From Gemmobacter lanyuensis (GTDB taxonomy: Bacteria; Pseudomonadota; Alphaproteobacteria; Rhodobacterales; Rhodobacteraceae), in assembly GCF_014652355.1 (NCBI RefSeq), contig NZ_BMYQ01000006.1, forward strand, positions 62,001 through 126,000: a DNA stretch of 64,000 nucleotides, given 5' to 3'. Numbering within the stretch: the first letter of the stretch is position 1; each line of letters begins with the position of its first letter. Of this stretch, positions 1 to 64,000 are shown piece by piece. Position numbers and translations under genes: made by a program. The notes under the pieces are model-generated. The model was given only the letters and a program-made list of their open reading frames with translations, was not told the DNA's origin and searched no databases.

Positions 1-153
1 GCCGAGGCCGCTGCCGTGCGCGAAGTGCGTGAGCGTGCCGTGGACGTGGCGATTGCCGCTGCTGCCGACGTGCTTGCCAAGCAGATGGACGCGCAAGCGG
101 CCGCTGCCTCGATCGACGCGGCCATCGCGCAGGTCGAAGCCAAGCTGCACTGA
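1..153 (+). CDS. atpF: F-type ATP synthase subunit b, C-terminal end (partial)
   Basis: The first 50 codons read in frame from base 1 to a TGA stop, so the 5' part lies outside the window. The peptide is Ala/Val/Glu-rich and helical and ends in VEAKLH. It contains VREVRERAV and AAADVLAKQM, which resemble the tail of Rhodobacter-type F0 subunit b, the peripheral stalk that links the membrane a/c ring to the F1 head through delta. In this group b is usually the last gene of the F0 operon after a, c and b', which fits the strong terminator directly downstream. The choice of b over the paralogous b' is inferred from the C-terminal wording and is not proved by this fragment. Confidence 0.8.
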   Translation, partial: AEAAAVREVRERAVDVAIAAAADVLAKQMDAQAAAASIDAAIAQVEAKLH

Positions 154-177
154 TCTTCGCCCTTACCGGCAAGATGA

Positions 178-206
178 AACCCCGGCCTCGGCCGGGGTTT
201 TTCTTT
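178..206. terminator. Rho-independent terminator after atpF, bidirectional
   Basis: CCCCGGC and GCCGGGG arms around a short CTCG-type loop are flanked by AAA on the left and a T-run on the right. The hairpin can therefore end atpF (+) and the convergent GntR gene (-). Confidence 0.85.
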
Positions 207-973
207 TAGCGGTTGCGCTCGTGTTCGATACGCTGGCGGGCCACGGCCTCATTCCGGTCGGCGCGGGCCTGTTCGACCAGCGCGGTTTCGACGTAATCCA
301 TATGGGCACTGATGGCCGCGCGGGCGGCCACCGGATCGCGGGCCTGCAGCGCCTGATTGATGGCCCGGTGCTGATCCAGCAGCATGTCGCGGGTCATGCG
401 ATTGCGGAACATCATCTGCCGATTGTAGAAGACCCCCTGCCGCAGCAGATCGAACATCGACCGCATCATGTGCAGCATGATGACATTATGGCTCGCCTCA
501 ATGATCGCCATGTGAAATTGCGCATCCAGAGCCGCCTCATCCGACGGATCACGCTTCTGGTGCGCGGCCTCCATCTTGTCAAAGATCGTCTGGATCACGG
601 CGAGGTCGGTATCCGACCCCAGTCGCGCCGCGCGTTCTGCGGCAAGACCCTCCATATCCCTGCGGAAAGAGATATAGTCCTGCACCGCCTCATCATGGGT
701 GGCGAAGAGTTCGACCAGCGCGGGGGAAAAGGCCGACCCCAGCACCTCGGCAACAAAGGCCCCGGCCCCGGGGCGCGTGATCAGCAGGCCCTTTCGCTCC
801 AGATACTCCAGCGCCTCACGCAGCGAGGGGCGTGATACGCCCATCCGGTCGGCGAGATCCCGTTCTGCGGGCAGGCGTTCACCGGGCCGCAGGATGCCGC
901 GCAGGATCAGAAGCTCAATCTGCCGGGCCACGGCATTTGACAGTTTTTCGGATGCGATCTTTTCGAATGGCAT
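206..973 (-). CDS. GntR-family transcriptional regulator, FadR/FCD subfamily
   Basis: A 255-aa DNA-binding repressor or activator. Residues 8-75 form a GntR winged helix-turn-helix (LPAERDLADRMGVSRPSLRE at 34-53). Residues about 90-235 are an all-helical FCD ligand domain that keeps the usual metal ligands: D150 and H154 in DAQFH, H202 and H224. FCD regulators of this type (PdhR, LldR, GlcC) sense organic acids, but the ligand cannot be read here. The ATG at 973 is chosen because the longer open frame upstream is low-complexity and would run over the operator-like repeat at 991-1009. The gene stands alone between the atpF terminator and an OmpA lipoprotein, so no target operon is adjacent. 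Autoregulation is plausible. Confidence 0.88.
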   Translation of the reverse strand: MPFEKIASEKLSNAVARQIELLILRGILRPGERLPAERDLADRMGVSRPSLREALEYLERKGLLITRPGAGAFVAEVLGSAFSPALVELFATHDEAVQDYISFRRDMEGLAAERAARLGSDTDLAVIQTIFDKMEAAHQKRDPSDEAALDAQFHMAIIEASHNVIMLHMMRSMFDLLRQGVFYNRQMMFRNRMTRDMLLDQHRAINQALQARDPVAARAAISAHMDYVETALVEQARADRNEAVARQRIEHERNR

Positions 974-990
974 GAGGACCCCCGGCGTAT

Positions 991-1009
991 CGGTCAGAAA
1001 ATATGACCG
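991..1009. promoter_or_regulatory. Candidate FadR-type operator upstream of the GntR gene
   Basis: The inverted repeat CGGTCA-(7 bp, A/T-rich)-TGACCG lies 18 bp upstream of the GntR start codon. GGTC/GACC arms are typical of FadR-subfamily operators (TGGTC-N-GACCA style). Autorepression is inferred. Confidence 0.45.
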
Positions 1010-1033
1010 CTGCCTTTGCGCCGCAATGAAAAA

Positions 1034-1057
1034 GGGGCGCATCCTGCGATGCGCCCC
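1034..1057 (-). terminator. Terminator of the OmpA lipoprotein gene
   Basis: The 10-bp perfect stem GGGGCGCATC/GATGCGCCCC with a 4-nt loop is followed on the minus strand by TTTTT. It lies about 25 bp past the stop of the gene at 1080-1733. Confidence 0.85.
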
Positions 1058-1079
1058 CGGAAGGCTGGTGGTCGTCCGA

Positions 1080-1733
1080 TCAGCGGGTCGGAACGATGAT
1101 GATTTCCACGCGGCGGTTCTGCTGCTTGCCGGCGGCGGTGAGGTTCGAGGCGACCGGCTGTTCCTCGCCGCGGCCATAGGCTGACAGGCGCCCGGCGGGC
1201 ACGCCAGAGGCCATCAGCACATCGCGCACGGCGACGGCGCGGCGTTCCGACAGCGACTGGTTATAGGCCGCCTCGCCATCCGAATCCGTGTGGCCGACGA
1301 TTTCGATGCGGCTGTTCGGGTAGCGGACAAGGTTCTGGCCGATGGCCTGCAGATTGTACTGCTGATCCGGGCGCACCATGAAGCTGTCGGTGGCGAACAG
1401 GATGTCCTGACCCATGGTCACGTTGATGCGGTCGCCGTTGTTCACGACCGAGGCATTGCCCCCGAGTTGCTGACGCAGTTCCGCGGCCTGTGCATCCAGC
1501 GAGCTGCCGATGGCCCCGCCCGCAGCCGCGCCGATGGCCCCGCCGATCACGGCCTTGGCCAGACGGTCATCCCCGCCCGAGGTCGCACCGATGGTGGCCC
1601 CGATCAACGCACCGGTCAGGGCGCCGCCCTTGGTGCGGGCATTCGGGTCATCATATTGATAGGGGTTCTGCACGCAGCCTGCGAGAAGCGCGATTCCGGC
1701 AACGCCGAGAATAAGGGGTGCTTTGAAAGCCAT
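1080..1733 (-). CDS. OmpA-family lipoprotein with glycine zipper (YiaD-like)
   Basis: A 217-aa outer-membrane lipoprotein. A lipoprotein signal peptide ends in LLAGC, giving lipidated Cys20. Residues about 36-80 are a glycine-zipper stretch (GALIGATIGATSGG, GGAIGAAAGGAIG) that may insert in or pack against the membrane. The C-terminal half, about 105-217, is an OmpA/MotB peptidoglycan-binding domain with the NSRIEIVGHTDSDG core and an SLSERRA helix. It probably ties the outer membrane to the cell wall. It has its own hairpin terminator and sits alone on the minus strand. The architecture matches YiaD/Pal-related proteins. It is not Pal itself, because no tol genes are nearby and the glycine zipper is absent from Pal. 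Confidence 0.88.
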   Translation of the reverse strand: MAFKAPLILGVAGIALLAGCVQNPYQYDDPNARTKGGALTGALIGATIGATSGGDDRLAKAVIGGAIGAAAGGAIGSSLDAQAAELRQQLGGNASVVNNGDRINVTMGQDILFATDSFMVRPDQQYNLQAIGQNLVRYPNSRIEIVGHTDSDGEAAYNQSLSERRAVAVRDVLMASGVPAGRLSAYGRGEEQPVASNLTAAGKQQNRRVEIIIVPTR

Positions 1734-1840
1734 GATACTGCCTCATTGAAGTTCAGGCCCCTGCGGGCCTTTCCCGCAGCATACAGCAGCAACGCAGCAA
1801 AGCGGAATTCGTTGCATGCGTTTCAGCAGATTTTTGCCCA

Positions 1841-2722
1841 TCACGATTCCGAAAGGAACACCTCCTGCGCCTCATGGCGGGCGGATTCCCACGCAAGAAT
1901 GGCGCGCTTGACCGGCAGGCCCCAGTGATAACCGCCGAGGCCCCCCGATTTTCGCAGCGCGCGGTGGCAGGGGATCAGCAGGCTGATGGGGTTACGCCCC
2001 ACGGCGGTGCCCACGGCGCGCACGGCGGTGGGGTGGCCGATGTGGCGAGCCAGATCGGAATAGGTGGTGACATGCCCCGCGGGGATGGCAAGCAGCGCCT
2101 CCCAGACCTTGATCTGGAAGGGCGCCCCGATCAGCACAAGCGGCGCCGATCCTGCGCCAAGGGCGGCCTCGACCCAAGGGCGCAGAAAATTGGCGTCTTC
2201 GACGTATTGCGCCTTGGGCCAGCGGCGGCGCAAATCCTCCATCGTCCAGTCGGGGCCGAACTCGGCGGCAAAACCGATGCCGCAGATGCCGCGATCGGTG
2301 CCCATGACCAGCGCCGGGCCGAAGGGGCTGGGAAACCAGCCCCAACGCAGGGTCAGCCCTGCGCCGCCTTGGGCGTACTCGCCGGGCGTCATCGCCTCCC
2401 ACCGCAGGAAGAGGTCATGCAGCCGCCCACCCCCGCTGAGGCCGACCGTGAGGCTCGTCTCCAAGGTGCTGTGCCGGGCCGCGAGCAGCCGCCGCGCGTG
2501 ATCCAGCGTCAGATATTGCTGATAGCGCTTCGGGCTGACCCCCACCCATTGCGAGAAGACGCGCTGGAAATGCGCCGCGCTCATCCCCATGTGCGCGGCG
2601 AGCGCTTCAAGCGTGAGGTCGGGGCCGCCCGCATCGATCGCGGCCAGCGCGCGGGCGATCAGCTGGTAGTGATACGACCCGGTCTGGGCATCCGTTGCGG
2701 GCGGGGGGGCGATGTCGGTCAT
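1841..2722 (-). CDS. AraC-type regulator fused to methylated-DNA-protein cysteine methyltransferase (Ada-like, lacks N-terminal Ada domain)
   Basis: A 293-aa protein. Residues about 18-115 are an AraC helix-turn-helix pair, with MSAAHFQRVFSQWVGVSPKR as the first half. Residues about 210-285 are an O6-alkylguanine-DNA alkyltransferase domain with the acceptor motif PCHR (C252) and its helix-turn-helix core (VWEALLAIPAGHVTTYSDLA). It repairs O6-methylguanine by suicide transfer to C252. E. coli Ada is about 354 aa and begins with a zinc domain whose Cys38 senses methylphosphotriesters. That domain is absent here, so the sensing mechanism must differ or be lost. Neighbouring nth on the opposite strand is also a DNA-repair gene. 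This AraC-Ogt form is common in proteobacteria. Confidence 0.9.
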   Translation of the reverse strand: MTDIAPPPATDAQTGSYHYQLIARALAAIDAGGPDLTLEALAAHMGMSAAHFQRVFSQWVGVSPKRYQQYLTLDHARRLLAARHSTLETSLTVGLSGGGRLHDLFLRWEAMTPGEYAQGGAGLTLRWGWFPSPFGPALVMGTDRGICGIGFAAEFGPDWTMEDLRRRWPKAQYVEDANFLRPWVEAALGAGSAPLVLIGAPFQIKVWEALLAIPAGHVTTYSDLARHIGHPTAVRAVGTAVGRNPISLLIPCHRALRKSGGLGGYHWGLPVKRAILAWESARHEAQEVFLSES

Positions 2723-2826
2723 GCCGGGTCTCCTTTCCGGTCACACTAGGCCGCAAATCCGCATCGGGCGACCCGGAAGCTGCGGCTTCGCTTGCACGGG
2801 GGAATATGCAGCCGTTAGGAAGCATC

Positions 2827-3471
2827 ATGGCCAAGCAACTTGATTACCACACCATCCACGAGATCTTTCGCCGGTTCCAGGCCCAGGAGGCCGAACCGAA
2901 GGGCGAGCTGCACCATGTGAACGCCTATACGCTGCTGGTCGCGGTCGCGCTGTCGGCGCAGGCGACCGATGCGGGGGTGAACAAGGCGACGCGACCCCTG
3001 TTCGAAATTGCCGATACGCCGCAGAAGATGCTGGCGCTGGGGCTTGAGGGGCTGACCGAGCAGATCAAGACCATCGGCCTGTTCCGGCAGAAGGCCAAGA
3101 ATGTGATCCGCCTCTCGGAGATTCTGGTCGAGCACTATGGCGGCGAGGTGCCCTCGAGCCGGGCTGCGCTGCAATCGCTGCCGGGGGTGGGGCGCAAGAC
3201 GGCCAATGTGGTGCTGAACATGTGGTGGCACATCCCCGCGCAGGCGGTGGATACGCATATCTTCCGCGTGGGCAACCGCACCGGCATTTGCCCCGGCAAG
3301 GATGTGGACACGGTGGAACGCGCCATCGAAGACCATATCCCGGCTGAATTTCAGCAGCACGCGCACCACTGGCTCATCCTGCATGGCCGGTATATCTGCA
3401 CGGCACGCAAACCCCGCTGCGGTGATTGCCTGATCCGGGATCTGTGCCCCTTTGAGGAAAAGACCGAATGA
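2827..3471 (+). CDS. nth: Endonuclease III
   Basis: A 214-aa base-excision-repair DNA glycosylase/AP lyase that removes oxidised pyrimidines. Visible parts: the helix-hairpin-helix LPGVGRKTANVV (118-129) with catalytic Lys124, catalytic Asp142 in VDTHIFR, and a C-terminal [4Fe-4S] loop with cysteines 191, 198, 201 and 207 (C-x6-C-x2-C-x5-C). The length matches the family (E. coli 211 aa). The ATG at 2827 gives MAKQLDYHTI. Longer in-frame starts would overlap the divergent Ada-like promoter. The stop overlaps the start of the next gene (ATGA at 3468), so the two are translationally coupled. Confidence 0.96.
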   Translation: MAKQLDYHTIHEIFRRFQAQEAEPKGELHHVNAYTLLVAVALSAQATDAGVNKATRPLFEIADTPQKMLALGLEGLTEQIKTIGLFRQKAKNVIRLSEILVEHYGGEVPSSRAALQSLPGVGRKTANVVLNMWWHIPAQAVDTHIFRVGNRTGICPGKDVDTVERAIEDHIPAEFQQHAHHWLILHGRYICTARKPRCGDCLIRDLCPFEEKTE

Positions 3472-4460
3472 AGAAGTTCCAAGTCGTCGGCATCGGGAAT
3501 GCCATGGTCGATGTGCTGTCGCATGCCGAAGACAGCTTCCTTGCGGCGCAGGGGATCGGCAAGGGCATCATGCAGCTGATCGACATGGACCGCGCCGTCG
3601 CGCTCTATGACCGGATCGGCCCCGCGAAAGAGATTTCAGGCGGATCGGCCGCCAACACCATCGCCGGGATCGCGGCGCTGGGGGGGCGGACGGCCTATGT
3701 CGGCAAGGTCAAGGATGACCAGCTGGGCCGCATCTTCGCCCATGACCTGCGGGCGCAGGGGGCGGTGTATGAAACAAGCTTCGCCCCGCGGGACAGCGTG
3801 CAGGAAACCGGCCGCTGTATCGTGATCGTGACGCCCGATGGTGAACGGTCGATGAACACCTATCTCGGCTGGTCGGAATTCCTGTCGCCCGCCGATATCG
3901 ACGACGCCCAGATGGCCGATGCAGAATGGATCTACCTGGAAGGCTACCGCTTTGACGGGCCGGAAAGCCATGCCGCCTTTGCCAAGGCGATTCGCGCCTG
4001 CAAGGCCGGGGGGGGCCGGGTTTCGGTCACGCTGTCGGACCCGTTCTGCGTGGAGCGCCACCGCGATGCCTTCCGCAAGATGATCCGCGAGGATGTGGAC
4101 CTGCTGTTCGCGAACAAGGCCGAGATCCTGTCGATGTATCAGACCGAGGATTTCCACGCCGCGCTGAAGGCTGCCGCCGCCGAGGTGGAGATCGTGGCCT
4201 GCACCGAGGGTGATCAGGGCGCGCATGTGCTTGCCGGGGGCGGGCATTGGCATGTTCCGGCGGTGCCGACGCAGATCGTGGATGCAACCGGGGCAGGTGA
4301 TCTGTTTGCTGGGGCCTTCCTGTGGGGGATCACCAATGGCCACAGCTATGAAATGGCAGGGCGGATGGGATGCGTTGCGGCCTCGGAGGTGATCAGCCAC
4401 ATCGGCGCGCGGCCCGAGGCCGATCTGGCCGCGCTGTTCCGCAGCCACGGGCTGATCTGA
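3468..4460 (+). CDS. PfkB-family sugar kinase, adenosine-kinase-like
   Basis: A 330-aa ribokinase-fold kinase. The N-terminal substrate-site signature GGSAANTIAG lies near residues 58-67. The C-terminal PfkB signature DATGAGDLFAGAF starts at residue 272, with catalytic Asp278 and the GAGD anion hole. Alphaproteobacterial proteins of this wording are annotated as adenosine kinases, which phosphorylate adenosine to AMP for purine salvage. Other sugar or nucleoside substrates cannot be excluded from sequence. It starts inside the nth stop codon, so both are likely read from one mRNA. The pairing has no obvious metabolic logic and is probably a conserved operon accident. Confidence 0.85.
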   Translation: MKKFQVVGIGNAMVDVLSHAEDSFLAAQGIGKGIMQLIDMDRAVALYDRIGPAKEISGGSAANTIAGIAALGGRTAYVGKVKDDQLGRIFAHDLRAQGAVYETSFAPRDSVQETGRCIVIVTPDGERSMNTYLGWSEFLSPADIDDAQMADAEWIYLEGYRFDGPESHAAFAKAIRACKAGGGRVSVTLSDPFCVERHRDAFRKMIREDVDLLFANKAEILSMYQTEDFHAALKAAAAEVEIVACTEGDQGAHVLAGGGHWHVPAVPTQIVDATGAGDLFAGAFLWGITNGHSYEMAGRMGCVAASEVISHIGARPEADLAALFRSHGLI

Positions 4461-4468
4461 CGGGTGGC

Positions 4469-4507
4469 GCCGTCCGGCTCAGGCCCCGCGGGCCATCGCC
4501 GGACGGC
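4469..4507. terminator. Nested hairpin between convergent genes
   Basis: The perfect 10-bp arms GCCGTCCGGC/GCCGGACGGC enclose a second 5-bp stem (GGCCC/GGGCC). No T-run follows. It sits between the kinase gene (+) and RNase T2 (-) and probably ends or stabilises either transcript. Confidence 0.55.
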
Positions 4508-4537
4508 ATTGCCATGGACACCGGTGCCACCTGCGCG

Positions 4538-5188
4538 TCAGCGGACCGGGGTCAGCACCGCGTCCTTCAGGCGGCAGTCGCGGATGACATCGGGGCCGCA
4601 ACGGCGCGGCTGCAGATCGCGGGTCAGGCAGATGCGGACCTCCTGGATCATGTCCGCGTCACAGGTGACGGTGATCTGATCGGCGGCAAGCTGCGGATTT
4701 ACCTCAAGAAACGCGTCCTCCACGACCGAGGCGGGCAGTTCCAGTCGCCGGTTCAGCCCCTGCAGTACGGGCGGGATTTGCACCGTGGCAAAGGCGCGGC
4801 GCAGCGTGGCGTAATAGGACTGCGGCGCCAGGCCCGCGCAGCGCCCGTGTTTCTTCCACTGATACCAGGCCAGCCCGCCCGAGCCCATCAGATCGGCCAT
4901 CGCCGCACTTTCGGCCCGTGTGGGGTCCCGTTCGCCGGTGCGACAATAGGAGGGCCAACCCTCTTCGAACTGGGGCCAGAGGCCGTGGAGCGTGAAACTG
5001 CGCCCCACACCCGCGCGGCATTCGGCCTCATCGCGGGCGTCGCCTTCGCGGGCGCACCAGTTGGGCGACCAGCTGAGCGCCATCACGTAATAGTCGAAAT
5101 TGCCCGCGCGTTCGCCTTCGGCCCGCAGCGCGGCAGGGGGCAGGACCAGCACGAAGGCCATGAGCATGGCCCCAATAATCACACGCAT
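4538..5188 (-). CDS. Periplasmic RNase T2-family ribonuclease
   Basis: A 216-aa secreted protein with a signal peptide (residues 1-23, cut near LRAEG). RNase T2 signature CAS I is clear: FTLHGLWPQ at 65-73 with catalytic His68. CAS II is WYQWKKHGRC (108-117). The K-H-G core is kept, but the His-Glu pair seen before it in well-studied eukaryotic T2 enzymes is read here as Tyr-Gln. Several cysteines fit disulfides in the periplasm. Such enzymes scavenge external or leaked RNA through 2',3'-cyclic phosphates. The ATG at 5188 (MRVIIGAML) gives a proper signal peptide, and the longer frame upstream does not. It is divergent from trcR. Confidence 0.88.
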   Translation of the reverse strand: MRVIIGAMLMAFVLVLPPAALRAEGERAGNFDYYVMALSWSPNWCAREGDARDEAECRAGVGRSFTLHGLWPQFEEGWPSYCRTGERDPTRAESAAMADLMGSGGLAWYQWKKHGRCAGLAPQSYYATLRRAFATVQIPPVLQGLNRRLELPASVVEDAFLEVNPQLAADQITVTCDADMIQEVRICLTRDLQPRRCGPDVIRDCRLKDAVLTPVR

Positions 5189-5315
5189 TTTCTCTTTCCT
5201 CCGGGGCGGAAATGGACTAAGGAAGCCTCTGAAATCCCCGAAAACGTGGAATTCGCGGCCGAAGGGCTGCTGCCGTTTTCCCGGCACGGGAGAGATTTGT
5301 AAAGGAGTGATCCTG

Positions 5316-6059
5316 ATGTCGAAACCGCTTATGGCCAAGGCCACCGCCGTCTGGCTGGTGGACAACACGACCCTCACCTTCCGGCAGGTTGCGGATTTCT
5401 GCGGCATGCACGAGCTTGAGGTTCAGGGCATTGCCGACGGCGACGTGGCGGCCGGGGTCAAGGGATTTGACCCGATTGCCAACAACCAGCTGGACCCGAT
5501 CGAGATCGAGAAGGGCCAGAAGGATCCGTTCTACAAGCTGCGTCTGAAGCACAACCCCGCCGCAGTGGGCGAGGAAAAGCGCCGCGGCCCGCGTTACACC
5601 CCGCTCTCCAAGCGTCAGGACCGTCCGGCCGCCATTCTGTGGCTGGTCAAGTTCCACCCGGAGCTTTCGGATGGCGCCATCGGCAAGCTGGTTGGCACGA
5701 CCAAGCCGACCATTCAGGCCATCCGCGAACGCACGCATTGGAACATCCAGAACATCGCCCCGATCGATCCGGTGGCGCTGGGTCTTTGCCGCCAGTCCGA
5801 GCTTGATTCGGCCGTGCAGGCCGCCGCGCGCCGCAAGGCAGCCGAGGGTGGCGTGATGTCGGATGACGAACGTCGCAAGCTGGTGTCGACCGAGCAGTCG
5901 CTGGGCATGGCGACCGAACCCAAGATGTCGGACGCGCTGTCGGGCCTTGAGGCCTTCACCGAGGTGGAGCGTGAAGAGGCCCCGGCGGATTATTCCGATG
6001 CCGACAGCTTCTTCAACCTGCCGCATGGCGATGACGACGAAGACGAAGACGATAACTGA
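5316..6059 (+). CDS. trcR: TrcR-family cell-cycle transcriptional regulator (DUF1013)
   Basis: A 247-aa protein of the alphaproteobacterial DUF1013/TrcR family, named in Caulobacter for control of the cell-cycle regulator gene ctrA. Features: an N-terminal segment AVWLVDNTTLTFRQVADFCG that reads like a degenerate HTH, a conserved central GPRYTPLSKRQDRPAAILWL block, an HTH-like DGAIGKLVGTTKPTIQ near 113-128, and a very acidic C-terminus (DDDEDEDDN). The ATG at 5316 follows the strong SD AAAGGAG (5301-5307). The 127-bp gap to the divergent RNase T2 gene must hold both promoters. A strong terminator follows. Confidence 0.9.
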   Translation: MSKPLMAKATAVWLVDNTTLTFRQVADFCGMHELEVQGIADGDVAAGVKGFDPIANNQLDPIEIEKGQKDPFYKLRLKHNPAAVGEEKRRGPRYTPLSKRQDRPAAILWLVKFHPELSDGAIGKLVGTTKPTIQAIRERTHWNIQNIAPIDPVALGLCRQSELDSAVQAAARRKAAEGGVMSDDERRKLVSTEQSLGMATEPKMSDALSGLEAFTEVEREEAPADYSDADSFFNLPHGDDDEDEDDN

Positions 6060-6065
6060 GACCCG

Positions 6066-6092
6066 AAACCCCGGCCCTGCGCCGGGGTTTTT
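6066..6092 (+). terminator. Terminator of trcR
   Basis: AAACCCCGGC and GCCGGGGTTT arms with a 5-nt loop, followed by TT, begin 6 bp after the trcR stop. The flanking A-run means it could also work leftward. Confidence 0.85.
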
Positions 6093-6122
6093 CGTTGGGT
6101 GCTGCGCTTTCGGGAAACGCGC

Positions 6123-6198
6123 TGGTGACCCCGGATGGATTCGAACCATCGACCTGCCGCTTAGGAGGCGGCCGCTCTATCCCCTGAGCTACGAGGCC
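6123..6198 (-). tRNA. tRNA-Arg, anticodon CCU
   Basis: A full 76-nt cloverleaf on the minus strand. The acceptor is GGCCTCG/CGGGGTC with discriminator A and an encoded CCA. The D arm is GCTC/GAGC. The anticodon arm is GCCGC-CTCCTAA-GCGGC, giving CCU, which reads AGG. The T arm is GATGG-TTCGAAT-CCATC. AGG is a rare Arg codon in high-GC genomes. The gene stands alone just past the trcR terminator. tRNA 3' ends are frequent integration sites, but no integrase or repeat is seen here. Confidence 0.97.
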
Positions 6199-6376
6199 GG
6201 ACCAGCGCCATCTTCTTGCGGCCAAATTCCGGCAGGTGCAACTGTTTCCCGCAGGAAGCGCATGTCACGACCGATCTGGATGCGAAGATCAAGTCCGGGG
6301 GGAGTGAAATTTGGCCCACCACTCCCCCCGCCATTCCCTCGCGCCAGTTGAGAGCTTGCAGGCGCGCTGGAGGTCT

Positions 6377-6390
6377 TGATAGCGCTAACA
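6377..6390. promoter_or_regulatory. LacI-type operator candidate 1
   Basis: TGATAGCGCTAACA is a 14-bp near-perfect palindrome (one mismatch to TGTTAGC/GCTAACA) with the central CG typical of LacI/GntR-type operators. It lies 80 bp upstream of the LacI-family gene. Confidence 0.6.
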
Positions 6391-6423
6391 GTAGCAGAAG
6401 ATCGAGGCTTGGACAAGGGGCTG

Positions 6424-6437
6424 CTTTGGCGCTAACA
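6424..6437. promoter_or_regulatory. LacI-type operator candidate 2
   Basis: CTTTGGCGCTAACA keeps the right half-site GCTAACA and the central GC core of candidate 1. The centres are 47 bp apart, and this site is 33 bp from the GTG start. Two sites suit looping autorepression. Confidence 0.5.
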
Positions 6438-6469
6438 ATGGGAAAACGACCGAAACAAGGGGTCTGCCC

Positions 6470-7504
6470 GTGACCAAGCCGCCCGCCACCGAACCCCGCC
6501 GGACCCTGACGCTGCGCGATGTCTCCGAGGCATCGGGCGTCAGCGAGATGACGGTCAGCCGGGTGCTGCGCAACCGCGGCGATGTATCTGACACGACACG
6601 GGAAAAAGTGCTGATCGCTGCCCGCAGCCTTGGTTATGTGCCCAACAAGATTGCAGGTGCCCTGGCGTCGCAGCGCGTCAATCTGGTCGGGGTGATCATC
6701 CCCTCGATGTCCAACATGGTCTTTCCGGAAGTGATGATGGGCATTTCCGAGACGCTGGAAGATACCGGGCTGCAACCGGTGGTGGGAATCACCAATTATT
6801 CGCCCGAACGCGAAGAGGCGGTGCTTTATGAAATGCTTAGCTGGCGCCCTTCGGGGGTGATCATCGCGGGGCTGGAACATACCCCCGCCTCGCGCGCGAT
6901 GCTGGAAAGTGCGGGAATCCCCATTGTCGAGATCATGGATATCGACGGTGAACCCGTGGACAGCGCCGTCGGCATTTCGCATCTGCGGGCCGGTCTGCAG
7001 ATGGCCGAGGCCATCGTGGCCGCCGGGTATCGCCGCATCGGGTTCCTTGGCACCAAGATGCCCGAGGATCACCGCGCGCGCAAACGCCTGGAGGGTTTCC
7101 GCGAGGGGCTGCGCCGTGCCGGGCTGGAGCTGGCGGATGAGGAATATTACGCGGGCGGTTCGGCCCTGATGAAAGGCCGCGAGATGACCGAGGCGATCCT
7201 GCGGCGGACGCCGGATCTCGATTTCCTCTATTACTCGAATGACATGATCGGGGCGGGGGGGCTGCTCTGGTGTCTCGACAACGGGGTGGATGTGCCGAAT
7301 CGGCTGGGTCTGGCGGGCTTCAACGGGGTTGAGCTTCTGGACGGTCTGCCGCGCAAGCTGGCCACGATGGACGCCTGCCGCCGCGAGATCGGTATCCATG
7401 CCGCCGAGATCATCGCCGGCAAGCGCCCCTCGGGTGTGGTGGGCGGGGAACGGATCGAACTGTTCCCGACGCTGCAGCCGGGCGACACCATCCGCAAGGT
7501 CTGA
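6470..7504 (+). CDS. LacI-family transcriptional regulator (gluconate-repressor-like)
   Basis: A 344-aa repressor. The N-terminal LacI HTH covers residues about 13-35 (LRDVSEASGVSEMTVSRVL), with a hinge helix around PNKIAGALASQ and a periplasmic-binding-protein fold (about 65-340) that binds a small sugar-like effector. The start is GTG at 6470, in frame with the HTH and just after an AAGGGG SD. The overall wording resembles the GntR gluconate-utilisation repressors of proteobacteria, but no sugar-transport or kinase gene is adjacent, so the regulon is unknown. Two operator-like GCGCTAACA palindromes upstream point to autoregulation. The next gene is convergent and lies 19 bp away. Confidence 0.9.
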   Translation: MTKPPATEPRRTLTLRDVSEASGVSEMTVSRVLRNRGDVSDTTREKVLIAARSLGYVPNKIAGALASQRVNLVGVIIPSMSNMVFPEVMMGISETLEDTGLQPVVGITNYSPEREEAVLYEMLSWRPSGVIIAGLEHTPASRAMLESAGIPIVEIMDIDGEPVDSAVGISHLRAGLQMAEAIVAAGYRRIGFLGTKMPEDHRARKRLEGFREGLRRAGLELADEEYYAGGSALMKGREMTEAILRRTPDLDFLYYSNDMIGAGGLLWCLDNGVDVPNRLGLAGFNGVELLDGLPRKLATMDACRREIGIHAAEIIAGKRPSGVVGGERIELFPTLQPGDTIRKV

Positions 7505-7523
7505 TGCCGCCCGACAGCCGGGG

Positions 7524-8048
7524 TCAGTAGACGAGGCCGTCAAACACCCCATAGACACCCGAAGCGGTGTTCAGGCTGCTGCTTTGGCCACGGTCATTCG
7601 CATAGGCCACGATGGCATTGTAGGTGCCGGGGCCGAAAGACCCGTCAATGCCGCTGCGGTAATAGCCGTAGGCGGCCAGCTTTTGCTGAATGCGTTTGCG
7701 GTCGGTGTAGGTGTAGGAATTGAAGGCCTGCGCCGCCGGGGTGGAATAGATCGTCGGGCGATAGACCGGGGCATAGACGGGCTGTGGCGCCGGGGCCGGG
7801 CGATAAACCGGCTGGGGCGCGACGTAGTTGTACACGGGCGCTGGCTGGCGCGGCGTCTGGTAGCGCGGGCGGCGCATGTCATCCAGAACGCGGTCCATGA
7901 TGACGGCGGTGGCCACGCCCTGCAGGAAGACGCGTTCATTCTTGCCAAGCGCCTGTGCGGGAAGCACCGCGGCCACGGTCAGGGCCAGCGCGGTCGCGCC
8001 GGTGATGATGGCTTTCGAGAGGGTGTGATGTTGGACAGCGGGCAGCAT
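7524..8048 (-). CDS. Exported protein with putative peptidoglycan-binding domain
   Basis: A 174-aa protein. A signal peptide (about 1-34, ending VLPAQALG) is followed by a long Pro/Tyr/Val-rich spacer (about 60-105, repeated PVYRPAP-type units). The C-terminal segment DRKRIQQKLAAYGYYRSGID-GSFGPGTYNAI fits the first helices and glycine loop of PG_binding_1 domains. The protein probably sits in the periplasm and binds cell wall. No catalytic motif is visible. The spacer composition suggests an extended, flexible arm. The gene is divergent from the DEAD-box helicase. Confidence 0.75.
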   Translation of the reverse strand: MLPAVQHHTLSKAIITGATALALTVAAVLPAQALGKNERVFLQGVATAVIMDRVLDDMRRPRYQTPRQPAPVYNYVAPQPVYRPAPAPQPVYAPVYRPTIYSTPAAQAFNSYTYTDRKRIQQKLAAYGYYRSGIDGSFGPGTYNAIVAYANDRGQSSSLNTASGVYGVFDGLVY

Positions 8049-8170
8049 GTCGGTTTCCTTTCGCACTGCGGTTTTGCTGTGGTCCGAGATGACCTTTCCC
8101 TCGGCGCTAGGCAAAAACCGGGGTCTGCTATCGGATAACAACGCCCGAAACCGGCTCTGGTTGCCTCCGT

Positions 8171-8200
8171 TTGGGCCTGCGGGGGCGGAAGGTGCTATAC
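8171..8200 (+). promoter_or_regulatory. Candidate sigma-70 promoter of the DEAD-box helicase
   Basis: TTGGGC (8171-8176), an 18-bp spacer and CTATAC (8195-8200). Initiation about 7 bp on would give a leader of about 125 nt that begins with the left arm of the 8204-8317 inverted repeat. Confidence 0.45.
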
Positions 8201-8203
8201 AGA

Positions 8204-8317
8204 GGGGCGGTTTTGCTCTATGCGCGGCGGGTGGCTCCGATGATTCCGGGGCGGTCAGGCAGGGAGGCCAGACCGCAAGGGGAATGGATGGGCCGAAATC
8301 AGGGCCTGAACCGCCCC
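8204..8317 (+). promoter_or_regulatory. Foldable 5' leader of the DEAD-box helicase
   Basis: GGGGCGGTT (8204-8212) and AACCGCCCC (8309-8317) are perfect 9-bp complements that would close the whole leader just before TTTAGGA, the SD region, at 8319-8325. This could mask the SD, or with the following T's act as a weak attenuator. Cold-responsive leaders are known for some helicase mRNAs. The role here is inference. Confidence 0.35.
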
Positions 8318-8331
8318 CTTTAGGAATCGAC

Positions 8332-10743
8332 ATGACCGATCTGAATATTGCGGCACCGCTGGCAGCGGCGCTTGCCGCCAAGGGCTATGAAACCCTTACC
8401 CCCGTGCAACAGGCCGTTCTGGCCGATGAGGTCGCCGGGCGCGACGCCCTTGTTTCGGCGCAGACCGGGTCGGGCAAGACGGTTGCCTTTGGTCTGGCCA
8501 TGGCGCCGGAAGTGCTGGATGGCAACGACCGTCTGCTGTTTGCCGAAACCCCGCTTTCGCTGATCATCGCGCCGACGCGCGAACTGGCCCAGCAGGTCGC
8601 CCGCGAACTGACCTGGCTCTATGCCGAGGCAGGCGCCCAGATCGCCACCTGCGTGGGGGGCATGGACTATCGCAACGAGCGCCGCGCGCTGGAGCGTGGG
8701 GCCCATATCGTCGTCGGCACCCCCGGCCGTCTGCGCGACCATATCGAGCGCGGCAGCCTGGATCTGTCGCAGCTGCGCGTGGCCGTGCTGGACGAAGCCG
8801 ATGAAATGCTGGACCTGGGCTTTGCCGAAGATCTGGAATTCATCCTTTCGGCCGCCCCGGAAGAGCGTCGCACGCTGATGTTCTCGGCCACGGTGCCGAA
8901 GGAAATCGCGGAACTGGCGAAATCCTTCCAGCGCGATGCGCTGCGTCTGCAAACGCAGGGCGAGGCCAAGCAGCACGTCGACATCGAATATCGCGCGCTG
9001 AACGTGTCGGCCCGTGACAAGGAACATGCGATCTTCAACGTCCTGCGCTTTTATGAAGCGCGCACCGCGATCGTGTTCTGCAAGACCCGGATGAACGTGA
9101 ACCACCTGCTGGCGCGCATGGGCAACCGTGGCTTCCAGGTCGTGGCGCTGTCGGGTGAGCTGTCGCAATCGGAACGGATGCATGCGCTGCAGGCGCTGCG
9201 CGATGGCCGGGCGCGGGTCTGCATCGCGACCGATGTGGCCGCGCGCGGCATCGACCTGCCGGGCCTGGAACTGGTGATCCACGCCGATCTGCCGTCGAAC
9301 AGCGAAACGCTGCTGCACCGTTCGGGCCGGACCGGCCGCGCGGGTCAGAAGGGTGTCTCGGCGTTGATCGTGCCGCCGGCCGAATTCCGCAAGGCACAGC
9401 GCCTGCTGGCGGGGGCCAAGGTCGTGGCCGAATGGGCGAAACCGCCGTCGGCCGAAGAGGTGCAGGAACGTGATGACGCCCGTCTGGTCGATCATCCGGT
9501 GCTGGCCGATGCCCCCGGTGACGAGGGCGCCCTGGCGCAGACCCTGCTTGACCGTTATGGCCCCGACCATGTCGCCGCCGCCTTCATCCGCCTGTGGCGC
9601 GAGGGGCGTTCGGCCCCCGAAGTGCTGCATGACAGCCTGCCCCCGCGTGAGGCTGCGGCCCCGCGTGAACGTGGCGAATTCGGCGATTCCGTCTGGTTTA
9701 CCCTGTCGGTTGGCCATGAAGGCCGCGCCGAGGCGCGCTGGCTGCTGCCCAAGATCTGTGATGCCGTGGGCATCACCCGTGGTGAAATCGGCGCGATCCG
9801 CGTGCAGCAGACCGTGACCTTCGTGCAGATCGCCAAGGCGGTCGCCGGTCGCTTCGGCGCCTCGGTCGAAATCGAGCAGGGCCTGACGATGGAACGCATG
9901 GAAGGCGAGCCGAATCTGGCCCGCCCGGAACGTCCGCGTGGCGAACGTCCGCAGCGCGAAAAGCCCGCCTATGCGCCCAAGCCCTCGCGTTTTGTCGATG
10001 AGGAAGGTGAGGCCCCGCGTGAGCGCAAGGCCTATACCCCGCGCGAAGATGGCGAGCGTCGCCCCTATGGTGCCCGTGACGATGGCCCGCGCAAACCCTA
10101 TGCCAAGCGCGAGGACGGGGATCGCAAGCCCTACACCCCGCGCGAAGGCGGTGAGCGCAAGCCCTATGGCGCCCGCGAAGATAGCCCGCGCAAACCCTAT
10201 GCCAAGCGCGAGGACGGGGATCGCAAGCCCTATACCCCGCGCGAAGGCGGTGAGCGCAAGCCTTACGGCGCGCGTGAGGATGGCCCGCGCAAGCCCTATG
10301 CCAAGCGCGAAGACGGGGATCGCAAACCCTATGCCCCGCGTGAGGGCGGCGACCGCAAGCCCTATGGCGCGCGGGAAGACGGGCCGCGCAAACCCTATGT
10401 GAAGCGCGAGGACGGCGACAGCAAGCCTTGGGCCAAGCGGGACGATTCTTCGGCCCCGCGCAAGCCTTATGCCCCCCGTGGCGAAGGCGCCGAGGGTGCG
10501 GATCGCAAGCCGCGTTGGAAGGCGGGCGACCGCCCCGAGGGCAAGTCGGCCCCGCGTTCGACGGGTTTCAAGTCGCATGGCGGCGCGTCTGACAAACCGG
10601 CCCGCGCCTTCGGGACCAAATCCCACGCCAGCGAAGGTGGCGCCTATGCGGGCCGTCCGGCCAAGGGCAAGCCCGCACCGAAACCCGCCCCGCGCGATGC
10701 GCGTGACACCTCCAAGCGGTTCACGCCGCCGAAGAAAGGCTGA
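8332..10743 (+). CDS. DEAD-box RNA helicase with DbpA-type domain and tandem-repeat tail
   Basis: An 803-aa ATP-dependent RNA helicase (DeaD/CsdA-like) for ribosome assembly or mRNA remodelling. Motifs: Q motif (TLTPVQQ), AQTGSGKT at 43-50, PTRELA 81-86, TPGR 130-133, DEAD 154-157, SAT 185-187, and HRSGRTGRAGQ near 330. A DbpA-like RNA-binding fold follows (about 455-530). Residues about 563-716 are a low-complexity tail built of 11-residue units (KPYxxREDGxR) grouped in 33-residue, 99-bp tandem repeats. It is rich in Arg, Lys, Tyr and Gly like RNA-binding or phase-separating tails. The ATG at 8332 is in phase with the Q motif. The 283 bp upstream hold a promoter and a foldable leader. Confidence 0.93.
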   Translation: MTDLNIAAPLAAALAAKGYETLTPVQQAVLADEVAGRDALVSAQTGSGKTVAFGLAMAPEVLDGNDRLLFAETPLSLIIAPTRELAQQVARELTWLYAEAGAQIATCVGGMDYRNERRALERGAHIVVGTPGRLRDHIERGSLDLSQLRVAVLDEADEMLDLGFAEDLEFILSAAPEERRTLMFSATVPKEIAELAKSFQRDALRLQTQGEAKQHVDIEYRALNVSARDKEHAIFNVLRFYEARTAIVFCKTRMNVNHLLARMGNRGFQVVALSGELSQSERMHALQALRDGRARVCIATDVAARGIDLPGLELVIHADLPSNSETLLHRSGRTGRAGQKGVSALIVPPAEFRKAQRLLAGAKVVAEWAKPPSAEEVQERDDARLVDHPVLADAPGDEGALAQTLLDRYGPDHVAAAFIRLWREGRSAPEVLHDSLPPREAAAPRERGEFGDSVWFTLSVGHEGRAEARWLLPKICDAVGITRGEIGAIRVQQTVTFVQIAKAVAGRFGASVEIEQGLTMERMEGEPNLARPERPRGERPQREKPAYAPKPSRFVDEEGEAPRERKAYTPREDGERRPYGARDDGPRKPYAKREDGDRKPYTPREGGERKPYGAREDSPRKPYAKREDGDRKPYTPREGGERKPYGAREDGPRKPYAKREDGDRKPYAPREGGDRKPYGAREDGPRKPYVKREDGDSKPWAKRDDSSAPRKPYAPRGEGAEGADRKPRWKAGDRPEGKSAPRSTGFKSHGGASDKPARAFGTKSHASEGGAYAGRPAKGKPAPKPAPRDARDTSKRFTPPKKG
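10030..10480 (+). repeat. 99-bp coding tandem repeats in the helicase tail
   Basis: Units of 33 codons, each three 11-codon subunits (KPYAKREDGDR, KPYTPREGGER, KPYGAREDGPR), are repeated about four times. Third-position changes between copies show selection on the protein. The last copies decay. Such arrays vary in copy number by slippage or recombination. Confidence 0.9.
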
Positions 10744-10764
10744 TCCAGCCATCGGATCGGGAAA

Positions 10765-10787
10765 GGGGGCCGCGCGGCCCCCTTTTT
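10765..10787. terminator. Terminator of the helicase, bidirectional
   Basis: GGGGGCC-GCGC-GGCCCCC followed by TTTTT, with AAA on the left. It serves the helicase (+) and, read leftward, could serve the enoyl-CoA hydratase-like gene (-). Confidence 0.88.
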
Positions 10788-11401
10788 CATTGCGTCATCG
10801 CCTTGATCGCCGCGACATGCGCGGCAGTGGCCTGCAAAGGATCGGCGGCAAGGCTGGACACCATTTCCATCAGCGTTTCGGGCGGGGTGATGCGGTCGAT
10901 CAGGCCCCAGGCCAGCGCCTCTGCGGCCTCGATCCTTGCGCCTGCCATCAGGATCATGCGCGCCCGCGCCGGTCCCACCAGCGCCACCAGCCGCGCGGGG
11001 TCTGAAGGTTGGGGCAGGAAGCCAAGCTTCATCACCGGGTAAAAGACCTTGATGCCCGGCACCGCGATCCGCAGATCGCAGGCCAGCGCCATGCCCATGG
11101 CACCCCCCGCCAGTGTGCCGTTCAGTGCCGCGATGGTCAGGCAGGGCAGCGCCGCAATCGCGCCCGACAGGCGTTCCCAGACGTCATCCGTGGCAAGGCC
11201 CGCCCGCGCTTCTTCAAGGTCCGCTCCGGCGGAAAACACCTTGCCGGTGCCGGTCAGCACGAAAACCCGCGCGCCTTCGGCCGCGGCGCGATGGGCAAGG
11301 GTGGTCAGCTCCTCCAGCATGGCCTTGGTCAGCGAATTGGCCTTGTCGGGCCGGTTCAGCGTGACGGTCCAAAGCCCGCCGTCAATCTTCAGATCGATCA
11401 T
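10787..11401 (-). CDS. Enoyl-CoA hydratase/isomerase-family protein
   Basis: A 204-aa crotonase-fold protein. Oxyanion-hole segments are present (FSAGADLEEA near 57-66, NGTLAGGAMGMALACD near 95-110). At the position where hydratases carry the first catalytic Glu (usual wording PEINLG) this protein reads PVMKLGF, so the normal hydratase acid/base is not obvious. It may be an isomerase-type, hydrolase-type or degenerate member. At 204 aa it is shorter than the usual 255-260 aa because the C-terminal helices are trimmed. Its ATG overlaps the stop of the upstream SDR gene (ATGA, 11398-11401), showing translational coupling and probably a shared acyl-CoA or ketone pathway. Confidence 0.82.
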   Translation of the reverse strand: MIDLKIDGGLWTVTLNRPDKANSLTKAMLEELTTLAHRAAAEGARVFVLTGTGKVFSAGADLEEARAGLATDDVWERLSGAIAALPCLTIAALNGTLAGGAMGMALACDLRIAVPGIKVFYPVMKLGFLPQPSDPARLVALVGPARARMILMAGARIEAAEALAWGLIDRITPPETLMEMVSSLAADPLQATAAHVAAIKAMTQ

Positions 11402-12138
11402 ATCAGCCCCACCGCCCGGCGGATGCTGTCCTCGCGCAGCGAGATTTCCTGTCCCCGGTAGCCTTCGGCCCCCGTCCCGCACATCCACAGCAGCGCCCGC
11501 GCGGGCCAGTCGGCGGGGATATGGTCCGTCACTTCAAGCTTCGAGACAGGGTTGATCCCCGAGGCCTTGATCTGCACCTGCATCTCGGTTGCGACGGTGC
11601 CGGGCGACAGGCCCATCACGCGCAGCCAGTCGCCCTCTTCCTCATGCAGGGCGCGGGTCAACATGGCGGCCCCGGCCTTGCTGGCGCAATAGGCGCTCCA
11701 GCCTTCCAGCGGGCGATGGGCGGCGCCCGAAGATACGGTCAGGATCGTGCCGCGCCGTTGTGGTTTCATCACGGGCAGCACGGCGCGAATGCCGTGGAAG
11801 ACGCCCGTCAGGTTGATGTCGATCAGCCGCGCCCAGGCGGCGGGATCGGCATGTTCCAACCGGGCAATGGGGTCGATCACGCCGGCATTGTTGATCCAGA
11901 CATCGATGCCGCCCCATTCCGAGACGATCTGCCCCACCGCCCCGGATACCTCGGGCCAGCTGGCGACATCGCAGGGCAGCGCCATGGCCTGCGGGCCGAT
12001 GCTGTCGGCCAATTCCGCAATTGCCCCCGCGTTGCGCGACAAAAGCGCCACCCGCGCGCCTTCGGCTGCGAAAATCCGCGCGGCGGCGGCCCCGATCCCT
12101 CGGCTTGCGCCGGTTATTGCCACGACCTGTCCCTGCAT
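11398..12138 (-). CDS. Short-chain dehydrogenase/reductase
   Basis: A 246-aa classical SDR oxidoreductase. It has the Rossmann TGASRGIG motif at 9-16, NNAGV near 87-91, a catalytic Ser in SSGAAH near 138, and YCASK with the catalytic Tyr and Lys near 151-155. LLSRN after the second beta strand leaves the NADP/NAD preference open. The substrate is unknown. The ATG at 12138 (MQGQVVAITG) starts directly at the first strand. The longer open frame upstream lacks family similarity and would cover the divergent promoter. Coupling to the downstream crotonase-fold gene suggests both act on one carbonyl or acyl substrate. Confidence 0.88.
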   Translation of the reverse strand: MQGQVVAITGASRGIGAAAARIFAAEGARVALLSRNAGAIAELADSIGPQAMALPCDVASWPEVSGAVGQIVSEWGGIDVWINNAGVIDPIARLEHADPAAWARLIDINLTGVFHGIRAVLPVMKPQRRGTILTVSSGAAHRPLEGWSAYCASKAGAAMLTRALHEEEGDWLRVMGLSPGTVATEMQVQIKASGINPVSKLEVTDHIPADWPARALLWMCGTGAEGYRGQEISLREDSIRRAVGLI

Positions 12139-12263
12139 GTGACTGGCTCCTTTCCTCGCTTCCGAAAGATTGTTACCTGAAGGGATGTTGCTTGGGAAAC
12201 CCTTGACCGGAACCCGGCGCAAGAGGATGCTTTTAGCTGGATTGGATCCGGGGAGGTTTCATT

Positions 12264-13781
12264 ATGAAACAGTGGAAATTTTTGGGCACGACCGCCTTTG
12301 TCGCGCTGGTTGCCGGCAATGCCGCCCTGGCCGAAGTGACGCCCCAAGAGGTGTGGGACAACTGGAAATCGCTGGCGGAATCCTACGGCCAGACGATCAC
12401 CGTCGAAGACGAGGCCGAAGACGGCGACGCGCTGGTGGTGACGGGGGTCGAGATCACATCTGCCACCGAAGGTGCCGAAGCCGATGCCACGCTGAGCATT
12501 GACGAGCTGACCTTCACCGACAATGGCGATGGTTCTGTCGATGTGACCCTGAGCGAGACCTCGACCCTTGCGATCCGCGCCGCAGGCGAAGAGGGCAAGG
12601 CCGACACACTGACCACGCTTGACATCGTGACACCCGGCCTGGTGATTACCGCATCGGGCGAAGCCAGCGAGACGCGCTATGACTATGAAGGCCCGACGGT
12701 CTCGGTCAAGCTGGCTGGTGTGGAGGGCCCCGATGCCGATACGCCGAAGGACTTGAAGGCCGAGGTCAACCTGACCGCCCTTGCAGGCAACTATCTGGTT
12801 GCTGGTGAAACCGACAAGACCATCACCAGCTCCATGTCGGCCGAAGGCATCGCGATGGTGCTGTTCGGGACCAACCCCGAAGATGGGTCCAAGATCGATG
12901 CCAAGGTCAATTTGGCCGGGCTGAGCGGCCAATCGACCTCGAAGATGGTGGGCGACATGGCCGAAATGGCGGCAGCGCTCAAGGCGGGGACGTCGATTCA
13001 GGGCGACATGGCCTATCAAAGCGCCAGCATCGAAATGGCCGTGACCGAGGCCGAGGGCGAGACCAAGATCAACGCGACGAACGCCGGGGGCAATCTGGCC
13101 TTTGCGATGGATGCGGCCAAACTGTCCTATGGCGGCACCGCGAAGGATGCGAGCTTCACCATTTCGGGCGCGCAGATCCCTGTGCCGCAGGTCAATCTGG
13201 CCTACAAGGAAGGCGCCTTCAACTTTGTGATGCCGGTGTCGAAAAGCGACACCCCAGCCGAGTTTGCCTTCCTGACCAAGATCGTCGATCTGACCATCTC
13301 GGACGAGATCTGGGCCATGCTCGACCCGACCGCGCAGCTGCCGCGCGATCCGATGACGGTGATCCTCGATACCAAGGGGACCGCAAAACTTTCGGTGGAC
13401 CTGATGGATGAAGCGGCCATGGCGGCCCTTGGCCAAGGCGCACCGGGCGAGCTGCATTCGCTTGATATCAACGCGTTGCAGGTCAAGCTTGCCGGGGCCG
13501 ATATCACCGGACAGGGCGCGCTGACCTTCGACAACACCGACCTGACCACCTATGGTGGCATGCCCGCGCCGACTGGCAAGGTTGATCTGAAGGCCACCGG
13601 CCTGAACGGTCTGCTGGACAAGCTGATGGCCATGGGGCTGGTGCCGGAAGATCAGATGATGGGGGCGCGGATGATGCTGGGCATGTTCGCCAAGGTCGTC
13701 GAGGGCGAACCCGACACCATGACTTCGTCGCTGGAATTCAAGGACAAGCACTTCTTTGCCAACGGCATGCAGCTGCAATAA
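12264..13781 (+). CDS. DUF2125 domain-containing exported protein
   Basis: A 505-aa protein with a signal peptide (about 1-23, ending NAALAE). The rest is beta-rich, with repeating amphipathic strands and Asp/Thr-rich turns (EDGDALVVTGVEITS, LSIDELTFTDNGDG). This matches the DUF2125 family found mainly in Rhodobacterales, a presumed periplasmic or envelope protein of unknown function. Its long beta repeats recall AsmA-like envelope proteins, but that is a shape impression only. An ATG 20 bp after a GGGGAGG SD supports the start. It is followed by its own terminator. Confidence 0.82.
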   Translation: MKQWKFLGTTAFVALVAGNAALAEVTPQEVWDNWKSLAESYGQTITVEDEAEDGDALVVTGVEITSATEGAEADATLSIDELTFTDNGDGSVDVTLSETSTLAIRAAGEEGKADTLTTLDIVTPGLVITASGEASETRYDYEGPTVSVKLAGVEGPDADTPKDLKAEVNLTALAGNYLVAGETDKTITSSMSAEGIAMVLFGTNPEDGSKIDAKVNLAGLSGQSTSKMVGDMAEMAAALKAGTSIQGDMAYQSASIEMAVTEAEGETKINATNAGGNLAFAMDAAKLSYGGTAKDASFTISGAQIPVPQVNLAYKEGAFNFVMPVSKSDTPAEFAFLTKIVDLTISDEIWAMLDPTAQLPRDPMTVILDTKGTAKLSVDLMDEAAMAALGQGAPGELHSLDINALQVKLAGADITGQGALTFDNTDLTTYGGMPAPTGKVDLKATGLNGLLDKLMAMGLVPEDQMMGARMMLGMFAKVVEGEPDTMTSSLEFKDKHFFANGMQLQ

Positions 13782-13806
13782 GCTGCCCCTGACGCATGTG
13801 CATCAC

Positions 13807-13835
13807 GGGCCGCCCATGCCGGGCGGCCCTTTTTC
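13807..13835 (+). terminator. Terminator of the DUF2125 gene
   Basis: The perfect 9-bp stem GGGCCGCCC/GGGCGGCCC with loop ATGCC, then TTTTTCTTT. Confidence 0.92.
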
Positions 13836-13852
13836 TTTGACCGGAGCGCCGC

Positions 13853-15388
13853 ATGACCCCGACTGCCTTGTTTGCCGATCTGCACCGCGAAGCCATCGCC
13901 CTTGGGGGCGCCCGGCTCTTTACCGTTTCGGTGCAGGACAACGCGGCGGGGCTGGCGCTGCGGGCCTATACATCCGACCCTGCGGCCTATCCGCTTTCGG
14001 TGCCGAAGCCGATCCAGCAGGATGACTGGTCGCGCCGGGTGCTGATCGAAGGGCAGCCCTTCATCGCCAATACGACCGCCGAATTCGCGCCTTATTTCTT
14101 TGACCATGCCCAGATCAATGCGCTGGGGTGTCATTCGGCGGCGAACCTGCCGGTGGTTGACGGCGGGCAGGTTCTGGGCACGCTGAACATTCTGGATGTC
14201 GAAGGGCATTTCACCCCTGACCGCGTGGCCGCGCTGCAGGCGATGATCGCCCGCCGCCTGCCTGAAATCGCCGCCGCGATGCGGTCGGTGCCGATGGGGG
14301 CGTCGGTCTTTGCGGCGCGGCTGGCGCGGCTGCGGGTGCGGATGGTCGAGGCGGGGGTTGATCTGGTCGCGCTGGCGCCGGGGGCGCATTTGCGCTGGCT
14401 GGTGGGCGTGTCGCCCTTTGCCGATGAACGCCCCTGCGTGGCGCTGATCGGTCATCGCGGGGCCGGGTTCCTGATGCCGCGGCTGAATGCCGATGATGTG
14501 CGTCAGCACACCGACTGGCCGTTCTGGGAATGGGGCGATGACGCCGGGCCGGGCGCGGCCCTGGCCGAGGCGCTAGCCAGCCTTGGTCCGATCGGTTCCA
14601 TCAGTCTCGATGAAACCATGCGCGCCGATCATGCGCTTTTGCTGATTGATGCCCTGCCGGGGGTGACGCGCAGCTTTGCCGCAACGACTGTCGGCCATCT
14701 GCGCCTGCGCAAGGACGCGGCCGAGATCGCGGCCCTGCGGGAAAACGCCCGCATTGCTGACAAGGCACAGGCCGCCCTGCGGGCCGCGATCCGCCCCGGT
14801 GTGACCGAGGAGGATCTGGCCGAGGCCGCGCGCGCGGCCTTCATCGCCGAAGGGGCCGTGCCGGAGTTTACCATCGTGGGGGCCGGGGCCAATGGCGCCT
14901 TCCCCCACCACCACACCGGCCAGACGGTGGTGCAGCCGGGTGACGCGCTGGTCTGTGACATCGGCGCGCGCAAGGACGGCTACTATTCCGACATCACGCG
15001 GATGGCCGTCTGCGGCCCGCTGCCCGAAGGCTATGCCGAGGTGCATGCCGTGGTGGATGCTGCCGTTGCCGCCGCGCTGGCCGCCATCCGCCCCGGCGTG
15101 CGGGCGCGCGACATTGACGCCGCCGCCCGTGGTGTGATCACGGCGGCAGGGTATGGCGACTATTTCACCCACCGCACCGGCCATGGCGTCGGGCAGGAAA
15201 TCCATGAACCGCCCTATATCACCGGCGTCTCGGATGTTGTTCTCGAACCCGGCATGGTCTTTACCATCGAACCCGGCATCTATCTGCCGGGTCGCTTTGG
15301 CATCCGGCTTGAGGAAATCGCGGTCGTCACCGAAACGGGGTGCGAGATCCTGTCCACCCTGTCGCGCGCGGTCCATGTCGCAAGCTGA
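13853..15388 (+). CDS. M24 aminopeptidase-P-like metallopeptidase with N-terminal GAF-like domain
   Basis: A 511-aa two-part protein. Residues about 1-150 look like a GAF domain of the small stand-alone type (QPFIANTTAEFAPYFFDHAQ, then GGQVLGTLNILDVEG). Residues about 155-505 are a complete M24B creatinase/prolidase module: an N-terminal domain, then the pita-bread domain with all five metal ligands, Asp369 and Asp380 (DIGARKDGYYSD), His444 (TGHGVG), Glu473 (TIEPG) and Glu487 (IRLEE). It should cleave Xaa-Pro peptides or a related C-N bond. The frame is unbroken across the join, so this is a true fusion. It leads a rightward run with pmbA. Confidence 0.88.
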   Translation: MTPTALFADLHREAIALGGARLFTVSVQDNAAGLALRAYTSDPAAYPLSVPKPIQQDDWSRRVLIEGQPFIANTTAEFAPYFFDHAQINALGCHSAANLPVVDGGQVLGTLNILDVEGHFTPDRVAALQAMIARRLPEIAAAMRSVPMGASVFAARLARLRVRMVEAGVDLVALAPGAHLRWLVGVSPFADERPCVALIGHRGAGFLMPRLNADDVRQHTDWPFWEWGDDAGPGAALAEALASLGPIGSISLDETMRADHALLLIDALPGVTRSFAATTVGHLRLRKDAAEIAALRENARIADKAQAALRAAIRPGVTEEDLAEAARAAFIAEGAVPEFTIVGAGANGAFPHHHTGQTVVQPGDALVCDIGARKDGYYSDITRMAVCGPLPEGYAEVHAVVDAAVAAALAAIRPGVRARDIDAAARGVITAAGYGDYFTHRTGHGVGQEIHEPPYITGVSDVVLEPGMVFTIEPGIYLPGRFGIRLEEIAVVTETGCEILSTLSRAVHVAS

Positions 15389-15445
15389 CCCTTGCCGAAT
15401 GGCGGCGGGCAGCTTAGCTGCCAAAGGAAGACACAAGGATTTGCC

Positions 15446-16786
15446 ATGACTGATCTTGCCTCGTTGACCCATGCCCTGCTGGAGGCCGCGCAAAAGGCCG
15501 GGGCCGATGCTGCCGATGCCTTGGCGGTGGAGGGCACCTCCATGTCCATCGACATCCGGCAGGGGAAGCTGGAACAGGCGGAACGGGCCGAGGGGATCGA
15601 GCTGGGTCTGCGCGTGCTGATCGGCGGACGGCAGGCCTGCGTGTCGGTCTCGGACACCTCGGCCCGGACACTGGCCGATGTGGCGGAACGCGCCGTCGCC
15701 ATGGCGCGCGAGGCCCCGAATGACCCCTATGCCGGGCTGGCCGACCCGGATCAGATCGCCCGTGGCTGGGATCTTGCTGCCTTCGATCTGGTCGAGGATG
15801 CCGCCGAACCCAGCGCCCGCGCGCTGGAAGAGGCCGCCCGCGCCGTTGAGGCCGCGGCCATGTCGGTGCCGGGCATCCGTCAGGTTGAAGCTTCGGCCGG
15901 TTATGCACAGCGGCGCATGTTCCTTGCGGCGACCAACGGCTTCGCCGGGGGCTATGCGCGCAGTTCCCATTCCAATTCCGCCGTCGCCTTCACCGGCGAA
16001 GGCACGGGGATGGAGCGCGACTATGCCGGGGAATCGCGCATCTATGCCGCCGACATGCCCAGCCCCGACAGCATCGGCCAACTGGCCGCCGAACGCGCGC
16101 TGGCGCGTGCGGGGGCGCGCAAGCCGAGAACCGGCAGCTTCCCGGTGCTCTTTGATGAACGCATCGCACAAAGCCTGATCGGGCATCTGCTCTCGGCGAT
16201 CAACGGGGCCTCGATCGCGCGGGGGTCAAGCTGGCTGCGCGATGCCCTGGGCCAGCAGGTGCTGCCCAAGGGCCTGTCGGTGATCGAAGACCCGCATCGC
16301 CCGCGCGTCCCCGGATCGCGCCCCTTTGACGGTGAAGGGCTGCCCACGCAGCGCCGGGTGATCGTGGAAAATGGCATCCTGACGGGGTGGACACTGGACC
16401 TTGCTACGGGGCGCAAGCTTGGCATGCCGTCAACTGCCAATGCCGCGCGCGGCACCTCGGCGCCGCCGTCGCCTGCGACTTCGAACATCGATCTCACGCC
16501 CGGCACCGCCACGCGCAAGCAGCTGATCGGGCAGATGGGCACGGGGCTTCTGGTCACCTCGATGATCGGATCGACGATCAACCCGACCACGGGCGATTAT
16601 TCGCGCGGCGCGGCGGGGTTCTGGGTCGAGGATGGCGAAATCACCTATCCTGTCAATGAATGCACCATCGCAGGCAATCTGCGCGACATGCTGCTGTCGA
16701 TGATTGCCGCCAACGACGCGCGGGCGCATCTGTCCACCCGGGTTCCCAGCCTGCTTGTCGAAGGGATGACGCTTGCCGGCGCGTGA
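15446..16786 (+). CDS. pmbA: TldD/PmbA-family metalloprotease, PmbA subunit
   Basis: A 446-aa cytoplasmic protein. With TldD, PmbA processes modified peptides such as microcin B17 and unfolded substrates. PmbA itself lacks the zinc-ligand helix that TldD carries. Family wording: GTSMSIDIRQGKLEQAERAE near the N-terminus, a conserved GxPTQRRVIVENGIL block near 300, NxARGTSAPPSPATSN near 335, and GSTINPTTGDYSRGAAGFWVE near 390. The ATG at 15446 is preceded by AAGGA. No tldD lies in the window. The next gene starts inside the pmbA 3' end, so they share an mRNA. Confidence 0.92.
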   Translation: MTDLASLTHALLEAAQKAGADAADALAVEGTSMSIDIRQGKLEQAERAEGIELGLRVLIGGRQACVSVSDTSARTLADVAERAVAMAREAPNDPYAGLADPDQIARGWDLAAFDLVEDAAEPSARALEEAARAVEAAAMSVPGIRQVEASAGYAQRRMFLAATNGFAGGYARSSHSNSAVAFTGEGTGMERDYAGESRIYAADMPSPDSIGQLAAERALARAGARKPRTGSFPVLFDERIAQSLIGHLLSAINGASIARGSSWLRDALGQQVLPKGLSVIEDPHRPRVPGSRPFDGEGLPTQRRVIVENGILTGWTLDLATGRKLGMPSTANAARGTSAPPSPATSNIDLTPGTATRKQLIGQMGTGLLVTSMIGSTINPTTGDYSRGAAGFWVEDGEITYPVNECTIAGNLRDMLLSMIAANDARAHLSTRVPSLLVEGMTLAGA

Positions 16787-17552
16787 CCTCGCCCTTCTGA
16801 CCGAGGCCGCGCGCAGCGCCGGGGCCATTGCGCTGCGCTATTGGCGCCAGGCCCCCAAGGTCTGGGAGAAGCCGGGTCAAGGCCCGGTGACCGAGGCCGA
16901 TCTGGCGGTGAATGATCACCTGCGCGGCCTGCTGCGCGGCGCCCGCCCCGATTACGGCTGGCTGTCCGAGGAAGACGCCGACAGCCCCGCGCGGCTGGGG
17001 CAGGACCGGCTTTTCGTGCTCGACCCGATTGATGGCACCCGCGCCTTCATCGCGGGGGAGGAGACTTTTGCCGTCTCGCTGGCCGTGGTGCGGCAGGGGC
17101 AGCCGATGGCGGGGGTGGTTTATCTGCCTGCGCTGGACCGGCTGTACACCGCCAGTGCTGGGGGTGTTGCGCTGAAGGATGGTCAGCCGATCCGCGCCAG
17201 CGGCCAGCTGGGCATCGAAGGGGCGACCCTGCTGACCACTGCCGCCGCCATGGCGCCGGAACATTGGCCCGGTGGTGTCCCCGATCTGAAGCGCAGCTTC
17301 CGCGCCTCGCTTGCCTATCGGCTGTGTCTCGTGGCCGAGGGGCGGCACGACGGGATGCTCACGCTGCGCGACGCTTGGGAATGGGATATTGCCGCCGGAG
17401 CGCTGATCGCTGCGGTGGCCGGGGCGCAGGTGACGGATCGCACCGGCGCCGTGCTGGAGTTCAACCGCCCGCATCCGCAGGCGGCCGGGGTGATCGCCGC
17501 CGCGCCGGGCCTGCATGGGGCCTTGCTGGCGCGTCTTGGGCATGGCGGCTGA
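16773..17552 (+). CDS. cysQ: Inositol monophosphatase-family phosphatase, CysQ-like 3'(2'),5'-bisphosphate nucleotidase
   Basis: A 259-aa Mg-dependent phosphatase. Metal motifs: EED in LSEEDAD near 67-70, DPIDGTRAF near 85-93, and the C-terminal WEWD motif near 205. CysQ-type enzymes hydrolyse PAP to AMP, relieving inhibition in sulfate assimilation. Inositol-phosphate substrates remain possible. The only start that keeps the N-terminal helix is TTG at 16773, placed 7 nt after AAGGGA (16761-16766) and overlapping the pmbA stop by 14 nt. A TTG start with overlap implies coupled, modest translation. The stop overlaps the next gene's ATG. Confidence 0.87.
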   Translation: MPARDLALLTEAARSAGAIALRYWRQAPKVWEKPGQGPVTEADLAVNDHLRGLLRGARPDYGWLSEEDADSPARLGQDRLFVLDPIDGTRAFIAGEETFAVSLAVVRQGQPMAGVVYLPALDRLYTASAGGVALKDGQPIRASGQLGIEGATLLTTAAAMAPEHWPGGVPDLKRSFRASLAYRLCLVAEGRHDGMLTLRDAWEWDIAAGALIAAVAGAQVTDRTGAVLEFNRPHPQAAGVIAAAPGLHGALLARLGHGG

Positions 17553-18438
17553 CCGGCAGCTGCACCTTTATCTGCCCGCGCATCTGCGGCGGGATCAGCT
17601 GGCCGGGCAGGTCAATATCCTCGCGCGGCTGATTGAGGCGCTGCCAGACTGGCAGCTGCATCACCACCCCGAGGCCGAGGGCGCCGCCCCGCCGCCGCGC
17701 CCCGGATTCACCCTGACCCATATGCAGGAACCCGTCGGGCCGCGCAATCTTTGCCTGCGGCGGACCTATTTCTACCCGTTCTGGCGGATCGAGCCGACGA
17801 ATGCCCGCTGGGACTATGCCGTCACCCGTGCCACCCCCGATTACAGCCGCATCCCGCCGGAGCGCGCCCGCAACTTCCACCAGCGCCTGCGCGACCGTGT
17901 GCTGGAGGGGCGGGTGGTCACGCGCGAAGGCTTTGTCTTTATGCCGCTCCAGGGGCGACTGACCGAACACCGGTCGTTCCAGAGCATGAGCCCCCTCGAC
18001 ATGATCCGCGCTACGCTGGACACGCAGCCCCTGCCGGTGAAGGCGACGCTGCACCCGTCGGAAACCTATGGCGCGGCGGATCATGCGGCGCTGGCGGCGC
18101 TGGCCCGCCACCCCCGGTTTCAGCTGGTGCAGGCGGGTGCCGCCGATCTGATCGCGCGCTGTGACCATGTGGTCAGCCAGAATTCCGCGGTGGCCCTGCA
18201 AGCGATGATCGCCGGGAAGGGGGCGGTGCTGTTCGCGGGGATCGATTTTCACCACCCCGCCGGATCGGTGCCGCGTGACGGGCTGGCCCGCGCATTCGAG
18301 ATTGGCCGGGAAGCACCGCGCAAGATGACGGAATACCTGTGGTGGTTCTTCCGCCACCGCGCGATTGACGCGCAATCCGATCAGGCGGCGGCGCAGATCC
18401 GTGCCCTGCTGGCCGCGCAGGGCTGGCCGATCGCATGA
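17542..18438 (+). CDS. Capsule-polysaccharide-biosynthesis-like protein (KpsS/KpsC-like fold)
   Basis: A 298-aa protein that I recognise only at fold level. The C-terminal half has HPSETYG near 172 and a VSQNSAVALQAMIAGK segment near 212-227, similar to the donor-binding region of capsule Kdo transferases (KpsC/KpsS) and related retaining glycosyltransferases. The N-terminal half (LHLYLPAHLRRDQLAGQ) gives no family call. It overlaps the cysQ end by 11 nt. No ABC exporter or other capsule gene is adjacent, so it may modify a surface glycan encoded elsewhere. A second protein with this type of fold lies at 49991-51109. The ATG at 17542 is the first one giving this start, and an earlier in-frame ATG would extend it by 9 residues. 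Confidence 0.6.
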   Translation: MAADRQLHLYLPAHLRRDQLAGQVNILARLIEALPDWQLHHHPEAEGAAPPPRPGFTLTHMQEPVGPRNLCLRRTYFYPFWRIEPTNARWDYAVTRATPDYSRIPPERARNFHQRLRDRVLEGRVVTREGFVFMPLQGRLTEHRSFQSMSPLDMIRATLDTQPLPVKATLHPSETYGAADHAALAALARHPRFQLVQAGAADLIARCDHVVSQNSAVALQAMIAGKGAVLFAGIDFHHPAGSVPRDGLARAFEIGREAPRKMTEYLWWFFRHRAIDAQSDQAAAQIRALLAAQGWPIA

Positions 18439-18439
18439 A

Positions 18440-18465
18440 AAAGGCGGCCCCCAAGGACCGCCTTT
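18440..18465. terminator. Bidirectional terminator between convergent genes
   Basis: AAAGGCGG and CCGCCTTT arms around a 10-nt loop, with five A's on the left. It follows the capsule-type gene (+) directly and ends trxA on the minus strand with a T-run. Confidence 0.8.
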
Positions 18466-18485
18466 CCCATCATCTGCAACGTGGA

Positions 18486-18812
18486 TCAGATCGCCGACTG
18501 GATCCAGTTGGCCAGCGCGGCCTTCGGCGCGGCGCCAACCTTGTTCGACACGACCTGACCATCCTTGAACAGGAACAGCGCCGGGATGCCGCGCACACCC
18601 AGCACGGCCGGGCTGTCGGGGTTTTCGTCCACGTTCACTTTCACGATCTTGACCTTGCCGGCATATTCGGTGGCCAGCTCTTCCAGAGCCGGGCCGATCT
18701 GACGGCACGGGCCACACCATTCGGCCCAGAAATCGACGACGACCGGGATCGGCGACTGGCGCACTTCGGCGTCGAAGGTGGCATCGGTGACGGCAACGGT
18801 TGCGGCGCCCAT
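18486..18812 (-). CDS. trxA: Thioredoxin
   Basis: A 108-aa cytoplasmic protein disulfide reductase. It has the active site WCGPC near residues 33-37, the buried Asp in VVDFW, the cis-Pro in RGIPALFLF near 76, and standard length. Two ATGs are possible. The one at 18812 is 7 nt after GGAG, while the one at 18818 is only 1 nt from it, so 18812 is chosen and gives [10 protein letters not shown]. In relatives trxA often lies near addA, but no addA is here. It has its own hairpin terminator and is monocistronic. Confidence 0.96.
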
Positions 18813-18983
18813 GATCATTCTCCAAGGGAATCTGTCGGGGTCAGAACGTAAGGAGCCGGGGGCGGGGCGTCAAGCAGTTGCGCTCCCGTGCAGGCGGACC
18901 TCAGCATATCGCAGCCGAACCCTGTTCTGCGGGTCGGGCCTTGCAGCAGACCCCTGTTCCGCCGCCGCTGCCCCGAAAGGGAA

Positions 18984-19016
18984 CACCGCCCCGGCCGTGT
19001 TCGGGCCGGGGCGGTG
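18984..19016 (-). terminator. 13-bp perfect hairpin between trxA and the aldehyde dehydrogenase
   Basis: Arms CACCGCCCCGGCC/GGCCGGGGCGGTG with a 7-nt loop. It lies about 95 bp past the aldehyde dehydrogenase stop. There is no long T-run, but this is the strongest of three hairpins in the gap and probably protects or ends that mRNA. Confidence 0.55.
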
Positions 19017-19031
19017 AACGTTCTTAAATCC

Positions 19032-19080
19032 GGTCCGGGCAGGCGCCCGGACCCTCACTCATAAAGTCAGGAGGACTGAC
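19032..19080 (-). terminator. Two further hairpins downstream of the aldehyde dehydrogenase
   Basis: GGTCCGGGC/GCCCGGACC with a 4-nt loop (19032-19053), and GTCAG-GAGGA-CTGAC (19066-19080). With 18984-19016 they make a compact 3'-UTR of three stem-loops. Confidence 0.5.
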
Positions 19081-19110
19081 CTCAAAACGGGGGGAGAGGC
19101 CCCGCCAACC

Positions 19111-20628
19111 TCAGAAGAAGCCAAGCTTGTTCGGGTTGTAGCTCACCAGCAGGTTCTTGGTTTCCTGATAGTGGTCGAGCATCATCTTGTGGGTTTCGCG
19201 CCCGATGCCCGACTGTTTGTAGCCGCCGAAGGCTGCCCCGGCCGGATAAGCGTGGTAGCAGTTCGTCCAGACGCGGCCCGCCTCGATCGCGCGGCCGGCG
19301 CGGTAGGCGGTATTCATGTCGCGGCTCCAAACCCCGGCGCCAAGGCCGAAGACGGTGTCATTCGCGATCTCGATCGCTTCGTCGATGGTCTTGAAGGTGG
19401 TCACCGACACGACCGGACCAAAGATTTCTTCCTGGAAGATCCGCATCTTGTTGTGGCCTTCAAAGACCGTGGGCTGGATGTAGAAGCCCTGCGACAGATC
19501 GCCGCCAAAGCTCTGGGCCGAGCCGCCGGTCAGCACCTTGGCGCCTTCCTTGCGGCCGATTTCCAGATAGGAGCTGATCTTGTCGAACTGCTCTTGGCTG
19601 GCTTGCGCGCCGATCATGGTATTGGTGGCGCGCGGGTCGCCTGCGACGATGGCCTCGACACGCTTCAGGGCCCGTTCCATGAAGCGGTCATAGATCGATT
19701 CCTGAACTAGCGCACGCGACGGGCAGGTGCAGACCTCGCCCTGGTTCAGCGCGAACAGCGCGAAACCTTCCAGCGCCTTGTCAAAGAATTCGTCATCTTC
19801 GCGCATCACGTCTTCGAAGAAGATGTTGGGCGATTTGCCACCCAGTTCCAGCGTGATGTTGGTCAGGTTGTCAGCGGCGGCGCGCATGATAGCCTTGCCG
19901 ACCGGGGTCGAGCCGGTGAAGGCGATCTTGGCGATGCGGTTCGAGGCGGCCAGCGGCGCGCCCGCTTCCAACCCGAGGCCGTTCACGATGTTCAGCACGC
20001 CCGCGGGCAGCAGGTCTTCGATGAACTGCATCAGATAGAGGATCGAGGCCGGGGTCTGTTCCGCCGGTTTCAGCACGACGCAGTTGCCCGCCGCCAGTGC
20101 CGGGGCCAGTTTCCAGGCCGCCATCAGGATCGGGAAGTTCCACGGGATGATCTGCCCGACCACGCCCAGCGGTTCGTGGAAGTGATAGGCGACGGTGTCA
20201 TTGTCGATCTGCCCGATCGAACCTTCCTGCGCGCGGATCGCCCCGGCGAAATAGCGGAAATGATCAATCGCCAGCGGGATGTCGGCGGCCAGGGTTTCGC
20301 GCAGCGGTTTGCCGTTGTCCCAGGTTTCGGCGATGGCGATGGCCTCGAGGTTGGCCTCCATCCGGTCGGCGATCTTGAGCAGCATGTTCGAGCGTTCGGT
20401 GGTCGAGGTGGCGGCCCAGCGGCGGCGGGCGGCATGGGCGGCGTCCAGCGCAGCCTCGATGTCGGCGGCGTTCGAGCGCGGCACCTCGCAGACGATCTGC
20501 CCGGTCACGGGCGAGATATTGGGCATGTATTGCCCCGATTTCGGTGCCACCCACTGCCCGCCGATGAAGTTGTCGTAGCGGGTTTTGAACGGCGCGGCCT
20601 TGAGGTCGAAGGTCTCAAGCTTGGTCAT
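19111..20628 (-). CDS. Aldehyde dehydrogenase (AldB/ExaC-like, NAD-dependent)
   Basis: A 505-aa ALDH-superfamily enzyme that oxidises acetaldehyde or similar short aldehydes to acids with NAD(P). It has NAD site PWNFP near 162-166, FTGSTPVG near 237-244, catalytic base Glu261 (ELGGKSPN), and cysteines 300 and 302 in GEVCTCPSR, where Cys302 is at the classical catalytic position. The wording is that of AldB/AcoD/ExaC enzymes used in ethanol or acetoin breakdown. The ATG at 20628 follows GAGGAGAG. Upstream on the same strand lies an AcoR-like regulator, with a 28-bp palindrome between, so activation by that protein is likely. Three hairpins follow. Confidence 0.93.
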
Positions 20629-20723
20629 GGGTCTCTCCTCCTGGGCCGCCTCCTCGCGGCCGATGGGAAGAGTGTGGGGGCAGGGGGGATTCGCGTCACC
20701 GGGGGGGAGTGCGGGGGACTGGG

Positions 20724-20751
20724 CCATCTGTCTCAGATCTGAGACAGATGG
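20724..20751. promoter_or_regulatory. 28-bp perfect palindrome: activator site for the GAF/Fis regulator
   Basis: A perfect inverted repeat with core TGTCTCAGATCTGAGACA. It lies 7 bp after the regulator stop and about 95 bp before the aldehyde dehydrogenase start. TGT...ACA dyads are the known kind of upstream activating sequence for AcoR-type Fis regulators. As RNA it could also fold as a hairpin ending the regulator mRNA, but it has no T-run. Confidence 0.65.
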
Positions 20752-20757
20752 CGGGGG

Positions 20758-21705
20758 TCAATCGCGCGGGCCGAGCTTGCGGTGGAAGGTGGCGCGGCTG
20801 ATACCAAGGCTGCGCGCCGCCGCCGAGGCATTGCCGCCCGACCGCGCCAGCGCGCGAGCGATCACGGCGCGTTCGCCGTCTTCCAGCGTGGCGCGGGATT
20901 CGACACCCAGCAGATCGGCGGCGGGCACAGGATTGCGCGCCAGATCGCCCTTCAGGCCGAAATGCGCGCGGGCGGTGCGGGTTGCGCCCACCACCAGCTC
21001 ATCTGCATCGACAGCCAGCAGCGCCCCGGCCCCCCGATCCAGCCCCGGCACCAGCATCAGGCGCAGGGCGGGGAAATGCGCGCGGAAAAGATCGGCCTCG
21101 ATCCGGCGGGCGGCCTCGGTCACGGAATGGGCGACCAGGGTCATCACCGCTTCGGAACAGGCCGCCGAAGCGGTCGAGACATCCAGCACCGCCGTCAGCC
21201 GCCCTTCGGCATCATGGATCGGCGCCGAGGTGCAGCTGAGCCCGATGTTTGCGGGCAGAAAATGCTGGTCGCGGTGAATGGTGATGGCGCGGCCTTCGGC
21301 GATGCAGGTGCCGATGGCATTGGTGCCGGCCAGCGCCTCGGACCAGCGCGTGCCGGTCCAAAGACCGCAATCGGCGAAATCACGGTCATCGCCCGCATTG
21401 CCGCGCCGGTCCACCGGCACGCCGTCGCGATCCGACAGCACGACACAGGTGCCAAGCCCCCCCACCGCCCGGAACAGCCGGTCGAGCGTCGGGGCGGCGG
21501 TGCGGACCGTGGGGTCCATGCGTTCGCGGATCAGGCCGAATTCCTCGGCCGTCAGGCGCGGCGGCAGGCGATGCCCCACGGGGTCGAGCCCGTGCATCCG
21601 CGCCGACCGCGACCATGAGGCGGCGATGGGGGACCGTGCGGCCTCACCCGCCTGAAGCGCGGCCTCGATCCGGGCGATGTGGTGGCGGGTGTCTGTCGCG
21701 AGCAT
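20758..21705 (-). CDS. GAF-domain transcriptional regulator with Fis-type HTH (AcoR-like, no AAA+ domain)
   Basis: A 315-aa protein. The N-terminal GAF sensor (about 60-200) has the ACT/AcoR wording (LGTCVVLSDRDGVPV, ALAGTNAIGTCIAEGRAITI, DAEGRLTAVLDVST). The C-terminal Fis-type HTH is about 275-312 (NASAAARSLGISRATFHRKL). AcoR and its kin are about 600-670 aa because an AAA+ sigma-54 domain (GAFTGA motif) sits between these parts. Here about 300 residues and all AAA+ motifs are missing without frame disruption, so it cannot drive sigma-54 open-complex formation and should act as a simple activator or repressor. It lies upstream of the aldehyde dehydrogenase on the same strand. The ATG at 21705 follows GAGGAGG. 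Confidence 0.88.
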   Translation of the reverse strand: MLATDTRHHIARIEAALQAGEAARSPIAASWSRSARMHGLDPVGHRLPPRLTAEEFGLIRERMDPTVRTAAPTLDRLFRAVGGLGTCVVLSDRDGVPVDRRGNAGDDRDFADCGLWTGTRWSEALAGTNAIGTCIAEGRAITIHRDQHFLPANIGLSCTSAPIHDAEGRLTAVLDVSTASAACSEAVMTLVAHSVTEAARRIEADLFRAHFPALRLMLVPGLDRGAGALLAVDADELVVGATRTARAHFGLKGDLARNPVPAADLLGVESRATLEDGERAVIARALARSGGNASAAARSLGISRATFHRKLGPRD

Positions 21706-21797
21706 GCGGTCCTCCTCTGCGGCGGGCAGGGTCGCGCCAGTCTAGGGCATCTGGCGGCCGGGTCACTGCGACCATGGTCGCAGACCCCGGCCTTGCG

Positions 21798-23243
21798 TCA
21801 TTCCGCCGCGCTGTCCCAGCCGGAAATCGCTTTGGCTTCAAGGAATTCCTCGATCCCCCAATGGCCGCCTTCCCGCGCCCGACCCGAGGCCTTGATCCCC
21901 CCGAAGGGGCTGCCTGCGGCGCGGGATTTGCCGTTCATCTCGACCATGCCCGACCGCAGCTGCCGCGCCAGCCGGTTGCGCCGCGCGCCATCGGTGCTTT
22001 GGACATAGTTGGTCAGGCCATAAGGCGTGTCATTGGCGATGCGGACGGCCTCTTCCTCGGTGTCGAAGGGGATGATCGACAGCACCGGCCCGAAGATTTC
22101 TTCGCGTTCGATGGTCATGCCCGGTTTCACATCGGCAAAGACCGTGGGTTTGACATAGAAGCCGCGGTTCAGATGTTCCGGAAGGCCCAACCCCCCGGCC
22201 ACCAGACGGGCGCCTTCGTCGATGCCCTTCTGGATATAGCCCTGAATCTGGTCCCACTGGCGCTTGTTCACCACCGGGCCGATATGGCGGCCTTCCTTCG
22301 AGGCCGGGCCGACCTCGATCCCCTGGGCGATGGCGGCGGCCTTTTCCACCGTCGCGTCATAGATCGACCGTTCCACCAGCATGCGCGAGGGCGCGTTGCA
22401 GGACTGGCCCGAGTTGTTCATCATATGGCGCACGCCGCGTTCCACCGCCTTTTCATCGGCATCGGCGAAGATCAGGTTGGCGCCCTTGCCACCCAGCTCC
22501 AGCGTGACGCGTTTGAGCGTTTCGGCCGCCGTGCGGCTGATCGCGCGCCCCGCACGGGTTGACCCGGTGAAGGAGATCATCTCGACATCCGGATGTTCCG
22601 ACAGCCGCGTACCCACGCCCAGACCATCGCCATTCACCAGATTGAACACCCCCGGCGGCACCCCGGCATCATGCACGAATTCCGCAAAGAGCATCGAGGA
22701 CAGCGGCGCCTCTTCCGAGGGTTTCAGCACGCAGGTGCAACCCGCCAGCAGCGCCGGGATCACCTTCAGCGTGACCTGGTTCATCGGCCAGTTCCAAGGC
22801 GTGATCAGCCCCACGACCCCGATGGGTTCCAGCGCGATGCGGTCATTCGGGGCATGGGGGCCAAGCGGGCGCACCCATTCGATCGCGTCAAAGGCGGTCA
22901 GGAAGTTCTTCAGGTGCCAAGGCAGGCAAGGCGCCTGGCTTTCGCGGGCAAGCTTGATCGGCGCCCCCATCTCCAGGCTGATGGCCTTGGCCATTTCCTC
23001 GGTCCGCGCTTCATATTGCTCAAGGATTTTCACGACATAGGCGCGGCGCACTTCGGGTGCGGTGGCTGCCCAGGCCGGGAAGGCCGCCTTGGCCGCCGCA
23101 ACGGCGCGGTCACAATCGGCGGCAGACCCCAGCGAAATCACCGCGCAGGCATCTTCGGTCGAGGGGTCGATCACCGGGCAATCGCGCGGGGCCAGCGGTG
23201 CCACCCAGGCACCGTCAATATAGAAGTCGCGCTTTTCGATCAT
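21798..23243 (-). CDS. Aldehyde dehydrogenase family protein (second)
   Basis: An NAD(P)-dependent ALDH-superfamily enzyme of 481 aa with TPWNWPMNQ near 148-156, FTGSTRAGR near 225-233, Glu249 (ELGGKGAN) and catalytic Cys282 in NSGQSCNAPSR. The wording (EMGAPIKLARESQAP, FLTAFDAIEW) fits the group annotated as general aldehyde or (semi)aldehyde dehydrogenases, with unknown substrate. The ATG at 23243 is preceded by GGAGG with 6-nt spacing, and the other ATG 11 bp upstream contains that SD itself. The 92-bp gap to the regulator downstream holds no hairpin. A 16-bp AT-rich palindrome lies 55 bp upstream of the start. Confidence 0.92.
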   Translation of the reverse strand: MIEKRDFYIDGAWVAPLAPRDCPVIDPSTEDACAVISLGSAADCDRAVAAAKAAFPAWAATAPEVRRAYVVKILEQYEARTEEMAKAISLEMGAPIKLARESQAPCLPWHLKNFLTAFDAIEWVRPLGPHAPNDRIALEPIGVVGLITPWNWPMNQVTLKVIPALLAGCTCVLKPSEEAPLSSMLFAEFVHDAGVPPGVFNLVNGDGLGVGTRLSEHPDVEMISFTGSTRAGRAISRTAAETLKRVTLELGGKGANLIFADADEKAVERGVRHMMNNSGQSCNAPSRMLVERSIYDATVEKAAAIAQGIEVGPASKEGRHIGPVVNKRQWDQIQGYIQKGIDEGARLVAGGLGLPEHLNRGFYVKPTVFADVKPGMTIEREEIFGPVLSIIPFDTEEEAVRIANDTPYGLTNYVQSTDGARRNRLARQLRSGMVEMNGKSRAAGSPFGGIKASGRAREGGHWGIEEFLEAKAISGWDSAAE

Positions 23244-23297
23244 GGGGGCCTCCATTGTTGGGCGCATGATGGCTGCCCCGGTCGGGAAGGGCAAGCA

Positions 23298-23313
23298 TAA
23301 TTTGATCAAATTA
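23298..23313. promoter_or_regulatory. AT-rich perfect palindrome upstream of the second aldehyde dehydrogenase
   Basis: TAATTTGATCAAATTA is a 16-bp perfect dyad in otherwise GC-rich DNA, 55 bp upstream of the start and touching the sulfotransferase stop codon (23311-23313). It looks like an operator. The binding protein is unknown. Confidence 0.5.
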
Positions 23314-24090
23314 ATAGGCGGTCCAGCTGTCCGCCGCATAGCCAAAGGCCTGCAGGTCGCCCCCGCAAAGGGGCAGCGCCAGCGCCGCCGTCTGGTCATC
23401 ATAGGCACGGGCCTGGGTTTTGCTGGTGTTGCGCGGGCGCGCAAGCTTGTCGATCACCCAGTCTTCGGGGAAGCCCAGTGGGCGGGTGATGGCCAGAAAC
23501 CCGTCTTGCAGCTGATCCTCGATCCGCCAGACGGCAGCATAGGACAGGCGGTCGGTCATCAGGACCTGGGTCTGCGGTTCCCAATGGTGGTCGCGACGCC
23601 CCTCGGGCACAGAGGCGACCCAGCGCAGGAAGGTGTCGAAGGGCACCAGCGTATTGGGGGCGCCACCCTCAAGCCCCTGCGCGCGGGCAAAGGCGCGCAG
23701 CGGCGCCAGCCGGTATTTGCGGATCGACCGGGCATAGGCGCTGTCGAGGTGCTGCGGCGAACGGTGATGGCCGTCAAAGAACTTGTTCTTCCAAGCCGAG
23801 GCAAGCCGTCCATAGGGGTTCCGCACAAAGGCATGGGTTGTGTAGCGATCCGGGTGCAGCACAAAATCGAGGTAGTCGCGCAGGGGTGCCAGCGGAAAGC
23901 GCCGCGCGACGTTCAGCATGGGCCAACGCCCCTCGGACGGGTCGGTTCGGCCCAGATGCAGGCGATACCCTTCGGCCAGCAGGTCACGGGTGAAGGTGGT
24001 CAGCACCTTGGGGTTCAGCATCACCGCCGTGCGGCTTTCCCGGTGAAGGAACAGTTTGAACGGGCTGAAATGCCGGTTGGGCCGAAGCAT
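23311..24090 (-). CDS. Sulfotransferase-family-2-like protein
   Basis: A 259-aa protein resembling the Rhodobacterales proteins annotated as sulfotransferase family 2. The middle part has HAFVRNPYGRLASAWKNKF, the R-N-P-(Y/W)-x-R-x-x-S-x-(W/Y)-K type 3'-phosphosulfate (PSB) motif of PAPS-dependent sulfotransferases, near residues 90-108. A classical 5'-PSB loop is not obvious near the N-terminus (FLHRESRTAVM). It would sulfate a carbohydrate or other acceptor. The ATG at 24090 gives MLRPNRHFSPF, and the longer frame upstream is low quality. It is divergent from the peroxiredoxin gene. Confidence 0.72.
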   Translation of the reverse strand: MLRPNRHFSPFKLFLHRESRTAVMLNPKVLTTFTRDLLAEGYRLHLGRTDPSEGRWPMLNVARRFPLAPLRDYLDFVLHPDRYTTHAFVRNPYGRLASAWKNKFFDGHHRSPQHLDSAYARSIRKYRLAPLRAFARAQGLEGGAPNTLVPFDTFLRWVASVPEGRRDHHWEPQTQVLMTDRLSYAAVWRIEDQLQDGFLAITRPLGFPEDWVIDKLARPRNTSKTQARAYDDQTAALALPLCGGDLQAFGYAADSWTAY

Positions 24091-24314
24091 CCTGTCTCTC
24101 CTGCGGGTGCGGCCAGCCAGGGAAGATTTTGATCCGCTTCTGGCGCCCTTGCGATACCGCGCGGACCCTAACCATCCTGCCCACAAATGACAACGTCCTG
24201 CCCGGAACCCCGGCTGCCAGAACCCGGTTCCTATCTGCACCGACCCCGGTTTCCGGGGTGGATTCCGGCGGTGGCATCATTATGTTGCTGTCAACGACTT
24301 GCAGGAGCATCCCA

Positions 24315-24971
24315 ATGTCCGTCCGTATCAACGATATCGCCCCCGATTTCACCGCGGAATCGACCGCTGGCACCATCAAGTTCCATGAATGGCTGGGCGA
24401 CAGCTATGCCATCATTTTCTCGCACCCGCGCGATTTCACGCCGGTCTGCACCACCGAATTCGGTGCCGTGGCGCAGCTTGCGGGGGAATTCGCCAAGCGC
24501 AACACCAAGGTCATCGGTGTCTCGGTCGACTCGGTCGAGGATCACGGCAAATGGAAGCGCGACATTGAGGCCTTCTCGGGCAGCCCCGCCGATTTCCCGA
24601 TCATCGACGACACCAGCCTGACGGTGGCCAAGGCCTATGACATGCTGCCCGCCGAATTCTACCTTCCGTCGGAAGGCCGCACCCCGGCCAATACCGCGAC
24701 GGTCCGCACCGTCTATATCGTCGGGCCGGACAAGAAGGTGCGCCTGACCATGACCTACCCGATGTCGGTGGGCCGCAACTTCGCGGAAATCCTGCGCGCA
24801 CTGGATGCCGTTCAGGCCACCGATGGCGTGCCGCTGGCCACCCCCGCCAACTGGGTGCCGGGGCAGGACGTCATCGTTGCGCTGAGCCTGAACAATGAAC
24901 AGGCGCAGGAAAAATACGGCGATCTGGATATCCGCCTGCCCTATCTGCGTTTTGCCAAATCGCCCAAGTAA
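24315..24971 (+). CDS. 1-Cys peroxiredoxin (Prx6 type)
   Basis: A 218-aa thiol peroxidase that reduces H2O2 and organic peroxides. The peroxidatic Cys45 is in FTPVCTTEF, preceded by SHPRDFTP, and Arg is conserved in the later strand. A long C-terminal domain (about 165-218, TPANWVPGQDVIV) marks the Prx6 class. No second conserved resolving Cys is visible. The ATG at 24315 follows AGGAG (24303-24307). The 225-bp divergent region carries both promoters, and I see no OxyR-type site with certainty. It has a clear terminator. Confidence 0.93.
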   Translation: MSVRINDIAPDFTAESTAGTIKFHEWLGDSYAIIFSHPRDFTPVCTTEFGAVAQLAGEFAKRNTKVIGVSVDSVEDHGKWKRDIEAFSGSPADFPIIDDTSLTVAKAYDMLPAEFYLPSEGRTPANTATVRTVYIVGPDKKVRLTMTYPMSVGRNFAEILRALDAVQATDGVPLATPANWVPGQDVIVALSLNNEQAQEKYGDLDIRLPYLRFAKSPK

Positions 24972-24996
24972 AACAGGCAAAACAGCAAACGACAGG

Positions 24997-25022
24997 CCCC
25001 GCGCGCAAGCGCGGGGTTTTTC
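24997..25022 (+). terminator. Terminator of the peroxiredoxin gene
   Basis: CCCCGCGC-GCAA-GCGCGGGG followed by TTTTTCTTT. It is a GNRA-type tetraloop with an 8-bp stem. Confidence 0.93.
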
Positions 25023-25040
25023 TTTACCTTAACGTCACAA

Positions 25041-25061
25041 GCCATGCGGATTCTGCATGGC
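25041..25061. repeat. Inverted repeat upstream of the DUF1127 gene
   Basis: GCCATGC-(7)-GCATGGC, perfect 7-bp arms, 108 bp upstream of the DUF1127 start. A possible operator or leader hairpin. No known binding protein is recognised. Confidence 0.35.
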
Positions 25062-25169
25062 GGCATTGGCAAAGCCATGGATTGTGCAGTCGCAGCATTA
25101 GGTCCATTTTACCGCCATAGGCGCAGGCAAGGATGACCATGGCGCCGTCGCTGATGATGAGGAAATGAA

Positions 25170-25385
25170 ATGGCTTACGTTGCTTCCAACCGCGTGTCCG
25201 GCTTCCACTTCGGGGATTTCTTTGCCGCTGCCGTAGCGGGGGCCAAGGCCATGATCGCCCGCCGTGCCGAATACAATCGTATCGCGGCCGAGCTTGAGGC
25301 GCTCTCCGACCGTGACCTGTCGGATATCGGCATCGCCCGGATCCAGATTTCCGATATTGCCCGTCAGGCGGCATATCTGAAGTAA
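25170..25385 (+). CDS. DUF1127 small protein (CcaF1-like)
   Basis: A 71-aa basic protein. The C-terminal part carries the DUF1127 pattern: an Arg-rich helix and then LSDRDLSDIGIARIQI. In Rhodobacter sphaeroides a DUF1127 protein (CcaF1) is encoded directly upstream of the CcsR RNAs, binds RNA and helps their maturation under stress. The same layout is seen here: the stop at 25385 is followed within 12 bp by two hairpins with CCTCCTCCC loops. The start ATG follows GATGAGGAA. Co-transcription with the RNA and stress-sigma control (RpoH-type) are inferred from that relative. Confidence 0.85.
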   Translation: MAYVASNRVSGFHFGDFFAAAVAGAKAMIARRAEYNRIAAELEALSDRDLSDIGIARIQISDIARQAAYLK

Positions 25386-25394
25386 CCGTATTCT

Positions 25395-25462
25395 TCCCGG
25401 CCTCTCCTCCTCCCTCGGGGCCGGATGAATGGTGGGACGTCCTCCTCCCTCGTTCCACCAAA
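25395..25462 (+). ncRNA. CcsR/cuckoo-type small RNA: two hairpins with CCUCCUCCC loops
   Basis: Hairpin 1: stem CCGGCC (25397-25402)/GGCCGG (25419-25424) with CCTCCTCCC at 25406-25414 in its loop. Hairpin 2: stem GGTGGGA (25431-25437)/TTCCACC (25453-25459) with CCTCCTCCC at 25441-25449 in its loop. The loop motif resembles the anti-Shine-Dalgarno of 16S rRNA and defines CcsR RNAs of Rhodobacter and the wider cuckoo RNA family. These follow DUF1127 genes in alphaproteobacteria and are processed from the shared mRNA. Two motif hairpins could mean one two-hairpin RNA or two tandem RNAs. They probably pair with G-rich ribosome-binding sites or sequester proteins during oxidative or heat stress. 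Confidence 0.82.
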
Positions 25463-25467
25463 GCGTG

Positions 25468-25498
25468 AAGGCCCGCAGTGAAAGCTGCGGGCCTTTGG
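25468..25498 (+). terminator. Terminator of the DUF1127/CcsR-type unit
   Basis: AAGGCCCGCAG (25468-25478) and CTGCGGGCCTT (25485-25495), an 11-bp perfect stem, followed by T. It ends the two-hairpin RNA unit and may also stop the convergent RTX gene. Confidence 0.9.
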
Positions 25499-25538
25499 CA
25501 TTCCGGGTGGGGCGGGTGCCGGTTGGCACCTGCCTGTC

Positions 25539-28112
25539 TCAGAAGATGAAATTGGCGGCGGTCAGGTCCGCAATCTGGACGCTGTCCAGCGTCAGCACAT
25601 TGGTCGCGTTGAACCGGATTTCGACATCAAACCCGACCTGGTGCATCAGGCTGCGCAGTTCGGTGAACGTGTCGGGCGCGTTGTCCAGCATGAGGTTGGA
25701 AAGATCCACCCGGTCGCGGCTGGCATAGACGACACCCGCTGCCGCGAAATCCAGCACCTGGTCTTTGCCGAATCCGGCGTTCAGCACGAAGGTGTCATTG
25801 CCGAAACCACCGATCATCAGGTCATTGCCCGCGCCGCCGTTCAGCACATCCTCGCCGCTGCCGCCGGACAGCGTATCCGCGCCCGACCGTCCGATCAGAC
25901 GATCGTCGCCGCTGCCCCCCACCAGAAAGTTGTTGCCGGTGGAGCCGCGCAGCACGTCATTGCCATAGGCGCCCGTCAGGTTTTCGATCCCGCTCAGCGT
26001 GATGACCGATTGGGTCGCAATCTGGGCGCGGCCGACCCAGAGGTCTGCGGTGATGGGGCTGGTGACGTGGACGGTGGAATAGGCGCTGACATCAAAGGAC
26101 AGCATATCCGTCCCCAGCCCGCCATTCACCGTGACATTGCCGCCGCGTACGGCAATCAGGTCATTGCCGTCGCCGCCATTGAGACGCGATCCGGCGCCAA
26201 GGCCGATCAGCGTGTCATTGCCCAGATCACCCGACAGCAGATCGCCACCGTCTTCGGTCCGCAGGACGTCATTGCCGGCGCCGCCATAGACGCTGTCAAA
26301 GTTGGTTCCGCCATTGAGCTGGTCGGCCCCGTCTTCCCCATACAGCAGGTCCTGGCCTGCATCGCCATTCACCGTGTCGTTGTGCAGGCCGCCGCGCAGG
26401 GTGTCATTGTCGCGCCCGCCCGACAGCGAATCGTTCTGGTCGCCCCCGGTGATGCGATCGTTGCCCGTGCCACCATTGATGGTGTCATTGTTCTGCATCC
26501 CGATCAGCGTATCGGCGCCGTTGTCACCGTTGATCAGATCGGCGCCCGAGCGGCCGTTGATCATGTCATTTCCGCTCTCGCCATACAGGCGGTCGCCGCC
26601 CAGACCGCCAGGCAGGGTATCCGCCGCGCCGGTGCCGCGCAGGTAAAGCTCGCTCGTCCCCGGTGTCTGCCGCACCAGAACGATGCGGATCACTTGGTAA
26701 TCCTGCGTGAAGTTGACGCTGAAGCTGCTGCCGGAGACGGTGACCGTGGGCCGCGTCACCACTGCAGGCCCGGAAATGCCATCGGCCGTGCCCACGGCCT
26801 CGGCCCACGCGTAAGAGATGTTGCCGAACCCCGCCAGATTGAGCTGCATGTTCATGCGCTGACCGTCAAAGTCATTGGCCGATACGAAGGCCACGACCTT
26901 GCTGTCGTCCGCGAAGGCATAAAGATTGTAGGGGTTGGTGCGGTCCCAATCGTTCTGGGGCAGGTTGAGCACGGTCATCCCCGGCAGCGTTTCGGCCATC
27001 TGACGATAGACCTCGGCGGCGGGGGCATAGATCTGCGTATTGGGCGAGGTGGTCGACATGGTCGACATGGTCGCTTCAGAGATGCTTGCATTGACGATGC
27101 CCCAGGCGGCGGCATAGTCGGCGCCCAGTTCGATCATGCTGGTGATCAGCGACAGCGTAGCGGAAGCGGCGGGCAGGCCCATCACCAGATCACGGCTGAC
27201 ATCATCGCTGGTGGCGGTCCAGGCCGAGAAGTAAAGTTCGACCGGATCACCCTGATTGCGGCCCGATTCGCCGCGCGCCAGTTCGATGGCCGCCGACAGA
27301 AGATCGAAAGATTCAAGCCGGTCGCCCGCATGTTCCAGCGCGCTGACATCGGTCAGGTCCATACGCAGGATATGGGTGCGGACAACATCGACTTCGGCCA
27401 GCAAATCCTCGTCGCCCATGCGGGTGCCGAACCCGCGGATCGTGTCGATCATGATCTGGGTGTCCGCAGTTTCCTGCATCATCTGCAGGCCGACAGAGAA
27501 TTCGACCCCCGGATGGTTGACGCGAAATTCGCGCAGCGCATGCAGGATATAGGCCGCAACCTTGCCATATTCGCGGGGGTCATAGAATTCGTTGCCCACG
27601 TCGAACATGATTTCCTGGGGCAGTTCGCTCGCGCCATAGGCATTGTTCAGGAACAGGCGTTCCAGAAAATACGTCACGTGGCGATAGGCGCTCCAGGGCG
27701 TATCGACATAGCGTTCGGTCGGCAGGATGATGGACAGGGTCGCGTCATGTTCCGCAGCTTCGGCAAGGGCGCTGGTCAGCGAGTAACGGCCGTTCGAGCG
27801 CCCCTCGGAATCCTGCAGGGCTAGCGGATGGATCAGGTCGGGATAGGTCAGGTCATAGGCCAGAGGAAGGCCGTCCACTGTGCCCGCGGTGATGAAGCCC
27901 GTCGACGTGACCGAGCCCTGTTCGGCGATGCTGCCGCCCGGAAAGCGGATATGGTTCAGGCTCAGATGATCCATCGCATCGTGGAACGCCGAAACCGTGC
28001 CGTCAGTGTTGTTGAGAACGATGCCGCCAAACATGCCAGCAGAGACCACCGCCTGTTCGCCGGTGTAGACGTCGAAGGCAAGCCGCGTCGTATCGATACG
28101 CGCAATAGCCAT
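25539..28112 (-). CDS. Large secreted RTX (Ca-binding) protein with glycosidase-like N-terminal region
   Basis: An 857-aa protein with no Sec signal. Residues about 480-800 contain many GGxGxDxLxG nonapeptides (GGTGNDRITGGDQND, GGAGNDVL, GGSGEDVLNGGAGND) that bind Ca2+. The end, ADLTAANFIF, is like type I secretion signals of Rhodobacterales RTX proteins. Residues about 45-320 read like a TIM-barrel glycoside hydrolase of the GH39/GH51 kind: LNHIRFPGG (52-60), FDVGNEFYD (170-178) with an Asn-Glu acid/base pair at 174-175, and ELYFSAWTA (292-300) where such families usually have a nucleophile Glu. Here Ala298 stands in that place, so activity is doubtful. No secretion ABC genes are adjacent. 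The gene is flanked upstream by the only AT-richer gap of the window. Confidence 0.8.
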   Translation of the reverse strand: MAIARIDTTRLAFDVYTGEQAVVSAGMFGGIVLNNTDGTVSAFHDAMDHLSLNHIRFPGGSIAEQGSVTSTGFITAGTVDGLPLAYDLTYPDLIHPLALQDSEGRSNGRYSLTSALAEAAEHDATLSIILPTERYVDTPWSAYRHVTYFLERLFLNNAYGASELPQEIMFDVGNEFYDPREYGKVAAYILHALREFRVNHPGVEFSVGLQMMQETADTQIMIDTIRGFGTRMGDEDLLAEVDVVRTHILRMDLTDVSALEHAGDRLESFDLLSAAIELARGESGRNQGDPVELYFSAWTATSDDVSRDLVMGLPAASATLSLITSMIELGADYAAAWGIVNASISEATMSTMSTTSPNTQIYAPAAEVYRQMAETLPGMTVLNLPQNDWDRTNPYNLYAFADDSKVVAFVSANDFDGQRMNMQLNLAGFGNISYAWAEAVGTADGISGPAVVTRPTVTVSGSSFSVNFTQDYQVIRIVLVRQTPGTSELYLRGTGAADTLPGGLGGDRLYGESGNDMINGRSGADLINGDNGADTLIGMQNNDTINGGTGNDRITGGDQNDSLSGGRDNDTLRGGLHNDTVNGDAGQDLLYGEDGADQLNGGTNFDSVYGGAGNDVLRTEDGGDLLSGDLGNDTLIGLGAGSRLNGGDGNDLIAVRGGNVTVNGGLGTDMLSFDVSAYSTVHVTSPITADLWVGRAQIATQSVITLSGIENLTGAYGNDVLRGSTGNNFLVGGSGDDRLIGRSGADTLSGGSGEDVLNGGAGNDLMIGGFGNDTFVLNAGFGKDQVLDFAAAGVVYASRDRVDLSNLMLDNAPDTFTELRSLMHQVGFDVEIRFNATNVLTLDSVQIADLTAANFIF

Positions 28113-28653
28113 CTTTGGTCCTCTCTCCGCTCTGGTCCTGGTTCGCCTGTTGTCCCCGCATTAATAAACAATCTGTCGGTGAATTTTACTGCGCGGGGGG
28201 ATGGTCAGGGCATGCGCTTCGGTTGCTGTTAATACCAAAGTCTAGGTCTGTGAGAGCTTAATCAAGTTCGTACAGCTTAAGGGGTGGTGAGGCGGGGGCG
28301 ATGATTTCATCCTTGACGTGCTTGAGGCAGCAAAAGGTTTCTGCCTGGGTTGAAAGTCCTGCATCGCAGGATCGCAATTTACTCGGAAATCTGGATAAAC
28401 AGTGATTCAAAACAACTATAGCGAGTTTACGGTGCGTCAATGAACAATGAAAGGGGCAATTTTCGCACCTCTACCGCAAGATGATTCGATTCGGAGATCT
28501 TCGGCCTTGGGCGGGTAAGTTGCGGTGCGGTCTGCAATCTTTGGAGCGTGCACTGGCCGGACATTCGCCTTTTGCTTGCTACGTTTTGCATGCAGGGGTT
28601 GTGCGGTTGTGCGGCAGGGCGCGCCTCTCACGCGGCGTTGAGGCGCCAAAATG
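28113..28653. other. Long gene-free, AT-richer region between the RTX gene and pnp
   Basis: About 540 bp without a convincing gene. Base composition drops well below the flanks (for example around 28370-28500). It must hold the leftward RTX promoter. Two short hairpins occur: AGGCAG/CTGCCT (28325-28346) and TCCTGC-ATC-GCAGGA (28357-28371). A 60-codon open frame at 28258-28440 (-) has no recognisable family and no clear SD. I see no repeats or mobile-element ends. Confidence 0.6.
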
Positions 28654-28680
28654 AAAGGCCCCGGACATGCCGGGGCCTTT
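28654..28680 (-). terminator. Terminator of pnp
   Basis: The perfect 11-bp stem AAAGGCCCCGG/CCGGGGCCTTT with a 5-nt loop, 19 bp past the pnp stop. Minus-strand reading ends in TTTCATTTT. Confidence 0.9.
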
Positions 28681-28698
28681 CGCAGCAGGGGAAAAGGA

Positions 28699-30849
28699 TC
28701 AGCCTTCGGCCGATTCTTCCTTTTCCTTCTTCTCGCCGACGATCTCTTCGCCGGTTTCCTGATCGACCATCTTCATGCCGAGACGGACTTTGCCGCGGTC
28801 GTCAAAGCCCAGCAGCTTGACCTTGACCTCTTGGCCTTCCTTCAGGATTTCGTTCGGGTGGTTCAGGCGCTTGTTCGCGATCTGCGACACGTGGACCAGA
28901 CCGTCCCGCTTGCCGAAGAAGTTCACGAAGGCACCGAAATCGACCAGCTTCACGACCTTGCCGGTGTAGATGTGGCCCTCTTCCGGCTCGGCTACGATCG
29001 AATAGATCATGTCATAGGCCTTCTTGATCGCATCAGCCGAGCTGGACGCGATCTTGATTACGCCATCATCGTTGATGTCGACCTTGGCACCCGAGGTTTC
29101 CACGATCTCGCGGATGACCTTGCCGCCCGAGCCGATCACTTCACGGATCTTGTCGGTGGGGATGGACATGGTTTCGATCTTGGGGGCGTATTCGCTGAAG
29201 CCCTGCGGGGCCGACAGCGCCTTGTTCATCTCGCTCAGGATGTGGAGACGGCCGTCCTTGGCTTGCGCCAGGGCCTGTTCCATGATCGCCGGGGTGATAC
29301 CGGCCACCTTGATGTCCATTTGCAGCGAAGTGATGCCGTTCTCGGTGCCTGCAACCTTGAAGTCCATGTCGCCGAGGTGATCCTCGTCGCCGAGGATGTC
29401 GGTCAGCACGGCCCATTTGCCGTCATCTTCCAGAATCAGGCCCATGGCGACGCCCGCGACCGGTGCCTTCAGCGGCACGCCCGCGTCCATCATCGACAGC
29501 GACCCGCCGCAGACCGAGGCCATCGAGGACGAACCGTTCGATTCGGTGATCTCGGACACGACGCGGATGGTGTAGGGGAAGTCGGTCGGGGCGGGCAGCA
29601 CGGCCTGCAGCGCGCGCCATGCGAGTTTGCCGTGGCCGATTTCGCGGCGGCCGGGCGAACCCACGCGGCCCACTTCGCCGACCGAATAGGGCGGGAAGTT
29701 GTAGTGCAGCAGGAAGTTTGAGCGCGAATTGCCGTGCAGGGCGTCGATGATCTGCTCATCCTCGCCGGTGCCGAGGGTGGTCACGACCAGACCCTGGGTT
29801 TCGCCGCGGGTGAACAGGGCCGAACCATGCGCCCGCGGCAGGATGCCGGTTTCGCAGACGATCGGGCGGACGGTCTTGGTGTCACGTCCGTCGATCCGGA
29901 TGCCATTCGACACCACGTCGCCGCGCAGGATGTTCGATTCCAGCTTCTTGATCGCCGAGCCGAGGTTGATGTCGGCCAGGTCTTCTTCCGAAAGGGCAGC
30001 CTTGATCGCGTCAACCGCAGCCGAGATGGCCGAGGTACGTTCCTGCTTGTCCTTGATCGCAAAAGCGGCACGCATCTGCGCCTCGCCCGCGGCCTTCACC
30101 TTGCCATAGAGCGCCGAATAATCCGGGGCCTGGAAGTCGAAGGGCTCTTTCGCGCAGTCTTCGGCGAAGTCGATGATCAGGTCGATCACCGGCTGCATCG
30201 CGGCGTGACCGAACTTCACGGCGCCCAGCATTTCTTCCTCGGTCAGCTCATAGGCTTCCGATTCCACCATCATCACGGCGTCCTTGGTGCCGGCGATGAC
30301 GAGGTCGAGACGCTGTTCCGGGTTGGCACGCAGGTTGTGCATGTCGTCAACCGAGGGGTTCAGCACGTATTGGCCGTTCGAGAAGCCGACGCGCGCGGCA
30401 CCGATGGGGCCCATGAAGGGCACGCCCGAGATGGTCAGCGCGGCCGAGGCGGCGATCATCGCCACGATGTCGCTGTCATTGACCAGATCGTGCGACAGCA
30501 CGGTCGCCATGACGAGGACTTCGTTCTTGAAGCCTTCGACAAACAGCGGGCGGCAGGGGCGGTCGATCAGGCGCGAGGTCAGCGTTTCCTTTTCCGAAGG
30601 ACGCGCTTCACGCTTGAAGAAGCCGCCCGGGATCTTCCCGGCGGCATAGTATTTCTCTTGGTAATGCACGGTCAGCGGGAAGAAATCCTGCCCCGGCTTC
30701 GCCTGCTTGGCGAAAGTCACGTTGGCCATGACCGAGGTCTCGCCCAAGGTGGCGATGACCGAACCGTCAGCCTGACGCGCAACCTTGCCGGATTCCAGCG
30801 TGAGCGTTTCATTGCCCCACTGGATCGACTTTTTGGTAACGTTGAACAT
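28699..30849 (-). CDS. pnp: Polyribonucleotide nucleotidyltransferase (PNPase)
   Basis: A 716-aa 3'-5' phosphorolytic exoribonuclease and degradosome partner. Two RNase PH-like cores are present ([20 protein letters not shown] near 60-80, and the second with [20 protein letters not shown] near 485-504), with a linking helical domain. They are followed by KH (about 555-615, [15 protein letters not shown]) and S1 (about 620-690, [17 protein letters not shown]) RNA-binding domains and a charged tail. The ATG at 30849 gives [10 protein letters not shown]. It lies downstream of rpsO on the same strand, the classical rpsO-pnp order, with a 270-bp gap that contains the rpsO terminator and likely a pnp leader open to autoregulation. 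Confidence 0.97.
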
Positions 30850-31066
30850 CTGTTTTCCTATCTGGGAGCAGCCACGGCCCATCCCGTGACTCCCGCATCT
30901 GGCGGCCCCATTGCCGCCGCCTCCAATCCTTTGCATGCGGCCCGGAGGTATGGCCTCACGTCACAGATGGGGCGCCGCATACAGGAAAAGCGCCTGTTTG
31001 GGAAGTGGGCGTGCAGCGAGCCCCCTGTTTCAGCCAAAGCCCGCCGTGCGGAAGGGGGGAAATGCA

Positions 31067-31096
31067 GAACGCCCGCACCTCGGGGTGCGGGCGTTC
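31067..31096 (-). terminator. Terminator of rpsO
   Basis: The perfect 13-bp stem GAACGCCCGCACC/GGTGCGGGCGTTC with loop TCGG, 23 bp after the rpsO stop. On the minus strand it is followed by TGCATTTCCCC rather than a pure T-run, so read-through into pnp is likely, as in E. coli. Confidence 0.82.
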
Positions 31097-31118
31097 CGGC
31101 AAAACCTTGCAATAAGGT

Positions 31119-31388
31119 TCAGCGACGCAGGCCCAGACGCGCGATCAGCGACTGGTAACGGCCTTCATCCTTGCCCTTCAGGTAGTCGAGCAGCTTACGA
31201 CGCTGGGCGACGAGCATCAGCAGACCGCGACGCGAGTGGTTGTCCTTGCGGTGGGTCTTAAAGTGTTCGGTCAGGGTCGCGATGCGCGACGACAGGATCG
31301 CAACCTGGACTTCCGGCGAACCGGTGTCGCCTTCCTTGGTCGCGTATTCCTTGATCAGGCGGGCTTTTTCTTCAACGGTGATCGACAT
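31119..31388 (-). CDS. rpsO: 30S ribosomal protein S15
   Basis: An 89-aa primary 16S-binding ribosomal protein of standard length. It has the family core [18 protein letters not shown] near residues 19-36 and the RNA-contact motif [15 protein letters not shown] near 46-60. The ATG at 31388 follows AAGGAGAT. It precedes pnp on the same strand, a conserved pairing in bacteria. S15 often controls its own leader through RNA structure. The upstream 271 bp could hold such a leader, but I do not see a defined pseudoknot. Confidence 0.97.
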
Positions 31389-31659
31389 CGGGATCTCCTT
31401 TTCAGGGTTAGGGTGACGGCACAAGCCGGGATGTCGTCCAGCAGGGCCCTTGATCTGACGGATTCGGGAACCCGACAGAGCCGCGCATATAAGCGAAAAC
31501 CCGGTCCGAGGAAAGCCTGTTGATCGGGGCGCAGGCGGCAGGATGGGCCGCAATTTACCAGTATTGCAGATAATCGGCCTGCCCCCGTGGCCGGATTGCC
31601 GCCGTTGTGCCATGATTTCCGGGCGGAATTCCCTGGGTGTAGCCGTGTGATGGAGGGGT

Positions 31660-32625
31660 GTGGTGCTGGGATTTCTGGGCCTGATTGGCGCCCTTGGGGC
31701 GGGTGTGATGCTGGATCTGGTGATGGGAAAACCCTCCAGCAGCGCCGATGACGACGACGATCCGCCGCCGCCCGAGGAAGAGGTTGAAACCCCCGATCTG
31801 CTGGAGGGGCTGACCGCCCGCGATACCGATGCCGTGCTGGGTACGGTCGGCAACGACAAGCTGGCGGGTGAGGGGGCGGATGACCAGATTTCGGGCCTGC
31901 AGGGCCTTGATCAGATCATGGGCCGCGACGGGGCCGACAGTCTGTCCGGCGGGGCAGGGTCAGATTACCTGTACGGCGGTGCAGGGGAGGATCTGCTGCA
32001 AGGGGGCAGCGGTGCCGACCGGCTTGAGGGCGAGGCCGGTCACGACACGCTGTCGGGTGGCGCGGGGCATGATCTGCTGGCGGGGCATGGCGGGCAGGAT
32101 CACTTGTCGGGCGGAGCAGGGCAGGATTCGCTGCTGGGCGGCAGCGGCGCCGACGCGCTGTCCGGTGGTGCCGATGATGACTGGGTGCAAGGCGGTTTTG
32201 ACCATGACCGGCTGTCTGGCGGCACCGGCACCGATACGCTGGATGGTGATGCCGGGAATGACACGCTGATCGGCCATCAGCCGGGGCAGGTGGATGTGGC
32301 GCAGGATTTCCTCAATGGCGGGGCGGGCGATGATCTGCTGATCGTCGGCAATGGCGATCTGGCCAGCGGCAACAGCGGCGCCGATACCTTCCGTCTGGGG
32401 GATTGGCTGGAAGAGGGCGATGGCGCGCGCATCATGGATTTCGACCCCACGACCGACGGGATCGAGATTCAGTATGACCCCACCGCCCATCCGAACCCCG
32501 TGGTCGATCTGCGGCTTGATGACAGCACCGGCGACATGCAGGTGCGGCTGGACGGGATGCCGCTGGTGCTGGTGCAGAACGGCGCGGGGCTGACGCTCGA
32601 GGCAATCCGCCTCAGCGCCGCCTGA
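31660..32625 (+). CDS. Small RTX Ca-binding protein with N-terminal membrane segment
   Basis: A 321-aa protein. Residues 1-24 are hydrophobic ([19 protein letters not shown]), forming an uncleaved anchor or signal. A short acidic linker ([12 protein letters not shown]) follows. Residues about 60-240 hold at least a dozen GGxGxDxLxG units ([20 protein letters not shown]) that form a Ca-filled beta-roll. The C-terminal 80 residues resemble the RTX-associated beta module ([19 protein letters not shown]), without the usual hydrophobic T1SS end. The start is GTG at 31660 (a second GTG follows), after TGGAGGGG. Whether it is surface-anchored or exported is unclear. It converges on truB with no gap. 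Confidence 0.82.
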
Positions 32626-33534
32626 TCAATCGAGGTTGAAAACCCGCGTCGGGTGCAGTTCGCCCGCGCGGTAGCTGCCCACCGCCAGCGGCTTGCCCTG
32701 ATACGAGGCCCAGACCTCATCGCCATAGGCAATGTCATGGCCGATCACCATGCCCGGGGTGCCGTTCCGCAGACGCGCGGCCCCTTCGGGCGTGGCCTTC
32801 ACCTCGGGCAGGTCGGCAAGGCCCAGCTCGAGCGGTTGCAGATGCACGTCGATGGCGTCGGATTTGGCCAGCGCGTCCAGTGTTTCCAGCCCGATGCCCT
32901 TGTCGGCGTCAAACGGCCCTGACCAGACACGGCGCAGCCATTGCACATGGCCCAGACACCCCAGCGCCTGCCCCAGATCGCGCGCGATGGAGCGCACATA
33001 GCCGCCTTTGCCGCAGACCATCTCCAATTCTACATGATCGGCGTCGGTGCGGCTGATGACCTCAAGCCGTTCGACCCAGAGGGGACGTGCCGCCAGGTCC
33101 ATCTCGACCCCTTCGCGCGCCAGATCATAGGCGCGCTCGCCTTCAACCTTCACGGCGGAATACTGGGGCGGAACCTGCTGGATGTTGCCCCGGAAGGCAC
33201 CAAGGGCCGCCTCAATCGCCGCATCATCGGGGCGCGTGTCGCGCGTTTCGATCACCTCGCCCTCGGCGTCGTCGGTGGTGGTGGCAGCCCCCAGCGTGAC
33301 CATGAAGCGATAGCATTTCAGCGCATCGGTGATATAGGGCACGGTCTTTGTCGCCTCACCCAGGGCCACGGCCAGAACACCCGTCGCGGCAGGGTCAAGC
33401 GTGCCGGCATGGCCCGCCTTCTGCGCGTCAAAGGCCCATTTCACCTTGTTCACGACCGAGGTCGAGGTGATGCCCGCGGGTTTGTCGATCACGACCCAAC
33501 CCGAAACCGCGCGACCCTTTTTCTTGCGTGCCAT
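32626..33534 (-). CDS. truB: tRNA pseudouridine(55) synthase
   Basis: A 302-aa enzyme that makes pseudouridine-55 in the T loop of tRNAs. Catalytic Asp47 is in GHAGTLDP (41-48). Other family blocks are [10 protein letters not shown] near the N-terminus, [18 protein letters not shown] near 132-149 and [14 protein letters not shown] near 183-196. The C-terminal PUA-like domain (about 240-300) is short. The ATG at 33534 gives [12 protein letters not shown]. The stop is directly adjacent to the convergent RTX gene stop. In many bacteria truB follows rbfA. Here one unrelated gene is inserted between them. Confidence 0.96.
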
Positions 33535-33585
33535 GGTGCCCTCTGCTCTGCGAAGCCCGCCTGCTAGACCCGGGCGGGGAAGGCG

Positions 33586-34323
33586 TCAAGGCGCAGGCGC
33601 GACCAGCCCCACGATGGGGCCCATCGGCAGGCCCAGATCCGACCGGCCCAGATCCGGCGCATAGAGGCGCGAGATCTTGCCATCGAAGTAAAGCGCATCG
33701 GGCAGGTCCAGCGCATCACGGAAAAGGCGCCCGAAGGTGTCGAAGTTCACCGCATCTTCGGAAATGGCAAGGACGGCGCGCTGCCCATCGGCGGAAACGC
33801 CCACCCCGTTGCGGATATAGCGGCTGTCGCCCCCCGGAATGAAGCGCGGATGCAGCTGGCCCTGCCACACCATCAGCGGCCCGGATTGGGTGGCATAACG
33901 GCAGGTCGGTGGTTCGGCGGCATAGCTGCGCGATTCGGTGATGTGAAAGCGGTCGGCTCCGATGCAGAACACGCCATTGGGCAACATGCCGAAATTGCCG
34001 GCAGATGCGGCAGTCACGATGCCGTGCCGTTCCAGCCCGTTTTCGATGTAAAGGCCCACGGGGTCCCGGTTGGGGTGATACATGCCCGCGTTCATCGCAA
34101 AGACCAGCCGCTCCCCCCGGTCGGCCAGCAGGGCGCTGACCGCGCGGAAGCTGCCCAGCAGCCCGCCGTCCGCGTCGCTGTGGAACAGGCGCAGGTCTTC
34201 GCCTGCGCGCACTTCGCACAGGGTGAAGGTTACATCTTCGAAGGTGGTTTCCCGGCAGGGGGCGGCGAAGGCGGGCGCCGACAGAAAAGTCAGCGCCACT
34301 AAGGCCTTAATCGTCCGCTTCAT
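33586..34323 (-). CDS. Phosphodiester glycosidase (NAGPA)-domain exported protein
   Basis: A 245-aa protein with a signal peptide (about 1-20, ending APAFAAPC). The rest is a NAGPA-type phosphodiester glycosidase fold: [20 protein letters not shown] near 75-94, [12 protein letters not shown] near 110-121 and [12 protein letters not shown] near 213-224. Family members cleave sugar-1-phosphodiesters or act in exopolysaccharide metabolism, and the substrate is unknown. Three successive ATGs (34329, 34326, 34323) lie inside the 3' end of rbfA. 34323 is given here because the longer forms only add Met. Overlap with rbfA means coupled translation despite unrelated function. Confidence 0.82.
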
Positions 34324-34735
34324 CATCATCCGTATCGGGCGTGGCCACATCGCGGCGCACCTTTTCATCCGAGAAGATGCGGCGGGTTTCGTCCAGCTGG
34401 TCAAAGGTGCCATCCGGGCGGAAGCGCAGGTCAGGCGCGTATTTCAGCGTCAGTTGCGCGCTGACATGGTGGCGCAATTCAGCCTTGTTGCGGGCCAGCG
34501 CGGCAATCGCCTCCTCAACCGGGACCGACCCCATCAGCGGCATGATATAGGCCGTGGCGACCTTGAGGTCGGGCGAACAGCGCACCTCGCCCACGGTGAT
34601 GGACATGCGGTTGAGTTCGGGGTCATGGATATCCCCCCGGTTCAGCACGTCAGACAGGGTGCGCCGGATCAGTTCGCCGACGCGAAGCTGGCGCTGCGAG
34701 GGGCCATCGCCCGAAGAGAAGCGGTTTTTCGACAT
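34307..34735 (-). CDS. rbfA: Ribosome-binding factor A
   Basis: A 142-aa cold-shock assembly factor for the 30S subunit that binds near the 5' helix of 16S rRNA. It has a KH-like fold with the family motifs [19 protein letters not shown] near 13-31, [19 protein letters not shown]-type strand (47-64), and [12 protein letters not shown] near 97-108. The ATG at 34735 is chosen because GGAG lies 3 nt ahead, while the ATG at 34744 lacks an SD. It overlaps the glycosidase gene and lies near truB. It is divergent from dapB with a 96-bp gap. Confidence 0.95.
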
Positions 34736-34831
34736 GCTCTCCATGTAGGGCTTTTGCGGGCCGCCCGCAACGGCGGGCTTTTCCCATCGCCCGGCGCGCG
34801 GTATTGGGCGTTGAAACACAGGAGACGGGCG

Positions 34832-35641
34832 ATGGGTGAACTGCCGGGAATCGTGATCACGGGGGCTTCGGGGCGGATGGGGCAGATGCTGCTCCGGACG
34901 GTTCTGGCCAGCGACAAGGCGCGTCTGGTGGGCGCGGTGGAACGCAAGGGCAACCCCTGGGTCGGCCGCGATGTCGGCGAGATGCTGGGCGGCCAGCCCA
35001 TCGGCGTCTCTGTCACCGATGACCCTCTGGAGGCCTTTGCCCGGGCGCAGGCGGTGATCGATTTTACCGCCCCCGCAGCCACCGTTGAATTCGCAGCCCT
35101 GGCCGCGCAGGCCCGTGCCGTGCATGTCATCGGCACCACCGGGCTTGAGGCGGCGCATCTGGCGCAGATCTCGGCCGCCGCGCGCCATGCGGTGATCGTG
35201 CGGGCCGGGAACATGAGCCTCGGGGTCAATCTGCTGGTGACGCTGACGAAAAAGGTGGCCGCCGCGCTGGATGCCGACTGGGATGTCGAAATCATCGAGG
35301 CCCATCACAACAAGAAGGTCGATGCGCCGTCGGGAACCGCGCTGATGCTGGGTCAGGCCGCGGCCGAGGGGCGGGGCGTCGCGTTGGCGGATGTGACCGA
35401 TTCGGGCCGCGATGGCATCACCGGCGCGCGCAAGCGGGGCGACATCGGCTTCAGCGCCATTCGCGGCGGCGATATCGTGGGCGAACATGACGTGCTGTTC
35501 GCGGGCGAGGGCGAGCGGATCATCCTGCGCCATGTTGCGACCGATCGGGGCATCTTTGCCCGTGGCGCGCTGCGCGCCGCGCTTTGGGGGCAAGATCGTG
35601 CCCCCGGCGAATATGACATGATGGACGTGCTGGGGCTGTAA
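34832..35641 (+). CDS. dapB: 4-hydroxy-tetrahydrodipicolinate reductase
   Basis: A 269-aa enzyme of the lysine/diaminopimelate pathway that reduces hydroxytetrahydrodipicolinate with NAD(P)H. Rossmann motif GASGRMGQ at 11-18, substrate motif [18 protein letters not shown] near 151-168 with the catalytic His pair and Lys, and [20 protein letters not shown] near 195-214. Length and order match the family. The ATG at 34832 follows GGAGA. asd at 48881-49903 supplies the upstream step of the same pathway, but the two genes are not linked. Confidence 0.96.
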
Positions 35642-35669
35642 GACCCCAAGGCACACGGGGGGAGGGCGG

Positions 35670-35852
35670 TCAGAAATCGACCGCGATCCCCTTCTTTTCC
35701 CAATCGCCAAAGCGCACGGGTTCCGGCCCGTCGCGCCCGCCCAGTTCGGGGGGCAGGGCCACAGCTGCTGCGGCCTTGCGGCGTTCCTCTGCCTCGGCCA
35801 GGGCGCGTTGTGCTGCAGGGGGCAGGGTCGGGATTTCTTCGGTCTCTGACAT
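35670..35852 (-). CDS. DUF1674 protein (SDHAF4-like)
   Basis: A 60-aa protein whose C-terminal half carries the DUF1674 signature: [25 protein letters not shown]-type wording, with G-PEPxRFGDWExKGxxxDF at the very end. The family is the bacterial counterpart of eukaryotic SDHAF4, an assembly factor for the flavoprotein subunit of succinate dehydrogenase. The N-terminal half is Ala/Glu-rich, helical and variable. The small size makes a start at 35852 (MSETEEIP) sensible. It lies alone between convergent dapB and divergent rsmB. Confidence 0.85.
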
Positions 35853-35924
35853 CGGTGCTTTCCTTGCGGGCCTTCGTGGCATGATATACGGCCCGCGGGG
35901 CAATCAACAAGGTTTGGGCGGAAC

Positions 35925-37166
35925 ATGGCGAAAACGGCACGGGCGGCGGCGGTGCAGATGCTGGATGCGGTGCTGGGCGAGGGCGCGCTGCTCAGCCAGG
36001 TCGAGGGGATGCTGGCCCATCTCGCCCCGGCGGATCGCGCGCGGGCCCAGCGGCTGGCCATGCAGGCCCTGCGCCATCTGGAACAGGCCGACCGTGTGCT
36101 GAAACCCTTCATCCGCAAGGCGCCGCCGCTGACGGTGCTGAACACGCTGCGCCTTGCGGTGGTCGAACTGGTCGGCGGCGAGGCGGCCTATGGCGTGGTG
36201 AATGAGGCCGTATCCCTGACCCGGTCCGACCGCCATCATGGGGCGCTGTCGGGGCTGGTGAACGCCGTGCTGCGGAAGGTCGCGGCGCTTGAGGCGCCCT
36301 TTGCCAAGCTGCCGCCGCAGCGGATGCCCTATTGGCTGCGAAAGCCGCTGGTCGATACCTATGGCCGCGAGGTCGTCAGCGCGATCGAGGCCGTGCAGGC
36401 CCAGCCCGCCCCGGTGGATCTGACGCTGCGGCCCGGTCGCATGGTCGAGATTGCGGGCGCGACGGCCCTGCCCGGTGGCAGCCTGCGTCTGCCGGCGGGG
36501 GTGCAGGTTTCGGCCCTGCCGGGCTATGACAGCGGCGATTGGTGGGTGCAGGATGCCGCCGCTGCCATGGCCGCGCCCATGTTGCAGGTCGAACCGGGGG
36601 AACGCGTGCTGGACCTTTGCGCCGCGCCCGGGGGCAAGACGCTGCAGCTTGCCGCCGCCGGGGCGCAGGTCACTGCGCTGGATGTGAACGAGGTGCGGCT
36701 GCACCGTCTGGCCGAAAACCTCGCCCGCACGGGGCTTGAAGCCGAGGTGATCGTCGCCGATGCGCTGGACTGGGTACCGGATGCGCCCTTTGACGCGATC
36801 CTGCTGGATGCGCCCTGTTCGGCCACCGGCACCATCCGCCGCCACCCCGACCTGCCCTTCGTCAAGGATGGCAGAGAGGTCGAAGAGCTGGTCGCACTGC
36901 AGGCGGCGCTATTGGATCGTGCGCTGGATTGGCTGCGGCCCGGCGGGCGGCTGGTCTATTGCACCTGCTCGCTTCTGCCGGAAGAGGGCGAGGCGCAGAT
37001 CGCCGCCGCCCTGTCGCGCCATCCCGATCTGCGGCTTGATCCCGTGCTGCCGCCCGGGGCCGACCCTGCCTGGCAGACGCCCGAAGGTGCGCTGCGCCTC
37101 CGACCCGATTACTGGGCGCCGCAGGGCGGGATGGACGGGTTCTTCATGGCGCGGCTGACGCGCTGA
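35925..37166 (+). CDS. rsmB: RsmB-type 16S rRNA m5C methyltransferase
   Basis: A 413-aa protein: an N-terminal NusB-like helical domain (about 1-130, [22 protein letters not shown]) and a C-terminal SAM-dependent methyltransferase. The SAM loop is [12 protein letters not shown] near 230-241. Catalytic motif [15 protein letters not shown] near 295-309 and motif [13 protein letters not shown] near 345-355 each supply one of the two cysteines used in m5C chemistry. The expected target is C967 of 16S rRNA. It ends 22 bp inside the convergent gph gene, so mRNAs overlap antiparallel. Confidence 0.92.
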
Positions 37167-37812
37167 CCGCGGCCACCAGCCGGGGCAGGGTCAGGAAATC
37201 GTCAAAGGTCGCGGTGTGATACATCTGATCCACCGGGCCTTTGCGATAGCCTTCGGTGTAAAGCAGGAAGGGTACCTCGGCGTTCTTGGCGGTTTCGGCG
37301 TCCACCTCGCTGTCGCCGACAAAGATCATCGGCCCGCCCCCGAGACGCACCATCGCCTTCAAAAGCGGCGCAGGGTCGGGCTTTTTCACGGCCAGACTGT
37401 CGCCGCCGATGACCACGGGGAAGAACCGGTCCAGCCCGAAATGCGCCAGCACCGCCCGCGTGGGGGCAAGTGGCTTGTTGGTGCAGATGCCAAGCCGCAG
37501 GCCGTGGTGTTGTAGCGTCTCCAGCGCCGTTTCCACGCCCGGATACAGCGTGGTCAGCGCCTGCGCCCCTTCATAGATCGCCAGAAACTCGGCCAGAAGC
37601 CGATCATGGTCCGGCCCTTCGGTGGGCAGGCCGCGCGCCTCGCTGGCGCGTTGGATCAGGTTGGGGGCGCCGCGGCCCACAAAGTGCTGGATCTCGGCCC
37701 GGCTGAAGGGCGCCGCGCCATAGGGGGCAAAGGCCTGATCGACGCTGGCATGAATATCGGGAACGCTGTCGATCAGCGTGCCGTCCAGATCAAAGATAAT
37801 GGCGGGGGGCAT
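37144..37812 (-). CDS. gph: Phosphoglycolate phosphatase (HAD family)
   Basis: A 222-aa HAD hydrolase that removes 2-phosphoglycolate. It has motif I DLDGTLIDS at 8-16 with nucleophile Asp8 and acid Asp10, motif II TNKP near 110, motif III Lys in VKKPDPAPL near 144-152, and motif IV GDSEVDAETA near 170-179. The Gph-type cap (PYGAAPFSRAEIQHFVGRGAPNLI) supports phosphoglycolate phosphatase over other HADs. The ATG at 37812 gives MPPAIIFDLDG. The 3' end overlaps rsmB on the opposite strand. Confidence 0.9.
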   Translation of the reverse strand: MPPAIIFDLDGTLIDSVPDIHASVDQAFAPYGAAPFSRAEIQHFVGRGAPNLIQRASEARGLPTEGPDHDRLLAEFLAIYEGAQALTTLYPGVETALETLQHHGLRLGICTNKPLAPTRAVLAHFGLDRFFPVVIGGDSLAVKKPDPAPLLKAMVRLGGGPMIFVGDSEVDAETAKNAEVPFLLYTEGYRKGPVDQMYHTATFDDFLTLPRLVAAVSASAAP

Positions 37813-38004
37813 CGGGGTCTCCTGTTCGCGGCGGAGGATGCGGTGCCGGTGCGGCGGCGTCCAGCCCTTCTGCGGCAAAAAGCGTCGCAACCGGATGGGG
37901 GCGGGCAATGACGGGCTTTTGCGGTGACAGCGTCGGGCATGGCGGCTATGGTGCCGCCAAGACCCCAAAGGGGCTGACAGGCGGCGGAAACAGGTGAGCA
38001 AGGC

Positions 38005-39741
38005 ATGGCGGGCGTAGCGCGCAGCGCGTGGTGGGCAGAGGCTTGGGTGCAGGCGATGAACCGTCTGGCCGCGCGCCGTGCCGGACAGGCGCAGCCTGCG
38101 GCGGGCTTTGTCTCGCAGCCCGAACCGCGCACCATCGGGCTTTATGCGCGCGGCAAACAGCTGGTTGCGGGGAACTTCCTCTTTGCGGGCCATCTGGTCG
38201 AGGCGCCGGGCAGCGTGATCTGGGATCTGACCAGCCCCAGCCGCGCCTTCGAATCAGAGCTGCAGGGATTTGCCTGGCTGGATGATCTGGCGGCGGTGGG
38301 CGATCCGGCGGCGCGCAAGCGGGCGCAGGACTGGACCTTTGGCTGGATCGACCGCTTTGGCCGGGGGCAGGGTGCGGGCTGGTCCCCCGATCTGACCGGG
38401 CGGCGGCTGATCCGCTGGATCAACCACGCCATCCTGCTGCTGGGGGGGCAAAGCCGCGACCGGTCGCTGGCCTATTACCATTCGCTGTCGCATCAGACGG
38501 TGTTCCTGTCGCGGCGCTGGCATGTCGCCTCGCCCGGCCTGCCGCGGTTCGAGGCGCTGACCGGGCTGATCTATGCTGGCCTTGCCCTGATCGGTATGGA
38601 GGGGCATGTCGATCCCGCCGCCGCTGCCCTGGCCCGCGAATGCGAACGCGAGGTGGATGCCGAAGGCGGCATCCCGACCCGCAACCCCGAAGAGCTGCTG
38701 GAGGTCTTTACCCTGCTGACCTGGGCCGCGCAGGCGTTGACTGATGCCGGGCGAATCGTTCCTGGCGCGCATCTGGCGGCGATTGCGCGCATTGCCCCCA
38801 CGCTGCGGGTGCTGCGCCACAGCGATGGCGGGTTGGCGCGGTTCCACGGCGGCGGGCGCGGGCTTGAAGGGCGGCTGGATCATGCGCTGGCCTCGGCCGG
38901 GGTGAAACCTGCCGCGCCGGTGGGCCTGTCGATGGGCTTTGCGCGGCTTTCGGGTGGGCGGACTTCGGTCATTGTCGATGCGGCGGTGCCGCCTGCGGGG
39001 CAGGCGGGGGCGTCCGCCCATGCCTCGACCCTGGCGTTCGAGCTGACCTCGGGGCGGCGCCCGATGATTGTGAACTGCGGCAGCGGCGCGCCCTTCGGCG
39101 CTGATTGGCACCGCGCCAGCCGCGCCACACAAAGCCATTCGACGCTGACGATTGACGGCTATTCCTCATCCCGCTTTGCCCATGACGGGCGCGAGGTGCT
39201 GGAGGACCGCGCCAATATCACCCTGATCCGTCAGGGCGGTGCCGAGGATGGGCAGCACCTTCTTGCCGCCCATGATGGCTGGCGCGCGACGCACGGCCTT
39301 GTGCATCTGCGCGATCTGACGCTGTCGTCGGACGGGCGGCATCTGGCGGGGGTCGATATGCTGGCCGCCGAAACCCCGGCCGACCGGGCGCGCCTGTCCT
39401 CGATCCTCAAGAAAAACGGCGATGCCGTCGGCTATGCCCTGCGCTTCCACCTGCACCCGGATGCCGATGCCGCCATCGACATGGGCGGGGCGGCGGTGTC
39501 CATTGCGCTGCGGTCGGGTGAGATCTGGGTTTTCCGCCATGACGGGCAGGCGCTGTTGACGCTGGAGCCTTCGGTCTACCTCGAAAAAGGGCGTCTGATG
39601 CCGCGTGCGGCAAAACAGATCCTGCTGACGACACATTTGCAGGATTTTGAGGCCCGGATCGGCTGGACCTTGGCGAAGGCACAGGATACTCCGCTGGCCA
39701 TCCGCGACCTTGACCGGGATGAGCCCGCATCCCGCCCCTGA
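38005..39741 (+). CDS. Heparinase II/III-family protein
   Basis: A 578-aa protein. The N-terminal part is an alpha-helical toroid (WTFGWIDRFGRGQGAGWSPDLTGRRLIRWINH, about 110-142). The C-terminal part is the heparinase II/III beta-sandwich with SHSTLTIDGYSSSRF near 375-390. Family enzymes are polysaccharide lyases. In alphaproteobacteria this form always lies next to purH or rsmB and may act on an endogenous glycan. No signal peptide is evident, so it may be cytoplasmic, which argues against lysis of external polysaccharide. It is separated from purH by only 13 bp. Confidence 0.85.
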   Translation: MAGVARSAWWAEAWVQAMNRLAARRAGQAQPAAGFVSQPEPRTIGLYARGKQLVAGNFLFAGHLVEAPGSVIWDLTSPSRAFESELQGFAWLDDLAAVGDPAARKRAQDWTFGWIDRFGRGQGAGWSPDLTGRRLIRWINHAILLLGGQSRDRSLAYYHSLSHQTVFLSRRWHVASPGLPRFEALTGLIYAGLALIGMEGHVDPAAAALARECEREVDAEGGIPTRNPEELLEVFTLLTWAAQALTDAGRIVPGAHLAAIARIAPTLRVLRHSDGGLARFHGGGRGLEGRLDHALASAGVKPAAPVGLSMGFARLSGGRTSVIVDAAVPPAGQAGASAHASTLAFELTSGRRPMIVNCGSGAPFGADWHRASRATQSHSTLTIDGYSSSRFAHDGREVLEDRANITLIRQGGAEDGQHLLAAHDGWRATHGLVHLRDLTLSSDGRHLAGVDMLAAETPADRARLSSILKKNGDAVGYALRFHLHPDADAAIDMGGAAVSIALRSGEIWVFRHDGQALLTLEPSVYLEKGRLMPRAAKQILLTTHLQDFEARIGWTLAKAQDTPLAIRDLDRDEPASRP

Positions 39742-39754
39742 GCAGGAGTGACCC

Positions 39755-41368
39755 ATGCACAGCGCCTCGCCTTCCGCCCCCGTAAACCTCGTGCCCGTGG
39801 GGCGCGCGCTGATTTCCGTCTCTGACAAGACCGGCCTGCTGGATTTCGCCCGCGCGCTTGCCACACAGGGGGTGGAGCTGATCTCGACCGGGGGCACCGC
39901 GCAGACGCTGCGCACCGCCGGGCTGAAGGTGCGCGACGTGGCCGAGGTCACGGGCTTTCCGGAAATGATGGATGGCCGGGTCAAGACCCTGCATCCGATG
40001 GTGCATGGCGGCCTGCTCGCGCTGCGCGATGATGACGAACATCTGGTGGCCATGGCGGCCCACGGGATCGAGCCGATCGACCTCTTGGTCGTGAACCTTT
40101 ACCCGTTCGAACAGACCGTGGCGCGCGGGGCCTCTTACGTCGATTGCATCGAGAATATCGACATCGGTGGCCCGGCGATGATCCGCGCGGCGGCGAAGAA
40201 CCACAAGTTCGTCAATGTCGTCACTGACCCGCAGGATTATGACGCGGTGCTGGCCGAGATGAAGGCCAATGACGGTGCGACCTCTTATGCCTTCCGCCAG
40301 AAGCTGGCCCTGACTGCCTATAGCCGCACCGGCGCCTATGATGCGGCCGTTTCGGCCTGGATGGCCGGCGCCATCAAGGAAGAGGCCCCGCGCCGCCGCG
40401 CCTTTGCCGGCACGCTGGCCCAGACGCTGCGCTATGGTGAAAACCCGCATCAGAAGGCCGCTTTTTACACCGATGGCACGCAGCGCCCCGGTGTCGCCAC
40501 CGCGCAGCAGTGGCAGGGCAAGGAACTGTCCTACAACAACATCAATGACACGGATGCCGCTTTTGAACTGGTGGCGGAATTCGATCCGGCGCAAGGTCCG
40601 GCCTGCGCGATCATCAAACACGCCAACCCCTGCGGCGTGGCCCGTGGCGCCACCATGTCCGAGGCCTATGCCCGTGCCTTTGATTGTGACCGCACCTCGG
40701 CCTTTGGTGGCATCATCGCGCTGAACCAGCCGCTGGACGAAGCGACCGCCCAGAAGATCACCGAGATCTTCACCGAGGTCGTCATCGCCCCCGGCGCCAC
40801 GCCCGAAGCACGCGCCGTCTTTGCCGCGAAAAAGAACCTGCGTCTCTTGACCACCGACCGCCTGCCCGACCCCAAGGCCAAGGGGCTGGCGTGGAAACAG
40901 GTCGCGGGCGGCTTCCTGGTGCAGGACCGTGACAATGGCGCACTGTCCATGGCCGACCTCAAGGTCGTGACCAAGCGCCAGCCGACCGAGGATGAGCTGC
41001 GTGACCTTCTGTTCGCTTGGACCGTCGCCAAACATGTGAAGTCGAACGCCATCATCTACGTCAAGGACGGGGCGACCGTGGGCGTGGGCGCAGGCCAGAT
41101 GAGCCGCGTGGACAGCACCCGCATCGCCGCCCGCAAGGCGCAGGACATGGCCGAGGCGATCGGCGCCCCCGGACCGCTGACCCAAGGGTCGGTCGTGGCC
41201 TCGGACGCGTTCTTCCCCTTCGCCGATGGCCTGATCACCGCGGCCGAGGCAGGCGCCACCGCGATCATCCAGCCCGGCGGGTCGATGCGCGACGATGAGG
41301 TCATCGCCGCCGCTGACGAACGCGGTCTTGCGATGATCTTCACCGGCATGCGCCACTTCCGCCACTGA
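39755..41368 (+). CDS. purH: Bifunctional AICAR transformylase/IMP cyclohydrolase
   Basis: A 537-aa enzyme for the last two steps of IMP synthesis. The N-terminal cyclohydrolase (about 15-210) has [18 protein letters not shown] and [10 protein letters not shown]. The C-terminal transformylase (about 220-537) has [14 protein letters not shown] near 228-241, [10 protein letters not shown] near 289-298 with the Lys-His catalytic pair, and the final [28 protein letters not shown] block. Length and order match the family. It is in a rightward run with the heparinase-like gene upstream. lspA begins at its stop codon. Confidence 0.97.
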
Positions 41369-41880
41369 TGCCGATGCGCCGGGTTGCCCTGATTGCCGCC
41401 CTGATCTTCGTGATCGACCAGATCACGAAGATTGCGGTGGTCTTTGGCCTGAACCTGAAAGACCGCGGCGAGATCGACGTGATCCCGCCGCTGCTCAATT
41501 TCCGCATGGCCTGGAATCAGGGGGTCAACTTTGGCCTCTTTGCCAGCGGGGCCGAAATCGTGCGCTGGGTGCTGGTGATCCTGTCGCTGGTGATCGTGGG
41601 CTGGGTCTGGGTCTGGATCTCGCGCGGGCGGCACAGTGACTGGATGCGCCTCTCGGCCGGGGTGCTGATCGGTGGGGCGCTGGGAAATGTGGTGGACCGT
41701 GTGGCCTATGGCGCGGTGGCCGATTTCCTCAATATGTCGTGCTGCGGCTTTGAAAACCCCTATGCCTTCAACGTGGCCGATATTGCCATCTTTGCCGGCG
41801 CGGCAGGTTTGGTGCTGTTTTCGGGCGAAGGCGGGCAAGGTGGCGCCAAGCGCCGCAAACCGCGCCGAAAGACCCCGTGA
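41368..41880 (+). CDS. lspA: Lipoprotein signal peptidase (signal peptidase II)
   Basis: A 170-aa inner-membrane aspartic protease that removes signal peptides from diacylglyceryl-prolipoproteins. It has four hydrophobic helices (about 5-25, 65-85, 93-110, 135-155), family blocks NQGVNFGL near 50-57, GNVVDR near 106-111, and the catalytic Asp pair in VADFLN (119) and FNVADI (138). The start overlaps the last base of purH (TGATG). The next gene encodes a lipoprotein, a likely substrate. A Lys/Arg-rich tail closes the protein. Confidence 0.95.
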
Positions 41881-41933
41881 CGCGCCCCCGGCTTTGCGCT
41901 AAAGACGGTGGGACGGAGCAGCGAGGGCAGGGT

Positions 41934-42446
41934 ATGACGGCAGCACGGGGCGCAATTCTGACGGCGACGCTGACGTTGTTCCTGGCGGCCTGCGGTGGAT
42001 CGGATGACCCGCAGCTGATGAACCTGCGCGCCAGCGGCAACGGCCCGGATGAATTTGCCATCATTCCGCCCAAGGCGCTGGAACTGCCGCCGAACCTCAA
42101 GGAACTTCCGGTTCCGACGCCCGGCGGCACCAATCTGACCGACCCCACGCCCGAAGCCGATGCCATTGTGGCTCTGGGCGGCAAGCCCGGTGCCGGGGCG
42201 AATGATGCGGGCCTTCTGGCCTATGCCGCGCGCAACGGGGTGGATCCCGCCATCCGGGGTACGCTGGCGGCCGAGGATCTGGAATTCCGCCGCAAGAATG
42301 ACGGGCGCCTGCTGGAACGGCTGTTCAGCGTGAACGTCTATTACCGCGCCTATGCGCCGCTCTCGCTCGACCAGCATGCCGAACTGGCCCGCTGGCGCCG
42401 CGCCGGTGTGGGCGTGCCTTCGGCGCCGCCGGAACCGGCGAAGTAA
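41934..42446 (+). CDS. DUF3035 lipoprotein (BamF-type)
   Basis: A 170-aa outer-membrane lipoprotein. The signal ends LFLAAC, with lipidated Cys20. The mature part matches DUF3035, known in alphaproteobacteria as the BamF-type lipoprotein proposed as an accessory of the BAM beta-barrel assembly machine: PDEFAIIPPKALELPPNLKEL near 37-57, a proline-rich spacer and a C-terminal helical part (RRKNDGRLLERLFSVNVYY). The ATG at 41934 is chosen over the longer frame at 41877 because it gives a proper lipobox signal after GAGGG. It follows lspA directly. Confidence 0.87.
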   Translation: MTAARGAILTATLTLFLAACGGSDDPQLMNLRASGNGPDEFAIIPPKALELPPNLKELPVPTPGGTNLTDPTPEADAIVALGGKPGAGANDAGLLAYAARNGVDPAIRGTLAAEDLEFRRKNDGRLLERLFSVNVYYRAYAPLSLDQHAELARWRRAGVGVPSAPPEPAK

Positions 42447-42518
42447 ACTCCGCGTCAGGCCCGCTTGACCCCGCCCGCCCTGTGCGTAGCTATGGGCGAA
42501 GGCATGGGGAGGCAATTC

Positions 42519-43850
42519 ATGCGAAAGATCCTGATGGGCACGGCCCTCTGGTTGCTGGCGGCCCCTGCGGCGCTGGCGCAGACCGTGACCGATTTCCGGC
42601 TAGACAACGGGCTTGACGTCGTGGTGATCGAAGATCACCGCGCGCCGGTCGCAGTGCAGATGATGTGGTATCGCATCGGTGCGGCGGATGAACCGCCTGG
42701 TCATTCCGGCATCGCGCATTTCTTTGAACATCTGATGTTCAAGGCGACCGACGATCTGGCCGCGGGCGAGTTTTCCGATACCGTCGAGGCGCAGGGCGGC
42801 AGCGACAACGCCTTCACCAGCTGGGATTACACCGCCTATTATCAACGGGTTGCGGCCGACCGGCTGGATCTGATGATGAAGCTGGAAGCTGAACGCATGC
42901 GCGATCTGCAGCTGACGGATGAAGTGGTCGCGACCGAACGCAATGTCATTCTGGAAGAGCGCAACCAGCGCACCGACAGTGACCCCGGCAGCCTGTTTTC
43001 CGAACAGACCCGTGCGGCGCAATACCTCAACCACCCCTATGGCATTCCAGTCATCGGCTGGCGGCATGAGATCGAACAGCTGAACCGCGCCGATGCCGAG
43101 GCGTTCTACAAAACCTATTACGCGCCCAACAATGCCGTGCTGATCGTCGCTGGCGATGTTCGCCCCGATGACGTCCGCAAGATGGCCGAGGCGCATTATG
43201 GCCCTCTGAAGCCCACGCCCGACATTCCGCCGCGCCTGCGCCCGCAGGAACCGCCGCAGCTGGCCGAGCGTCGGCTGGAAATGCGCGATGCCCGGGTGTC
43301 CGAGCCCTTCATGATGCGCAGCTATCTGGCCCCGCACCGCCAAAGCGGCAACCAGAAAGAGGCCGCGGCCCTCGTCTATCTGGCCGAGCTTCTGGGCGGG
43401 TCCGGCACCACGAGCCTTCTGGCTAAAAAGCTGCAATTCGAAGACCCGAAGGCCGTCTATTCCTATGCCTTCTACGATGGCACCGCGCTTGATAGCGGCA
43501 GCTTCGGCTTTGGCCTTGCGCCGCTGCCCGGGGTGCCCCCGCACGAGGCCGAGGCGGCCATGGATCAGGTCGTGGCCGATTTCATGGCCGCTGGCCCCGA
43601 TCCTGCGGCCTTTGCGCGGATCAAGACCCAGCTTGGCGCCTCGGAAATCTACGCGCAGGACAATGTCGAGGCGCTGGCCCGCCGCTATGGCGAGGCACTG
43701 TCCGTGGGCCTGACGGTCGAGGATATCAAGGCTTGGCCCGAGGTGCTGCAATCTGTCACCCCCGATGACGTGATGGAGGCCGCGCGCAAGGTGCTGGATC
43801 GCCGCGCCGCCGTCACCGGCTGGCTGCTGCCCGAGGAGGACGCACAATGA
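42519..43850 (+). CDS. M16-family zinc peptidase, catalytic member
   Basis: A 443-aa processing-peptidase-like protein with a signal peptide (about 1-20, ending ALAQ). Inverzincin motif HFFEH at 67-71 with H67 and H71 as zinc ligands and E70 as base. The third ligand Glu lies in VVATERNVILEE near 147. It acts in the periplasm or at the inner membrane, probably on short peptides such as signal-peptide remnants. The ATG at 42519 follows GGGGAGG with 7-nt spacing and gives the signal peptide. Its stop overlaps the start of a second M16 gene (ATGA at 43847), so the two are made together as a likely heterodimer. Confidence 0.92.
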   Translation: MRKILMGTALWLLAAPAALAQTVTDFRLDNGLDVVVIEDHRAPVAVQMMWYRIGAADEPPGHSGIAHFFEHLMFKATDDLAAGEFSDTVEAQGGSDNAFTSWDYTAYYQRVAADRLDLMMKLEAERMRDLQLTDEVVATERNVILEERNQRTDSDPGSLFSEQTRAAQYLNHPYGIPVIGWRHEIEQLNRADAEAFYKTYYAPNNAVLIVAGDVRPDDVRKMAEAHYGPLKPTPDIPPRLRPQEPPQLAERRLEMRDARVSEPFMMRSYLAPHRQSGNQKEAAALVYLAELLGGSGTTSLLAKKLQFEDPKAVYSYAFYDGTALDSGSFGFGLAPLPGVPPHEAEAAMDQVVADFMAAGPDPAAFARIKTQLGASEIYAQDNVEALARRYGEALSVGLTVEDIKAWPEVLQSVTPDDVMEAARKVLDRRAAVTGWLLPEEDAQ

Positions 43851-45163
43851 TCTGCGCGATGATCCGCAAGATGGCGGTGGTGCTGGCGGTGCTGGCCAGC
43901 CCGGCCATGGCCGAAATCAAGGTGCAGGAAGTCACCTCTCCCGGCGGAATCAAGGCCTGGTTGGTCGAGGACCACGGCATCCCCTTCACAGCGCTGGAGC
44001 TGCGGTTCCGGGGCGGCACCTCGCTGGATGCGCCGGGCAAGCGGGGCGCGGTCAATCTGATGACCGGGCTGATCGAGGAAGGCGCGGCCGAGATGAACGC
44101 CCAGAAATTCGCGGAAAGCCGCGATGCGCTGGCCGCGGAATTCAAGTTCGACGCCTCGGCCGATGCGGTCTCCGTCTCGGCGCGGATGCTGACGCAGAAC
44201 CGCGCGCAGGCGGCCGAGCTGCTGCGTCTGGCGCTGACCCAGCCCCGGTTTGATGCCGATGCGGTCGAACGCGTGCGCGGGCAGGTGCTGTCGATCCTGC
44301 GGGCCAATGCCAAGGACCCCGGCGCCCTTGCGGGGGAAACCTTTGACAAGCTGGCCTTTGGCGATCACCCCTATGGCACCTCGGGCAATGGCACCATCGA
44401 CAGTGTGACGGCCCTGACGCGCGAGGACATTCTGGCCGCGCATCAAGGTGCGCTGACGCGGGATCGTGTCTATGTGGCTGCCGTGGGCGACATCACGCCC
44501 GAGGATCTGGGCGCGCTGCTGGATCATCTGCTGGCCGATCTGCCCGAAACGGGGGCGCCGCTGCCCGGCCCCGCGCCCGTGGGGCTGACTGGCGGGATCA
44601 CGGTCACCGATTTCCCCACGCCGCAGGCGGTGGTGATGTTCGGCCAACAGGGCATTGAACGCGATGACCCCGATTACTTCGCCGCCTTCGTGCTGAACGA
44701 AATTCTGGGCGGGGATCGGTTCGGATCGCGGCTGATGACCGAGCTGCGCGAAAAGCGCGGTCTGACCTATGGAGTCGGCACCTATCTGGCCGATTACGAT
44801 CAGGCCGATCTGATGCTGGGTCAGTTCGCCACCGACAACCGCACCGTGGGTGAGGCCGTGGATATTCTGCGCGCGGAATGGGCCAAGGCCGCGCAAGGTG
44901 TGACCGAGGCCGAGCTAGCCGCCGCAAAAACCTATCTGACCGGCGCCTATCCGCTGCGGTTTGATGGCAATGGGCCGATCGCCAATATCCTGGTGGGGAT
45001 GCAGATGGTGGGTCTGCCGGTGGATTATAGCGCCACCCGCAACGCCCGGATCGAAGCTGTCACGTTGGACGATGTCAAGCGCGTGGCCGCCCGTCTGATC
45101 CAGCCTGACGGGCTGCGAATCGTCGTTGTCGGTCAGCCGCAGGGCCTGCCGGACACGCCCTGA
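43847..45163 (+). CDS. M16-family peptidase homologue, non-catalytic subunit
   Basis: A 438-aa partner of the preceding gene with a signal peptide (about 1-22, ending AMAE). Where the catalytic subunit has HFFEH, this protein has no HxxEH ([13 protein letters not shown] near 69-81), so it cannot bind zinc. The C-terminal R/Y substrate-binding pair is kept in [13 protein letters not shown] near 302-314. This is the bacterial two-gene arrangement analogous to the alpha/beta mitochondrial processing peptidase. Translation is coupled by a 4-bp overlap. Confidence 0.92.
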
Positions 45164-45237
45164 CCCGCCGCGGGCATGTTCACGATCTGCCCCAATACCT
45201 GTGGCCGAATCTCGGGCATCATGCTACCTCTGGGGGC

Positions 45238-47103
45238 ATGATGCTCGATACCCCCAAGATGACGCGTCCTGTAATCCGCCAGCTGGATGAGGCGGCGATC
45301 AACCGCATTGCCGCAGGCGAGGTGGTGGAACGCCCGGCTTCGGCGGTAAAAGAGCTTGTGGAAAACGCGCTGGATGCGGGCGCGCGGCGGATTGCGGTGG
45401 ACTATGCCGATGGCGGCAAGACCCTGATCCGCGTCACCGATGACGGCTGCGGGATGACCGCCGATGACCTGCCGCTGGCCGTCTCACGCCATGCGACATC
45501 AAAGATCGACGGGTCCGACCTTCTGAATATCCGCAGCTTCGGCTTTCGCGGTGAGGCCTTGCCCAGCCTCGGGGCCGTGGGGCGGCTGACCATCACCTCG
45601 CGCGTCGAGGGGCTGGAGGGCGTGGCCATCACGGTCGAGGGCGGGCGCGTTGGCCCGGTGCGTCCGGCGGCGCTCACGCGCGGCACGGTGGTCGAGCTGC
45701 GCGATCTGTTCTATGCCACCCCGGCGCGGCTGAAATTCCTGCGGTCGGACCGGGCCGAGATGGGGGCGATTGCCGATGTGGTCAAGCGCCTTGCGCTGGC
45801 CGAACCCCATGTGGGCTTTACCTTGCGCGATGTCTCGGGTGGGGGCGAAGGGCGCGTGGTCTTTCGCGCCGATCCTGAAAACGGCGATTTCTTCGATGCG
45901 CTGCATGGGCGTCTGGCGCGGGTGATCGGCGCCGATTTCGCAGAAAACGCCCTGCGGATCGATCTGGAGCGCGAGGGGCTGCAGCTTGTGGGCTATGCCG
46001 CGCTGCCCACCTATTCGCGCGGGTCTTCCGTGGCGCAGTTCCTGTTCGTGAACGGCCGCCCGGTGCTGGACAAGCAGCTGATCGGCGCGCTGCGCGCGGC
46101 CTATATGGATGTTCTGTCGCGGGACCGGCACCCGGCGGCGGTGCTGAACCTGATCTGTGATCCCGAACGGGTGGACGTGAACGTGCATCCCGCGAAATCC
46201 GAGGTGCGCTTTCGGGAACCGGCGATGGTGCGGGGCCTGATCGTTTCAGGCCTGCGGCTGGCTTTGGCAGGGGCGGGGCATCGCGCCTCGAACACCGTGG
46301 CGAGCGAAACGCTGGAGGCCTTCCGCCCCGAACCTGCGCCGCTGGTCCCCACATCCGCCCCGCCGCGCGTCTATCAGATGGACCGGCCCAGCCAGGCGAC
46401 CTTCGCCCGCGCCTTTGCCGCGCAGGCGCCCACCGAACCCGCCCCCCCGCGTGATTTCGGCTTTGCCGAGGCGCCTTCGGCGCGGGTCGAGGTGGCCGAA
46501 GTCCCCCCCGCCGATCTGACCGCCCGCCCCTTGGGGGCCGCGCGGGCGCAGGTGCATGAAAATTACATCATCGCCCAGACCGCCCAAGGTATCGTGATCG
46601 TGGATCAGCATGCCGCGCATGAACGGCTGGTTTATGAACGGCTGAAGGCGCAGGCCGCCGCGCGCGAAGTGCCGTCGCAGGCGCTGCTGATCCCCGAGAT
46701 CGTCGATCTGTCGGCTGCCGATGCCGCGCGGCTGCTGGAGGTGGCTGGTGATCTAGCCGAGCTGGGGCTGGTGGTCGAAGCCTTCGGCGGCGGCGCCATT
46801 GCCGTGCGCGAGGTTCCGGCGGTGTTGGGCAAGGTCGATGCTGCCGCGCTGATCCGCGATATTGTCGATGATCTGGCCGATCTGGGGTCTTCGGACCGGC
46901 TGAAGGCGCGGATCGATGCGGTGCTAAGCCGGATGGCCTGCCATGGGTCGGTCCGGTCGGGTCGGCAGATGCGCGCCGAAGAGATGAATGCGCTGCTGCG
47001 CGAGATGGAGGCGACGCCACTGTCCGGACAGTGCAACCACGGGCGGCCGACCTATGTCGAGCTGCGCCTGGCCGATATCGAACGGTTGTTCGGGCGCCGA
47101 TAA
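45238..47103 (+). CDS. mutL: DNA mismatch repair protein MutL
   Basis: A 621-aa GHKL ATPase that couples MutS mismatch recognition to strand cutting. N-terminal motifs are [25 protein letters not shown] near 21-45, DDGCGM near 62-67 and RGEAL near 105. The C-terminal endonuclease motif [12 protein letters not shown] (about 456-467) matches DQHA(X)2E(X)4E, and a late CNHGRP stands where the zinc-site motif usually reads CPHGRP. This MutL therefore cuts by itself, as expected in species without MutH. Two ATGs (45238, 45241) are equivalent. It leads into rmuC with a 14-bp gap. Confidence 0.95.
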
Positions 47104-47117
47104 GCGGGGAATGGACG

Positions 47118-48242
47118 ATGGAACATCTTGCCGATGACCCGGTGCTGCTGGCCGCGGGGGCTGCGGGCCTTGTGGTGCTGGTGCTGCTGGTCCTGATCCT
47201 GCGCGCCGCGGCGCGGGGGCCGCAGGGCCTCGTGCAGGAACTGGGCTGGCTGGGCGCCCGCGTGCAGCAACTGGCCGACGGGCAGGAACGGCTTGCAGGT
47301 GGGCTTCACCACGTCTCCGAGGCGCAGGCGCTGAGTCAGACGGCCATGCTTCAGGTGATGGAGCAGCGTCTGGCCGAGGTGCAGCGTCATATGGGCGAAA
47401 GCCTGCATGGCACCGCAACGCGCACCGCCCATAGCCTGGGCGAGTTGCATCAGCGGCTGCAAACCATCGACAAGGCGCAGGCCAATCTGGAAAAGCTGTC
47501 GGGCAATGTGCTGACCTTGCAGGACATTCTGGCCAACAAGCAGACGCGCGGTGCCTTTGGCGAAATCCAGCTGCATGACATCGTGCTGAAGGCGCTGCCC
47601 TCGGACAGCTATACGATGCAGGCCACGCTGTCGAACGGGCGGCGGGCGGATTGTCTGATTCATCTGCCCAACCCGCCGGGGCCGATCGTGATTGACAGCA
47701 AATTCCCGCTGGAGGCCTATGAGGCGCTGCGTCGCGCGCAGACGCAGGCCGATCTCGATCTGGCGGCGCGGATGCTGCGGCAGGCGGTGCGGGCGCATAT
47801 CCGGGCGATTTCCGAGAAATACATCCTGGAGGGCGAAACCGCGGATGGGGCGCTGATGTTCCTGCCCTCTGAGGCTGTCTATGCCGAACTGCATGCGAAT
47901 TACCCTGACGTGATCCGCGAAGGCTTTGCCGCGCGGGTCTGGATCGTGTCGCCCACCACCTGCATGGCCACGCTGAACACCATGCGCGCCGTGCTGAAGG
48001 ATGCGCGGATGCGTGAGCAGGCGGGTGCCATCCGCAAAGAGCTGGCCGAGCTTTACAAGGATGTGGAGCGGCTGGGAGGGCGGGTCGAGAACCTTGACCG
48101 CCACTTCGGGCAGGCGGCCCGCGACATTCAGGAAATCCGCATCAGCGCCGAAAAGGCCGGGCGGCGGGCGCGTCGGCTGGACAATTTCGATTTCGAGGAA
48201 TTGGCCCCCGAGACCGCCAGCATGATCGGGGCGGCAGAATGA
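47118..48242 (+). CDS. rmuC: DNA recombination protein RmuC
   Basis: A 374-aa protein of the RmuC family, limiting inverted-repeat recombination, with a predicted nuclease-like fold. An N-terminal hydrophobic helix (about 9-30, AAGAAGLVVLVLLVLIL) is a membrane anchor. It is followed by coiled coil (about 35-130) and the conserved core TRGAFGEIQLHDIVLKALP near 143-161 and PIVIDSKFPLEAYEAL near 190-205. The ATG at 47118 gives MEHLADDP. The stop overlaps the start of hutD (ATGA, 48239-48242). Downstream of mutL it forms a small DNA-maintenance group. Confidence 0.92.
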   Translation: MEHLADDPVLLAAGAAGLVVLVLLVLILRAAARGPQGLVQELGWLGARVQQLADGQERLAGGLHHVSEAQALSQTAMLQVMEQRLAEVQRHMGESLHGTATRTAHSLGELHQRLQTIDKAQANLEKLSGNVLTLQDILANKQTRGAFGEIQLHDIVLKALPSDSYTMQATLSNGRRADCLIHLPNPPGPIVIDSKFPLEAYEALRRAQTQADLDLAARMLRQAVRAHIRAISEKYILEGETADGALMFLPSEAVYAELHANYPDVIREGFAARVWIVSPTTCMATLNTMRAVLKDARMREQAGAIRKELAELYKDVERLGGRVENLDRHFGQAARDIQEIRISAEKAGRRARRLDNFDFEELAPETASMIGAAE

Positions 48243-48727
48243 TCCATCGCCGCCGCAGTGACCATCAGGTGATGCCCTGGGCCAATGGCAAGGGCCGGAC
48301 GCTGGAGCTGTGGCGCGAGGAAGATGCCGGGACGCTGCGCTTTCGGCTGTCGGTGGCGCAGGTGGTTGAGGATGGGCCATTTTCCGTGCTACCCGGGATC
48401 GACCGGGTTCTGACAGTGATCCACGGCCCGGGATTTCGGCTGGAGGGCGCGGGGCAGGTCTGGCGCTGTGATCCGCTGCGGCCGGTGGCCTTTTCGGGTG
48501 ATCTGGCCCTGCGGGCGGTGGGCGTAGCGGCGCCGACCGAGGATCTGAACGTGATGACCGCCCGGTCTTTGCCTGCGCCGGAGGTGCTGGTCCGGCAGGA
48601 GGGTCTGGCCCTGCCGCCGCCCGGCGGGCGGGTGGCGGTGGTGGATATGGCAACGCTGGGTCTGTGGCTGGGGGCCGAGGATGTGCGGCTTGCCGGACCT
48701 TCGATCGTGGTGCGGCTGGCGTTCTGA
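48239..48727 (+). CDS. HutD/Ves-family protein
   Basis: A 162-aa cupin-like protein. It begins with the family wording MPWANGKGRTLEL (12-24) followed by an SVAQVVEDGPFSVLPGIDR block (38-56), as in HutD and Ves. HutD is found with histidine-utilisation genes and is thought to limit or sense that pathway; Ves is a cold-responsive homologue. No other hut gene is here, so the role is open. It overlaps rmuC by 4 bp and ends near the terminator shared with asd. Confidence 0.85.
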   Translation: MIHRRRSDHQVMPWANGKGRTLELWREEDAGTLRFRLSVAQVVEDGPFSVLPGIDRVLTVIHGPGFRLEGAGQVWRCDPLRPVAFSGDLALRAVGVAAPTEDLNVMTARSLPAPEVLVRQEGLALPPPGGRVAVVDMATLGLWLGAEDVRLAGPSIVVRLAF

Positions 48728-48835
48728 TCCCATTGTGCGCTTGCGCGCAAGGCTTTGATCTCGGCGTCCGGCTGTGCCGGATCGCCTCGGGCGTGTGCCT
48801 CCGGCGGGGATATTTTCAGACAGAAAATGGCAGAA

Positions 48836-48858
48836 AAAAGCCCCGCCTGGGCGGGGCT
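48836..48858 (-). terminator. Terminator of asd
   Basis: GCCCCGC/GCGGGGC stem with a 4-nt loop. On the minus strand it is followed by TTTTTT, 22 bp past the asd stop. The opposite side (TTGATTTT) is T-rich enough to help hutD as well. Confidence 0.88.
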
Positions 48859-48880
48859 TGATTTTCGATCGCAGGGCCGA

Positions 48881-49903
48881 TCAGCCTTTTTTCAGGCAGC
48901 GGTTGCCCAGAACCTCGGCGATCTGGACGGCGTTCAGCGCGGCGCCCTTGCGGAGGTTGTCAGAGACGCACCACAGGCTGATGCCGTTTTCGACGGTCGA
49001 GTCCTGACGGATGCGGCTGACATAGGTCGCGTAATCGCCCACGCATTCGACGGGGGTGATGTAGCCGCCCGGTTCACGCTTGTCGACGACGAGGATGCCC
49101 GGCGCTTCGCGCAGGATGTCTTGCGCTTCCTGCCAGTCGATCGGGTCTTCGAATTCGATGTTGATCGCTTCCGAATGGCCGACGAAAACCGGCACGCGGA
49201 CGCAGGTCGCGGTCAGCTTGATGTTCTTGTCGAGGATCTTCTTGGTTTCGGCGACCATCTTCCACTCTTCCTTGGTGGAGCCGTCGTCGAGGAAGACGTC
49301 GATATGCGGGATCACGTTGAAGGCGATCTGCTTGGGATAGACCTTGGGGGCCACTTCCTGACCGGGGACATACATGCCCTTGGTCTGGTCCCAAAGCTCG
49401 TCGATCGCCTCTTTGCCGGTGCCCGAGACAGACTGATAGGTCGCCACCACGACGCGCTTGATTTTCGCACGGTCATGCAGCGGCTTCAGCGCCACAACCA
49501 TCTGCGCGGTCGAGCAGTTGGGGTTGGCGATGATGTTCTTGTTCTTGTAGCCGACGATGGCGTCGGCGTTCACTTCCGGCACGATCAGCGGGATTTCCGG
49601 GTCGTAACGGTAGAGCGAGGAGTTGTCGATCACGACGCAGCCTTGCGCGGCGGCCTTGGGCGCATAGACCTTGGTCGCGTCCGAGCCGATGGCGAAGAAG
49701 GCGATGTCCCAGCCGGTGAAATCGAATTCGGCCAGGTCCTTGGTCTTGAGAGTCTTGTCCCCGAAGCTGACTTCAGTGCCGAGCGAGTTGCGCGACGCGA
49801 GCGCCACGATCTCGTCCACCGGAAACTCGCGTTCCGCGAGGATGTTCAGCATTTCTTTGCCCACGTTGCCCGTGGCGCCGACGACGGCGACTTTATAGCC
49901 CAT
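48881..49903 (-). CDS. asd: Aspartate-semialdehyde dehydrogenase
   Basis: A 340-aa NADPH enzyme converting aspartyl phosphate to aspartate semialdehyde for lysine, threonine and methionine. NADP loop VGATGNVGKEM (8-18), catalytic Cys130 in NPNCSTAQM, substrate motif SVSGTGKEA near 157-165, catalytic His in RVPVFVGHSEA near 245-255. Standard length. The ATG at 49903 is preceded by GGAGG. It is a leftward single gene with its own terminator, and the neighbour upstream is a capsule-type transferase on the same strand. Confidence 0.97.
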   Translation of the reverse strand: MGYKVAVVGATGNVGKEMLNILAEREFPVDEIVALASRNSLGTEVSFGDKTLKTKDLAEFDFTGWDIAFFAIGSDATKVYAPKAAAQGCVVIDNSSLYRYDPEIPLIVPEVNADAIVGYKNKNIIANPNCSTAQMVVALKPLHDRAKIKRVVVATYQSVSGTGKEAIDELWDQTKGMYVPGQEVAPKVYPKQIAFNVIPHIDVFLDDGSTKEEWKMVAETKKILDKNIKLTATCVRVPVFVGHSEAINIEFEDPIDWQEAQDILREAPGILVVDKREPGGYITPVECVGDYATYVSRIRQDSTVENGISLWCVSDNLRKGAALNAVQIAEVLGNRCLKKG

Positions 49904-49990
49904 CGGGGATCCTCCAAGTGTCAAAAGCGACGTGGCCCCGTTAGCGCAAAGGGGGGGCGGGGGAAAGGGATTCTTGACCTTTTGGGGTGG

Positions 49991-51109
49991 CTATTTTGCG
50001 CGGCTGCGCGCTTCGTCCAGCTTTGCGGCGAAAGCGCCACGGTCGAAGGCCGGGGGCTGGTCTTCCGCAAGGGCAAAGCGGGGGTAATAGGCGCGGTCGA
50101 GCCAGGTGAGGAAGGCCGCGCGCAGGGGGGCGTCATAGCCGCGGTCGGGGGCTTTGGCGAAGAGATGGTTCAGCGCGGTTTGGTCTGCGGCGTGGTCGAC
50201 GAGGCCCGCGATGTTGAAGAAGGCCTGCCCCAGCGTGATGACGGGTTTGTCATGGAAAAAGGCCTGCAACCCCATGGAAGAATTGAGGGTGACGACCCCG
50301 CGGCTGGCGGCGATCTGGGCGAAGCTGTCGGTCGCATTGTCCAGCACGACGCGGCCGGTGGCGATCAGCGGCGCCAGAAGCGGGGTGAGGGGCGTCTTGG
50401 CCGAGGGGTGTTCCTTGAGCCGCAGGTGCCAGCCGGGGGGCAGGTGGCGGGCGGCCTGTTCCAGCGCGGCGAGGAAGCCTGCCATGCCGCCGCACCAGCC
50501 CGCAAAAAGCGTGACCTGGCTGTCATCGGGCACCTGCAGCGGGCAGAAGAGGAAGGGGGTATCCGGCAACGCGCCGCTGCCCTGGCCCACATCGGCGCGG
50601 CGCGAGCTGCGGGCGGTGAGCCCGGCGCCGATGCTGCGCCAATCCGAGGTGTCGGTCGTGGTGGCATAGGTGCGGAAGAAGGCCGCGTCCTGCGGCACCG
50701 ATCCTTCGGCATTCACCCCGAGCGGGTCGAGCGTGATGCGCCCCGGCAGGGGGGCAAGTTCGGCATGCAGGGTGGGGGCGCCGGCATCGCGCGCGCCGGC
50801 GAGAAAGGCCATGCGCGACCCGGTCAGCCCGTTCCAGGCCAGTGCCAGATGATCGGGGTGGCGGGTGAAATAGCGGCGGGCCCAGTTATACTGGCCACGG
50901 ATCAGCTGGCGTTTCAGCCAGGCTTGCAGCGCGCCCTTGGGTTGGCGCTTGGCGCGGGCAAGGGCGGTTGCCACGCGGGCATCGGTTTCGGGCCAGTCGC
51001 GGAAGGAGAGGGGGATCATGGGCAGGCGGCGGGATGCGCCTTCGACCCCCGCCAATGCGGCGAAGACCGCTTCCTTGCGGGGATTGTATTCGGCGGGAAA
51101 GACGATCAT
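49991..51109 (-). CDS. Capsule polysaccharide biosynthesis protein (KpsS/KpsC family)
   Basis: A 372-aa putative Kdo-transferase-type glycosyltransferase. The family fingerprint is present: FLFCPLQVPDDSQVTLF near 186-202, RLKEHPSAKTPL near 230-241, and VTLNSSMGLQAFFHDKPVITLGQAFF near 275-300. KpsC/KpsS proteins add the Kdo linker to capsule lipid acceptors. The N-terminus (MIVFPAEYNPRKEAV) is unusual. No other capsule gene is adjacent. With the gene at 17542-18438 it is the second stand-alone transferase of this type in the window. No membrane segment is visible. Confidence 0.82.
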   Translation of the reverse strand: MIVFPAEYNPRKEAVFAALAGVEGASRRLPMIPLSFRDWPETDARVATALARAKRQPKGALQAWLKRQLIRGQYNWARRYFTRHPDHLALAWNGLTGSRMAFLAGARDAGAPTLHAELAPLPGRITLDPLGVNAEGSVPQDAAFFRTYATTTDTSDWRSIGAGLTARSSRRADVGQGSGALPDTPFLFCPLQVPDDSQVTLFAGWCGGMAGFLAALEQAARHLPPGWHLRLKEHPSAKTPLTPLLAPLIATGRVVLDNATDSFAQIAASRGVVTLNSSMGLQAFFHDKPVITLGQAFFNIAGLVDHAADQTALNHLFAKAPDRGYDAPLRAAFLTWLDRAYYPRFALAEDQPPAFDRGAFAAKLDEARSRAK

Positions 51110-51166
51110 CGCGGGCCCATTCTTGCTGCGCCCAAGATAGGCGCAGCGCTGGCCGAGGGGAACCCT

Positions 51167-52339
51167 TCAGTCGGTCCGATCCTGCGAGAAGGCGTAGATC
51201 GCGCAGCCCACCACCAGCACCAGCCCGAAGAAGAGAAAGAGCGCCGCATAGGGGGCCTCGGGCGGGGTGGCGGGGATGGCGGCGTGGATCTTGCCGGTCA
51301 GGACCTGCGCAATCCCGACCGAGCCGATACCGAATAGATTGAGCATCGACACCCCGCGCCCCACCAGATGTGGGGGGAAGAACGCGCGCCCATGCGCCGT
51401 GACCTGCGGGAATGAGGCGCCGAAAAACCCGATGGCCGCGAAGATGGCGATGGTCTGCCAGCCGCCCATAGCGGGAAAGGCCCAGAGCAGCAGGCAGGAC
51501 AGGCCGCAGAGCAGATTGCCCGTGAAGTTCAGCCATTTCCGCGTGCCCAGCACCCGGTCGAGCGGGCCATAGGCGAAACTGCCCAGCACCATGGCCAGCC
51601 CCATGACCAGCGTGACCCGGCCGATCTCGGCCGTGGTGGCGCCATAGACATCGGCATAGTACGGCCCGACCCAGAGCCCGCGCAGCGCCGCAGGCGGCAT
51701 GTAGGTGGCCAGCATCATCGCCAGGATCGGCCAGACCGCGCGGATGCGCAGCACATCGAGCATGGACCCCCGCGGGCCGCCTTCGACCTTGGCAGGGTCG
51801 CGGACCAGAAGGCCGATCAGCGCGGCAATCAGCAGCGTGACGCCCGCCATGCCCACCATGGTTTCGCGCCAGCCCAGCGTTTCGACCGCCCAGGCCAGCG
51901 GGGCAGACCCTGCGATATTGCCCAGGTTGCCGATGCCGATCGTCATCCCCGCCAATGAGGCAAAGACCGCGGGCGGGAATTGGCGGGCGAAGATGTAGTA
52001 GCTCGACATCAAGACCGGCGCACAGCCGATGCCGATCAGCGCCATGGCAAGGCTGATCGCGGCGGGTGAGGTTGCGGTCGCAAAGGCCAGCGCCCCGCCG
52101 GCCCCGCCAAGCGCGAACAGCGTGACCGCCGTGCGGCGCGGCCCGATCCGATCCAGCGCCCAGCCCACCGGCAGCTGCATGGCCGCGAAGGTCAGGAACC
52201 ATAGACCCGAGGCGAAGGCGAGCGTTTCGGCGGTGGCGCCCAGCTCGGCCTTCAGGACAGGGGTCAGCACCGCGAGGAACCCGCGGTAGAACTGGCTCAG
52301 CACATAGGCCAGGACGAGGCTGGCAATTCCGGCTTTCAT
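51167..52339 (-). CDS. MFS transporter (first of a pair)
   Basis: A 390-aa integral-membrane transporter with about 12 hydrophobic helices. The first loop has GWALDRIGPRR (57-67), the MFS G-x-x-x-D-R-x-G-R-[RK] signature between helices 2 and 3. The overall wording is like major facilitators of unknown anion or drug specificity. It lies 6 bp downstream of a second MFS gene, so they form one mRNA. The two proteins are only distantly alike, so this is not a recent tandem copy. The substrate cannot be inferred. Confidence 0.88.
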   Translation of the reverse strand: MKAGIASLVLAYVLSQFYRGFLAVLTPVLKAELGATAETLAFASGLWFLTFAAMQLPVGWALDRIGPRRTAVTLFALGGAGGALAFATATSPAAISLAMALIGIGCAPVLMSSYYIFARQFPPAVFASLAGMTIGIGNLGNIAGSAPLAWAVETLGWRETMVGMAGVTLLIAALIGLLVRDPAKVEGGPRGSMLDVLRIRAVWPILAMMLATYMPPAALRGLWVGPYYADVYGATTAEIGRVTLVMGLAMVLGSFAYGPLDRVLGTRKWLNFTGNLLCGLSCLLLWAFPAMGGWQTIAIFAAIGFFGASFPQVTAHGRAFFPPHLVGRGVSMLNLFGIGSVGIAQVLTGKIHAAIPATPPEAPYAALFLFFGLVLVVGCAIYAFSQDRTD

Positions 52340-52345
52340 GCGCGA

Positions 52346-53587
52346 TCAGGCGGCTTGCGCGGCCCAGGGGCGTTCGCGGATGGGCAGATGCACCAGCGCC
52401 GAGAAGGCCCCCACCCCCACGCCGATCCACCAGACCAGCGTATAGCTTCCGGTAATGTCATACATCTTGCCGCCCAGCCAGACGCCAAGGAACCCGCCGA
52501 TCTGGTGGCTGAGGAAGACAAAACCGTAAAGCGTGCCCATGTAGCGCAGCCCGTAGATATGCGCGACCAGCCCGCTGGTCAGCGGCACGGTCGCAAGCCA
52601 GAGCGACCCCATCGCAACCGAGAACAGCAGGACCGTCGTCGGCGTCATCGGCATGGCAATGAACAGCGCGGCCACCACGGTGCGCGCGGTATAGACCCCG
52701 GCCAGCAGGTATTTCTTGGTGTATTTTTTGCCCAGCATCCCGGCGGTGATGGTGCCCGCGATATTGGCCAGACCGATGACCGCAATGGCCGCCGCGCCAA
52801 GCGCCGAGGTGGTGGTGATGCCCAGGGCCGCCAGCGGGCCGTTCGGGTCGATCGGGCCGCACATTTCGGTCACGAAGGCCGGGAAATGGGCGGTGATGAA
52901 CGCGAGCTGATAGCCACAGGAAAAGAACCCGAGGAAGATCATGATATAGGACGGGTCCGAAAAGGCCCGTTTCAGCACGGTGCCAAGGCTTTCCTCAAGC
53001 TCTTGCCGCGTTGCGACCTGCGGCGAACGCAGGAAGGGCAGCGCCAGCAGCGAGGCGAGGATGATGACCGAGAAGATCATGAAGACGGTCTGCCAGGGGA
53101 AGTTCTGCAGCAGGATTTCCGCCAGCGGCGCGCCCAGAACCTGACCGGCCGATCCGGCGGCCGTGGCGATCCCCAGCGCGAGTGAGCGGTTCTCGGGCGA
53201 TGTGGCGCGCCCGACCACCGCCAGAACCACGCCGAAGCCCGTTCCGGCAATGCCGAAGCCCACGATGACTTCCAGCAGCTGCATCTGTTCCGGGCTGGTT
53301 GCATGGGCGCTGAGGAACAGTCCCAGCGCGTACAGCAGCGCCCCCAGCACAATCGCCTTGCGGTCTCCGAACCGTTCTGCCACCGCGCCGAACAGCGGCT
53401 GCCCGATGCCCCAGGCAAGGTTCTGGATGGCGATGGCCAGTGAAAATTCGGCCCGTGGCCATCCGAATTCCTGCGCGATGGGCAGTTGGAACACGCCAAA
53501 GCTTGCCCTCAGGGCAAAGTTCAGCAGCAGGATCACGCAGCCCGCAATCAGGATGGGCGTGAACAGGCGGGCGGATGAGGTGGGCAT
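52346..53587 (-). CDS. MFS transporter (second of a pair), oxalate/formate-antiporter-like
   Basis: A 413-aa transporter with about 12 helices. It contains GQPLFGAVAERFGDRKAIVLG near 62-82, the MFS loop 2-3 signature, and GSLWLATVPLTSGLVAHIYGLRYMGTLYG near 330-358, wording typical of the OFA/monocarboxylate-type MFS branch. A small organic acid is a fair guess. The ATG at 53587 begins at MPTSSARLF, and the longer frame is not supported. A TTGT...ACAA palindrome about 65 bp upstream suggests control by a GntR-type protein. It is divergent from the GH13 gene. Confidence 0.88.
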   Translation of the reverse strand: MPTSSARLFTPILIAGCVILLLNFALRASFGVFQLPIAQEFGWPRAEFSLAIAIQNLAWGIGQPLFGAVAERFGDRKAIVLGALLYALGLFLSAHATSPEQMQLLEVIVGFGIAGTGFGVVLAVVGRATSPENRSLALGIATAAGSAGQVLGAPLAEILLQNFPWQTVFMIFSVIILASLLALPFLRSPQVATRQELEESLGTVLKRAFSDPSYIMIFLGFFSCGYQLAFITAHFPAFVTEMCGPIDPNGPLAALGITTTSALGAAAIAVIGLANIAGTITAGMLGKKYTKKYLLAGVYTARTVVAALFIAMPMTPTTVLLFSVAMGSLWLATVPLTSGLVAHIYGLRYMGTLYGFVFLSHQIGGFLGVWLGGKMYDITGSYTLVWWIGVGVGAFSALVHLPIRERPWAAQAA

Positions 53588-53649
53588 GGCGCGACTCCGG
53601 GCTTGGGCGGGCAGGGTGCTGTGCCGGGTGGGGCGGGTCAATTTGATTC

Positions 53650-53664
53650 TTGTGTCGCATACAA
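53650..53664. promoter_or_regulatory. Operator-like palindrome upstream of the MFS pair
   Basis: TTGTGTCGCATACAA, imperfect dyad TTGTnT-n3-AnACAA, 63 bp before the MFS start in the 240-bp divergent gap. It is similar in shape to GntR-family operators. No regulator gene is adjacent. Confidence 0.4.
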
Positions 53665-53827
53665 TGCGATTCGCGCGATGCGGAATGCCGCGGCACCGCG
53701 CACCCGCGGCGCGCGTGGGCGGCAGTGATCGGCCGGGGTTAGAAGACATTCTCCAAAGCGGTTTCAAATTCCGCTTGCACCTGCCTTGGTCGCGTCACAG
53801 GGTTAGCGCAAACAGCAGGAGGATCGA

Positions 53828-55435
53828 ATGGCGGACTGGTGGCGGGGTGCGGTGGTCTATCAGGTGTACCCGCGTTCGTTTCAGGACAGCGACGGGGACG
53901 GGATCGGCGATCTGCCGGGGATCACGGCGCGGCTTGATCATATCGCCGGGCTGGGGGTGGATGCGATCTGGCTTTCGCCCGTGTTCACCAGCCCGATGGC
54001 CGATATGGGCTATGACGTATCCGATTACTGCGACATCGACCCGCTGTTCGGCACGCTGGCCGATTTTGACGCCCTGGTCGCGCGGGCGCATGAACTGGGC
54101 CTGAAGGTCATCATCGATCAGGTGATCAGCCATTCGTCGGACCAGCACCCCCATTTCCGCGAAAGCCGGATGGACCGCACCAACCCCAAGGCCGACTGGT
54201 ATGTCTGGGCCGACCCCAAGCCCGATGGCAGCCCGCCCAATAACTGGATTTCGGTCTTTGGCGGCTCGGCTTGGGAATGGGACACGCGGCGGCGGCAGTA
54301 TTACCTGCACAACTTCCTGACCAGCCAGCCCGATTTCAACTTTCACAACACCGATGTGCAGGACTGGCTCTTGTCGACCATGCGCTTCTGGCTGGAGCGG
54401 GGGGTGGACGGGTTCCGTCTGGATACGGTGAACTACTATTTCCACGACCCGCTTCTTCGCAACAACGGCCCCGAGCCGCGCGAAGACAACCTGCCCGCCG
54501 TGAACCCCTATGAGATGCAGGATCACGAATATTCCAAATGCCGCCCCGAAAACCTGCCCTTCCTGGAACGGATGCGCGCGCTGCTGGATGAATTCGATGA
54601 CCGCACCACCGTGGGCGAGGTGGGTGAAGGCCCGCGTCGCGCGCTGCGGATTATGGAGGAGTATACCAGCGGCAAGCGGCTCCACATGGCCTATAGCTTT
54701 GACATGCTGGGGCCGAAGTTCACGCCTGACCACTTCCGCAGCCGGGTTGAGGGGTTCTTCCGGGCGGCGCCGCTGGGCTGGCCGATGTGGGCCTTTTCCA
54801 ACCATGACGTGATCCGCCATGTCACCCGCTGGCAAGAGTTTGGGCCGGTGGTAGATGTGGCCAAGCTGTCGGCGGCGCTGCTTCTGGCGCTGGAAGGGTC
54901 GATCTGCCTCTATCAGGGGGAAGAGCTGGGTCAGACCGAAACCGACATCGAATTCCACGAGCTGACCGATCCGCCGGGCATCCGATTCTGGCCGGAATAC
55001 AAGGGGCGCGATGGCTGTCGGACGCCGATGGTCTGGGATGGATCGGAACAGGGCGGGTTTACCACTGGCACGCCGTGGTTGCCGGTGAAGGCGCCGCAGC
55101 GGCAGCGCAATGTCGCCGCGCAGGCGGGGGCGCCGGATTCGGTGCTGGCGCTTTATCGCAATCTGCTGGCCTGGCGGAAGGGCAGCGCCCTGCGGGACGG
55201 GCGCAGCACCTTCTTTGACGTGGCCGAACCTGTGCTGGCATTCCGCCGGGCGGATGCCGAGGGGGCGGTGCTGTGTCTGTTCAACCTGTCGGATCAGGCG
55301 CAAAGCGTTCCGGTCAGCGGGGCCGCGGTGCTGGATGGTCCCTCGATGGGGGCCACGCTGGCAGACGGGCAGGTGACGCTGGCGCCTTGCGGCTGGGTCT
55401 GGACACGGTGCGACGCGACGGTGACGGCGGGCTGA
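53828..55435 (+). CDS. Alpha-glucosidase, GH13 family
   Basis: A 535-aa TIM-barrel enzyme that hydrolyses alpha-1,4/1,6 glucosidic bonds of short oligosaccharides. It has the starting block WWRGAVVYQVYPRSFQDSDG (4-23), catalytic nucleophile Asp in GFRLDTVN near 198, acid/base Glu in TVGEVGEG near 264, and transition-state Asp in FSNHDVIRH near 328. No signal peptide is present, so it is cytoplasmic and needs sugar uptake from elsewhere. No transporter of the ABC type is adjacent. The ATG at 53828 follows AGGAGGA. Its stop lies inside the terminator loop. Confidence 0.95.
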   Translation: MADWWRGAVVYQVYPRSFQDSDGDGIGDLPGITARLDHIAGLGVDAIWLSPVFTSPMADMGYDVSDYCDIDPLFGTLADFDALVARAHELGLKVIIDQVISHSSDQHPHFRESRMDRTNPKADWYVWADPKPDGSPPNNWISVFGGSAWEWDTRRRQYYLHNFLTSQPDFNFHNTDVQDWLLSTMRFWLERGVDGFRLDTVNYYFHDPLLRNNGPEPREDNLPAVNPYEMQDHEYSKCRPENLPFLERMRALLDEFDDRTTVGEVGEGPRRALRIMEEYTSGKRLHMAYSFDMLGPKFTPDHFRSRVEGFFRAAPLGWPMWAFSNHDVIRHVTRWQEFGPVVDVAKLSAALLLALEGSICLYQGEELGQTETDIEFHELTDPPGIRFWPEYKGRDGCRTPMVWDGSEQGGFTTGTPWLPVKAPQRQRNVAAQAGAPDSVLALYRNLLAWRKGSALRDGRSTFFDVAEPVLAFRRADAEGAVLCLFNLSDQAQSVPVSGAAVLDGPSMGATLADGQVTLAPCGWVWTRCDATVTAG

Positions 55436-55446
55436 GGCCCGCCTTT
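55426..55446. terminator. Terminator overlapping the stop codon of the alpha-glucosidase gene
   Basis: GGCGGGC-TGAG-GCCCGCC then TTTA. The TGA stop (55433-55435) is part of the loop. It lies between the convergent GH13 and GNAT genes. Confidence 0.72.
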
Positions 55447-55933
55447 ACAGCGGCTTGACCATGCGGTGGAGGTTGTGCCGCAGCGCCCCATAGACGCGGT
55501 CCGGGAAGATCTGTTCCAGAACGAACCCTTCGCGCTGCCAGAAGGCGCGGCCTTTCTCATTCGCCTCAAGCGCCGCGATCAGCAGACGGGTCGCGCCACG
55601 CTGGCGGGCGCGGGTCTCGACCTCGCGCAGAAGGCGGGTGCCAAGGCCCTGACCCCGCGTGGCAGGGTCAAAGATCATCAGGCCGATATAGGCATCCTGC
55701 TCCATGGGGTAGCCGAAGGCCACATCGACCTTGCCAACCAGACGGTCGGCCATGAACAGGCCCAGACGCAGGCTGGTGGCGGGGTCGATGCCGGGCGGGG
55801 CGTCGGTGAAGAACGCGGCCGCCTGCGTGCCATCAACCTCGGCGCCGCTTTCCAGGCGCACATAATCGGCGGCGGCGCGGAACAGCGCCTCGACTGCGGG
55901 CAGATCGGTTTCGCGCGTCAGGTCACGGATCAT
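55445..55933 (-). CDS. GNAT-family N-acetyltransferase
   Basis: A 162-aa acetyltransferase. Acetyl-CoA motif A is RGQGLGTRLL near 92-101, preceded by a beta strand (YIGLMIFDPA) and followed by the helix LLREVETRARQRGATRL. The C-terminal part (NEKGRAFWQREGFVLEQ) completes the fold. The substrate (amine, protein or small molecule) is unknown. The gene's start overlaps the end of the Gre-type gene by 11 bp, making it the last gene of a three-gene leftward operon with Gre and Nudix. Confidence 0.87.
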   Translation of the reverse strand: MIRDLTRETDLPAVEALFRAAADYVRLESGAEVDGTQAAAFFTDAPPGIDPATSLRLGLFMADRLVGKVDVAFGYPMEQDAYIGLMIFDPATRGQGLGTRLLREVETRARQRGATRLLIAALEANEKGRAFWQREGFVLEQIFPDRVYGALRHNLHRMVKPL

Positions 55934-56423
55934 GGGGCACCTCGATCTGCAGGATCTCTAGCTCGACCGCGCCGGTGGGGCGGCGCCAGAGGACGGTATC
56001 CCCCACCTCGGCCCCGATCAGCGCCCGCGCCAAGGGCGATTGCGGGGCGATGCGGCCAAGGCTGGCGTCAGCCTCATCCTCGCCGGTGATTTCATAGGTG
56101 GTTTCCACGCCTTCGGGGTCCGCTACGGTGACACGGTGACCAAAGGCGACCTCATTCCCCGGATGGCGGGCGGGGTCCACCAGAATCGCGCTCCGCAGCC
56201 GTGCCTCAAGATAGCGGATGTCGCGTTCGGCCGCGGCCTCGGGCAGTTTGTCCAACCGTTCGGTCCGCGCGCGCAGCTGCGCCAGCGTGGTCTGTGTGTC
56301 GCGCAGCCGCGCCTGCAGGCTGGCCAGACCGCGCGGGGTGACATAGTTCGGATGCGGCGAAAGCGGCAGGTCCGGCAATTCGGGCGGGCCATTCACATCC
56401 TCTTTGACGAAGGCGCGGCTCAT
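55923..56423 (-). CDS. GreA/GreB-family transcription elongation factor homologue
   Basis: A 166-aa protein with the N-terminal coiled coil (about 28-75, LASLQARLRDTQTTLAQLRAR) and C-terminal FKBP-like lobe (about 90-160, GRIAPQSPLARALIGAEVGD) of Gre factors, which enter the RNA polymerase channel to rescue backtracked complexes. The coil tip in true Gre proteins carries two acidic residues; here the turn reads ERLDKLPEAAAERDIR, so acidity is present but register is uncertain. It resembles GreB more than GreA in the opening SRAF segment. It overlaps neighbours on both sides. Confidence 0.82.
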   Translation of the reverse strand: MSRAFVKEDVNGPPELPDLPLSPHPNYVTPRGLASLQARLRDTQTTLAQLRARTERLDKLPEAAAERDIRYLEARLRSAILVDPARHPGNEVAFGHRVTVADPEGVETTYEITGEDEADASLGRIAPQSPLARALIGAEVGDTVLWRRPTGAVELEILQIEVPHDP

Positions 56424-56866
56424 CGGATGATCGGCTCCAGCGGGTCATAGAGCATATCGCCCTCCCAGGCGGCGGCGGGCAGGCTGTCGGGCTTGTAGCG
56501 GATGCCGGCCATCTCGGCCCGGCTGAAAAAGCGCCGCTCGGTCACGATCCCTTCGGGGTCACGCCAGCTTGGGTCCAGCGTTCCGGCCACGATGGTGCAG
56601 CGGAAATAGAGATCCACCTGATGAAAGGTGCCGCGCGGGTCATGAAATTCGTTCACCAGACAGGGGTCGCCCACGGTGACGGTGAGGCCGGTTTCCTCAT
56701 GCACCTCACGGATGAGGTTGTCATGCAGCGACCGGCCGCGTTCGACCCCGCCGCCTGGGGCGCACCAGAGATCGGACCGGCCGCCGCCATAGGCATTGAC
56801 CAGAAGCAGGCGGTTTTCGTGCAGGATCAGCGCGCGGGCGGCCAGACGGGGGGACAGGGTTTTCAT
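56420..56866 (-). CDS. Nudix hydrolase
   Basis: A 148-aa pyrophosphohydrolase. The Nudix box is GGGVERGRSLHDNLIREV-HEETGL near 43-66. The catalytic REVHEE is intact, but the earlier Glu of the consensus (GE before SLEEA) reads Arg (GRS). Substrate may be a nucleotide or sugar diphosphate. The start at 56866 (MKTLSPR) is used. The overlap with Gre is 4 bp (ATGA). It is the first gene of the leftward operon and is divergent from the lipase-like gene. Confidence 0.84.
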   Translation of the reverse strand: MKTLSPRLAARALILHENRLLLVNAYGGGRSDLWCAPGGGVERGRSLHDNLIREVHEETGLTVTVGDPCLVNEFHDPRGTFHQVDLYFRCTIVAGTLDPSWRDPEGIVTERRFFSRAEMAGIRYKPDSLPAAAWEGDMLYDPLEPIIR

Positions 56867-56929
56867 CCCGTAAAGGTTGCCCGAAGCGGCGGCGATGTCC
56901 ATCTTGCTTGCGACGCACTGGGGGCAAGA

Positions 56930-57661
56930 ATGGTCCGTTTGCTGGGGGTATTGTTCTGGATGCTGGCGGCCATGCCGCTGCGGGCCGAATGTGTCGTGTT
57001 GCTGCATGGCCTTGCGCGGACCGAAATGTCGCTGGTTGCGATGGAAAAGGCCCTGCAGACCCACGGGTATGAGGTGGTGAACGAGGGCTATGCCTCAACC
57101 GCCGCGCCGATCCGCGATCTGGCTCCGGCGGTGGGCGCGGCTGTTTCGCGTTGCCGCTCTGCGCCCGTGCATTTCGTGACGCATTCCATGGGCGGAATTC
57201 TGGCGCGCGTCTGGCTGATCGATCACAAGCCCGAGGCGATGGGGCGGGTGGTCATGCTGGCGCCGCCCAATCATGGGTCGGAACTGGTGGATGCCTTTGG
57301 CCAGATCGGCGCCTTTGAATGGCTGAATGGCCCGGCGGGGGTGCAGCTGGGCACGGGGGACGGATCGGTGCCGCGCGCCCTGCCGCTGCCGGATTACGAA
57401 CTGGGGGTGATTGCGGGGAACCGCTCGCTCAACCCGGTCTATTCCGCGATCATCGCGGGCAGTGACGATGGCAAGGTTTCGGTCGCTTCGACCAAGGTGG
57501 CGGGGATGAAGGCGCATCTGACGCTGCCTGTCACCCATACCTTCCTGATGCTGAACCCGCAGGTCATTGCGGAGACGCTGCTATTCCTGCGCGAAGGCCG
57601 CTTTGACCCTGCGCTGACCTATGCCCGCGCGGTCGAGATCACCCTTGGCGGGGCGCTCTGA
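56930..57661 (+). CDS. Exported alpha/beta-hydrolase, lipase-like
   Basis: A 243-aa protein with a short signal peptide (about 1-19, ending MPLRAE). The oxyanion strand LLHGLART (24-31) and nucleophile elbow THSMGG with Ser86 show an alpha/beta hydrolase. A later His in THTFLM completes the triad, and the acid is probably in GSDDGKVS. The wording is like bacterial triacylglycerol lipases and esterases of the YvaK/acyltransferase group. Substrate unknown. The ATG at 56930 is selected over the long upstream frame because it gives an export signal. It is convergent with trhO at a 3-bp gap. Confidence 0.83.
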   Translation: MVRLLGVLFWMLAAMPLRAECVVLLHGLARTEMSLVAMEKALQTHGYEVVNEGYASTAAPIRDLAPAVGAAVSRCRSAPVHFVTHSMGGILARVWLIDHKPEAMGRVVMLAPPNHGSELVDAFGQIGAFEWLNGPAGVQLGTGDGSVPRALPLPDYELGVIAGNRSLNPVYSAIIAGSDDGKVSVASTKVAGMKAHLTLPVTHTFLMLNPQVIAETLLFLREGRFDPALTYARAVEITLGGAL

Positions 57662-57664
57662 CCC

Positions 57665-58567
57665 CTAGCCGCCCAGATGCCGGGTGCCGCGCTTTTCGGC
57701 CAGCTCCATCTGGCGCATCCGTTCGCGGAACCGCGCGCGGTCGGCCTCGGAATATTCATCGGTGCAATGGTGGCATTGCACGCCATGTTCATATTCCGGG
57801 CGGGCCTTGTCAGCCGGGCTGATCGGACGGCGGCAGGCATGGCAGCTGTCATAGGGGCCGGGGACCAGCCCGTGACCCACGCTGACGCGCTGGTCAAAGA
57901 CATAGCATTCGCCATCCCACAGGCTTTGGTCCTGCGGCATCTCCTCAAGGTATTTCAGGATACCGCCCTTGAGGTGATAGACCTCGGACACGCCCTGTTG
58001 CAGCAGGTAGTTGGTCGATTTCTCGCAGCGGATGCCGCCGGTGCAGAACATCGCCACGCGCTTGTTGTGGAAGCGGTCCTTGTTGTCTTCCCACCATTGC
58101 GGGAACTCGCGGAAGCTGCGGGTGCCGGGGTCGATGGCGCCGCGGAAGGTGCCGATCTCGACTTCGTAATCGTTGCGGGTGTCGATCACCGCGACATCGG
58201 GCTGGGCCAGCAGATCGTTCCATTCCTGCGGGGTCAGGTAATGGCCCACCCGGGCGCGCGGGTCGATGTCGGGCTGACCCATGGTGACGATCTCGCGCTT
58301 CAGCTTGACCTTCATCCGGCCGAAGGGCATCGCCTCGGACCAGCTTTCCTTATGCTCCAGATCGGCGCAGCCGGGCAGGGCGCGGATATGCGCCAGCATG
58401 GCATCAATGCCCGCGCGATCGCCCGCGATGGTGCCATTGATGCCTTCCGTCGCCAGCAAGAGCGACCCGCGCACGCCCCGCGCATCGGCAAGGTCCTGCA
58501 GTGGGCCACGCAGCGCGGCCGGATCGGGAAAACGGGTGAAGTGGTAAAGTGCGGCGATGGTGATCAT
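57665..58567 (-). CDS. trhO: tRNA uridine(34) hydroxylase (rhodanese family)
   Basis: A 300-aa oxygen-dependent enzyme that makes 5-hydroxyuridine at the wobble base of tRNAs. N-terminal UPF0176 region (LLATEGINGTIAG near 37-49), central rhodanese domain with VIDTRNDYEVEIGTF near 127-141 and active loop CTGGIRCEKST (175-185), and C-terminal Cys-rich part (DSCHACRRP, QCHHCTDE) likely binding zinc. The ATG at 58567 gives MITIAALYHF. A start 9 nt upstream is also possible. It is one of several tRNA or ribosome maintenance genes in this part of the window. Confidence 0.93.
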   Translation of the reverse strand: MITIAALYHFTRFPDPAALRGPLQDLADARGVRGSLLLATEGINGTIAGDRAGIDAMLAHIRALPGCADLEHKESWSEAMPFGRMKVKLKREIVTMGQPDIDPRARVGHYLTPQEWNDLLAQPDVAVIDTRNDYEVEIGTFRGAIDPGTRSFREFPQWWEDNKDRFHNKRVAMFCTGGIRCEKSTNYLLQQGVSEVYHLKGGILKYLEEMPQDQSLWDGECYVFDQRVSVGHGLVPGPYDSCHACRRPISPADKARPEYEHGVQCHHCTDEYSEADRARFRERMRQMELAEKRGTRHLGG

Positions 58568-58662
58568 CCCCTGCATCTGCCGCGCGAGGGGCGATAATGC
58601 AAGCGGCGCCATTGACGCATGGGGGCGCGGGTCTTAGCCAAGGAGGAAAGAGGGAGGGCATC

Positions 58663-59268
58663 ATGCGTCCGGAAAACGAAGCCTTGGTCGTGGTCGATGT
58701 GCAGAACGACTTTTGCCCCGGTGGCGCCTTGGCCGTGGCGGGGGGCGATGCGATCATCCCTGAAATCAACGCCCTGCTGCGCGATTATGCGGTGCGCGTG
58801 CTGACGCAGGACTGGCACCCCGCCAGCCATGCGAGCTTTGCCGACAATCACCCCGGTGCGGCGCCCTTTTCCATGACCGAAATGCCCTATGGCCCGCAGG
58901 TTCTGTGGCCGGTGCATTGTGTGCAGGGCACCCCGGGCGCGGCCTTTCACCCCGGCCTGGACGCCGATCTGGGGGATCTGGTGATCCGCAAGGGCTTTCG
59001 CCCCGGTATCGACAGCTATTCCGCCTTCTTCGAAAATGACCGCACCACACCCACGGGGCTTGATGGCTATCTCCGCAGCCGGGGGGTGTCGTCGCTGATG
59101 CTCGTGGGTCTCGCGACGGATTTCTGCGTCACCTATTCGGCGCTTGATGCCGCGCGTCTGGGTTTCGCGGTTTCGGTGAAAATGAGCGCCTGCCGCGCGA
59201 TCGACCTCGACGGATCGCTGGCCGCCGCCTGCCAGCAGATGATGCAGGCCGGGGTCGACCTGATCTGA
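58663..59268 (+). CDS. pncA: Nicotinamidase
   Basis: A 201-aa isochorismatase-fold amidase that turns nicotinamide to nicotinate for NAD salvage. The catalytic triad is Asp12 (VVDVQNDF), Lys110 (IRKGF) and Cys155 (ATDFCVTYS). Metal ligands are Asp50, His52 (DWHP) and His86. The ATG at 58663 lies after AGGAGG. pncB, the next step, follows on the same strand after a terminator-like hairpin and a possible promoter. Confidence 0.95.
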   Translation: MRPENEALVVVDVQNDFCPGGALAVAGGDAIIPEINALLRDYAVRVLTQDWHPASHASFADNHPGAAPFSMTEMPYGPQVLWPVHCVQGTPGAAFHPGLDADLGDLVIRKGFRPGIDSYSAFFENDRTTPTGLDGYLRSRGVSSLMLVGLATDFCVTYSALDAARLGFAVSVKMSACRAIDLDGSLAAACQQMMQAGVDLI

Positions 59269-59280
59269 CGCCGCCCATGC

Positions 59281-59310
59281 CCCGCCCTGTTGCGCGGATG
59301 CAACGGCGGG
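59281..59310 (+). terminator. Terminator of pncA
   Basis: Outer stem CCCGCC/GGCGGG and inner GTTGC-(6)-GCAAC, then a T-rich stretch (CGCTTCTGCTTTT). Confidence 0.6.
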
Positions 59311-59336
59311 CGCTTCTGCTTTTGACCTTGGGTCCG

Positions 59337-59355
59337 ACAATGACGTAAGCATTGT
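59337..59355. promoter_or_regulatory. Inverted repeat ahead of pncB
   Basis: ACAATG-(7)-CATTGT, 18 bp before the pncB start. It is a possible operator for NAD-salvage control. It does not match an NrtR or NadR site that I know. Confidence 0.3.
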
Positions 59356-59372
59356 GGAAAGGGGGACGGGGC

Positions 59373-60662
59373 ATGGTCGATATTGCGACGCGGGTGCATA
59401 ACCACAACTGGAAGATCGATCCGATCGTCCGGTCTCTGATTGATACCGATTTTTACAAGCTTCTGATGTGCCAGTCGATTTTCCGCAACAAGCCGGAAAC
59501 GACCGTGGCCTTCAGCCTGATCAACCGCAGCCGCAGCGTACGGCTGGGCGATCTGATCGACGAAGGCGAACTGCGCGAACAGCTGGATCATGTCCGCTCG
59601 CTTCGCCTGTCGCGGGGGGAAAGCACCTGGCTGCGCGGCAATACCTTCTACGGCAAACGCCAGATGTTCCGCCCCGATTTCATGGAGTGGTTCGAGGGTC
59701 TGCGCCTGCCGCCCTATCATCTGGAAAAGGTCGATGGGCAATATGAGCTGACCTTCGAGGGCAAATGGCCCGAGGTCATGCTGTGGGAAATCCCCGCCCT
59801 TGCCGTGCTGATGGAGCTGCGGTCGCGCGCTGTCTTGAAGGGCATGGGCAAGTTCGAGCTGCAGGTGCTTTACGCCCGCGCCATGGCCCGGCTGTGGGAG
59901 AAGGTCGAGCGGCTGCGCGGCATCGAAGGGCTGAAGATCGCAGATTTCGGCACCCGCCGCCGCCACAGCTTTCTGTGGCAGGATTGGGCGGTGCAGGCGC
60001 TGCAGGAAGGGCTGGGCGATGCCTTTACCGGCACGTCGAACTGCCGCATCGCCATGAAGCGCGATATCGAAGCCATCGGCACCAATGCCCATGAATTGCC
60101 CATGGTCTATGCCGCCCTGGCCGACAGCGATGCCGAGCTGGCACAGGCGCCCTACAAGGTGCTGGCCGACTGGCATGAGGAACATGACGGCAATCTGCGG
60201 ATCATCTTGCCTGATACCTATGGCACCGAGGGCTTCCTGCAACGCGCGCCCGATTGGCTTTCGACCTGGACCGGCATCCGCATCGACAGCGGTGATCCCG
60301 CTCAGGGCGCGGAAACCGCGATCCGCTGGTGGAAAGAGCGGGGCGAAGATCCGACGCGCAAGCTTGTCATCTTCTCGGACGGGCTGGATGTGGACAAGAT
60401 CGCCGAGCTGCATGCCCAATTCGCCGGGCGGGTGAAGGTGTCCTTCGGCTGGGGCACAATGCTGACGAATGACTTCCGCGGTCTGGCCGGGGATCGGCTG
60501 GCGCCGTTCAGCCTTGTCTGCAAGGCGGTTTCGGCCAATGGGCGGCCTACGGTCAAGCTGTCGGACAACCCCAACAAGGCGATGGGCCCGGCTGATGAGG
60601 TCGCGCGCTACAAGCGGGTCTTTGGCGTGGCCGATCAGGTTGCCCAGGACGTGCTGGTCTAA
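59373..60662 (+). CDS. pncB: Nicotinate phosphoribosyltransferase
   Basis: A 429-aa enzyme that makes nicotinate mononucleotide from nicotinate and PRPP, the second salvage step after PncA. Family blocks are [13 protein letters not shown] near 20-32, GTRRRHSF near 192-199, GTSNCRIAM near 218-226, and GIRIDSGDP near 302-310. These contain the Arg/His/Asp set that binds PRPP and pyridine. The ATG at 59373 follows AAAGGGGGACGGGG. The gene is convergent with the phosphotransferase at a 4-bp gap. Confidence 0.95.
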
Positions 60663-60666
60663 GGGT

Positions 60667-61596
60667 TTAGCCCAGCAGCTGCCCGGCCTTCATCACGGCG
60701 CGCGCGATATGGCTGCGGTGGACCGGATGGTCCATCGCCAGCCGTGGCGCCGCCCAACCGACCGAGGCCAGCACCCGCGCGAGCGTGAAGACCGGCACTA
60801 TGTTGCGGTCCAGCGGGCGCAGGGTGGCATAGCCATCCATCAGCGCAGCCTCCAGTTCCGGGAAGGCGGGTTCGTAGAGGTCTTGGCTCAATACCGTGCC
60901 GAGGTCATAGAGCCGAAAGCCGATGCCGCTGTCATCGAAATCGATCAGGGCAAGGCCGGTGTCGGCCACCAGAATGTTCTCGCGCAGCACATCGGCATGA
61001 ACCGGGCCAAGGGCGGCATGGCGGGCATGGTCGGTCAGCCTTTCGCGCAGAAAGGCGCGGGCGCGGCGCAGGGTGGCGGCATCTTCGGGCGACAGCAGGG
61101 GGTGTTCCCAGAACCGGCCCCAGAAGGGGGTCTCGCCCACCAGCCCCTCGATATCCCAGCGCGGGCGCGTGAAATCGGCGGGCAGGGTCAGGCGGTCGGT
61201 CGTGTCATGCACCTGGGCCAGCAGCCGCCCCAGCGCGTGATGGCGCGTGACCTGCTCGGCGCGGGTCCCTGCCAGCGGGACGCCCGCCTCGCCAAAGGGC
61301 GCCCCGTCGATCCAGCGCACGGCAGAGGCGCGTCGCCCAGTGGAAAGCGCGGGCAGCGGATCATCGCCCGCCGGGGCGAGTGGTGCCGGGATGGGCAGAC
61401 CCGCCGCCGCCAGTTGCCCGCACCACCAAAGTTCCGACCGGATGGCCGCGGCGGTCTGATAGCCCAGCCGGTGCAGCCGCAGCGCCGCGCGCCTGCCATC
61501 GGGCAGGCGCATGGCATAGACGGCATTTTCGCGGTTCCGCAGCTCGGCGGTGATCTGACCACCCCAATGGGCGGCGGCTTCCTCGGCCTCGGTCAT
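60667..61596 (-). CDS. Aminoglycoside-phosphotransferase-fold kinase
   Basis: A 309-aa protein-kinase-like phosphotransferase (APH/choline-kinase fold). Catalytic loop GPVHADVLRENILV near 196-209 with Asp and Asn, and the metal-binding LIDFDDSG near 217-224. The N-terminal lobe has the AVYAMRLPDG and ALRLHRLGYQ strands. Members phosphorylate small hydroxyl compounds or proteins (SrkA, homoserine kinase II), so antibiotic resistance should not be assumed. The start ATG overlaps the stop of arfB by 4 bp (ATGA, 61593-61596), so the two are coupled. Confidence 0.86.
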   Translation of the reverse strand: MTEAEEAAAHWGGQITAELRNRENAVYAMRLPDGRRAALRLHRLGYQTAAAIRSELWWCGQLAAAGLPIPAPLAPAGDDPLPALSTGRRASAVRWIDGAPFGEAGVPLAGTRAEQVTRHHALGRLLAQVHDTTDRLTLPADFTRPRWDIEGLVGETPFWGRFWEHPLLSPEDAATLRRARAFLRERLTDHARHAALGPVHADVLRENILVADTGLALIDFDDSGIGFRLYDLGTVLSQDLYEPAFPELEAALMDGYATLRPLDRNIVPVFTLARVLASVGWAAPRLAMDHPVHRSHIARAVMKAGQLLG

Positions 61597-62012
61597 TCGT
61601 CCTCCACCCGTCCGCGCAGGGATTTCACTTCGCCCCGCGCGGCCTTGGCGGCCAGGCGGCGGCGCTGGCTGCCCAGCGTGGGCTTGGTCGCGATGCGGCG
61701 CTTGGGGGCGACCAGTGCCTCGCGGATCATTTCGACCAGCCGGTCTTGCGCCAGTTCGCGGTTGCGCGCCTGACTGCGGGTTTCCTCGGCCCGGATCACG
61801 ATGGCGCCCTCGGTCGTCCAGCGCCGCCCCGCGATCCGCTTGAGCCGCGCCTTCACCGCTGGGGTCAGATGGGGCGACCGTTCGGCCTCGAACCGCAGCT
61901 CGACTGCGGTTTCGACCTTGTTGACATTCTGCCCCCCCGGCCCGGATGAGCGCGAGAAGCTTTCCGTCAGCTCCCAATCCGCAAGGGACAATGTATCGGT
62001 TATCCGCAGCAT
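61593..62012 (-). CDS. arfB: Alternative ribosome-rescue factor (ArfB/YaeJ)
   Basis: A 139-aa peptidyl-tRNA hydrolase for stalled ribosomes. It has the release-factor GGQ loop SSGPGGQNVNK (22-32) and a basic C-terminal tail (KPTLGSQRRRLAAKAARGEVKSLRGR, about 108-134) that enters the empty mRNA channel. No stop-codon-recognition domain is present, as expected. Length matches E. coli ArfB (140 aa). The ATG at 62012 gives MLRITDTLSLAD. It is the first gene of a two-gene leftward unit with the phosphotransferase. Confidence 0.94.
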   Translation of the reverse strand: MLRITDTLSLADWELTESFSRSSGPGGQNVNKVETAVELRFEAERSPHLTPAVKARLKRIAGRRWTTEGAIVIRAEETRSQARNRELAQDRLVEMIREALVAPKRRIATKPTLGSQRRRLAAKAARGEVKSLRGRVEDE

Positions 62013-62143
62013 GGCGGCAGGTTACCCGGTTTTGCGCGGCAGGGAAGGGGGGCTTTGCGAATTGTCGTCCGGATCGGTCGTTTATAAAGCTGCCATATTT
62101 TAAGCGCAGGCCAGAAAGATTTTAACGCAGATACATCAAAGAG

Positions 62144-62172
62144 AAAGGGCCGCCGGAGAGCGGCGACCCTTT
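62144..62172 (-). terminator. Terminator of the small-ORF unit
   Basis: AAAGGGCCGCCG/CGGCGACCCTTT stem with a single mismatch and a 5-nt loop. On the minus strand it is followed by CTCTTTG, 24 bp past the second small ORF. Confidence 0.72.
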
Positions 62173-62195
62173 CCGAGTTCCAGGAGATGGGCCAG

Positions 62196-62273
62196 TTAGG
62201 TTCCAAGCCCAATCTTTGGATTGATTTTCAAGGGGTTGCCCTTAAATTTCGCACCTACAGACTGTCCCGACAC
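62196..62273 (-). CDS. Candidate 25-aa small protein (small ORF 2)
   Basis: GTG start at 62273 preceded by GGAGAG, then a Lys/Gly-rich peptide (KFKGNPLKINPKIGLGT end) to a TAA at 62196-62198. I recognise no family. It overlaps small ORF 1 by 32 nt in another frame, and its SD lies inside small ORF 1, a layout that would couple its translation to the leader ORF. A Rho-independent terminator follows 24 bp on. Evidence for coding: SD, codon pattern free of stops, and an ordered layout with terminator. Evidence against: short length, unproved conservation. Confidence 0.35.
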   Translation of the reverse strand: MSGQSVGAKFKGNPLKINPKIGLGT

Positions 62274-62298
62274 CTCTCTCCAATATCACTCTAGACAC
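62242..62298 (-). CDS. Candidate 18-aa leader peptide with extended Shine-Dalgarno (small ORF 1)
   Basis: GTG start at 62298 follows GAAAGGAGGTGATCCA (62299-62314), complementary over about 15-16 nt to the 3' end of 16S rRNA (GGATCACCTCCTTTC). The peptide reads MSRVILERGVGTVCRCEI and stops at TAA (62242-62244). The sequence has no family that I know. SDs of this length are rare. They favour slow release or standby binding of ribosomes and are often found in regulatory leaders. It is not a true 16S remnant, because sequences outside the 16 nt do not match. Confidence 0.35.
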   Translation of the reverse strand: MSRVILERGVGTVCRCEI

Positions 62299-62356
62299 TG
62301 GATCACCTCCTTTCAAAAGTTGCCGATAATTAGGAGGGTGACACAGATTTCGTGTT

Positions 62357-62362
62357 TGTCAA
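62357..62362 (-). promoter_or_regulatory. Possible -35 element of the small-ORF unit
   Basis: TTGACA on the minus strand, 7 bp past the transporter stop. A TAATTA box lies 24 bp further (62327-62332), too far for a standard sigma-70 spacer, so the promoter is uncertain and read-through from the transporter is possible. Confidence 0.25.
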
Positions 62363-62368
62363 AACAAT

Positions 62369-62992
62369 TCACGCTGTCTGTTGCGTCAATTTTCCGACAA
62401 TTACACGGAATGGCACAAGTGCAACAATGGCAATGCCGAACTTCACCAGAAGATCTGCCGCAGCAAGTGAAACCCAGAGCGGCACAACCGGGCCAAGCCC
62501 CAGAAGCGGCAGCATCTCGCCGGCCCAGCTCACATCATTTGCGGGTTCGAGCCAGGTCAGGAACCCGGCAAAGGCGATGGTGAAGAAGATGCTGGTATCC
62601 AGCACCGAGCTGACCATCGGCGAATAGAGCGGTGCGCGCCACCACCCCTGCCGGCGCAGGCGGTTGAAGATGGCGATATCGGTCAGCTGCGACACGAGGA
62701 AAGCCAGCCCCGAGGCGACGGCGACGCGCTGCGAGACGAGCGGCCCGAATTCGCCTTCGATCTGCGAGCCGATCAGCGAGCAGACGACCCCCACAATGAA
62801 CCCCGCAATGACCACCCGCCGTGCGGCGGCGGCGCCTTGCAGGCGATTTGTCAGGTCATTGATGAGGAAGGCGATGGGATAGCTGATCGCGCCCCAGGTC
62901 AGCCAGGGACCAAGGAGATATTGAACCAGGATGTTTGATGCAACGACGGTGGTTGCCATGGCAAGAATGCCGGGCAGCAGGGATTTGGACAT
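62369..62992 (-). CDS. Queuosine-precursor transporter (YhhQ/VUT family)
   Basis: A 207-aa inner-membrane protein with about six hydrophobic helices. It has the VUT family wording: ISYPIAFLINDLTNRLQG near 37-54, LIGSQIEGEFGPLVSQRVAVASGLAF near 78-103 and SSVLDTSIFFTIAFAG near 128-143. YhhQ imports preQ0/preQ1-type queuosine precursors. The ATG at 62992 (MSKSLLPG) is only 7 nt after the predicted preQ1-I pseudoknot. No queC-F genes are adjacent, so salvage rather than synthesis may feed queuosine here. Confidence 0.9.
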   Translation of the reverse strand: MSKSLLPGILAMATTVVASNILVQYLLGPWLTWGAISYPIAFLINDLTNRLQGAAAARRVVIAGFIVGVVCSLIGSQIEGEFGPLVSQRVAVASGLAFLVSQLTDIAIFNRLRRQGWWRAPLYSPMVSSVLDTSIFFTIAFAGFLTWLEPANDVSWAGEMLPLLGLGPVVPLWVSLAAADLLVKFGIAIVALVPFRVIVGKLTQQTA

Positions 62993-62997
62993 GTCTG

Positions 62998-63027
62998 TTC
63001 CGTTTTTTACAAGGTCGCGGAGACTTG
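62998..63027 (-). promoter_or_regulatory. preQ1-I riboswitch candidate
   Basis: On the minus strand: P1 CAAG/CTTG; loop TCT-CCG-C-GAC; then T-AAAAAA tail and CGG, which pairs with loop CCG as P2. The lone C after CCG stands where the preQ1-reading cytosine lies in class I switches. The GGAA, which would be the SD, overlaps the P2 3' strand, so ligand binding should hide the ribosome site. The downstream gene is a preQ-type transporter, matching known targets. P1 is short (4 bp), and this is the main weakness. Confidence 0.7.
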
Positions 63028-63081
63028 GCCCGCGGGCTGCGCGGACAAGGCGGGTCGCATAGCGTCGGCCCCCTCCCCGAG

Positions 63082-63972
63082 TCAATCGGGAATGCGAAAC
63101 TCGACGATTTCGGTCGTCTGGAAGAAGTTGAAATTGTCGTCAGCGATCAGCGTCAGGCGGATGCTGCCCTGGTCGCGCCAAACGGCCATGCCCTCAAGAT
63201 TGTCATGTTCGCCGGGCCGGGTTTGCAGCAAGGTTTCGCCCGGCCCGATGTCATTGCCGCGCAGCGCAAAGCGGCGCACGCGCGAGGCGAAGCCCAGAAT
63301 GCCGCGGAATTGCCGCTCCAGCAGATAGAGCTTGCCGTCCGGGCCGAAATCGGCCGCCACCGGCAGGAAGGTGCCTTCGCGCGGAATTGCAAAGGGTTGC
63401 GTCCACTGGCCTGCCTTGAAGCGATAGACCGGAATGGCACGGGGCGCGTCGGGCGGGTCTTCGGGCAGGGTGTAAAGCGCGCCGTTCCGGTCGATGGCCA
63501 GCGCCTCGAGCGCGCTGTTGCGGGGCAGCGCGCGAAAGGCTGCGGGCGTGGGCAGGTTGGTCGCGCTGCCGCCCAGGTCATCATAGCGCAGCACGCGCGC
63601 GGCGCCCTCGAACGAGACAAAGGCCGTGCCGTCGGCGGCAATGGCCAGGCCTTCGCTGTCAGATCGGTTGGCCTTGAGCGGGGCATTCTCAAGCCCCTTC
63701 AGGCGACGCACCTTTTCTGCGCTCAGCCCGGTGATTCGCCCCTGGGCGTCGCGCTTGAAACTGCCGCGGGTCCAGCCCCCCCGGTCAGAGAGCGCGGTGA
63801 AATCGCGGCCATTCGGCGCAACCTCGATCGCGGACATGCCGCCCATGCGCGGGTCCTCGGACCGCCAGATATAGCTGCCCAGATAGCCCATCGCGGCCTG
63901 CTGCGGGGCGGCGCTGCTTTCCAGCGCCAGCCCGCAGGCAAGGATCAAGGTGCAGACAGAACGGAGGCGCAT
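63082..63972 (-). CDS. Esterase-like activity of phytase-family exported protein
   Basis: A 296-aa protein with a signal peptide (about 1-22). The mature part is a beta-propeller-like repeat: MGGMSAIEVAPNGRDFTALSDRGGW near 43-67, SDSEGLAIAADGTAFVSFE near 103-121, and ALEALAIDRNGALYTLPED near 153-171. This matches the PF13449 family named for esterase-like activity in phytase-type proteins. Its true substrate is not established. The ATG at 63972 follows the weak region at the window edge. It sits upstream of the queuosine transporter on the same strand with a 90-bp gap holding the riboswitch. Confidence 0.85.
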   Translation of the reverse strand: MRLRSVCTLILACGLALESSAAPQQAAMGYLGSYIWRSEDPRMGGMSAIEVAPNGRDFTALSDRGGWTRGSFKRDAQGRITGLSAEKVRRLKGLENAPLKANRSDSEGLAIAADGTAFVSFEGAARVLRYDDLGGSATNLPTPAAFRALPRNSALEALAIDRNGALYTLPEDPPDAPRAIPVYRFKAGQWTQPFAIPREGTFLPVAADFGPDGKLYLLERQFRGILGFASRVRRFALRGNDIGPGETLLQTRPGEHDNLEGMAVWRDQGSIRLTLIADDNFNFFQTTEIVEFRIPD

Positions 63973-64000
63973 TGGTTGGGCAGATCGGCCATGGTGTATT

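Follow-up and report, generated by a model that had tools for sequence, protein, structure and literature searches.

The analyzed window is a 64,000-nt stretch of the Gemmobacter lanyuensis genome (assembly GCF_014652355.1, contig NZ_BMYQ01000006.1, positions 62,001-126,000, forward strand), and all coordinates given here refer to it. A short element is encoded on its minus strand, flanked upstream by a gene for a queuosine precursor transporter of the yhhQ-like type (TIGR00697, 95.5 bits, cut-off 50.95) and downstream by arfB (NF006718, 182.6 bits, cut-off 100). It comprises the following features, with counts referring to 116 distinct homologous elements:

62339..62362, minus strand: strongly conserved promoter-like box TTGACAAACACGAAATCTGTGTCA, defined from the consensus of the 116 elements; no second copy in the genome with up to 3 mismatches allowed
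62298..62314, minus strand: extended Shine-Dalgarno (SD) sequence GAAAGGAGGTGATCCAG, matching the 16S tail by complementarity over 17 nt; the start codon begins with its final G
62242..62298, minus strand: ORF1 MSRVILERGVGTVCRCEI, GTG start, 18 codons plus TAA; 18 codons long in 112 of 116 elements
62196..62273, minus strand: ORF2, 25 codons plus stop; unconserved, with this length in 17 of 116 elements
62142..62174, minus strand: predicted intrinsic terminator with a 14-pair stem, which the consensus fold of 114 elements retains

The core of this arrangement had been proposed from the letters of the window without any comparison (hereafter the sequence-only reading), and both the GTG-started 18-codon frame behind the SD (62298-62242, minus strand) and a terminator-like hairpin downstream of the ORFs (62174-62142) were borne out. 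The upstream box consists of TTGACAAACACAAAATCTGTGNCA followed by TATCGGCAAC, contains an imperfect inverted repeat and lies shortly 3' of the yhhQ stop codon; perhaps it is a regulator site. Its reading as a standard sigma-70 promoter is doubtful, a TTGACA being present with no convincing -10 at the right distance.

The SD is the most conspicuous part of the element. On the minus strand, GAAAGGAGGTGATCCA occupies 62314-62299 and is followed by the GTG of ORF1. Since this string complements the 16S 3' end, a plus-strand 16S rRNA gene, or a piece of one, was suspected first; it was ruled out by an Rfam scan of the whole window, which returned one tRNA and no rRNA. A tRNA-Gly (gcc) of 93 nt at 51734-51826 on the minus strand was called by ARAGORN and is absent from the Rfam list at the Rfam cut-off. 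The extended complementarity of about 16 nt put forward by the sequence-only reading is real and was measured as 17 nt, the predicted match being to a tail taken from one genome of the same genus (G003), the only one of 11 genomes searched in which the tail GGCTGGATCACCTCCTTTC was found, with the assembly of the window itself among the ten lacking it. Counting G-U pairs, the SD pairs with all 17 tail positions in 107 of the 116 distinct elements, and by Watson-Crick pairs alone in 71; four rows score 0 in this count, their register or first base deviating. In the 4.03-Mb genome of the window, two places carry the 12-mer AAGGAGGTGATC and none its reversed control, the surroundings of the second place being unlike those of the window element. 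This rarity, together with the conservation of the element across the family, places the SD match above chance.

The spread of the element was assessed with a sequence-only model built from its first 75 nt (5' part) at a threshold of E 0.01. Matches were found in 359 of 394 genomes of the family, singly in all of them except two genomes with two matches each, so that the conservation check suggested by the sequence-only reading found an element reaching well beyond close relatives. When 61 genomes were searched at the DNA level, matches were strong within the genus and clear in many members of the family, while an exact pattern recovered 36 of 385 class genomes, its reversed control yielding 0 in every row. 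At least 120 stretches emerged from a scan of named genomes; most of the 80 examined belong to Rhodobacterales, Rhizobiales, and other alphaproteobacteria. Among the matches listed were Brevundimonas, Sphingomonas, and Azospirillum as well as a few Acidobacteria, Phycisphaerales, Gemmatimonadota, and Nitrosomonadales, these few with ORFs of a different kind. For closer inspection, 60 regions were hand-picked from the best-scoring places of the 5' model, and weak matches are consequently under-represented. The 116 distinct elements remain from 123 loci after removal of repeats and of L030, which has an 18-codon ORF too when read by eye.

Folding of the window RNA gave -48.5 kcal/mol, compared with -39.45 (sd 3.91) for shuffles, of which 3 of 200 were as good. 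Among six minimum-energy folds inspected, helix P1 is present in all, and the start-codon hairpin P2 in five (not in L102). The helices predicted from the window fold and the consensus pairing are located as follows:

62304..62311, minus strand: 5' strand of P1, AGGAGGUG, the SD core; P1 paired in 94.1% of cells, its outermost A-U pair in 58 of 106
62182..62189, minus strand: 3' strand of P1, CAUCUCCU, an internal anti-SD pairing with the SD core
62294..62302, minus strand: 5' strand of P2, the start-codon hairpin; nearly invariant, 97.7% of cells paired
62279..62287, minus strand: 3' strand of P2, GAUAUUGGA, from window fold and consensus pairing
62267..62270, minus strand: 5' strand of P3, UCGG; 98.3% of cells paired, 2 of 4 pairs changed on both sides
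62192..62195, minus strand: 3' strand of P3, CUGG within the conserved CCUAACUGGCCCAUCUCC, from consensus pairing (UCGG with CYGR)
62259..62264, minus strand: 5' strand of P4, codons 12-14 in the window and up to codon 16 in relatives
62210..62215, minus strand: 3' strand of P4, AGAUUG, within the 3' UTR
62239..62246, minus strand: 5' strand of P5, covering the stop codon; P5 paired in 80.0% of cells, with two-sided changes in 6 of its 8 pairs
62227..62234, minus strand: 3' strand of P5, from consensus pairing
62288..62291, minus strand: 5' strand of P6, GAGU, codons 3-4; four pairs only in the window
62175..62178, minus strand: 3' strand of P6, ACUC, immediately 5' of the terminator

In a MAFFT alignment of 107 of the 112 elements with 18 codons (L061 being mis-trimmed at its 3' end), the 35 pairs of P1 to P5 have 89.8% of their cells paired, compared with at most 52.7% for slid partners, and two-sided changes occur in 13 of them. 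The covariation score was 0.182 against 0.141, reached by 0 of 500 shuffles, with these shuffles and all permutations below treating the sequences as unrelated and thus ignoring kinship. Individual helices were evaluated without alignment in a set of 105 elements, i.e., the 116 minus the four with ORFs of other length, L025, and six without a recognized 3' motif (L059, L098, L105, L120, L130, and L135). In this set, the 3' motif ends in CAUCUCC (63), CACCUCC (22), or CGCCUCC (16) in 101 of 105 cases, and all three can pair with GGAGGUG. In the 107-sequence alignment, P1 has no two-sided change because its 5' strand is invariant. In the alignment-free test, P4 stood out with 17.44 against 13.25 (sd 0.28), an unrelated control arm giving 9.30 against 9.30. 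The outer part of P5 scored 10.59 against 9.65 (sd 0.21), the top of 500 permutations being higher at 10.63. The result for P3 was weak (11.02 against 10.90, sd 0.07), and this helix is absent from the minimum-energy fold of the window itself; P2 was unsupported in the permutation test (7.91 against 8.08). P6, in which codons 3-5 would pair with the bases preceding the terminator, scored 10.87 against 10.35 (sd 0.14) in the window family with 1 of 2000 permutations as high, and matching changes such as GAGU/ACUC, GAAAG/CUUUC, and UCGAGAG/UUCUCGA are seen. As its 5' strand sits in the P2 loop, P6 would form a pseudoknot with P2.

Opening of the SD is also predicted to be more costly than in shuffles, with 6.36 against 4.28 kcal/mol when every third of the 112 elements (38) was taken. 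Taken from comparative prediction, the element thus has a conserved fold new to this study: CAYCUCC, a 3' segment of the same RNA, masks the SD, a hairpin encloses the start codon, and the 3' UTR provides the pairing partner of codons 12-16; the internal anti-SD and the long-range fold are missing from the sequence-only reading. We consider this anatomy, comprising element, frame, and fold, very likely to be correct.

Of the 107 aligned sequences, 106, 107, and 107, respectively, retain the SD letters G, A, and A that lie outside P1, and in 106 the position separating P1 from P2 is occupied by A or G. Pairing with the 16S tail calls for these letters, whereas the fold can do without them. This conservation beyond the needs of the fold leads us to conclude that both the ribosome and the 3' strand of the RNA itself appear to impose selection on the SD. 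Opening of the 17 nt has a modelled cost of 12.6 kcal/mol, and the isolated duplex with the 16S tail was calculated at -31.0.

On this basis, we tentatively propose a mechanism for the element, which as a whole we regard as possible but somewhat less than probable. A stand-alone gene would give rise to a small mRNA of roughly 190 nt. In the free RNA, the ribosome site would be shut, the SD core being held in P1 by a 3' segment that partly copies the 16S tail and the start codon in P2. A free 30S subunit could invade through the 17-nt match, displacing P1 and P2, as the SD matches the whole free 16S tail. The ribosome would then read the 18 codons, open P3 and P4, and stop inside P5, with the peptide being largely a by-product and selection acting on the site at which the ribosome is loaded and stopped. 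The output would most likely be the RNA's own ribosome-loaded state (30S held, RNA lifetime), making the RNA a sensor or buffer of free 30S subunits. Transcription from its own promoter, 30S invasion, and the output are each steps that we infer, and a role tied to ribosome availability is our best guess. Two model results detailed below speak against parts of this scheme: in class-level loci of other types the cost of SD opening does not exceed that of shuffles, and an occupancy model leaves much of the 3' anti-SD strand re-paired. The invariant 5' strand of P1, the absence of P3 from the window's minimum-energy fold, and the origin of the 16S tail from a single genome also count against it.

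Among the alternatives to such a self-masked mRNA, a trans-acting anti-SD small RNA survives best and is nonetheless unlikely in our estimation. Here, the 3' motif CCUAACYGGCCCAYCUCC would bind target mRNAs at their SDs, the role of the ORF being limited to timing the exposure of the motif. The motif is among the best-kept parts of the element, its unpaired CUAAC included, and a precedent exists in the same class: according to the available part of the report (PMC12559287), the Caulobacter small RNAs SisA-D act via a 10-mer with an anti-SD signature. The window element resembles them by description, in that an anti-SD-like motif resides in an alphaproteobacterial small RNA; in SisA-D, however, the motif is described in that part as pairing with target mRNAs (PMC12559287), whereas the one studied here is predicted to pair with its own SD. 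This internal pairing already accounts for the conserved CAYCUCC. Furthermore, when the 5' end was masked as by a 30S subunit in an occupancy model, much of the 3' anti-SD strand re-paired and was not freed, leaving an anti-SD seed exposed by translation unsupported.

The coding content of the element was also examined. Four of the 116 distinct elements have an ORF1 of other length (31, 23, 25, and 22 codons), and in three (L008, L077, and L138) the stop at codon 19 is absent, with the frame extending to 31, 25, and 22 codons. Among the 112 elements with 18 codons, the stop is TGA in 51, TAG in 38, and TAA in 23. The comparison of synonymous and non-synonymous changes proposed by the sequence-only reading speaks against a functional peptide, as pN/pS amounts to 0.87 overall. 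By region, it is 0.79 in codons 2-8 and 0.47 in codons 9-13 and reaches 1.13 in codons 14-18, where ORF1 varies most. Stalling at the CRC codons, also considered earlier, is unsupported, these codons (14-16) falling within that most variable stretch. Judged by these substitution patterns, frame and stop of ORF1 are kept and the peptide hardly so, suggesting little purifying selection on it. Of the traits of a dual-function small RNA, the element thus shows a retained reading frame with a weakly constrained peptide.

That the 18 residues are themselves active is therefore quite improbable, even though a (M)SRxxLExGVGT core recurs in the family and the pN/pS of codons 9-13 lies below that of the other two frames (0.68 and 1.10). 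Against this stand the overall value and that of codons 14-18, the double use of codons 10-13 as strands of P3 and P4, and the finding that in other orders the peptides behind the same SD are unrelated, mostly 14-26 residues long (VSHCH.., MSSE.., KRCHLAGIAR). The two overlapping ORFs of the sequence-only reading are both present in the window as described. ORF2 was nevertheless rejected as a genuine gene: a start codon is retained at its position in 97 of the 116 distinct elements because its GTG falls within conserved sequence, and its length ranges from 7 to 70 codons among these 97. From this pattern, ORF2 is most simply seen as a by-product.

By tblastn, 92 of the 116 elements have yhhQ upstream as well as arfB downstream, 18 only yhhQ, and 6 only arfB. 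Six genomes whose element does not adjoin arfB were checked for this gene, which lies on another contig in four of them and 16 and 58 kb off in two; both genes are missing from the stretch examined at 72 of the 75 class-level loci of other types. Since it is kept where arfB or yhhQ is not adjacent, the element is probably an independent gene, judging from this gene order. A cis-acting role, either as attenuator leader of arfB, which was favored first from synteny (98 of 116 elements have it immediately downstream in the same orientation), or as 3' element of yhhQ (upstream in 110 of 116), is the least probable alternative and was dropped as the main reading, because the element persists in 18 cases without a nearby arfB, the fixed downstream gene of a leader-peptide attenuator thus being lacking there, and in 6 without a nearby yhhQ, arfB lies elsewhere in the six genomes checked, the class-level loci mostly lack both genes, and a terminator separates the element from arfB. 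Of the stand-alone regulatory mRNA envisaged by the sequence-only reading, the conserved short mRNA-like element with extended SD and terminator, kept without either neighbor, holds; a pair of overlapping conserved ORFs and the stalling at CRC codons are unsupported. One class-level locus (L191, Hyphomonadaceae, MSSEKPGT..) has an arfB-like gene on the opposite strand, some 600 bases upstream, perhaps a trace of old linkage.

The earlier view that no named family was known was not borne out. The Rfam model RF01867 (CC2171) aligns over its full length to the window element with 32.4 bits and an E of 2.8e-5 in a search of 401 bases. As this score lies below the gathering cut-off of 75 bits, we do not file the element as a CC2171 member; on sequence comparison, it is a putative distant relative, forming a Rhodobacteraceae branch. 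The cut-off is passed by 8 of 16 named loci outside the Rhodobacterales; at a threshold of E 0.001, the model finds matches in 61 of 289 class genomes, nine of them over the cut-off, and among 14 control genomes Caulobacter vibrioides alone matches. The window element and CC2171 share the 5' block CAAC..GAAAGGAGGUGAUCCARUGUC with the extended SD and RUG-UCU, aligned letter by letter and also common to the class-level loci, followed by a very short ORF and a terminator. A further likeness is the helix between early codons and pre-terminator bases, represented in CC2171-type RNAs by UCAUUGUC/GACAAUGG and variants. It scored 16.07 against 14.81 in the CC2171-like group (37 loci, 0 of 1000 permutations as high), and was not significant in the KRCHLA group (137 of 1000, 5 loci) and in the remaining 23 loci (955 of 1000).

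In contrast, the window branch has other peptides and another inner fold, and the masking of the SD by CAYCUCC has support only in the Rhodobacteraceae branch. In the 75 class-level loci of other types, a set also containing some Rhodobacteraceae elements whose ORF length deviates (e.g., L157 and L198) and a few unrelated loci, SD opening took 5.36 against 5.11 kcal/mol and was not above shuffles; masking by a copy of the 16S tail is thus unsupported class-wide by these energies. Among these other types, best-stem scores were high only in the Bradyrhizobium-type KRCHLA RNAs (19.12 against 14.73, 8 loci) and weaker in the CC2171-like (16.21 against 14.74, 33 loci) and MSSE/D types (15.06 against 14.22, 16 loci); in the window family, every second of the 112 elements (56) was included in this test.

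The wider family is accordingly already catalogued as a Caulobacter small RNA, for which we found no function in the openly licensed literature. There, we likewise found no description of the Rhodobacteraceae branch, its ORF, the 17-nt SD, or the masking fold, and five peptide strings remained without a match. In the accessible portions of the respective articles, RF01867 is reported to have gained one covarying pair (PMC11701678) and is annotated for the predicted Mesorhizobium huakuii small RNA MH_s33 (PMC5596092), and two earlier Caulobacter ncRNA predictions, given there without names, are described as translated (PMC4117421). A short ORF on an alphaproteobacterial small RNA is also known from Sinorhizobium rnTrpL/peTrpL (14 codons); as far as the available text goes, that ORF is leaderless and part of an attenuator (PMC10117765), whereas the ORF of the window element has a 17-nt SD and no fixed downstream gene. 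Mapping of the Rhodobacter UdsC/RSP_7527, as presented in the accessible text of PMC9779115 and PMC8625941, to the window element was unsuccessful.

If the self-masked mRNA opened by free 30S subunits holds true, a contest between the 16S tail of the ribosome and a partner within the RNA would explain an element matched in 359 of the 394 sampled family genomes and with relatives in other alphaproteobacterial orders. The RNA would then serve as a natural gauge of free 30S subunits, whose amount is difficult to measure yet central to the control of growth, and the ORF would seem to be conserved as a track for the ribosome, not for its peptide. A catalogued, unexplained small RNA (CC2171) would thereby become testable. 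The broadest extension, which we consider doubtful at present, is that many alphaproteobacteria possess a dedicated RNA sensor of free 30S, with a start region designed to pair alternatively with the full 16S tail or within the RNA and a near-meaningless peptide, the internal partner imitating the 16S tail in the Rhodobacteraceae.

The extended SD is not limited to RNAs of the window type, since the same sequence also precedes ORFs of 56-59 codons in other alphaproteobacteria (L032, L045, L183, and L213). The starts of these ORFs are hydrophobic and signal-peptide-like.
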